Of a DNA stretch of 20,420 nucleotides, positions 1 through 20,420 are shown piece by piece; positions within the stretch are counted from its first letter, which is position 1, and each line of letters begins with the position of its first letter. Under the pieces are notes generated by a model. The model saw only the letters and a program-made list of their open reading frames with translations, ran no database searches and had not been told where the DNA came from. A program made the position numbers and the translations under genes. This stretch comes from a virus, in the IMG/VR virus record IMGVR_UViG_3300040806_002004, positions 1 through 20,420 of that record; one strand, 5' to 3'.

Positions 1-17
1 ATTTTAGGGTTTTAAAG

Positions 18-78
18 GGTTTAACTTATCTCTCATTTACATAGTAAATATACGAAAAATATTTCATATATCCAAGCA
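18..78 (-). promoter_or_regulatory. Promoter-like cassette, copy 1
   Basis: A 42-base block (18-59) recurs with one mismatch at 685-726. A separate element, TGCTTGG on the minus strand (72-78), recurs at exactly the same distance (739-745), although the bases between are not conserved. Read on the minus strand this gives TTG, 20 bases, then TATATTTAC. That fits a -33/-7 promoter of the Bacteroidota type (TTG / TAnnTTTG) or a weak sigma-70 promoter (TTGG.., 16 bases, TATATT). No gene starts downstream inside the window, so it probably drives a gene beyond the left edge. The promoter role is inferred from this spacing conservation. Confidence 0.5.
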
Positions 79-93
79 TTTTTTTACTTTTTT

Positions 94-324
94 TTAAAGA
101 AATTGATAATTGTATTGATATCCACAATCATCATCATACCACTCATCTTCTTTAACCTGATTTAAAGGATTTAGGATTTCGTTTAACTTATCAACATCAA
201 CTTGTTTCCAATATCCAAATCGAAGATAGATTGGATTTCCACCGCCAAAGGTTTGACCTACTTCGAACTCACCAATTTCATTGTTGATTTTTTCAAGGGT
301 TTTAAAATCAATTTTATTTCTCAT
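94..324 (-). CDS. Small hypothetical protein (76 aa)
   Basis: I do not recognise this protein. It is acidic and rich in aromatic residues: a glycine-rich turn (GQTFGGGNP) precedes a YLRFGYW stretch, and the C-terminal third is Asp/Tyr-rich (WYDDDCGYQYNYQF). It has no signal peptide or membrane segment and looks like a small soluble globular protein. The ATG lies 14 bases after the stop of the 109-residue gene, so the two are probably co-transcribed from the cassette at 685-745. No Shine-Dalgarno site is visible; the start is preceded by CCCTAAGAT. A related string (TAAAACCCTAA) also occurs at the window's left end, perhaps as the leader of the next gene. It could belong to a group of small accessory genes. 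Confidence 0.7.
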   Translation of the reverse strand: MRNKIDFKTLEKINNEIGEFEVGQTFGGGNPIYLRFGYWKQVDVDKLNEILNPLNQVKEDEWYDDDCGYQYNYQFL

Positions 325-338
325 ATCTTAGGGTTTTA

Positions 339-668
339 TTAAATTCCACTTTCCATTTGTTGAACCTTATTGTGATGTTCAGCTTCTGAATACTCCACTA
401 TCGAAAGTACAGGATTGAACTTAGTCATCAACTTACCACTAGCGAATCGCCAGATTACATTATCAATGAAATCTTTTATCATAAATGTTCCATCAGAAGA
501 ACCAAATCCTTGGTCCTCATCCCAATCGTTAGTCCATTCAGTAGCAACTTCAGTTGCGATATCCAATAAATCCCATTGGGGAATTTGTTCATCACCAATC
601 ATTTTGGTGAAACCGTTAACTCGGTGTGAGTTGAAAACAAGGGTTTGGGGGTCAACTAAATAATTCAT
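339..668 (-). CDS. Small hypothetical protein (109 aa)
   Basis: I do not recognise this protein. It is soluble and acidic, with several Trp residues (QWDLL, EWTNDWDEDQGFG, VIWRF) and a predicted mix of helix and strand. It has no signal peptide, membrane segment or known motif. It is the first gene after the promoter-like cassette at 685-745, with the ATG at 666-668 and an A-rich leader (AAAAGATAAAAGAT) rather than a Shine-Dalgarno site. The 76-residue gene follows 14 bases later. The pair sits outside the packed tail operon and carries its own promoter, so it may be expressed on a different schedule from the structural genes. Confidence 0.75.
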   Translation of the reverse strand: MNYLVDPQTLVFNSHRVNGFTKMIGDEQIPQWDLLDIATEVATEWTNDWDEDQGFGSSDGTFMIKDFIDNVIWRFASGKLMTKFNPVLSIVEYSEAEHHNKVQQMESGI

Positions 669-684
669 ATCTTTTATCTTTTAT

Positions 685-745
685 GGTTTAACTTATCTCT
701 CATTTACAAAGTAAATATACGAAAAAAAGTTGAGATGACCAAGCA
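685..745 (-). promoter_or_regulatory. Promoter-like cassette, copy 2
   Basis: This is the second copy of the cassette at 18-78: 41 of 42 bases match over 685-726, and TGCTTGG recurs at the same offset (739-745, minus strand). The putative -10/-7 element is TATATTTAC, with TTG 20 bases upstream. It lies between the stop of the dioxygenase gene (766) and the ATG of the 109-residue gene (668). The start codon is 17 bases past the conserved block, which is the right place for a promoter of that gene. Transcription would begin near 707, inside the conserved block, so part of the repeat would also be a shared 5' leader. Confidence 0.55.
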
Positions 746-765
746 AAAAGTGAATTATTTTTTAT

Positions 766-1536
766 TTATTTCCAATATTTTTTTTGAAGTGAGTAGACAT
801 CAATAGGTTCTCTTTTCATATGTCCACCTTTAGTAAATGATGTTCCTTTTAAAGCATAACCTGCTAAAAAGTTTCTTCTAAATCTATTTGAATTATTTGG
901 TTCTGAACCATGAACTGTATGTGAATGTAAAAGTACCAGTTCACCTTTTCTTGTATTACCTTCTATCTTTCGGAAAGCATGTCCTTCTGGTAATACACAA
1001 GGTTTACCTCTTTCGTTTCTCCAATTTTTTGGATTGGTTTTAGTTCGTTCTTCATCAACTTCAATTGGAAGTATTGGTAATCTATGAGTTCCTTCTAAAT
1101 TCCACACAGCACCATTAAATTCATCGTGATTATCTAAGGCAAGGGCAACATTAACATACTCATTGTGTTTACAACCTGTGTAGAATGCATTTTGATGCAT
1201 ATCTCTTCCTAATTGACCTGGTGGTTTAAAGTAAGCCCAAGTTTGAGTACCATCAACCTTACCATCCATTAGAAACTCACAAGCTTCTATAATTTTAGGA
1301 TGTGAAAATAGTTTTTCTAATTTTTCTGATAATTTATGTGGATACGCAAATGGGTCCCATTCTCCCCATTCATCACCATTTTCTTTAGTAGTTAATTGTC
1401 TTTCCTGACGAAGTCTTTCTAACTCATCATTAACCTCATCGCATTCTTCTTCAGTAAGTAATTGTAGTGTGGAGAATCCTCGATATCTCCAATCAAAAGA
1501 AAGTTGTTGTTTTTCTTCTTCAGTAAGATAATTCAT
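766..1536 (-). CDS. PhyH-family 2OG-Fe(II) dioxygenase-like protein
   Basis: This is a 256-residue protein of the phytanoyl-CoA dioxygenase (PhyH) family, whose members use iron and 2-oxoglutarate to hydroxylate small molecules. Visible family features are a first metal-site motif MHQNAFY (His114), a core strand with NGAVWNLEGTHR (141-152), the distal-His block GELVLLHSHTVHGSEPN (198-214, probably His209), and a basic NRFRR segment (217-221) that would bind 2-oxoglutarate. The family's HxD motif reads His114-Gln-Asn116, so the metal-binding carboxylate is replaced by Asn. The length is normal for the family. AAGG lies a few bases ahead of the ATG. The gene follows the baseplate cluster but has no structural role that I can infer. 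The substrate is unknown, and the altered metal site makes activity uncertain. Confidence 0.85.
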   Translation of the reverse strand: MNYLTEEEKQQLSFDWRYRGFSTLQLLTEEECDEVNDELERLRQERQLTTKENGDEWGEWDPFAYPHKLSEKLEKLFSHPKIIEACEFLMDGKVDGTQTWAYFKPPGQLGRDMHQNAFYTGCKHNEYVNVALALDNHDEFNGAVWNLEGTHRLPILPIEVDEERTKTNPKNWRNERGKPCVLPEGHAFRKIEGNTRKGELVLLHSHTVHGSEPNNSNRFRRNFLAGYALKGTSFTKGGHMKREPIDVYSLQKKYWK

Positions 1537-1569
1537 ATAACCTTGATTTAGTTTGTATATCTATATATA

Positions 1570-1956
1570 TTAACTTTTGTAAAATTGTAATAAATTTGGA
1601 AGATATAATTTCAAGTTTGGAATTGCATTTCCTACAAATTGTATTGCAATTCTATTTGATTCTGATACCGATTTATCTACTACATTACCAACATCATCAT
1701 ACTGAACTTGTTTCGGGCCTTTTATTCTCCATTTAATATCAGCTACAGTATATAATGGATTTGTAACATACTTAGATTTATCATCTTGTGATACTTCATA
1801 TATAGGAGAACCTTTATCATTTGTTTTTTGAACAAAATATCTTCGTATATAACCTCTGTTATAATCAGACTCAGATGGTTTAGGAATATATGCCTTTATA
1901 CCCCTTTCCACCAAAGGTGTTTTTATAAGTTCATTATATCTATCTTTTATATTCAT
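1570..1956 (-). CDS. Baseplate-cluster protein of unknown function (128 aa)
   Basis: This is a 128-residue soluble protein whose ATG directly follows the TAA of the hub gene (TAAATG), so the two are translationally coupled. The sequence is basic at the N-terminus (YNRGYIRRYFVQK, residues 33-45) and has a WRIKGP motif and a C-terminal NLKLYLPNLLQFYK segment. No signal peptide or membrane segment is seen. Its place as the last gene of the tape measure/initiator/LysM/hub operon suggests a small baseplate component or assembly factor. That role is inferred from context only. I do not recognise a named T4 counterpart. Confidence 0.75.
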   Translation of the reverse strand: MNIKDRYNELIKTPLVERGIKAYIPKPSESDYNRGYIRRYFVQKTNDKGSPIYEVSQDDKSKYVTNPLYTVADIKWRIKGPKQVQYDDVGNVVDKSVSESNRIAIQFVGNAIPNLKLYLPNLLQFYKS

Positions 1957-4455
1957 TTATACTTCACTACCAATTAATCTAAAATCACAAGTTATAGCAG
2001 TACTCCAAGAAGTTCCACTTATAGATTGTGAAGTTTTAACTACTTGATAAAAACTTGGTGGCCCATACTTCAATGGTATTCCTTCAAATTGAATCATATC
2101 TCCAACTTTAAATCCACTTAAACCTTGAATAGTAAATTGAACTTTAGCAAGACCAGGAATTGGATTTACTCTATTTGTATATTCTTTATCAACTTCACCA
2201 TTAACACCTTTTTTTAATCCTCTATCAATCAATTCTACGGATTTTAATGCAGCTTTATCATCCCAAGTACCAACACATAATAAGGATTCAATATTACCAT
2301 TATCTTTTTTAGTTAATTCTTTATCTGTTAAATTATTAACAATATCAATTTTACCTTTTCTATTTTGTATTCTTGAAAATACACCTGCTCTGTTAGCGAA
2401 TAAATCAAAAGTTTTTGCATTAGCTGGTGGAGTTTCTTCTTCTTGATTTTCAAGTGTTTCTGGTTCATCAGATTCTCCTTGTGCGGATATCTTATTTAAA
2501 ATAGTACCTACCTTATCTTCAACTTCACCAGGGTCTGAAAAAACTCCTCCATATAAAGCATGTGGTGTATCTCCACTACCATCAACTTTATTGTTAGACA
2601 TTTTTTTAATCATAACACTACTTTGTAATGCACCAGGTATTGACATATCCCAACTTATTGATGTAAATGGTGATTTAACACCTCTTGCCTGATAGGTTGC
2701 AATATTTTCAACCGTTTCTTCAGGAATATAACCTCTAAATGTTACATCTTCTACACACAATACAGTTGGCCCATCAGGGTCGTTTAATGCAGGCCCTTCT
2801 CTTAATTGAAAATCCCAAATAGAATTACAAGCACCACTCATACCATTCAACATTTCAAATAAAGCATCTTTTGAGTTCATATTTGATTTTGATAAACATT
2901 CTACAAAGAAATGATAATTTATATATAAATCTTTTAACCAACCCCAAAAACCAGCTCGTTCTTGTAAAGGTTCTACGGTATCATCACAACTATATGTTAA
3001 TATACTTTCATCCAAGTCATACAAACAGGGAAACGCAAAAGGAACGGGTCTTGATTGACCTGTTGCTGGGTCATTAGCTGAACCATTTTTTTCTGCTCTT
3101 TCATCATCAGGAGCTTGTTCTACCAAAGGATGTAAGTTAGCTTGAAACTCTACATTATTTAATTCTTCAAAATTTATAAATTTTACTGGTTCTTCGTTCC
3201 CAGAATCTACAAGAGCTTGTCTTAATCCAAAATTAGGTGCTTGTGTATTTGGAACATATAATACTGATTTATCAGTACTCCACATATGTGGAAATGCCTT
3301 TATAGCTGTATTGGAAATATCTATTTTTAATAATTGGCTTTTTATACCTGAACACTCAGTTTCTTTAGGTTCTAAATCCATTACAAATGAATTAAATAGT
3401 TCTACAGCTAATTCAAATCTAATAAATCTTTCCTCATCAAAAAGAGGTACATCAGTTGGTATTTCTAACTTATCTCCACTTTTATTTCTAATAGTAGCAC
3501 CTTTAGTAAGTGTTTTTAATAAATAATCTTTGATTTCTTCATCAAAATTTACAAAGTTACCTTCGTAAGCCCAACTTACTCCATTAGAATCTGCACCACT
3601 TGCCCATTTTTTTATTCTTGCTGTTTTTTTGGTATTAGGTAATCCATTATACATTTGTTTAAATAAAGCAACACCAGGAGTACTCTCTCCAATTTTCTCT
3701 GGTTCAAATGATGGTGGATTGTTTTCATCTACAATATCTGTTCTATTACCACTACTTTGAACTTGCATATATTCGGCTACTTGACCAACACCAGAAGTTT
3801 TTACTTCAACATCATACGTTTCACCATCACCAAACTTAACACCACCACCAGTTACAATACCTAATGATGCATCATATTGATATTTAGAATTTTTTCTTTT
3901 TTCTTTTAAGAATGGCCAATTATTATATTGAGCTATATCACATGGAGTTATAGCTCCTCCACCACCTACTCTTTGAGAATAAGCATCATTGACATTCCAT
4001 CCCCATTCTGTTAATATATGAAATCCTGGTTCTAAGAAATATTTAGTTACAACATCTACTTGTTCCATTGTGAAACATCTAACATTAAAACTAATTAATT
4101 TTAATGCTCCTTGTTGGGCTTCATCTATTTTAAAATCAGTTATTATTGGTGAGGGTCTTAATCCTCTACCAGTACCTTCAATTTCAATAGGAGTTGATAA
4201 ATCAAGAGCATATCCAATAATACCAGGTTTACTATCATTTCCATATCTTTTTTCAAATTCAGTAGATATATTATATGAATCTGGTTTATGAATACTTTGC
4301 ATAACTAAACCATCATTTGCAGCTGATATCACTCGTATCCAAGTAGATAAACCACTAACCCCACCCATTGATATTGGGTTGTTAGTGTTCTGAACCCTTG
4401 AATCAAGAACTTCTCTAAGTTCAGGGTATAAATTTGAATACTTTGGAAAAAACAT
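1957..4455 (-). CDS. Large baseplate hub protein (832 aa)
   Basis: This is probably the central baseplate hub protein (gp27/gpD-like role), which joins the tail tube to the central spike. The N-terminal region (about 85-155) has a structural-protein segment with DLSTPIEIEGTGRG and LEPGFHILTEWGWN. The C-terminal region (about 765-832) carries a beta-rich block (GLSGFKVGDMIQFEGIPLKY, then YQVVKTSQSISGTSW) of the kind ending hub domains, where a tube-like barrel checks position and binding. It is about twice the length of T4 gp27 (391 residues), with a long middle section that includes a low-complexity acidic linker (DEPETLENQEEETPP). The gene starts 3 bases after the LysM gene and abuts the 128-residue gene. 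The hub call rests on C-terminal similarity and gene order, so a fused or expanded baseplate protein is the main alternative. Confidence 0.65.
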   Translation of the reverse strand: MFFPKYSNLYPELREVLDSRVQNTNNPISMGGVSGLSTWIRVISAANDGLVMQSIHKPDSYNISTEFEKRYGNDSKPGIIGYALDLSTPIEIEGTGRGLRPSPIITDFKIDEAQQGALKLISFNVRCFTMEQVDVVTKYFLEPGFHILTEWGWNVNDAYSQRVGGGGAITPCDIAQYNNWPFLKEKRKNSKYQYDASLGIVTGGGVKFGDGETYDVEVKTSGVGQVAEYMQVQSSGNRTDIVDENNPPSFEPEKIGESTPGVALFKQMYNGLPNTKKTARIKKWASGADSNGVSWAYEGNFVNFDEEIKDYLLKTLTKGATIRNKSGDKLEIPTDVPLFDEERFIRFELAVELFNSFVMDLEPKETECSGIKSQLLKIDISNTAIKAFPHMWSTDKSVLYVPNTQAPNFGLRQALVDSGNEEPVKFINFEELNNVEFQANLHPLVEQAPDDERAEKNGSANDPATGQSRPVPFAFPCLYDLDESILTYSCDDTVEPLQERAGFWGWLKDLYINYHFFVECLSKSNMNSKDALFEMLNGMSGACNSIWDFQLREGPALNDPDGPTVLCVEDVTFRGYIPEETVENIATYQARGVKSPFTSISWDMSIPGALQSSVMIKKMSNNKVDGSGDTPHALYGGVFSDPGEVEDKVGTILNKISAQGESDEPETLENQEEETPPANAKTFDLFANRAGVFSRIQNRKGKIDIVNNLTDKELTKKDNGNIESLLCVGTWDDKAALKSVELIDRGLKKGVNGEVDKEYTNRVNPIPGLAKVQFTIQGLSGFKVGDMIQFEGIPLKYGPPSFYQVVKTSQSISGTSWSTAITCDFRLIGSEV

Positions 4456-4458
4456 AAC

Positions 4459-4755
4459 TTATATCTTTCTAAAATTATTTACAATTTCATTATAATTTTG
4501 AGGTACTCTTAATGTTGTACCATCATCTAATGCAAAAGTAGCATCATGAAGATTATTAGCAGTTGCAATTATCCACCATAAAGATGAGTCTTTATAAAAT
4601 TCATTAGCAAGAGTATCTAATCTATCTCCAGTTTGTGTTACGATATAGATATCATTATCAGATTTAGGAATATTTGGATATATACGAGTTCGATATACCA
4701 ATCTCCCATCTTTTAATTTTTGTGTCTTATTATTTTCGTATCTACTATTTGCCAT
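4459..4755 (-). CDS. LysM-domain baseplate protein (gp53/gpX-like)
   Basis: This 98-residue protein consists mostly of a LysM-type domain. The stretch VTQTGDRLDTLANEFYKDSS (39-58), then LWWIIATANNL and LDDGTTLRVPQN, is the tail-phage LysM pattern seen in T4 wedge protein gp53 and P2 gpX. In tails these domains hold baseplate parts together and position the hub on the tube. The N-terminal 30 residues are basic and may be extended. The gene sits between the tube-cap/initiator and hub genes, as in many contractile tails, with gaps of 11 and 3 bases. It is shorter than T4 gp53 (196 residues), so only the domain, not strict orthology, is claimed. Confidence 0.85.
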   Translation of the reverse strand: MANSRYENNKTQKLKDGRLVYRTRIYPNIPKSDNDIYIVTQTGDRLDTLANEFYKDSSLWWIIATANNLHDATFALDDGTTLRVPQNYNEIVNNFRKI

Positions 4756-4766
4756 AATTTTATTTA

Positions 4767-6182
4767 TTAACCTGTTTTAGAATCTTCCGAAAAATCTGGT
4801 GTTTTAGGTTTTTCAGGTTTCCATTTATATCCATCAACATCACCTTCAAAATCATATAATTTATCTTCAACACCAGGAGTTTCTACTAATTTAATTGTAA
4901 GAGCTACATCAATAAATTTTGGTAATATAGCACCTTCAGTATCAATTTCCCATGTACCAGTATCTGGCATTGTATATGTAAGTGATTCAATAAATCCTAT
5001 TCGTTCTTTGTAGATATCACCAATCTGAAATTTTATGAAAGGAGCATCCATTACATCATTATTTATTTTTGGATATACTTTAGATGTTAAATACTGTAAT
5101 TTATTCCAATTTATTATCAAATCGGTAGCACTCATACAATAAACATTTAAATTAAATGTTACTGCTCTATCAACACCTTCATAGATATAGTAATTATATG
5201 GATTACCCAAAAATTTTGAACCTGTCCATGTTGGTGTACTCGTTTCACTTAATCCAGATATAACTGTTCTAAAGAATACTCTATCCGCATCAGGTTCTGT
5301 TATACCTTGAATCCAAAATGGGACTATTAACTTATCATCTACATTTTCAGGAACCTTAAAAGCCTTAACAGTTTGTCCAGCATCAGCAAGACCTGTCATT
5401 CCAATTCCCATTCTCTCAGTAACTTTTTCTGGTTCACCACCATTTTCAAGAAGTTTTGAATAATGATTATTCCCACCTTGAGTAAATGTAGAAGCTGGCA
5501 TTACTCCACCTGTACCTACATCATAGAATTCTCTTTTTGGTGTAAATTTAGGTAGAGCATCTGCTAATTCACCAGGTTTACCAAATAAAGCTCCTCTTAA
5601 TCCTTTTTTAGCAGCACCAATAGCACCACCAACTGCTTGTTTACCCAATGTAGATGGGTTACCTGCTGAATTTTTTAATAAAGCACCAAGACCAGTTCCA
5701 TTTTTACCATATCCTTCTCGTGTAACGGCTGTATTAGTTTGATGTACAGTCCAATCAAGAAGTGGTGTACCACTACCTTTTATAGCATCTTGTGCTCCAT
5801 CTAATTTAATAATTCTCGATGGCAACATGGTTTCTGGTATTCCAAGAAATGTATTAACAGCATCTCTAGCGGCACTAATACCTTTATTTAGATTTAACCC
5901 TCCTCCAGCATTATTAACACCACGACCCTCTTTCATTTCATCTTTATCAGGTGTAGTTCTTTGAGCTATTCTTACTGCCTGATTACCATATATAAGTGGG
6001 TTGTTTACATCTACAAGAGATTTTATTCTTATACCAGTAAGTTCTTGTTGAACGAAGTTTGTTACTTGTTGTTTAAATCCACCTCTATTTTCTTCAGCAG
6101 CAGAATCTACCAACCCATCAGCAGTTGAACCACCAGGGAAATTTAATTCTTTATTTTTAAATAATTCTAATATCGTTGGCAT
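4767..6182 (-). CDS. Baseplate tube initiator/cap-like protein (gp48/gp54 type)
   Basis: This 471-residue structural protein probably forms the platform on which the tail tube starts to polymerise. The C-terminal half (about 290-440) contains the recognisable part: DRVFFRTVISGLSETSTPTW, a YYIYEGVDRAVTFNLNVY strand pair, an INWNKLQYLTSKVYP helix and PFIKFQIGDIYKERIGFIES. This layout is typical of tube-fold initiator proteins related to T4 gp48/gp54. The N-terminal half is Gly/Ala-rich and probably an extended arm. GGAG stands before the ATG. The gene follows the tape measure by 12 bases and precedes the LysM gene by 11, which supports a tube/baseplate junction role. It cannot be assigned to gp48 or gp54 individually. 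Confidence 0.65.
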   Translation of the reverse strand: MPTILELFKNKELNFPGGSTADGLVDSAAEENRGGFKQQVTNFVQQELTGIRIKSLVDVNNPLIYGNQAVRIAQRTTPDKDEMKEGRGVNNAGGGLNLNKGISAARDAVNTFLGIPETMLPSRIIKLDGAQDAIKGSGTPLLDWTVHQTNTAVTREGYGKNGTGLGALLKNSAGNPSTLGKQAVGGAIGAAKKGLRGALFGKPGELADALPKFTPKREFYDVGTGGVMPASTFTQGGNNHYSKLLENGGEPEKVTERMGIGMTGLADAGQTVKAFKVPENVDDKLIVPFWIQGITEPDADRVFFRTVISGLSETSTPTWTGSKFLGNPYNYYIYEGVDRAVTFNLNVYCMSATDLIINWNKLQYLTSKVYPKINNDVMDAPFIKFQIGDIYKERIGFIESLTYTMPDTGTWEIDTEGAILPKFIDVALTIKLVETPGVEDKLYDFEGDVDGYKWKPEKPKTPDFSEDSKTG

Positions 6183-6194
6183 CTTATTTCTCCA

Positions 6195-9100
6195 TTATGA
6201 TAACAACCTACTTGCATAATTTACTCTATCTTTTGCTTCACTTCTAGCTCGTACACCACGAGTTAATATTTCACCATCCATTTCAATTAAAGCACCTAAT
6301 AATACTGCATCTTTTAATTCATCTAATTTTTTAAATAATTCTTTATTATCTCCCTTACCACCTTCAATTAATCCTATTTTTTCAGCTAATTTTGAAACAA
6401 GTTCTGGTAATTTAGCACTACCACCAGTTGCTGCTCCAGCCATACCTGTGATGAATCCTATATTCTTAACATCCAATCCTTTGGCTGCCATAGCTACACC
6501 AAACATTGCAGTTGAGAACTCATTGAGTACTTGAGTTAGTGATTGAATAGGAGTTATAGAGGATTGTACTTTTTCTAAAAAGATATCAAAATTTTCTATT
6601 GATGTTACTAAATGACTTGAAAATGTTGTAATACCTGGTCCAAATGTTATTAATTTTTCTAACATTGCAAGAGGACCTGTTGGTTGTTGTTCTTCACCAC
6701 TCACCCAACTTGCAAATTTATTACCAATAGCACCAACCGCATTTCCGATACCACCAGCGGCTGCACCTGCTCCAGCTCCAACTCCAAAGACCGCAAGTGC
6801 TCCACCAAGAGCAGTGATTGCTACTGCCATAGCAGCTACTTCACTTGCTTTACCTGATTTTTCTACTATCATTCCAAGTGTATTACCAATAGAATCAAAT
6901 ACACCTATGATTGTTTCTCCAACTACTTCTGCAATTGATACAAAAGCTCCAGCTACCGTTTCTACGATAGGTGCAAATGCCTCCATCATACCTATCATAG
7001 TATTTCCTATTACATCTGCTAATTGTACAAATCCATTTACAAGTATTTCAATTACAGGAACTACAATAGCGGCAATTCCTTCAAATATAGATTTAAACAT
7101 TTTACCTAATGGTTCAAGTGCAGGAGCCATAATTCTCATGGCGGCCGCTAAACCAATAAATGCTAATGTAATTGCTGCTAATCCAATTAGAGCTGCTGGA
7201 TTTGCTAATGATGCCAATCCACCTGATAATCCTTTTAAGAATCCACCAAGTCCTTTTCCTATAACATTCAATGCAGTACCAATACCTCTTGATATACCAG
7301 ATATTAAACCTCCAATACCACTACCAATAGATTTCATTGCTCCACCTAAACCAGATGCAATAGATTTAATTGCTCCACCCAATCCTTGGCCGATTGATTT
7401 AATACCATTACCTAATGTTTTTAAAAATCCTCCACTACTTGATGCTGTTTTAGTTGTTGTTTTACCAAGACTGAGTAGATTTTTTCCTATACCAAATATA
7501 CCACCACCTATTAATTTTAATAATGGAAATACTAATTTTAATCCCATAAAGGCGGCTCCTAATACAACTATCTTTTTACCAAGTCCACCTGCACTACCCG
7601 CTTCTTCTCCACTAAGTCCTGCAAGTTTATCACCTATCCAATCAAATGCTGGTTTTATAATATCGTATGCTTTCATTACAGCATCTTTAACAACACCAAA
7701 CCCTTCTTTCATTCCATCAATAAAACTCATAATCGATGGTTTGTTTGCAGTAAACCAGTCTCCCATTTTATCGAATGCAGTTTGTACCTTCTCAATACCA
7801 CCTTTTAGTATTTTCATTCCACCATCATTTATCCACTTCATCAAACCTTGAGCTAAAGGCATTAATAATTGACCTACCTGCATACCGATATTTGCCAATT
7901 GACCTTTTAGTACATCCATAGATGTGTTCATTTCATTGGTAGTTTTTTGTTTTTTCAATGCATCTTGTAATTGAGCTTTATCCAGTTTGGATAAATCTTT
8001 ACCCGAAGATATTAAAGCTTGAGCTGCTTCTAAATCTTTACCTTTTAAATTACCAAGTTGTTTTTGGATTCTCTGTTGGTTAATCATATCTCCAATTGGC
8101 ATTCCTGCTGCTTTGGAAAGAGCTTCTTGTTGATAAACATTAAGTTTTGTTAAATCACCAAGTTTACTTACTTCTTTTAAAGTTGCTTGTTGAGCTCCTA
8201 CAACATCACCTTGAGCTGCAAGATATCTTGCTTGATTGAAGTTAAGATTTGTACCTAATATTGCACTTGCTTCTAATTCTGAATTAATAGAAGATTCAAA
8301 ATCAAGTAATCCCTTAGCAACACCAGCAGCTTGTTTAATTGATGTACCTAATTTAGCTGCTTGAATTGCTGCCTTCTGTAAAGATTGTGGTGAACCTTTG
8401 AAGTAAGTGTAAACTTCTTCAGAACTTTCCGCCATATCCTTCAATACCTTATCTGCAGGTACTCCTGCTAAGTTTGAAGCTTGAACGGTTATGTTAACCA
8501 TGTTCTGAGCAAGGTCTTGTGATTGTCCGAATGCGTTTTGGAATAATTTATTTACATTACCAATAGCATCTGCACTTAATCCCATACCTACCGCTAATTT
8601 GGTAGTATTATTTAGTACCGCTGAACTTACATCCTCAACACCACCAAAGGCGTTAAACATTGCTCCAGCTGCTTTTGCACCATCTTCAAGTGAACCACCC
8701 ATACCTTGAGCAATTCCTGATACAGTTCCTATCTTGGATGATATACCTTCAAATTGTCCGTTGAGTATTCCTGTTTCTTGTCTAAATGCAATTGTGGATT
8801 TTTGCATTTTATCCATGGTGAGTAAACTCATTCCAAGTAGGGCAACAAACCCAACCATGGCAGTTCTCCAAGAGAATATAGATTTAAATACAGCACCAGC
8901 TGATTTCTTCATAGCGTTTGCTAATCCAGCGGCTTGAGATTTACCTTCTCTCATTCCATCGTTAAAATCGACTGTAAATTGTTTTGCTGCTTTACCTAAT
9001 TTGTTTTTGATTCCATCTGCTCCTTTTTTAGCAAGTGAACCTAACATTCCACCAAGAACAGGTACTTGATTAAGGTGTCCTGTCATTTTATCAAGAGCAC

Positions 9101-9506
9101 CTCCTATTGATTCTTGGTATTGTTGTGCTGCTTTATTTACAGCTTCTGTATTTTGAGCAAGTTTTTCTTCTGTTCGTAATGTAGCTAAGGTAGTATCTAA
9201 TATACCTATTTTAGCATCACCAATTGCTTTATTTTTACCAAAATGAGATGAAGCTATTCTATCTTTTTCAGCTTCTATTCTTTGAATTTCTTGTGTAATT
9301 GATGCAGAATCACTCAGTCCACTAACCGATGATTTCAATTCACTATTAAACTCTTTTATTTTTTGGCCTAATTTTGTTCTATAATCAATTTCTGAATCAA
9401 TATCCGATTGAATATCGGCTATAAGAGATTGGGAAACTTTCAGAGCGTTCTGATATTCCTGTTCTAATTTAATTCTCTCTTTTTGTTGCTTTAACGATTC
9501 AGCCAT
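6195..9506 (-). CDS. Tape measure protein (1103 aa)
   Basis: This is the tail-length tape measure, which sits inside the tube and is ejected with the DNA. Residues 1-135 are charged coiled coil. A hydrophobic segment follows at 213-231 (WRTAMVGFVALLGMSLLTM). Then comes the conserved-looking tape-measure core (about 235-530) with FRQETGILNGQFEG and GLSADAIGNVNKLFQNAFG. Six 11-residue Gly/Ile/Ser repeats lie at 702-767, and further hydrophobic Gly/Ala-rich segments follow (about 770-795, and after 890). An AAAGGAAC Shine-Dalgarno lies ahead of the ATG. It is the largest gene in the window and sits between the chaperone-like genes and the initiator gene, the standard place. At roughly 0.15 nm per residue it predicts a tail near 165 nm, although processing could shorten the effective ruler. 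Confidence 0.93.
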   Translation of the reverse strand: MAESLKQQKERIKLEQEYQNALKVSQSLIADIQSDIDSEIDYRTKLGQKIKEFNSELKSSVSGLSDSASITQEIQRIEAEKDRIASSHFGKNKAIGDAKIGILDTTLATLRTEEKLAQNTEAVNKAAQQYQESIGGALDKMTGHLNQVPVLGGMLGSLAKKGADGIKNKLGKAAKQFTVDFNDGMREGKSQAAGLANAMKKSAGAVFKSIFSWRTAMVGFVALLGMSLLTMDKMQKSTIAFRQETGILNGQFEGISSKIGTVSGIAQGMGGSLEDGAKAAGAMFNAFGGVEDVSSAVLNNTTKLAVGMGLSADAIGNVNKLFQNAFGQSQDLAQNMVNITVQASNLAGVPADKVLKDMAESSEEVYTYFKGSPQSLQKAAIQAAKLGTSIKQAAGVAKGLLDFESSINSELEASAILGTNLNFNQARYLAAQGDVVGAQQATLKEVSKLGDLTKLNVYQQEALSKAAGMPIGDMINQQRIQKQLGNLKGKDLEAAQALISSGKDLSKLDKAQLQDALKKQKTTNEMNTSMDVLKGQLANIGMQVGQLLMPLAQGLMKWINDGGMKILKGGIEKVQTAFDKMGDWFTANKPSIMSFIDGMKEGFGVVKDAVMKAYDIIKPAFDWIGDKLAGLSGEEAGSAGGLGKKIVVLGAAFMGLKLVFPLLKLIGGGIFGIGKNLLSLGKTTTKTASSSGGFLKTLGNGIKSIGQGLGGAIKSIASGLGGAMKSIGSGIGGLISGISRGIGTALNVIGKGLGGFLKGLSGGLASLANPAALIGLAAITLAFIGLAAAMRIMAPALEPLGKMFKSIFEGIAAIVVPVIEILVNGFVQLADVIGNTMIGMMEAFAPIVETVAGAFVSIAEVVGETIIGVFDSIGNTLGMIVEKSGKASEVAAMAVAITALGGALAVFGVGAGAGAAAGGIGNAVGAIGNKFASWVSGEEQQPTGPLAMLEKLITFGPGITTFSSHLVTSIENFDIFLEKVQSSITPIQSLTQVLNEFSTAMFGVAMAAKGLDVKNIGFITGMAGAATGGSAKLPELVSKLAEKIGLIEGGKGDNKELFKKLDELKDAVLLGALIEMDGEILTRGVRARSEAKDRVNYASRLLS
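7206..7403 (-). repeat. Six tandem 11-residue repeats in the tape measure
   Basis: Six consecutive 33-base units encode IKSIGQGLGGA, IKSIASGLGGA, MKSIGSGIGGL, ISGISRGIGTA, LNVIGKGLGGF and LKGLSGGLASL (tape measure residues 702-767). The pattern is hydrophobic residues at positions 1, 4 and 8, Gly at 7 and 9 or 10, and a basic residue near position 2 in most units. Eleven residues is close to three helical turns, so the units would form a regular Gly-rich amphipathic or membrane-active helix. The DNA copies have diverged, so the repeat is maintained at the protein level rather than being a fresh duplication. Confidence 0.85.
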
Positions 9507-9525
9507 CTAATACAGTTCCTTTATA

Positions 9526-9774
9526 TTAGTTTAATAAACGTTGCCACGCTTTAGGAATTGGTTTTCCTTGTTTTTTTCTTTCTTCTGCTTTTTTTCTTAA
9601 TGCAGTGAAGGCATCATCTAAATCTTTTCCTAATTTTGCAAACTCTTTATCACCTTTGAGTTTTTTACTCAAACCTCGTTTAAATAATGTATCTATAAGT
9701 CCTTCTGGAAGATTAAACTTTTTTGTTAAAGAATCTTTAACTACTTGCCTTTGTTCCGTTGTAAGTTTTTTCAT
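9526..9774 (-). CDS. Small basic protein upstream of the tape measure (82 aa)
   Basis: This small, strongly basic, helical protein is of unknown function. The sequence is dominated by Lys-rich helices (TKKFNLPEGLIDTLFKRG, then KKLKGDKEFAKLGKDLDD) with a C-terminal KPIPKAWQRLLN. I place the start at the ATG ending at 9774, because GGAG stands 9 bases ahead of it. A GTG 15 bases further upstream would give 87 residues but overlaps that site. It has its own TATATTTATA element (9801-9810) just after the terminator of the previous transcript, and lies 19 bases before the tape measure gene. The position suggests a tape-measure-associated or assembly protein. The high charge would also fit nucleic acid binding. 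Confidence 0.75.
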   Translation of the reverse strand: MKKLTTEQRQVVKDSLTKKFNLPEGLIDTLFKRGLSKKLKGDKEFAKLGKDLDDAFTALRKKAEERKKQGKPIPKAWQRLLN

Positions 9775-9800
9775 ATTTTTATACTCCACATCTATACTAC

Positions 9801-9810
9801 TATAAATATA
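9801..9810 (-). promoter_or_regulatory. Late-promoter-like element (TATATTTATA)
   Basis: This is one of five exact copies of the element in the window. It lies 27 bases upstream of the ATG at 9774 and directly after the T-tract of the terminator at 9815-9844. The local minus-strand context is ACTATATTTATAGTAGT. It would start the transcript carrying the 82-residue gene, the tape measure and the baseplate genes. The complement reads TATAAATA, the T4 late-promoter octamer, but that orientation would point away from the genes. Confidence 0.5.
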
Positions 9811-9814
9811 GTCT

Positions 9815-9844
9815 AAAAAAAAAGTGAGGAATTTACTTCCTCAC
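9815..9844 (-). terminator. Intrinsic terminator with the stop codon in its loop
   Basis: On the minus strand the sequence reads GTGAGGAA, loop GTAAA, TTCCTCAC, then nine T residues. The stem is a perfect 8 base pairs with a 5-base loop, a textbook rho-independent terminator. The left arm encodes the last codons of the 80-residue protein (Val-Arg-Lys), and the TAA stop lies in the loop. The gene therefore ends inside its own terminator. Confidence 0.9.
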
Positions 9845-10075
9845 ATTTACATTTGGTCCTTTAGCTTGTGAATTTGTAGATTTAGAACTTTTTTTAAGTT
9901 GTTCTTCTTCCTTTTCTTTAGCCTCAGCAAGTTGTTTATAATAAAACGTTCTGATATGTACTGGTAACCTATAAACTCCTTCTTGAGTGAATCCATTACC
10001 ATAGTAACATAACTCAAAAATTTGCTTATGGAGCATGACTGAGTAATTAGTCGGTAGGCCAAAAAAACCCCACAC
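9833..10075 (-). CDS. Small tail-assembly-chaperone-like protein (second chaperone ORF)
   Basis: This is probably the second component of the tail assembly chaperone pair (lambda GT role, T4 gp51-like place), which would hold the tape measure during tube assembly. The 80-residue reading starts at GTG 10075. The segment LPTNYSVMLHKQIFELCYYG, then YRLPVHIRTFYYKQLAEAKE, resembles small proteins following gp26 in T4-like phages. The C-terminus is a charged helix and a low-complexity tail. It overlaps the gp26-like gene by 29 bases in the +1 (equivalently -2) frame. No Shine-Dalgarno precedes the GTG, and an in-frame ATG (10036) lies past the upstream stop. Translation could start internally or come from frameshifting on the U7 run at 10061-10067. 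Confidence 0.7.
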   Translation of the reverse strand: MWGFFGLPTNYSVMLHKQIFELCYYGNGFTQEGVYRLPVHIRTFYYKQLAEAKEKEEEQLKKSSKSTNSQAKGPNVNVRK

Positions 10076-10802
10076 CCATTGGAATGGGCTTCACCTCCGT
10101 ATCACCAGTAGTTGGATTAGTGAAAGGGAATTCCATATTGATATCAGGCTGGTGTTTCCTAACATTTTCTCGGAATGCTCTTGTATCTCTTGTTAAAAAC
10201 TTATTGTTGATGAAATCATTGATTGATTTTACATCTTCTTTACCATCAACAGAGGTAATCATATATCGATACCTTGTAGTTAATTCAGCGGATGGTGCAT
10301 CTTGATTTAATCTATTTAATGCTTTAATATCAGCATCAATTTTCTTTTCATCACCATGAGTTAATATTCTCCATTGAAGATTTACTCCTGTTGTAGTGGT
10401 ATATGTATAAGAGTTTTCTCTATTTAGTAGTTCTAAATCAGTTTCTTTTGTTTGTACTTTTGATAAGTCAACAGATGTTTTATGAGTATCACCCATTTCA
10501 TCTTGTACCTGAACAGTATATTCTGGACCATAACCCAAAATACGAACTGCCAACATTATAGCATTTTTGTCCCCCAATATAATATCATCGATATTAATTT
10601 TCTTATCAACTATAATTGATTCGAATAACTTATCAAGTACCACCCCCTTTCTAATAAGATTCTGTGAAGCAAGAATTTCTTCTTCTTTCGCAGTCATGTA
10701 CTTGATTTCAATTTGACCAGAAGATAGGGGATTATCTTCAGGATAACATTTACCTTGTGATGGGAGTGATATCACTTCAGTAGGAAAATCGTAATTTGCC
10801 AT
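10047..10802 (-). CDS. gp26: T4 gp26-like baseplate/tail-assembly protein
   Basis: This 251-residue protein resembles the T4 gp26 family (T4 baseplate protein family). The N-terminal part has the characteristic order SLPSQGKCYPEDNPLSSGQI, EIKYMTAKEEEILASQNLI, a VLDKLFESIIVDKKINIDD helix and LGDKNAIMLAVRILGYG. The second half is charged and helical and ends VGFFWPTD. By gene order it sits exactly where contractile tails encode the first tail assembly chaperone: after the tube and before the tape measure, overlapping a small downstream ORF in another frame. I infer that it chaperones the tape measure rather than, or as well as, being a structural hub part. A TATATTTATA element lies 25 bases upstream. 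No clear Shine-Dalgarno is seen. Confidence 0.8.
   Translation of the reverse strand: MANYDFPTEVISLPSQGKCYPEDNPLSSGQIEIKYMTAKEEEILASQNLIRKGVVLDKLFESIIVDKKINIDDIILGDKNAIMLAVRILGYGPEYTVQVQDEMGDTHKTSVDLSKVQTKETDLELLNRENSYTYTTTTGVNLQWRILTHGDEKKIDADIKALNRLNQDAPSAELTTRYRYMITSVDGKEDVKSINDFINNKFLTRDTRAFRENVRKHQPDINMEFPFTNPTTGDTEVKPIPMGVGFFWPTD
10061..10070 (-). other. Candidate programmed frameshift site
   Basis: The mRNA reads GGG UUU UUU UGG in the gp26-like frame: a U7 run (10061-10067) preceded by four G. The downstream frame is open only from 10090, just after a TGA at 10091-10093, and the upstream frame stops at 10047-10049, so the run lies within a 44-base window. A Phe-tRNA on UUU (10064-10062) can re-pair on U's after a +1 or a -2 shift, and both enter the 80-residue frame. 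The fusion would read through GVGFF(F)GLPTNYS and be about 322 residues long. A short hairpin (CCCAT, 4-base loop, ATGGG at 10075-10088) lies just upstream. No clear downstream stimulatory stem is seen. Confidence 0.45.
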
Positions 10803-10826
10803 ATAACTTTAATTTAATTTGTTTTA

Positions 10827-10836
10827 TATAAATATA
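10827..10836 (-). promoter_or_regulatory. Late-promoter-like element (TATATTTATA)
   Basis: Exact copy of the element, 25 bases upstream of the gp26-like ATG and just downstream (in transcription order) of the tail-tube terminator. Its position between a terminator and the next gene supports a promoter role for the two chaperone-like genes. Confidence 0.5.
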
Positions 10837-10865
10837 TACTTTTTAAAAAGTTGAAAAAAAGACAC

Positions 10866-10897
10866 AAAAAAAGTTCTCACTAAGAGAACTTTTTTCT
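10866..10897 (-). terminator. Intrinsic terminator after the tail tube gene
   Basis: An inverted repeat, AAGTTCTC / GAGAACTT with a 5-base loop, is extended on both sides by A/T runs. It gives an 8-12 base-pair stem followed by a T-tract in either direction. On the minus strand it lies 26 bases after the tail tube stop. It would end the abundant sheath/tube transcript and insulate the chaperone-like genes from it. The symmetry would let it work on both strands, although no plus-strand gene ends here. Confidence 0.9.
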
Positions 10898-10922
10898 TTA
10901 TAAAAAATAAGTTGGAGCAATA

Positions 10923-11411
10923 TTAGAATTCTAAGATAGCATAATCGTAAGAAAGTGTTAGTTCAATCGAAGTAGGTTCGTTTGATGACCAATCCAATCC
11001 ACCGAAGTTCGCAGATTGAATAAATGCACCTTTAAGAGTCCATTGTTCGATTTTATCACCAACAGGTCCTAATAGATAACACTGGATATCTTTCTTATAG
11101 AAATCAGCATACCCATCTCTACCTGTGATAGATTCGTGAGAAGTTCTCACCCACTCCATTACAGCTTGTGCACCTGAAGGTACGATTGGGTCATAAAGTG
11201 TCATGGTTACATCTTGCCAATCACCTTTACCTTTAAGTTTTCTCTTAACGTTAATATGGTCAAGAACAACAGTTTCAAACTGAATAGTTGGTCTTGTTGC
11301 TACTTTAATAAGATATGAAGGAATACCATCAATTTCCATGATGAACCTATTTTGCATTTTAGGTTCAAAATTGGTATAAAACATATCGTTAAATTCTAAT
11401 ACTTCTGCCAT
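10923..11411 (-). CDS. gp19: Tail tube protein (gp19-like)
   Basis: This 162-residue major tail tube protein belongs to the T4 gp19 family, whose hexamer rings stack to form the inner tube. Recognisable features are MQNRFIMEIDGIPSYLIKVA (19-38) near the N-terminus, a KRKLKGKGDWQDVTMTLYDP strand pair and the C-terminal GAFIQSANFGGLDWSSNEPT followed by LTLSYDYAIL. T4 gp19 is 163 residues, so the length fits exactly. A good Shine-Dalgarno (AAGGAG) precedes the ATG, and a TATATTTATA element lies 27 bases upstream. A strong terminator follows. Own promoter, strong ribosome site and terminator together fit the high copy number needed for the tube. Confidence 0.95.
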   Translation of the reverse strand: MAEVLEFNDMFYTNFEPKMQNRFIMEIDGIPSYLIKVATRPTIQFETVVLDHINVKRKLKGKGDWQDVTMTLYDPIVPSGAQAVMEWVRTSHESITGRDGYADFYKKDIQCYLLGPVGDKIEQWTLKGAFIQSANFGGLDWSSNEPTSIELTLSYDYAILEF

Positions 11412-11437
11412 TTTGTTTTCTCCTTAATTTGTACTAT

Positions 11438-11447
11438 TATAAATATA
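11438..11447 (-). promoter_or_regulatory. Late-promoter-like element (TATATTTATA)
   Basis: Exact copy of the element, 27 bases upstream of the tail tube ATG, in the 60-base gap after the sheath gene. Minus-strand context is GGACTATATTTATAATAGT. It would boost tube expression over read-through from the sheath gene, after which no terminator is visible. Confidence 0.5.
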
Positions 11448-11471
11448 GTCCTTTTTATTTTTTATTTTAAA

Positions 11472-13853
11472 TTATGCCGAGAATGAAGCTCCTGTTGGGA
11501 GAATGTTGAAATCTAACACGATGAATTCAGCAGTTTTCGTTGGTTGTAAGAAAATCTGTCCAGCCAAGATGTTTCTGTCGATTACATCAGGTGTGTTATT
11601 AGTTTCATCCATCACTACTCGGAATGCATATAAACCTTGTCTTTGTTGGATTCCTTCTAAATATGGATTAACAGTATTTAGGAATCTTCCTCTTGTTTGT
11701 GCCGTATTTTGTTCGAACACCAAGTATCTTGATGTAGAAGCAATATACTTCTTAACTTTGATAAGTAATCTTCTTACGTTGATTCTATCAAGTGCAGATG
11801 CTCTATCTTGAAGAGTTTTCTGACCGAATGCAACGATACCTTCACCAGGGAACGCTGCGATTGGGTTAACTTTTCCTTCATATAGTGTATCTCTTTCAGC
11901 ATGTGTTAATCTGTTTAATACAGATACAGCACCTACGATACCACCTCTGTTTAAACCTGCTGGTGCAAACCATTCAGCGGCAACAGCATCGTTCGCTGCA
12001 TATATTCCAGGCATCAATACTGAAGGTGGAACTGCAGTTAATCTATTTGTTCTTGAATCGATTGTTTTAACCCATGGGTAGTAAGTACCAACATAGTTAG
12101 AATCTAAGTTACTTGCCTGTTCAACTGCCTGTGAAATACTATCAGTTGAAACTTGTCCTGTACCAGAGTTGTAAGTTACACCAACAACATCACCGATATA
12201 GAATGCATCTTCTCTTGCTTCTACCATATCAACCACTTTATCAAATACATAAGAGTGATGTCTACGAACAATACCAGGTACTGATACTAAGTTAATATCA
12301 AAATCATCTGGATTAGATACTGAGTTAATTGCCTTTACATAAGCAACTGAACCACTTGAAGTTGAAGTAGAACAATTGAATCCTTGAGTGTTACCACTAC
12401 CAAAGTTAGCAGATGAACCAGCAAGTGCTACTTCAGTTGTTGGAGATACACCATCGAATCCTTCTTGGAAACCAACAACAAATTGTCTCTTATTTACATC
12501 AGTTGAATCAGAACCTGTCAATTCGAATCCAAATGAGTGAGTACCACCATCAATCGTTACAGTACCATCAAATGCAAATACGGTAGTTAAACCATTTCCA
12601 GCTCCTGTTGGAATTGGTGATAAGAAATGTGCATTATCAGTTTTAATAGTTGTAGTTTCTAAATCAATACCACTATACTTAACTCCATTAGATGATGTGT
12701 TATCTTTTGAACCAGTGGAGAATATTACACCAGGAGTGATTGAATCTGAACCAGAGATTGGTGATAAATACTTACCATGTCCAAATGGTCCAGCAGTTAC
12801 AGGGAATGTACCCTCTGCCTTAGTTTCTACTCTAATAAACTTAGAACGATTTACATAATCACCATTTTCTGTTTGTTTTCCATTCGCATCGATAACAAGA
12901 TTTCTATCACCGATTACTTTCTTAATATAGTTTGGTGAAGCAGGGTCTAAGTTAACATTATTATATGTTTCTAAGATTACAGGTCTCTTATCTGTATCAG
13001 AGTATCCTCTAACAGCAACTGAGAAAGTTGAGTAATCAGTAGAATTATTAGTACCAGCGGCTTTTACACCAAATATTCCAATTTTATATTCTTTGTTATA
13101 ATTTGTACCATCACCAATAGTATGGAATCTGAAGAGGTCATGTCTTTCACCAGAAATTAACTGAGATTGTATCCAAGGAGTTGATGCATGTTGAATATCT
13201 TGTGTGAAAACTTGTTCTCCCAATTCTAAAGCGATTACTTGAGAACCACTTTGTGCAATATAGTTTGTTTGGTCACCAGCTGCTTTTTCAAAGTACTTAT
13301 AAACATAAGCCTTTTTAGAACCTCTTGGTGATTCACCAAATACATCGGAAATATCATTTCCTGCACTTGGAAGTACAGATGCTGATAATTCTGTTCCTAA
13401 CGCTGAACCACTAATATAGAATGCTGATGCAGATGGTTGAGAATCAATTAAATTTGCTGCTGTTTCAGCATCTGCAATAACACCAACTGATTCATCACCA
13501 GTGTGAGTTGCATGTAAAACTCCAACTAATTTTTCTCCTCCGTCAGAACCACTAATTACGATACCAAAAGGTCTTTGGTGAGTATATCCACCAATATGTC
13601 CAACACGAACAATCGTTACAGTTCCAGCTTCTCTTAGATAATTTTGTACGGTATATCCTGTATAGTACGAACCATCAGGTGTTCCGAATATTTCTTCAAA
13701 TTCTGATTGTGTATTTACAACGGTTGGTACGAAAGCAGGTCCTTTTTTAGTAGGTCCAATTATTGCTGCTCCGATTTCACCAATCCCTTGTGCTAAGAAA
13801 GATAAGTCATTCTCTCTTGTGAATACACCAGGTGATACAATTTTTTCTGCCAT
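11472..13853 (-). CDS. gp18: Tail sheath protein (gp18-like)
   Basis: This is the contractile tail sheath subunit. The N-terminus (SPGVFTRENDLSFLAQGIGE, then AAIIGPTKKGPAFVPTVVNT and EFEEIFGTPDGSYYTGY) and the C-terminus (LEGIQQRQGLYAFRVVMDET, DRNILAGQIFLQPTKTAEFI, DFNILPTGASF) carry the conserved sheath core that wraps the tube and interlocks between subunits. At 793 residues it is longer than T4 gp18 (659). The extra length lies in the Ser/Thr/Gly-rich middle (about 110-560), which in sheaths forms surface-exposed insertion domains. An AAGGAG Shine-Dalgarno precedes the ATG. The tail tube gene follows after 60 bases, the normal order. Confidence 0.96.
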   Translation of the reverse strand: MAEKIVSPGVFTRENDLSFLAQGIGEIGAAIIGPTKKGPAFVPTVVNTQSEFEEIFGTPDGSYYTGYTVQNYLREAGTVTIVRVGHIGGYTHQRPFGIVISGSDGGEKLVGVLHATHTGDESVGVIADAETAANLIDSQPSASAFYISGSALGTELSASVLPSAGNDISDVFGESPRGSKKAYVYKYFEKAAGDQTNYIAQSGSQVIALELGEQVFTQDIQHASTPWIQSQLISGERHDLFRFHTIGDGTNYNKEYKIGIFGVKAAGTNNSTDYSTFSVAVRGYSDTDKRPVILETYNNVNLDPASPNYIKKVIGDRNLVIDANGKQTENGDYVNRSKFIRVETKAEGTFPVTAGPFGHGKYLSPISGSDSITPGVIFSTGSKDNTSSNGVKYSGIDLETTTIKTDNAHFLSPIPTGAGNGLTTVFAFDGTVTIDGGTHSFGFELTGSDSTDVNKRQFVVGFQEGFDGVSPTTEVALAGSSANFGSGNTQGFNCSTSTSSGSVAYVKAINSVSNPDDFDINLVSVPGIVRRHHSYVFDKVVDMVEAREDAFYIGDVVGVTYNSGTGQVSTDSISQAVEQASNLDSNYVGTYYPWVKTIDSRTNRLTAVPPSVLMPGIYAANDAVAAEWFAPAGLNRGGIVGAVSVLNRLTHAERDTLYEGKVNPIAAFPGEGIVAFGQKTLQDRASALDRINVRRLLIKVKKYIASTSRYLVFEQNTAQTRGRFLNTVNPYLEGIQQRQGLYAFRVVMDETNNTPDVIDRNILAGQIFLQPTKTAEFIVLDFNILPTGASFSA

Positions 13854-13894
13854 TTTTATTACTCCTTGTTAATTACGTTGTGTAAATGTACACA

Positions 13895-13904
13895 TATAAA
13901 TATA
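13895..13904 (-). promoter_or_regulatory. Late-promoter-like element (TATATTTATA)
   Basis: Exact copy of the element, 42 bases upstream of the sheath ATG, in the 79-base gap after the small coiled-coil gene. This is the longest distance to a start codon among the five copies. It would give the sheath its own transcript. Confidence 0.5.
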
Positions 13905-13932
13905 AAATAGTTTTTCAAAAACATTATTTAAT

Positions 13933-14220
13933 CTATTCAGAATCTTTCTCTTCTAAATTTGCAGGAACAAAAGTATTAGTTTCTGGGTTATAATTACCAT
14001 CACCATACTTTTCATTCAATCCTTTAAACAATGTTTGTTCTTGCTCTTGTAACTGTTTATGTTGTACTAATAGTTGTTCTTCAATCTCAGTCAACTCATC
14101 TATTCTTCTTTTTTTCTCGATAGAAAGTTGTCCTAGCTGTGTAAATATTGCTGAAACATCTTGTCTTAACTTATTGATTTGTTGAACTTCTTCTTCTGTA
14201 AACTTAATTTCTTTTGTCAT
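13933..14220 (-). CDS. Small coiled-coil protein (95 aa)
   Basis: This 95-residue protein of unknown function is almost entirely helical, with heptad-like charged and Leu/Ile spacing from about residue 8 to 70 (EEVQQINKLRQDVSAIFTQL, then RRIDELTEIEEQLLVQHKQL). It ends in a short extended tail, GDGNYNPETNTFVP. It has no membrane segment. Small proteins of this look occur beside structural genes in T4-like marine phages, but I cannot name a role; an oligomeric assembly factor or linker is plausible. A TATATTTATA element lies 32 bases upstream. No Shine-Dalgarno is obvious. Confidence 0.8.
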   Translation of the reverse strand: MTKEIKFTEEEVQQINKLRQDVSAIFTQLGQLSIEKKRRIDELTEIEEQLLVQHKQLQEQEQTLFKGLNEKYGDGNYNPETNTFVPANLEEKDSE

Positions 14221-14251
14221 TTTGATATATTTTGTTTATAGTTCTTATATA

Positions 14252-14261
14252 TATAAATATA
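14252..14261 (-). promoter_or_regulatory. Late-promoter-like element (TATATTTATA)
   Basis: Exact copy of the element, 32 bases upstream of the small coiled-coil gene, inside a longer run of alternating A and T that follows a T-rich stretch. The A/T-rich setting makes a chance match more likely here than at the other copies. Confidence 0.45.
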
Positions 14262-14284
14262 TAGTTTTTTTCAAAACATAAAAA

Positions 14285-15610
14285 TTATCTCGTAATAGTT
14301 AATGAACTTGTCCATGAACTATTTAAACCATGGTCAATCGCTCTTACTCTAGCATAAAATGTCCCACTTCCTAAAGCAGTTACTACATTATAAGTAGTTG
14401 TACTATATTCATCAGCATCAATAATTGGTGATGAAAAATCAGAATTATTATCTACTTGTAATCTATATGCAGTTGCACCACTTACAGCATCCCATGTAAT
14501 ATTATGATTTTGAGCATTAACTTCAGTATATGCTAAATTAGTAGGTGCAGATGGTGCTGTCAAATCACTATGAGAGTTTCCACCTTTATTATGAGTTACA
14601 TATCCATTTATTAAATATGTATCTTGAGTTTCTACATCGATAGTAACAATTTCAACAGTATCTTCAACTACTTCAATTGAAGTTATATCAACTTCTACTA
14701 AATTACCATCTATTTTTTTAACTAATTTATCATTTGTAGTAATATGACCAAGTTTTTTAAATCTAAATAAATCATCGGTTGCATCTTTTACCAACATTGG
14801 ATGGTCTTGTGTTGCTTTAATTTCTCCATCATTGATATTATAATATCCATCTGAAAATGAAAATACAACATTTACTACTTCAACTTCCTCTTCGGCCTCA
14901 CCCTTTTCTTCAGATGACCAATTGTAAAAATTACCATCAGAATCTTCAGATAAACCACTAAAAGAGTACCCTTGTAATTTTAATCCTTCAGTTACATCTC
15001 CAGCTTCAATAGTAGAACCATCTGTTAATACAACAGGAGTATCTACTAAAATACATAACGAAGTTGAGTTACCATCATAAGAATCTACTGAATATACATT
15101 TTTTGTTAAACCAGTATTATAATTTGTAGCATGGTTATTATAACCATCTGCAAAAGTACCAGTAATTGTATGAGAATAATTACTCATTAAAGAAGTTTGA
15201 GCAGAACTAAATTCAGGATTCATAGTTCCTACTGTAATTTGATTTGTATAATCAGCAGAGGCCTCTAATGAAATATATCCTGCAGTATTACCTCCCGAAT
15301 TATATGTAGGTGATACTGCCCAAGTAAAATTTGCTCCTCTTGTTTTGATATCTCTAGCAAAATAGTTTCTAGCTACAGTTCCTTCTCCACTAAAGTTCAT
15401 GGTATAAGTTTCATTAGTTCCTTCTACAGCATATGTAAATCCTGTTACAGAATCAACAGAATCAATAGCAAAATCATCTAATGAAACCTGTGTGCCAGTC
15501 GTACCATTTATGGATTGTAATGCATTAAGTGATACATCAGTTCCTTGTGTTTGTCCTAATGCACCTGCAAGATTATTTAAACTAAGTGTATCTCCTGAAG
15601 TTCTGGCCAT
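14285..15610 (-). CDS. Structural protein with intein-like Hint domain and fibronectin type III domain
   Basis: This 441-residue protein has three parts. Residues 1-185 are a Ser/Thr/Gly/Asn-rich beta structural region, starting MARTSGDTLSLNNLAGALGQ. Residues 186-341 form a Hint (intein/hedgehog) domain with Cys186, the block-B motif T267-Q-D-H270 and a C-terminal V-T-H340-N341. Residues 351-441 are a fibronectin type III domain (PSAPTNLAYTEV, ITWDAVSGATAYRLQVD, FYARVRAIDHG). Hint domains cleave or splice their own backbone. The residue after Asn341 is Lys342, not Cys, Ser or Thr, so ordinary splicing is unlikely and cleavage more so. AGGA precedes the ATG. The gene lies between the glycosyltransferase-like and sheath-region genes, which suggests a surface or fibre-associated tail protein. 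Confidence 0.85.
   Translation of the reverse strand: MARTSGDTLSLNNLAGALGQTQGTDVSLNALQSINGTTGTQVSLDDFAIDSVDSVTGFTYAVEGTNETYTMNFSGEGTVARNYFARDIKTRGANFTWAVSPTYNSGGNTAGYISLEASADYTNQITVGTMNPEFSSAQTSLMSNYSHTITGTFADGYNNHATNYNTGLTKNVYSVDSYDGNSTSLCILVDTPVVLTDGSTIEAGDVTEGLKLQGYSFSGLSEDSDGNFYNWSSEEKGEAEEEVEVVNVVFSFSDGYYNINDGEIKATQDHPMLVKDATDDLFRFKKLGHITTNDKLVKKIDGNLVEVDITSIEVVEDTVEIVTIDVETQDTYLINGYVTHNKGGNSHSDLTAPSAPTNLAYTEVNAQNHNITWDAVSGATAYRLQVDNNSDFSSPIIDADEYSTTTYNVVTALGSGTFYARVRAIDHGLNSSWTSSLTITR
14588..15055 (-). other. Hint (bacterial intein-like) domain
   Basis: The encoded domain spans residues 186-341 of the structural protein. It begins CILVDTPVVLTDGSTIEAGD, where the N-terminal Cys is the expected acyl-shift nucleophile. 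T267 and H270 match the intein block-B TxxH, and the end VTHN provides the penultimate His and terminal Asn for cyclisation. No homing endonuclease is present; at 156 residues it is a mini domain with an acidic Glu-rich insertion (about 233-245). Lys at +1 and the position between different host domains match bacterial intein-like domains rather than true inteins. Confidence 0.85.
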
Positions 15611-15619
15611 AATTGTTTC

Positions 15620-16618
15620 CTATATATTATAAATATTAAGTAAATCTTCTATCCACTTATCTTTGTTAGAAAACTCGCTTATCATATAATTTTTTAGTTT
15701 ATTGAACCATTTATTCTTTTCTTCATAGGATGATTCAATGATTCCATTATAAATATCTACAAATTCTTTTTTAGATGAAACTCTATATGGGTATTCAAAG
15801 TCAGAACACCAAGTTTTGTGTAATATTGGCAACTTTCCTCTATCAACGGCTTCAAATATACCATATCCAAATGGTTCGGATGAAAATGCAGAGTGTGATA
15901 TTCCCCAATCCATATTATAGAATATATCTTTGAATTTAGAATCATAGTGATAAATTTTAGATTTAGAATAATCATATTTACCAAACCCCTTCCATACAGT
16001 TTTGAAATGAAATGAATTTGTAAATATGAAAGATTTCAAACCATCTAAGTAATGTGGATTTTTCCTACCTTCACATCTTGAAGCAAAACCTAAATTATTT
16101 GATTCACTCAAAGGTAAATTGTATTTAAATTCGTAAAAGTTTGTTATTCTTTTATTTGGAATTAAAATATCATACAATCCTATCCATATATTATGTTTTG
16201 CATATTTAGTAACCTTTTGTTCCCAACTTGAATCTAAATAAGGATGCCAACCAAAATAAGCATCAGTTCCAACTTGTGATTTTAAGATATGGTCTACTGA
16301 ATTATGAAGAATATTTGAATGAATCTTATCTAAATTTTCTTCTATTACCTTCATTGGTGTATAATGTCCATGTAATATATTGATTCTTCGTGCTCCCTTA
16401 CATAGTTCTTCAAACTTTTCAATATCATCACCATGCCAATGAGCTTGTATCGGAAATTTATAATCTTCGTGTCCTTCTGGTTTGTTTCTATGAATAAGAA
16501 GTATAGGTTTTATTTGCAAATGAGGAACAATCAATTCCAACCATAAATTTACCCAAGCATCTGTTCCAGCGTTTACCCAAGGTCCACCGCCAGTAGTATA
16601 ATACACATCATATACCAT
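15620..16618 (-). CDS. GT-B glycosyltransferase-like protein
   Basis: This 332-residue protein has the look of a retaining GT-B glycosyltransferase (GT4-like), which would move a sugar from a nucleotide-sugar donor. The C-terminal half has the EX7E motif, E248-PFGYGIF-E256, followed by the AVDRGKLPIL loop typical of the donor site. An earlier FASRCEGRKNPHYLDGL segment (178-194) matches the Arg/Lys donor-phosphate region. The N-terminal half has GGGPWVNAGTDAWVNLWLEL and a beta-strand with LLIHRN, and is less standard. No membrane segment is seen. The ATG follows the fibre gene stop by 4 bases and the gene ends 9 bases before the Hint protein, so it is co-expressed with tail fibre genes. The acceptor is unknown: a phage structural protein or a host glycan are both possible. 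Confidence 0.75.
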   Translation of the reverse strand: MVYDVYYTTGGGPWVNAGTDAWVNLWLELIVPHLQIKPILLIHRNKPEGHEDYKFPIQAHWHGDDIEKFEELCKGARRINILHGHYTPMKVIEENLDKIHSNILHNSVDHILKSQVGTDAYFGWHPYLDSSWEQKVTKYAKHNIWIGLYDILIPNKRITNFYEFKYNLPLSESNNLGFASRCEGRKNPHYLDGLKSFIFTNSFHFKTVWKGFGKYDYSKSKIYHYDSKFKDIFYNMDWGISHSAFSSEPFGYGIFEAVDRGKLPILHKTWCSDFEYPYRVSSKKEFVDIYNGIIESSYEEKNKWFNKLKNYMISEFSNKDKWIEDLLNIYNI

Positions 16619-16622
16619 AAAT

Positions 16623-18440
16623 TTATTTTTTTACAATGATTAAACCTGTAAAAGTACCAGCAAAAGTTACAGTTACTCTATTTACTGAATTTGTTGTTAC
16701 TGATTCTGCTTGTTCTTGTTGTGAAGTTGAAGTATTCCAACATTGTACTATTGGATATTGTTCATTTAAGTTGTGGTCTACTACATATGAAGATGCTCCA
16801 CTAACTGTTTCTTTGTGAGTAGTTAAATCTGTTATTTGTGAAGAACCACTAATTACCCCTTGTGAATTGATATATGCAAGTGTATCTGCATCTGTATATG
16901 ATGTTACATCAGAAAAGCTTAAAACACCACTACCATCTGTAATAAGTGCTTGTCCATTTGTTCCATCAGATGTTGGGAATTTATATGCATCGTTAAAAGT
17001 AATCGCACCACCATCATTACCATCAATCTTAAATTGTGCAGCAGCAGCATCGATTGTGTTACCATCTTCACTAACTGTCAAAGTAAGTTGGAATCTATCT
17101 GCATTTGAGCTATTTGCATCTACTGCAAATTGACCTACTGTGGTATATGTTGAACCATTATACCTTTCAGAATTTTGTCTGTATATAAAATCACCAGCAT
17201 TATTTTTTGCAGGTGATGCTGAAGTACCTCTGGCTTTTCTTGTTCTAATATCAGGAGCATCTGAACTATCGTTATACTGCTCCATTCTAATTTGAGCAGT
17301 TTGTGCACCATCACCCGTCATATGAAGTGTAACTTCTGGGTTGGATTGATTGATACCTAAGTAATTATTTACGGTATCTAATGCAAGAATATTTGAAGAA
17401 GTGACTGAGTTTGTACCTGTTGCAATAATTGTTTCATTAGCAACAAAGTTTCCACTTTGTGAAACAAAACCTTCTAATTGAGATGAACCTGAGATTATTC
17501 CATCACCATTTAATTCTGCAAATACTCCATAATTAGAAATTTGAGTTGATGATGAAACCAACCCATCTATATCAAATAAATCAGAATCTATTTGTGCAGA
17601 TGATGATATAATTCCAGTAGGAATATTATTAAAATTTGTCCAATCTAAATAATAAGCACCATTTTGTCCATTTAATAAAGCAGTATTTTCTGAGATAAGA
17701 GAACCACTAATTAAGTGTCCTCCTTTTGCAACTACAACATATCCAGAATTTAAACTTGAAAGAGTAACTCTCGCTGTATTTAAAGTTGGTAAAGATGTGG
17801 TAGATGGTATTATTAAGTTTCTATCGTTGTCATATACTTGAACTAATATATTATAAGTGTTAAAGTTATGAGTTATAGTAATATCATCAATATTGTCATA
17901 AGAAGCAGTTACTGTTGTTGCTTCTGCAATTGAAATATCTGTTGGTAAATTTGTTAATTGAGAACCATCACCAACAAAATAAGATGCAGTTACTGCTCCT
18001 ACAAAGTTAGCACCTTTTGTAGTTTGGTCAATGGTAACTGCTGTACCATTTTCACCATCTGTGGCAAGAATTAAGTCTTGAGTTGCAAATATTCTAAAAT
18101 CACCTGATGAATTATCAAACGCACCAACATTGGTCATTCGTAATCCACTACCATTTTCATCAATTCTTAAAGTATCACTTACAAGAATTGAATTTCCACT
18201 ACCATTTGCATTGATATATGATGCAGTTATAGCACCATTTAAGTAAAGTGAACCTGTTATTGAAAATGGGTGTGAATTTGTTGTAAGTATTTCTTGTATA
18301 GATAGTGTTCCATCTGCATCTTTTTCAAAAAATATCCTACCATCGTAGGTATTCATTGCTAACTCACCTAACTCTAAGTTAGATATAGTTGGTATCTTAC
18401 CACTTACCGATGTTCTTTTTAATTTTACTATTTGTGCCAT
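16623..18440 (-). CDS. Tail fibre / receptor-binding-like protein (605 aa)
   Basis: This is a tail fibre protein. The N-terminus (KLKRTSVSGKIPTISNLELG, then ELAMNTYDGRIFFEKD, residues 6-41) resembles the baseplate-attachment N-termini of many phage fibres. The middle is a Ser/Asn/Gly-rich beta stalk with recurring I/VSxSxQI/L motifs (278, 295, 316, 530). A beta-sandwich-like module occurs twice: about 177-240 (ITHNFNTYNILVQVYDNDRN, GYVVVAKG) and at the C-terminus, about 545-605 (VVDHNLNEQYPIVQCWNTST, GLIIVKK). The C-terminal copy is the likely distal tip or trimerisation domain. Weak Shine-Dalgarno-like AAGG lies about 10 bases ahead of the ATG. A terminator separates it from the preceding fibre gene, so it probably has its own promoter in the A/T-rich gap. 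Confidence 0.8.
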   Translation of the reverse strand: MAQIVKLKRTSVSGKIPTISNLELGELAMNTYDGRIFFEKDADGTLSIQEILTTNSHPFSITGSLYLNGAITASYINANGSGNSILVSDTLRIDENGSGLRMTNVGAFDNSSGDFRIFATQDLILATDGENGTAVTIDQTTKGANFVGAVTASYFVGDGSQLTNLPTDISIAEATTVTASYDNIDDITITHNFNTYNILVQVYDNDRNLIIPSTTSLPTLNTARVTLSSLNSGYVVVAKGGHLISGSLISENTALLNGQNGAYYLDWTNFNNIPTGIISSSAQIDSDLFDIDGLVSSSTQISNYGVFAELNGDGIISGSSQLEGFVSQSGNFVANETIIATGTNSVTSSNILALDTVNNYLGINQSNPEVTLHMTGDGAQTAQIRMEQYNDSSDAPDIRTRKARGTSASPAKNNAGDFIYRQNSERYNGSTYTTVGQFAVDANSSNADRFQLTLTVSEDGNTIDAAAAQFKIDGNDGGAITFNDAYKFPTSDGTNGQALITDGSGVLSFSDVTSYTDADTLAYINSQGVISGSSQITDLTTHKETVSGASSYVVDHNLNEQYPIVQCWNTSTSQQEQAESVTTNSVNRVTVTFAGTFTGLIIVKK

Positions 18441-18480
18441 ATGTATGACTTACCTTTTTCAATTATATAATTATTAAATA

Positions 18481-18502
18481 AGAAAATCCCTTATATAAGG
18501 GA
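18481..18502 (-). terminator. Palindromic terminator between fibre genes
   Basis: A perfect 16-base palindrome (18487-18502: TCCCTT, ATAT, AAGGGA) is followed on the minus strand by TTTTCT. It starts 10 bases after the stop of the S74-domain fibre gene and precedes the next fibre gene by 40 bases. The stem is short (6 base pairs) and the T-tract brief, so termination may be partial. The palindrome could also bind a dimeric regulator. Confidence 0.6.
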
Positions 18503-18512
18503 ATTAACTTTC

Positions 18513-18803
18513 TTATTGTAGTTTTGATTTTAATTCATCAATTTGTTTTTGTTGTTCCTTAATTGCTTCGATAAGGAGACCAGTAAGTTTTGCATAATCT
18601 ACACCCTTAAATCCATTATCTCTATCGTGAACCAATTGAGGAAGAACTTTCTCTACATCTTGTGCAATAACCCCTACATTTGGTAAAGATTGTTGTAATT
18701 CATCTGCATTTTCATTCCAATTCCAAGTTACACCTTTTAGAGATTGAACTTTTTCTATTGGATTAGAGATAAGTTCTATATTATCTTTTAATCTTTCATC
18801 TGA
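18513..18803 (-). other. Peptidase S74 / intramolecular chaperone domain
   Basis: The encoded domain starts at Ser-Asp of SSDERLKDN, the usual autocleavage position in endosialidase-type chaperones. It continues with WNWNEN, the conserved GVIAQDVEKVLPQLV core and a terminal amphipathic helix (LLIEAIKEQQKQIDELKSKL) that trimerises. Cleavage before the Ser would release about 96 residues and leave the mature fibre ending GGDVVAYAS. Confidence 0.9.
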
Positions 18804-20420
18804 TGATGCATATGCTACAACATCACCACCAACATTCAATGCTCCACTAATACCAACTCCACCAGTTACTTTTAGTGCTCCAGTTGTTTTAGATGTTGAA
18901 GCAGTTGAATTAGTAATATTAACTGCTGCTGAGAATGTTTTAGCTCCACTAAATGTTTGTGTTTCACTTAGGTGTGCCGTATTTGATGATAAGTAAGCAT
19001 CTGCAATTGCTGTACCTTGCCAAGTACCAGTTGAGATTGTTCCTAATGTTGTGATATTAGAAGTACCAGCCCATGTAGAAAGTGCTGTATTCTCAACATT
19101 TCCTAAACCAACATCACCTTTAGTTGTTGCTTGTGCTCTTAATCCACTATAAGTTCCATTTACTAATGCAATTTGAACTTCAGCACCACTTAAACCAGCC
19201 TTCCAATAACCATTCGTTTCATCCCAAAGTAAGGTTGCATTTGTTTCAGTGCCTCTTTCAATTGTAATACCACCATTTTGTGTTGGAGTACCAGTAACAT
19301 CGGCATTAAGTACAATGTTGTTATCACCAATGTTAAGAGTATTAGAGTTAATAAAGTTTGTTGTACCACTTACAGTTAAGTTACCTGGAACCGAAATAAT
19401 ATCATCTGAATCACCAAGTGTTAGAGTTCCTAAGTTAGCACTAAGTGCAGATTTAACATTTGCAGTTGAAGCATATTTATTAGTTGAACCTTCTGATAAA
19501 TTATCAGTAGATTTTGTTGCTAATCTCGTATCCCAATCAGAATCAGTATAGTGGTCTAAATCTGAAATTTGTGATTCAGTAATTGTAATTTGTGATGAAG
19601 CACTAATTACACCTTCAGCATCTAATTTAGTTTTAACTCTTGCATCTGTGTAGTAAAGATTAGTTCCTTCTGATAAGTTAGTTGTTGATTTGGTTGCTAA
19701 TCTTGAATCCCAATCTGAATCCGTATAATGGTCTAAATCAGAAATCTGAGATTCAGTAATTGTAATTTGTGATGAAGCACTAATTACACCTTCAGCATTT
19801 AATTTAGTTTTAACTCTTGCATCAGTATAATATAGATTAGTTCCTTCTGATACGATAGTTGTTGTTAATCCAGTCAATTCACTACCATCACCAATAACTT
19901 TACCAAATGAACCAGTTGATGTAGATGAACCAATAATATTACCATCATCAATTATAATACCAGGAGCTACAACTCTGTGGAAAGAACCAGTAAATGCGAA
20001 AACTGTATCGGCCTCAATACCATCAAAATAGGCATTTGAAAATGTAGAATTCTGTTCAAGAGCACTAATACCCCCAAGTATCGATAAAGAACCAGTCATT
20101 TGTATTCTAATAGCATCTGAATAAGTAACACTATCATACAAAAATAGATTGAAATTAGGATTAACTTTTAAATAATCATGAGAAGTTAAACCATTCTCCG
20201 AATTATAGAATGATATATGATTAGTTGTTCCCGAACCACTTAATACTGAATCACCATTTAATTCTAAGAAATCTCCTTGAATTTGTGCTGAACTACTAAT
20301 TACACCTTCGGCATCTAATTTAGTTTTAACTCTTGCATCTGTATAATACTTGTTAGTACCTTCTGATACATTTGTAGTTGTTAAGTTAGAAATATCAGTA
20401 CTTGCATCTACTTGTCCTAA
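18513..20420 (-). CDS. Tail fibre with S74 chaperone domain (5' end missing)
   Basis: This is a long tail fibre protein. The frame is open to the window's right edge, so at least 636 residues are encoded and the true start lies outside; the TTG at 20141 is not a convincing start. The visible part begins with repeated stalk units, each with EGTN.YYTDARVKTKL followed by GVISxSxQI: one at 20366-20280 and two full 59-residue tandem copies at 19850-19497. Then come beta-rich stalk segments (GNLTVSGTTNFINSNTLNIG, TTKGDVGLGNVENTALSTWA). The last 96 residues are an S74 intramolecular chaperone (SDERLKDNIELI, GVIAQDVEKVLPQLV, then a C-terminal coiled coil). The chaperone helps trimerise the fibre and is then cut off by itself. 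It heads the fibre module, with a terminator 10 bases downstream. Confidence 0.9.
   Translation of the reverse strand, partial: LGQVDASTDISNLTTTNVSEGTNKYYTDARVKTKLDAEGVISSSAQIQGDFLELNGDSVLSGSGTTNHISFYNSENGLTSHDYLKVNPNFNLFLYDSVTYSDAIRIQMTGSLSILGGISALEQNSTFSNAYFDGIEADTVFAFTGSFHRVVAPGIIIDDGNIIGSSTSTGSFGKVIGDGSELTGLTTTIVSEGTNLYYTDARVKTKLNAEGVISASSQITITESQISDLDHYTDSDWDSRLATKSTTNLSEGTNLYYTDARVKTKLDAEGVISASSQITITESQISDLDHYTDSDWDTRLATKSTDNLSEGSTNKYASTANVKSALSANLGTLTLGDSDDIISVPGNLTVSGTTNFINSNTLNIGDNNIVLNADVTGTPTQNGGITIERGTETNATLLWDETNGYWKAGLSGAEVQIALVNGTYSGLRAQATTKGDVGLGNVENTALSTWAGTSNITTLGTISTGTWQGTAIADAYLSSNTAHLSETQTFSGAKTFSAAVNITNSTASTSKTTGALKVTGGVGISGALNVGGDVVAYASSDERLKDNIELISNPIEKVQSLKGVTWNWNENADELQQSLPNVGVIAQDVEKVLPQLVHDRDNGFKGVDYAKLTGLLIEAIKEQQKQIDELKSKLQ
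19497..19850 (-). repeat. Two tandem 177-base repeats in the fibre gene
   Basis: Two adjacent in-frame units, 19674-19850 and 19497-19673, encode 59 nearly identical residues each (SEGTNLYYTDARVKTKL, GVISASSQITITESQISDL, DHYTDSDWDxRLATKST). A shorter related unit lies upstream at 20280-20366 and another SEG unit start follows at 19496. The DNA copies are also close, which suggests recent duplication or recombination that can change fibre length. Confidence 0.9.

Follow-up and report, generated by a model that had tools for sequence, protein, structure and literature searches.

A 441-aa protein encoded in the window (the whole 20,420-nucleotide stretch of viral DNA that was analysed, from IMG/VR record IMGVR_UViG_3300040806_002004) carries a Hint domain followed by a lysine, Lys342, that does not vary among its relatives. 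An intein would be expected to require Cys, Ser, or Thr at this +1 position, and the original prediction took Lys342 as the residue that rules out ligation and splicing. By contrast, our comparisons indicate that Lys at +1 probably belongs to how the Hint domain works and is not a defect. It is invariant in the family and recurs after Hint domains in unrelated phage proteins, which fits a lost nucleophile poorly, and Hint domains have been reported to ligate without a +1 nucleophile. We found no description of an invariant +1 Lys, nor of the Hint-FN3 (fibronectin type III) family, in the literature searched, in which coverage of subscription journals was thin. Phage structural proteins with an annotated Hint domain are on record, as in phage NCTB, Erwinia Y3, and uncultured Caudovirales in BFVD.

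Architecture and genomic setting of the Hint-FN3 protein

Translation of 14285-15610 on the minus strand gave 441 aa with C186, T267-Q-D-H270, H340-N341, and K342. The residues singled out in the original prediction (Cys186, TxxH at 267-270, His340-Asn341, and Lys342) are thus all where it placed them, and 14588-15055 corresponds to residues 186-341 (Table 1). Profiles, an AF2 model, Foldseek, and conservation also bear out its reading of this segment as an intact self-processing Hint domain with plausible reactions at both junctions. A chance motif match was ruled out by the profiles, the fold, and the conservation.

Table 1. Coordinates of the Hint-FN3 gene, its protein segments and its neighbours in the window
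Feature	Position	Strand	Basis or remark
441-aa protein	14285..15610	-	Stop codon included; N-terminal beta domain, Hint domain, linker, FN3 domain; architecture common to >110 distinct relatives
N-terminal part, residues 1-185	15056..15610	-	AF2: beta-rich fold ~50-175, last strand 168-175
Segment D176..L185 (DSYDGNSTSL)	within 15056..15610	-	Low-confidence in AF2 model; follows strand 168-175
Hint domain, residues 186-341	14588..15055	-	Profiles, AF2 model, Foldseek
Cys186 (position 1), putative N-S acyl shift nucleophile	15053..15055	-	Invariant in 80/80 relatives
Block B T267-Q-D-H270	14801..14812	-	T 79/80, Ser 1/80; H 80/80
His340-Asn341, putative Asn cyclisation pair	14588..14593	-	Invariant
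Lys342, +1 residue	14585..14587	-	Invariant in 116/116 distinct relatives
Linker KGGNSHSDLTAP, residues 342-353	14552..14587	-	Model low-confidence around 345-347
FN3 domain, residues 354-441	14288..14551	-	Pfam PF00041 and structure match
332-aa gene	15620..16618	-	Directly upstream of Hint-FN3 gene in all loci displayed; synteny, among best conserved
95-aa gene	13933..14220	-	Directly downstream of Hint-FN3 gene in all loci displayed; synteny
Tail sheath gene	11472..13853	-	Downstream; phrog_23, E 3e-67

Several profiles converged on the Hint domain. TIGR01445 (intein_Nterm) matched residues 186-274 at E 1.6e-4 and 22.5 bits, just below its cut-off of 24.5. It matched 71 of 80 relatives at E <= 0.01, several of them above the cut-off, and it exceeded the cut-off in the records of six of nine relatives, in some of which the best match was a second Hint gene. 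At E <= 0.01, Pfam Intein_splicing matched 37/80 relatives (best E 2.4e-6) and PT-HINT 36/80 (best E 3.9e-7). When the family profile was searched against the PDB, it retrieved BIL2 (6y75, E 0.0019), CthBIL4 (2lwy, E 0.0046), and the KlbA intein (2jmz, E 0.0072); the N-terminal domain had no match in the PDB profile search.

The AF2 model built from 80 sequences reached a mean pLDDT of 86.6 and superseded an earlier model from 14 sequences (pLDDT 69). In Foldseek, it matched 6y75 (BIL2) at E 1.7e-8 with a target TM of 0.79 and an rmsd of 2.8, and target TM was 0.83 against 2lwy (CthBIL4) and 0.79 against the Ssp DnaB mini-intein. Block mean pLDDT was 73-75 before Cys186 and 56 after Asn341, below that of the domains and consistent with linkers on both sides of the Hint domain. 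The FN3 domain (residues 354-441) matched structure 3mpc with an rmsd of 2.6, and Pfam fn3 (PF00041) fell on residues 354-437, sub-threshold in the window copy and with a best E of 7.1e-8 among relatives.

Gene order was the same in each displayed locus: fibre or other structural genes, the 332-aa gene, the Hint-FN3 gene, the 95-aa gene, tail sheath, and tail tube, with an additional gene ahead of the tail sheath in one lineage. Contigs with relatives reach 276-289 kb. Such strict synteny supports a virion role for the Hint-FN3 protein, and it is this position in a virion module, with sheath and tube genes downstream, that speaks for the earlier suggestion of a tail structural protein. The 332-aa gene product looks glycosyltransferase-like by eye (EPFGYGIFEAVDRGKLPI); it gave no convincing Pfam or PHROG match. 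A phytanoyl-CoA dioxygenase-like (PhyH) gene lies at 766-1536 of the window, adjoining baseplate-region genes (E 5e-18).

Conservation of the +1 lysine within the family

Scans of IMG/VR yielded 116 distinct relatives with complete Hint ends, at identities down to ~40%. All 116 carried Lys at +1, even where +2 varied (KDEG, KEQG), and the Lys342 codons were AAA in 102 cases and AAG in nine. On a tree of 80 relatives spanning 17.3 substitutions per site, Cys186, His270, His340, Asn341, and Lys342 underwent zero changes. The same was true of D176, Y178, D179, and L185 (-1) on the N-terminal side of the Hint domain. Mean changes per site on this tree were 10.6 for the linker (342-353), 11.6 for the Hint domain, and 14.0 for FN3; next to the unchanged Lys342, Gly343 changed three times and Gly344 nine times. 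In a divergent lineage (L328, L330, L331, L346), Asn replaces the block B Thr (GNGEHP), with Cys1, His, His-Asn, and Lys retained.

The invariance of Lys did not stem from how relatives were found. An artefact of THNKG search patterns was ruled out because queries lacking +1 gave the same result, and an apparent IHNL at one locus (L288) proved to be a pattern artefact, the true end being HNK. When the N-terminal domain alone served as query, so that genes were not selected on +1, Lys was the +1 residue in 79/79 complete genes, and a second N-domain search (80 loci) had the same outcome, with Lys at +1 and the Hint domain present. Neither search returned a Hint-free homologue of the N-terminal domain (79/79 complete members; 80 loci in the further search), which indicates that, in contrast to a mobile intein, the Hint domain belongs permanently to this gene. 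Cellular relatives were absent from cellular genome contigs and from plasmids.

These results bear on two other readings of the domain. That it is a standard mobile mini-intein that has entered a tail gene is extremely improbable: it has the Hint fold with all the splicing motifs, but its +1 residue is never Cys, Ser, or Thr in the Hint-FN3 family, it has no endonuclease, and the N-domain-selected loci held no Hint-free allele. Very unlikely, too, is a retained scaffold that reacts rarely or never and whose residues are conserved for fold stability. Both junctions do look like flexible linkers in the model, but Cys1, the block B His, and the terminal His-Asn are jointly invariant over deep divergence and in many contexts, which is the pattern of an active site. 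Judging from this conservation and the predicted fold, we consider it likely that the domain is active in self-processing.

His-Asn-Lys in other phage proteins

A Hint scan of the relatives' genomes uncovered a second protein with tandem Hint units, ending in HN-Lys-stop. This virion-type protein has two to three units and was seen on contigs 3300047157_000197 (~20.6-23.9 kb; L349/L357) and 3300030419_004471 (L353/L369). A scan with its last Hint unit, cut before His-Asn, returned ~20 distinct homologues, whose last units ended in HN-Lys-stop, HN-Lys-Lys-stop, or, once, HN-Lys-Asn-Phe-Thr-stop. In internal units, +1 was Arg, Ala, Tyr, or Phe, with Arg in all second units (9/9) from one class of the tandem Hint protein. 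Unrelated matches in the same scan read HNS, HNS, HNT, and HNC, as in true inteins, and these canonical +1 residues are a further point against a mini-intein in the Hint-FN3 gene.

A similar scan with the Hint domain of a VrlC-type adsorption protein, its query again ending ahead of His-Asn, returned proteins that have Lys at +1 and a Hint domain that is N-terminal, internal, tandem, or terminal. Among them are proteins of ~920-940 aa (L410-L415) in which the Hint domain starts after only ~10 residues (MGGS/C...HN/KGG). Over the 183 distinct Hint units at all fetched loci, +1 was Lys in 157, Arg in nine, Ala and Thr in five each, Tyr and Phe in three each, and Val in one; the units were gathered by similarity starting from the Hint-FN3 family, and the Lys share is accordingly a biased frequency. 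With the Hint domain masked, Lys-bearing proteins occupied 13 of the 16 similarity clusters; this is an approximate count, since some members are fragments. HN-Lys follows the Hint domain in about a dozen unrelated host-protein contexts. Reconstruction on the Hint tree required eight changes at +1, with Lys as the root state. The persistence of Lys across unrelated host proteins is not explained by this sampling bias.

This breadth also weakens the idea that Lys is conserved for the sake of the FN3 partner, given the other host contexts and the proteins that end in HN-Lys-stop. Both Asn and Lys are kept in chains ending in HN-Lys-stop or HN-Lys-Lys-stop, as would be expected if Lys serves the reaction and not a C-terminal partner.

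For the VrlC-type adsorption protein (L376, around 3001-3441), the occupied site can be compared with empty ones. Its Hint domain sits in GGGSGD/C...VHN/K/PIAQSF, and five Hint-free homologues read RGD/PIAQS, NPD/PLAQT, GPD/PVAQT, GTD/PISQT, and WWD/PLAQS at the same site. Comparison of these sites, with one example of a Hint-bearing VrlC, indicates that the insert is the Hint domain plus Lys, which separates Asp from Pro in a conserved D-P(I/L/V)(A/S)Q motif. VrlC homologues without the Hint domain came from Rhizobium, Pelagibacter, Sinorhizobium, Ochrobactrum, and Synechococcus phages. In addition, a distant homologue (L358, E 2e-11) of the window's 832-aa protein (1957-4455) has a terminal Hint domain ending in HN-Lys-stop, and the window copy is without one. 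Together, the VrlC insert and this terminal domain indicate that the Hint-Lys unit probably spread from one virion protein to another.

Erwinia, Dickeya, and Yersinia jumbo phages and phage NCTB (L262-L268, L101) also have Hint domains, which lie in collagen-like or tail-region proteins (tblastn E down to 8e-10). In these proteins, annotated as intein domain or virion structural protein, the Hint domain is near the C-terminus and is followed by a tail of 3-10 residues. Their +1 residue is Thr in Erwinia and Dickeya, Val in Yersinia, and Ala or Lys in NCTB.

Relation to known Hint domains and possible reactions

The 441-aa protein has the features of the Hint superfamily, namely the Hint fold, Cys1, block B TxxH, and a terminal Asn. 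It differs in some respects from each of the known groups compared. The mini-inteins Ssp DnaB (1mi8, class 1) and KlbA (2jmz, class 2) share its fold and motif order, but the class 1 features of a +1 Cys/Ser/Thr, a block F Asp (F:4, judged by alignment only), and intein-free alleles (among the N-domain-selected loci) are all lacking, and the domain is fixed, not sporadic. Hedgehog/Hog domains have no terminal His-Asn and are followed by a sterol-recognition region; here, His340-Asn341 is invariant and FN3 follows. Pretoxin PT-HINT domains release a C-terminal toxin domain, and despite the profile similarity in 36/80 relatives, the C-terminal domain of the 441-aa protein is FN3.

On sequence and predicted structure, the domain resembles the bacterial intein-like (BIL) domains more than a canonical intein. 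BIL2 of Tetrahymena BUBL1 (6y75, 6tmm) is the best Hint match both by family profile and by Foldseek E-value. It is eukaryotic, Zn-regulated, and flanked by ubiquitin-like domains, whereas the 441-aa protein has a beta domain and FN3 as flanks. CthBIL4 (2lwy), an A-type BIL, has the Hint fold, the His-Asn end, and no Cys/Ser/Thr at +1 in common with our protein; it is not a phage protein, and A-type BILs are not described with an invariant +1 Lys. A-type BILs are known from hypervariable bacterial proteins (PMC7765530). Thus, the 441-aa protein shows the A-type combination of a His-Asn end and no +1 nucleophile, but it lacks the unconserved +1 and hypervariable bacterial setting of that group, having an invariant Lys and a syntenic phage gene. 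Because the +1 residue is invariant, we did not file it as an A-type BIL, though it is BIL-like in likely function.

In the reaction that we favour, Cys186 would turn the Leu185-Cys186 bond into a thioester, the Lys342 amine would accept the N-terminal domain (the epsilon-amine before, or the alpha-amine after, Asn341 cyclisation), and Asn341 cyclisation would free the Hint domain. This would leave the N-terminal domain linked to the FN3 domain via Lys342, with the Hint piece of 156 residues discarded. The working unit would be Cys1...His-Asn plus Lys at +1, in a permanently resident BIL-like Hint domain. We infer that the domain reacts, that both junctions do so, and that the joining step uses Lys342. 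Because both reaction centres are conserved, both junctions probably react: with C-terminal cleavage as the only relevant reaction, Cys1 could vary, and with N-terminal cleavage alone, so could Asn. In proteins that end in Lys, only a single lysine would come off through Asn cyclisation, but His-Asn-Lys is retained all the same. Most simply, therefore, Lys would help to resolve the N-terminal thioester, in the manner of the +1 nucleophile in splicing.

There is precedent for the individual elements. An isopeptide bond with a lysine epsilon-amine has been reported for BIL2 (PMC8616854); the acceptor there is a lysine of the downstream ubl5. CthBIL4 is reported to ligate in the absence of a +1 nucleophile (Aranko 2013, Dassa 2004) and with no need of nucleophilic side chains (Aranko 2013). 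Still, the full reading, in which both junctions are processed and the flanks joined through Lys342 as amine acceptor, is one we hold tentatively, from sequence conservation and analogy. Counting against joining, some Hint units have Arg, Ala, Tyr, Phe, Thr, or Val at +1. An amine side chain is therefore not a universal feature, and what counts at +1 may be charge or position. In addition, the position of the KlbA block F Asp is occupied by Ser/Thr323 in the 441-aa protein (by alignment only), and the lack of this Asp suggests that coupling of the steps may be weak.

The main rival is cleavage without ligation, as in A-type BILs, in which the thioester would be hydrolysed and Asn341 would cyclise to give three pieces. 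The N-terminal domain would mature, and FN3, starting Lys-Gly-Gly, would be released or held non-covalently. This outcome would be in line with reviews that describe BIL domains, including those without a +1 nucleophile, as mainly cleaving rather than ligating (PMC7664689, PMC7765530), with the flexible, low-confidence linkers predicted on both sides of the Hint domain, and with the distant Hint units that have Ala, Val, Arg, or Tyr at +1. However, it offers no reason for the invariant +1 Lys or for His-Asn-Lys being kept in proteins that end at Lys, and we regard it as somewhat unlikely.

Quite unlikely is a transfer in trans, by which the Leu185 thioester would pass to a nucleophile, such as an amine, on an adjacent virion subunit or on a surface, cross-linking the two, and Asn341 cyclisation would free the FN3 part. 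BIL2 does attach the partner on its N-terminal side to lysines in other proteins (PMC8616854), and the Hint units at the C-terminus of many structural proteins would be suited to transferring an N-domain. Yet such transfer leaves the invariant Asn and the Lys in cis unexplained, and its acceptor is only hypothetical.

Returning to Lys342 as acceptor, the broadest version of that reading seems unlikely as it stands: a widespread phage Hint class in which the +1 Lys side-chain amine is the native acceptor, and an isopeptide joins flanking virion domains or caps a structural protein with a lysine as a normal maturation step. A phage-wide Hint lineage in which +1 Lys persists across unrelated structural proteins, even at the very end of the chain, suggests that the thioester is resolved by another route. 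Were Lys the acceptor, virion assembly would include a reaction that joins proteins, one that might also serve as a tool for forming lysine linkages with neither enzymes nor ATP. Should the domain do no more than cleave, this processing would still be fixed and obligatory across a large set of uncultivated tailed phages.

The window holds a second kind of self-processing domain. Its tail fibre gene (18513-20141) ends in a self-cleaving Peptidase S74 chaperone domain (E 3.4e-16), so that two different self-processing domains, Hint and Peptidase S74, lie inside one virion module. Peptidase S74 tail-fibre chaperone domains share self-cleavage with the Hint domain, but the two are unrelated in fold and chemistry.

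Follow-up and report, generated by a model that had tools for sequence, protein, structure and literature searches.

A predicted GT-B glycosyltransferase gene paired with a Hint-domain protein gene behind the tail fibres of uncultured aquatic phages

Why should a phage keep a glycosyltransferase gene between its tail fibres and its tail sheath, and which molecule would the enzyme modify? The question arises from a 20,420-nucleotide stretch of viral DNA (IMG/VR record IMGVR_UViG_3300040806_002004, positions 1 to 20,420; hereafter the window), whose source group is uncultured aquatic contractile-tailed phages. A sequence-only reading of the window had seen a GT4-like glycosyltransferase (GT) gene embedded in the tail fibre operon, and had offered glycosylation of fibre or surface proteins as the natural hypothesis and modification of host surface glycans as the alternative. 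The gene that it located is real, an ATG-to-stop open reading frame; its strand, which had gone unstated, is minus, the plus strand opposite being broken by many stops. In order of transcription the locus encodes an S74 fibre, a 605-residue protein, the GT, a Hint/FN3 protein, a 95-residue protein and the tail sheath (Table 1), followed by a tail tube, a hub protein, a 1103-residue protein of tape-measure size and further genes. As proposed, the GT gene lies among virion genes, co-directional with them and tightly packed, with the gaps already given of 4 bases from the end of the 605-residue gene and 9 bases to the Hint/FN3 start. The description of the upstream neighbour as a fibre gene is firm for the S74 gene, where PHROG tail-fibre families match 18513-20141, whereas the gene that actually adjoins the GT has only weak PHROG matches. 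The one terminator-like hairpin in the table is a weak signal, the scanned region holding 7 such hairpins where 3.0 are expected; the minus-strand scan from 16623 to 13853 lists none, and a promoter scan gave no information, with 42 hits where 50.5 are expected.

Table 1. Features of the window at and around the GT gene
Feature	Coordinates	Strand	Basis or remark
GT-B (GT4-like) glycosyltransferase, 332 aa	15620..16618	minus	ATG-to-stop ORF; fold (predicted), conserved residues, purifying selection
Hint (bacterial intein-like) + FN3 protein, 441 aa, likely virion protein, candidate acceptor	14285..15610	minus	
Fibre-like 605-aa protein	16623..18440	minus	weak PHROG virion-structural/head-decoration/unknown matches
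Tail fibre, C-terminal S74 chaperone domain	18513..20420	minus	Peptidase_S74 3.8e-16; 5' end beyond window
Terminator-like hairpin between S74 fibre gene and 605-aa gene	18487..18502	minus	weak signal
Conserved 95-aa protein between Hint protein and sheath	13933..14220	minus	gene order in relatives
Tail sheath	11472..13853	minus	phrog_23 tail sheath 3.1e-67; anchor independent of GT

The encoded protein carries an exact EX7E motif, E248-PFGYGIF-E256, as had been read from the letters. As a mark of the family the motif holds in part: its first Glu is kept in all 124 distinct full-length relatives, whereas at the second position 89 of them have Glu and 35 have Gln (three relatives reading EPFGYGIIE were counted as E-E). 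Relatives are numerous in viral contigs, where 62 of 65 pattern matches encode them and a family-profile search confirmed at least 590 among at least 599 matches. The gene is under purifying selection, with dN between 0.085 and 0.200 against dS between 0.68 and 1.05 in seven pairs (dN/dS approximately 0.10-0.23). Profile searches gave the protein no name: Pfam at E values up to 1 returned no GT family (the best, at E 0.068, being an unrelated family), and the protein had no match in PHROGs at 0.01, in NCBIfam at 1 or among PDB sequences. Because no GT4 profile matches, we file it as GT4-like by fold and motif and not as a GT4 member.

The fold comes from an AlphaFold model (pLDDT 79.2, pTM 0.81) built from 27 window and locus sequences. 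Structure prediction had been named in advance as a check, and the predicted fold is GT-B of the GT4 type. Foldseek returned 106 PDB matches at E <=0.001, headed by the alpha-1,2-glucosyltransferase 7fg9 (2.0e-8), and VIA-align gave Z 21.8 to sucrose-phosphate synthase 6kih (rmsd 3.6, 315 residues aligned), the highest value among the matches listed, along with Z 20.6 to TarM, 20.4 to HepE and about 19.5 to SenB. Residues 11-19 (a glycine-rich loop), 108-128 and 182-185 fall below pLDDT 50, and the pocket is therefore poorly resolved in the model. An alignment of 12 members, reaching down to 32% identity, holds T9-G10, G18, D20, R181, E183, R185-K186, E248-PFGY and D259-x-GK invariant; the R, the K and the first Glu of EX7E we take to have a donor-binding role. 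In its whole-chain GT-B fold, first EX7E Glu and conserved R and K the protein resembles retaining GT-B enzymes of the GT4 type (TarM, HepE, BshA, PglA); unlike them it is shorter, is without a Pfam GT match, and in its relatives often has Gln for the second Glu.

Two readings of this fold would take the enzyme away from protein glycosylation. It could be a non-catalytic GT-like fold, either serving the tail as a structural or sugar-binding part or acting as chaperone to the Hint or fibre protein, which would suit both the variable second EX7E position and the fixed place of the gene beside structural genes. We give this little credence, because E248, R181 and K186 are invariant over the whole range of identity and because the glycan cassettes described below carry several further glycan enzymes. 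Alternatively, it could glycosylate phage DNA bases in the manner of the T4 glucosyltransferases, since the structural matches include T4 AGT (Z 18.4) and, from Foldseek, BGT. Many GT4 enzymes, however, score equal to or above AGT, and the family keeps company with fibre and Hint genes, not with those for replication or nucleotides; we regard this as the least probable of the readings considered here.

The gene that follows the GT encodes a protein whose model (pLDDT 77.3, pTM 0.44) resembles the bacterial intein-like domain BIL2 (6y75) over residues 181-343 (Z 17.0) and FN3 domains over residues 350-441 (Z about 12); the protein also gives PHROG virion-structural and tail matches. C186, T267, H270, H340, N341 and K342 are invariant in 25 Hint proteins, so that after His-Asn all 25 have Lys342 in place of any Cys, Ser or Thr. 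According to excerpts of PMC5874633, these residues are to be expected in a bacterial intein-like domain of the A type, which lacks a splicing nucleophile. The likeness to A-type domains lies in the Hint fold, Cys1, T-x-x-H and His-Asn, while the position in a phage tail operon and the Lys at +1 set the window protein apart. Among 128 distinct complete Hint proteins (the truncated open reading frame of L032 being left out) 10 have only 2-9 residues after the last His-Asn, including most copies of the joined block described below and that of phage LR756508; release of an FN3 tail therefore cannot be the general purpose of the putative processing. Tails beginning 'HNI', considered for a time, arise from a later HN inside FN3, one of which occurs in the window protein, and were set aside.

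Gene order in relatives was read first in sets chosen by the GT itself, namely 62 loci from the pattern matches and 80 of at least 590 profile relatives, which by construction cannot reveal related phages that lack the gene. In the 62 loci the order after the GT, as far as each contig extends, is Hint/FN3 gene, 95-residue gene and sheath, and a fibre-like gene usually precedes the GT. Directly upstream of 101 GTs at the sheath site stand a relative of the 605-residue gene (70), an S74 protein (10), another open reading frame (14) or the contig edge (7). Across the 124 distinct GTs a Hint gene comes next in 111, the head of a glycan cassette without Hint in 12, and in one (LR756508) the Hint gene precedes; the 12 without a Hint neighbour count against the explanation favoured below. 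A count of 101 out of 101 sheath-site GTs with Hint next (102 carried the label, one of them missing from the list of open reading frames) was dropped as evidence, since the sheath-site label is partly set by Hint, and we therefore rely on the 111 of 124 and on two tests with independent anchors.

The first of these tests starts from the sheath and takes the best 80 of 598 sheath relatives, a locus being readable with at least 2 kb upstream. At sheath identities of 66% or more (63 loci) 41 were readable, with both GT and Hint in 40 and neither in one (L166); at lower identity (17 loci) 11 were readable and neither gene appeared in any. The two genes are thus jointly present (40) or jointly absent (12) in all 52 readable loci. 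These loci are related, some nearly identical and some on contigs also in the 62-locus set, and the 52 therefore come down to a small number of evolutionary events: a deep split, plus a separate absence in L166. In L166, a close relative without GT and Hint, other small genes occupy their place (a run at 1256-4968), one of which looks by eye like a response-regulator receiver. The second test starts from Hint: in the best 80 of 250 Hint-profile relatives the GT lies directly upstream in all 75 readable loci (at least 300 bp upstream) and shows in one of the other five. The gene that accompanies the GT most steadily is the one for the Hint protein, not the one directly upstream. The sequence-only reading had named a GT unlinked to fibres in relatives, or the lack of a GT-B fold, as findings that would count against it; neither was seen, and the association of GT, Hint and fibres recurs in the sets chosen independently of the GT and at other genome sites. 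Its interpretation is in this way partly borne out, for fold, motif and linkage, with the weight of the linkage moved from the upstream gene to Hint.

Larger relatives carry the GT a second time. A distant copy was present in all four searched records of at least 130 kb that have a sheath-site copy (G001, G002, G003, G009), and fragments below 130 kb show a single copy. These second-type copies share 32-35% identity with the window protein, and in all 14 of their loci the genes after the GT encode Methyltransf_24, one GT2-like protein and two or three proteins of GT7 (beta-1,4-galactosyltransferase) type, the latter fused to LamG where scanned (Pfam matches were run on the cassette genes of L188, L189 and L190). 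A radical SAM gene is present in 10 of the 14, the rows for L196 and L202-L204 ending before its place. The G002 cassette includes a cytidylyltransferase too, and near a fibre of the same record are a UDP-glucose/GDP-mannose dehydrogenase and a GDP-mannose-dehydratase-like epimerase. An S74 fibre lies within four genes upstream in 6 of the 14 loci, and most of the others have another long, structural-looking open reading frame there. Tandem GT7 domains fused to LamG lectin-like domains were observed at 10049-12915 in L188 and 12016-14882 in L241.

Seven further loci (L212, L227, L234, L236, L241, L244, L249) hold a joined block of GT, Hint, Methyltransf_24 and GT2-like genes, with GT7-type genes in six of the seven (Pfam being run on L241); L206, L207 and two contigs of metagenome-assembled genomes (MAGs; L250, L251) have the same start. 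What in the window is a GT-Hint pair, and in larger relatives a separate cassette, is therefore one unit in cousin phages. Two records of this type (G010, G013) include a sheath, at a distance of some 60-70 kb from the GT. In a tree of 52 GT sequences, made up of 30 of the 102 sheath-site copies, drawn at random, and the full set of 22 from elsewhere, the cassette-type copies form a single clade (support 1.000) and those of the joined block fall together (0.821). A second Hint-bearing protein precedes the GT, besides the one after it, in L236 (6457-7773) and L241 (6778-7938). Downstream of the GT-Hint block, L227 encodes at 14183-14725 a Sulfotransfer_2 protein (7.5e-13), which is compatible with sulfated glycans.

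Of 50,697 phage records, LR756508, a 484-kb uncultured phage, is the only one with the GT, and a search with the second-type copy agrees. Its GT is 35% identical to the window protein; its single phrog_38766 Hint match adjoins the GT upstream, about 76 kb from the sheath. Downstream come a 507-residue protein, a 509-residue protein that is GT-A-like by eye (no Pfam match) and, further on, a protein with a Gly_transf_sug domain (9.7e-8) and one whose N-terminus resembles by eye that of the L189 fibre. A cellular origin of the family was considered and set aside: a first pattern scan of genome contigs confirmed none of 13 matches, and a family-profile scan confirmed 3 of 173, all on MAG contigs with the same cassettes, with no separate cellular homologue found. 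Neither Microcystis phage Mel-JY01 nor Flavobacterium phage immuto, whose sheaths are the nearest among named phages, has the GT. Near its sheath Mel-JY01 encodes an unannotated 333-residue protein (L111, 13613-14614) in a place comparable to that of the Hint gene, with no match in Pfam, PHROG or the GT family.

The main rival to glycosylation of the virion is that GT and cassette act on the surface glycans of the host, or on the precursors of these, blocking superinfection or the binding of progeny to debris, in which case the position beside the fibres would reflect co-inheritance with host-range genes. Modification of host polysaccharides is the published reading of jumbo-phage GT clusters (in excerpts of PMC7824862), and the GT4 structural matches include the surface-glycan builders TarM, HepE and WaaG. 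Against this, the GT lies inside the tail operon and not in an early region, and its near-obligate partner is a virion-like protein. Moreover, the 151 genes that make up 18 cassette loci, counted from the GT on, include none that encodes a hydrophobic 19-mer under a simple hydropathy cut-off, and no flippase or membrane-bound GT is therefore seen there. O-antigen seroconversion (Gtr) cassettes consist of a membrane flippase and membrane-bound glycosyltransferases, and the cassettes of the window family differ from them in having no such membrane-type genes. We consider host-glycan modification unlikely, yet the most credible of the alternatives.

The explanation that we favour, and hold to be rather likely, is phage-encoded glycosylation of a virion protein, most probably the Hint protein or the neighbouring fibre. 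As we infer it, the GT would be a catalytically active, late-expressed, soluble GT-B enzyme, probably retaining and co-produced with tail proteins, that would move a sugar from a nucleotide-sugar donor to a virion protein before or during tail assembly. It would serve a phage-encoded glycosylation pathway whose other steps may be found in the fibre-linked cassette elsewhere in larger related genomes (GT2-like enzyme, two GT7-LamG enzymes, methyltransferase, radical SAM and nucleotide-sugar enzymes). The likeliest acceptor would be the co-encoded Hint protein or the adjacent fibre, glycosylated in some order relative to the putative Hint processing. That GT and Hint are missing from the same loci favours the Hint protein; copies of the cassette type that lack a Hint neighbour suggest an upstream structural protein instead. 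This explanation must be tempered by the low confidence with which the active-site loops 11-19 and 182-185 are modelled.

A bolder version would make the Hint domain itself the attachment machine, ligating the glycan of the GT or cassette to the C-terminus of a virion protein. A thioester at the Hint cysteine would be attacked by an amine or hydroxyl of the glycan, or of a glycosylated carrier, and the glycan would be joined to the C-terminus much as cholesterol is in Hedgehog. If true, this would explain why Hint is never found without GT, why Lys stands in place of the splicing nucleophile, and why the tail after His-Asn is near-absent in most joined-block phages and LR756508; we nevertheless think it very improbable.

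Virion glycosylation by phage enzymes has precedent in mycobacteriophages, whose GTs place glycans on capsid and tail proteins (Freeman et al. 2023, as relayed in excerpts of PMC12619734). The likeness, phage-encoded GTs glycosylating virion proteins, is for the window phage a proposal from its genes; what differs is the setting, since in the contractile-tailed, uncultured phages of aquatic origin considered here the GT is paired both with a Hint protein and with a cassette of the GT7-LamG kind. Jumbo phages and cyanophages are likewise large phages with several GTs beside nucleotide-sugar enzymes, and differ, in the excerpts of PMC7824862, from the window type, whose GT has a constant place after the tail fibres and next to a Hint protein. 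Moraphages, too, are large aquatic phages, with four core GT orthogroups, and a GT-Hint-fibre linkage is not described in the passages of PMC12619734 that concern them. Moraphage identity, considered for these core orthogroups, was not upheld by a test for lysine-tRNA ligase: TIGR00499 was found in none of five records, which may be incomplete, and the marker is common, not universal. The same source gives this ligase an occurrence of 24 (its Table 2), with 28 genomes including three ERM phages in Table 1. Published titles and abstracts on phage glycosylation, in a partial coverage of the literature, yielded no description of the GT-Hint pair. Hundreds of viral contigs carry the pair, and a common group of aquatic phages may thus coat its tails with self-made glycans, which if true would bear on receptor binding, stability and recognition. 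The near-obligate pairing also brings within reach of experiment a possible connection of two post-translational events in a single phage structure; such a connection, if real, would suggest that Hint domains have a function in the virion proteins of phages.

Two kinds of minor observation accompany these results. At the far end of the tail gene run, the window encodes a PhyH-type 2OG-Fe(II) oxygenase (766-1536, minus strand, 5e-18), and in L227 a 2OG-Fe(II) oxygenase gene (10129-10848) directly follows the Hint gene; hydroxylation may belong to the same modification theme. Finally, the N-terminus of the Hint/FN3 protein of the window and that of the protein encoded at 4614-6767 in L188 show by eye a common pattern, SG..LS...L with a later DF, and the pattern is perhaps a virion-attachment module common to Hint/FN3 and pre-GT structural proteins.
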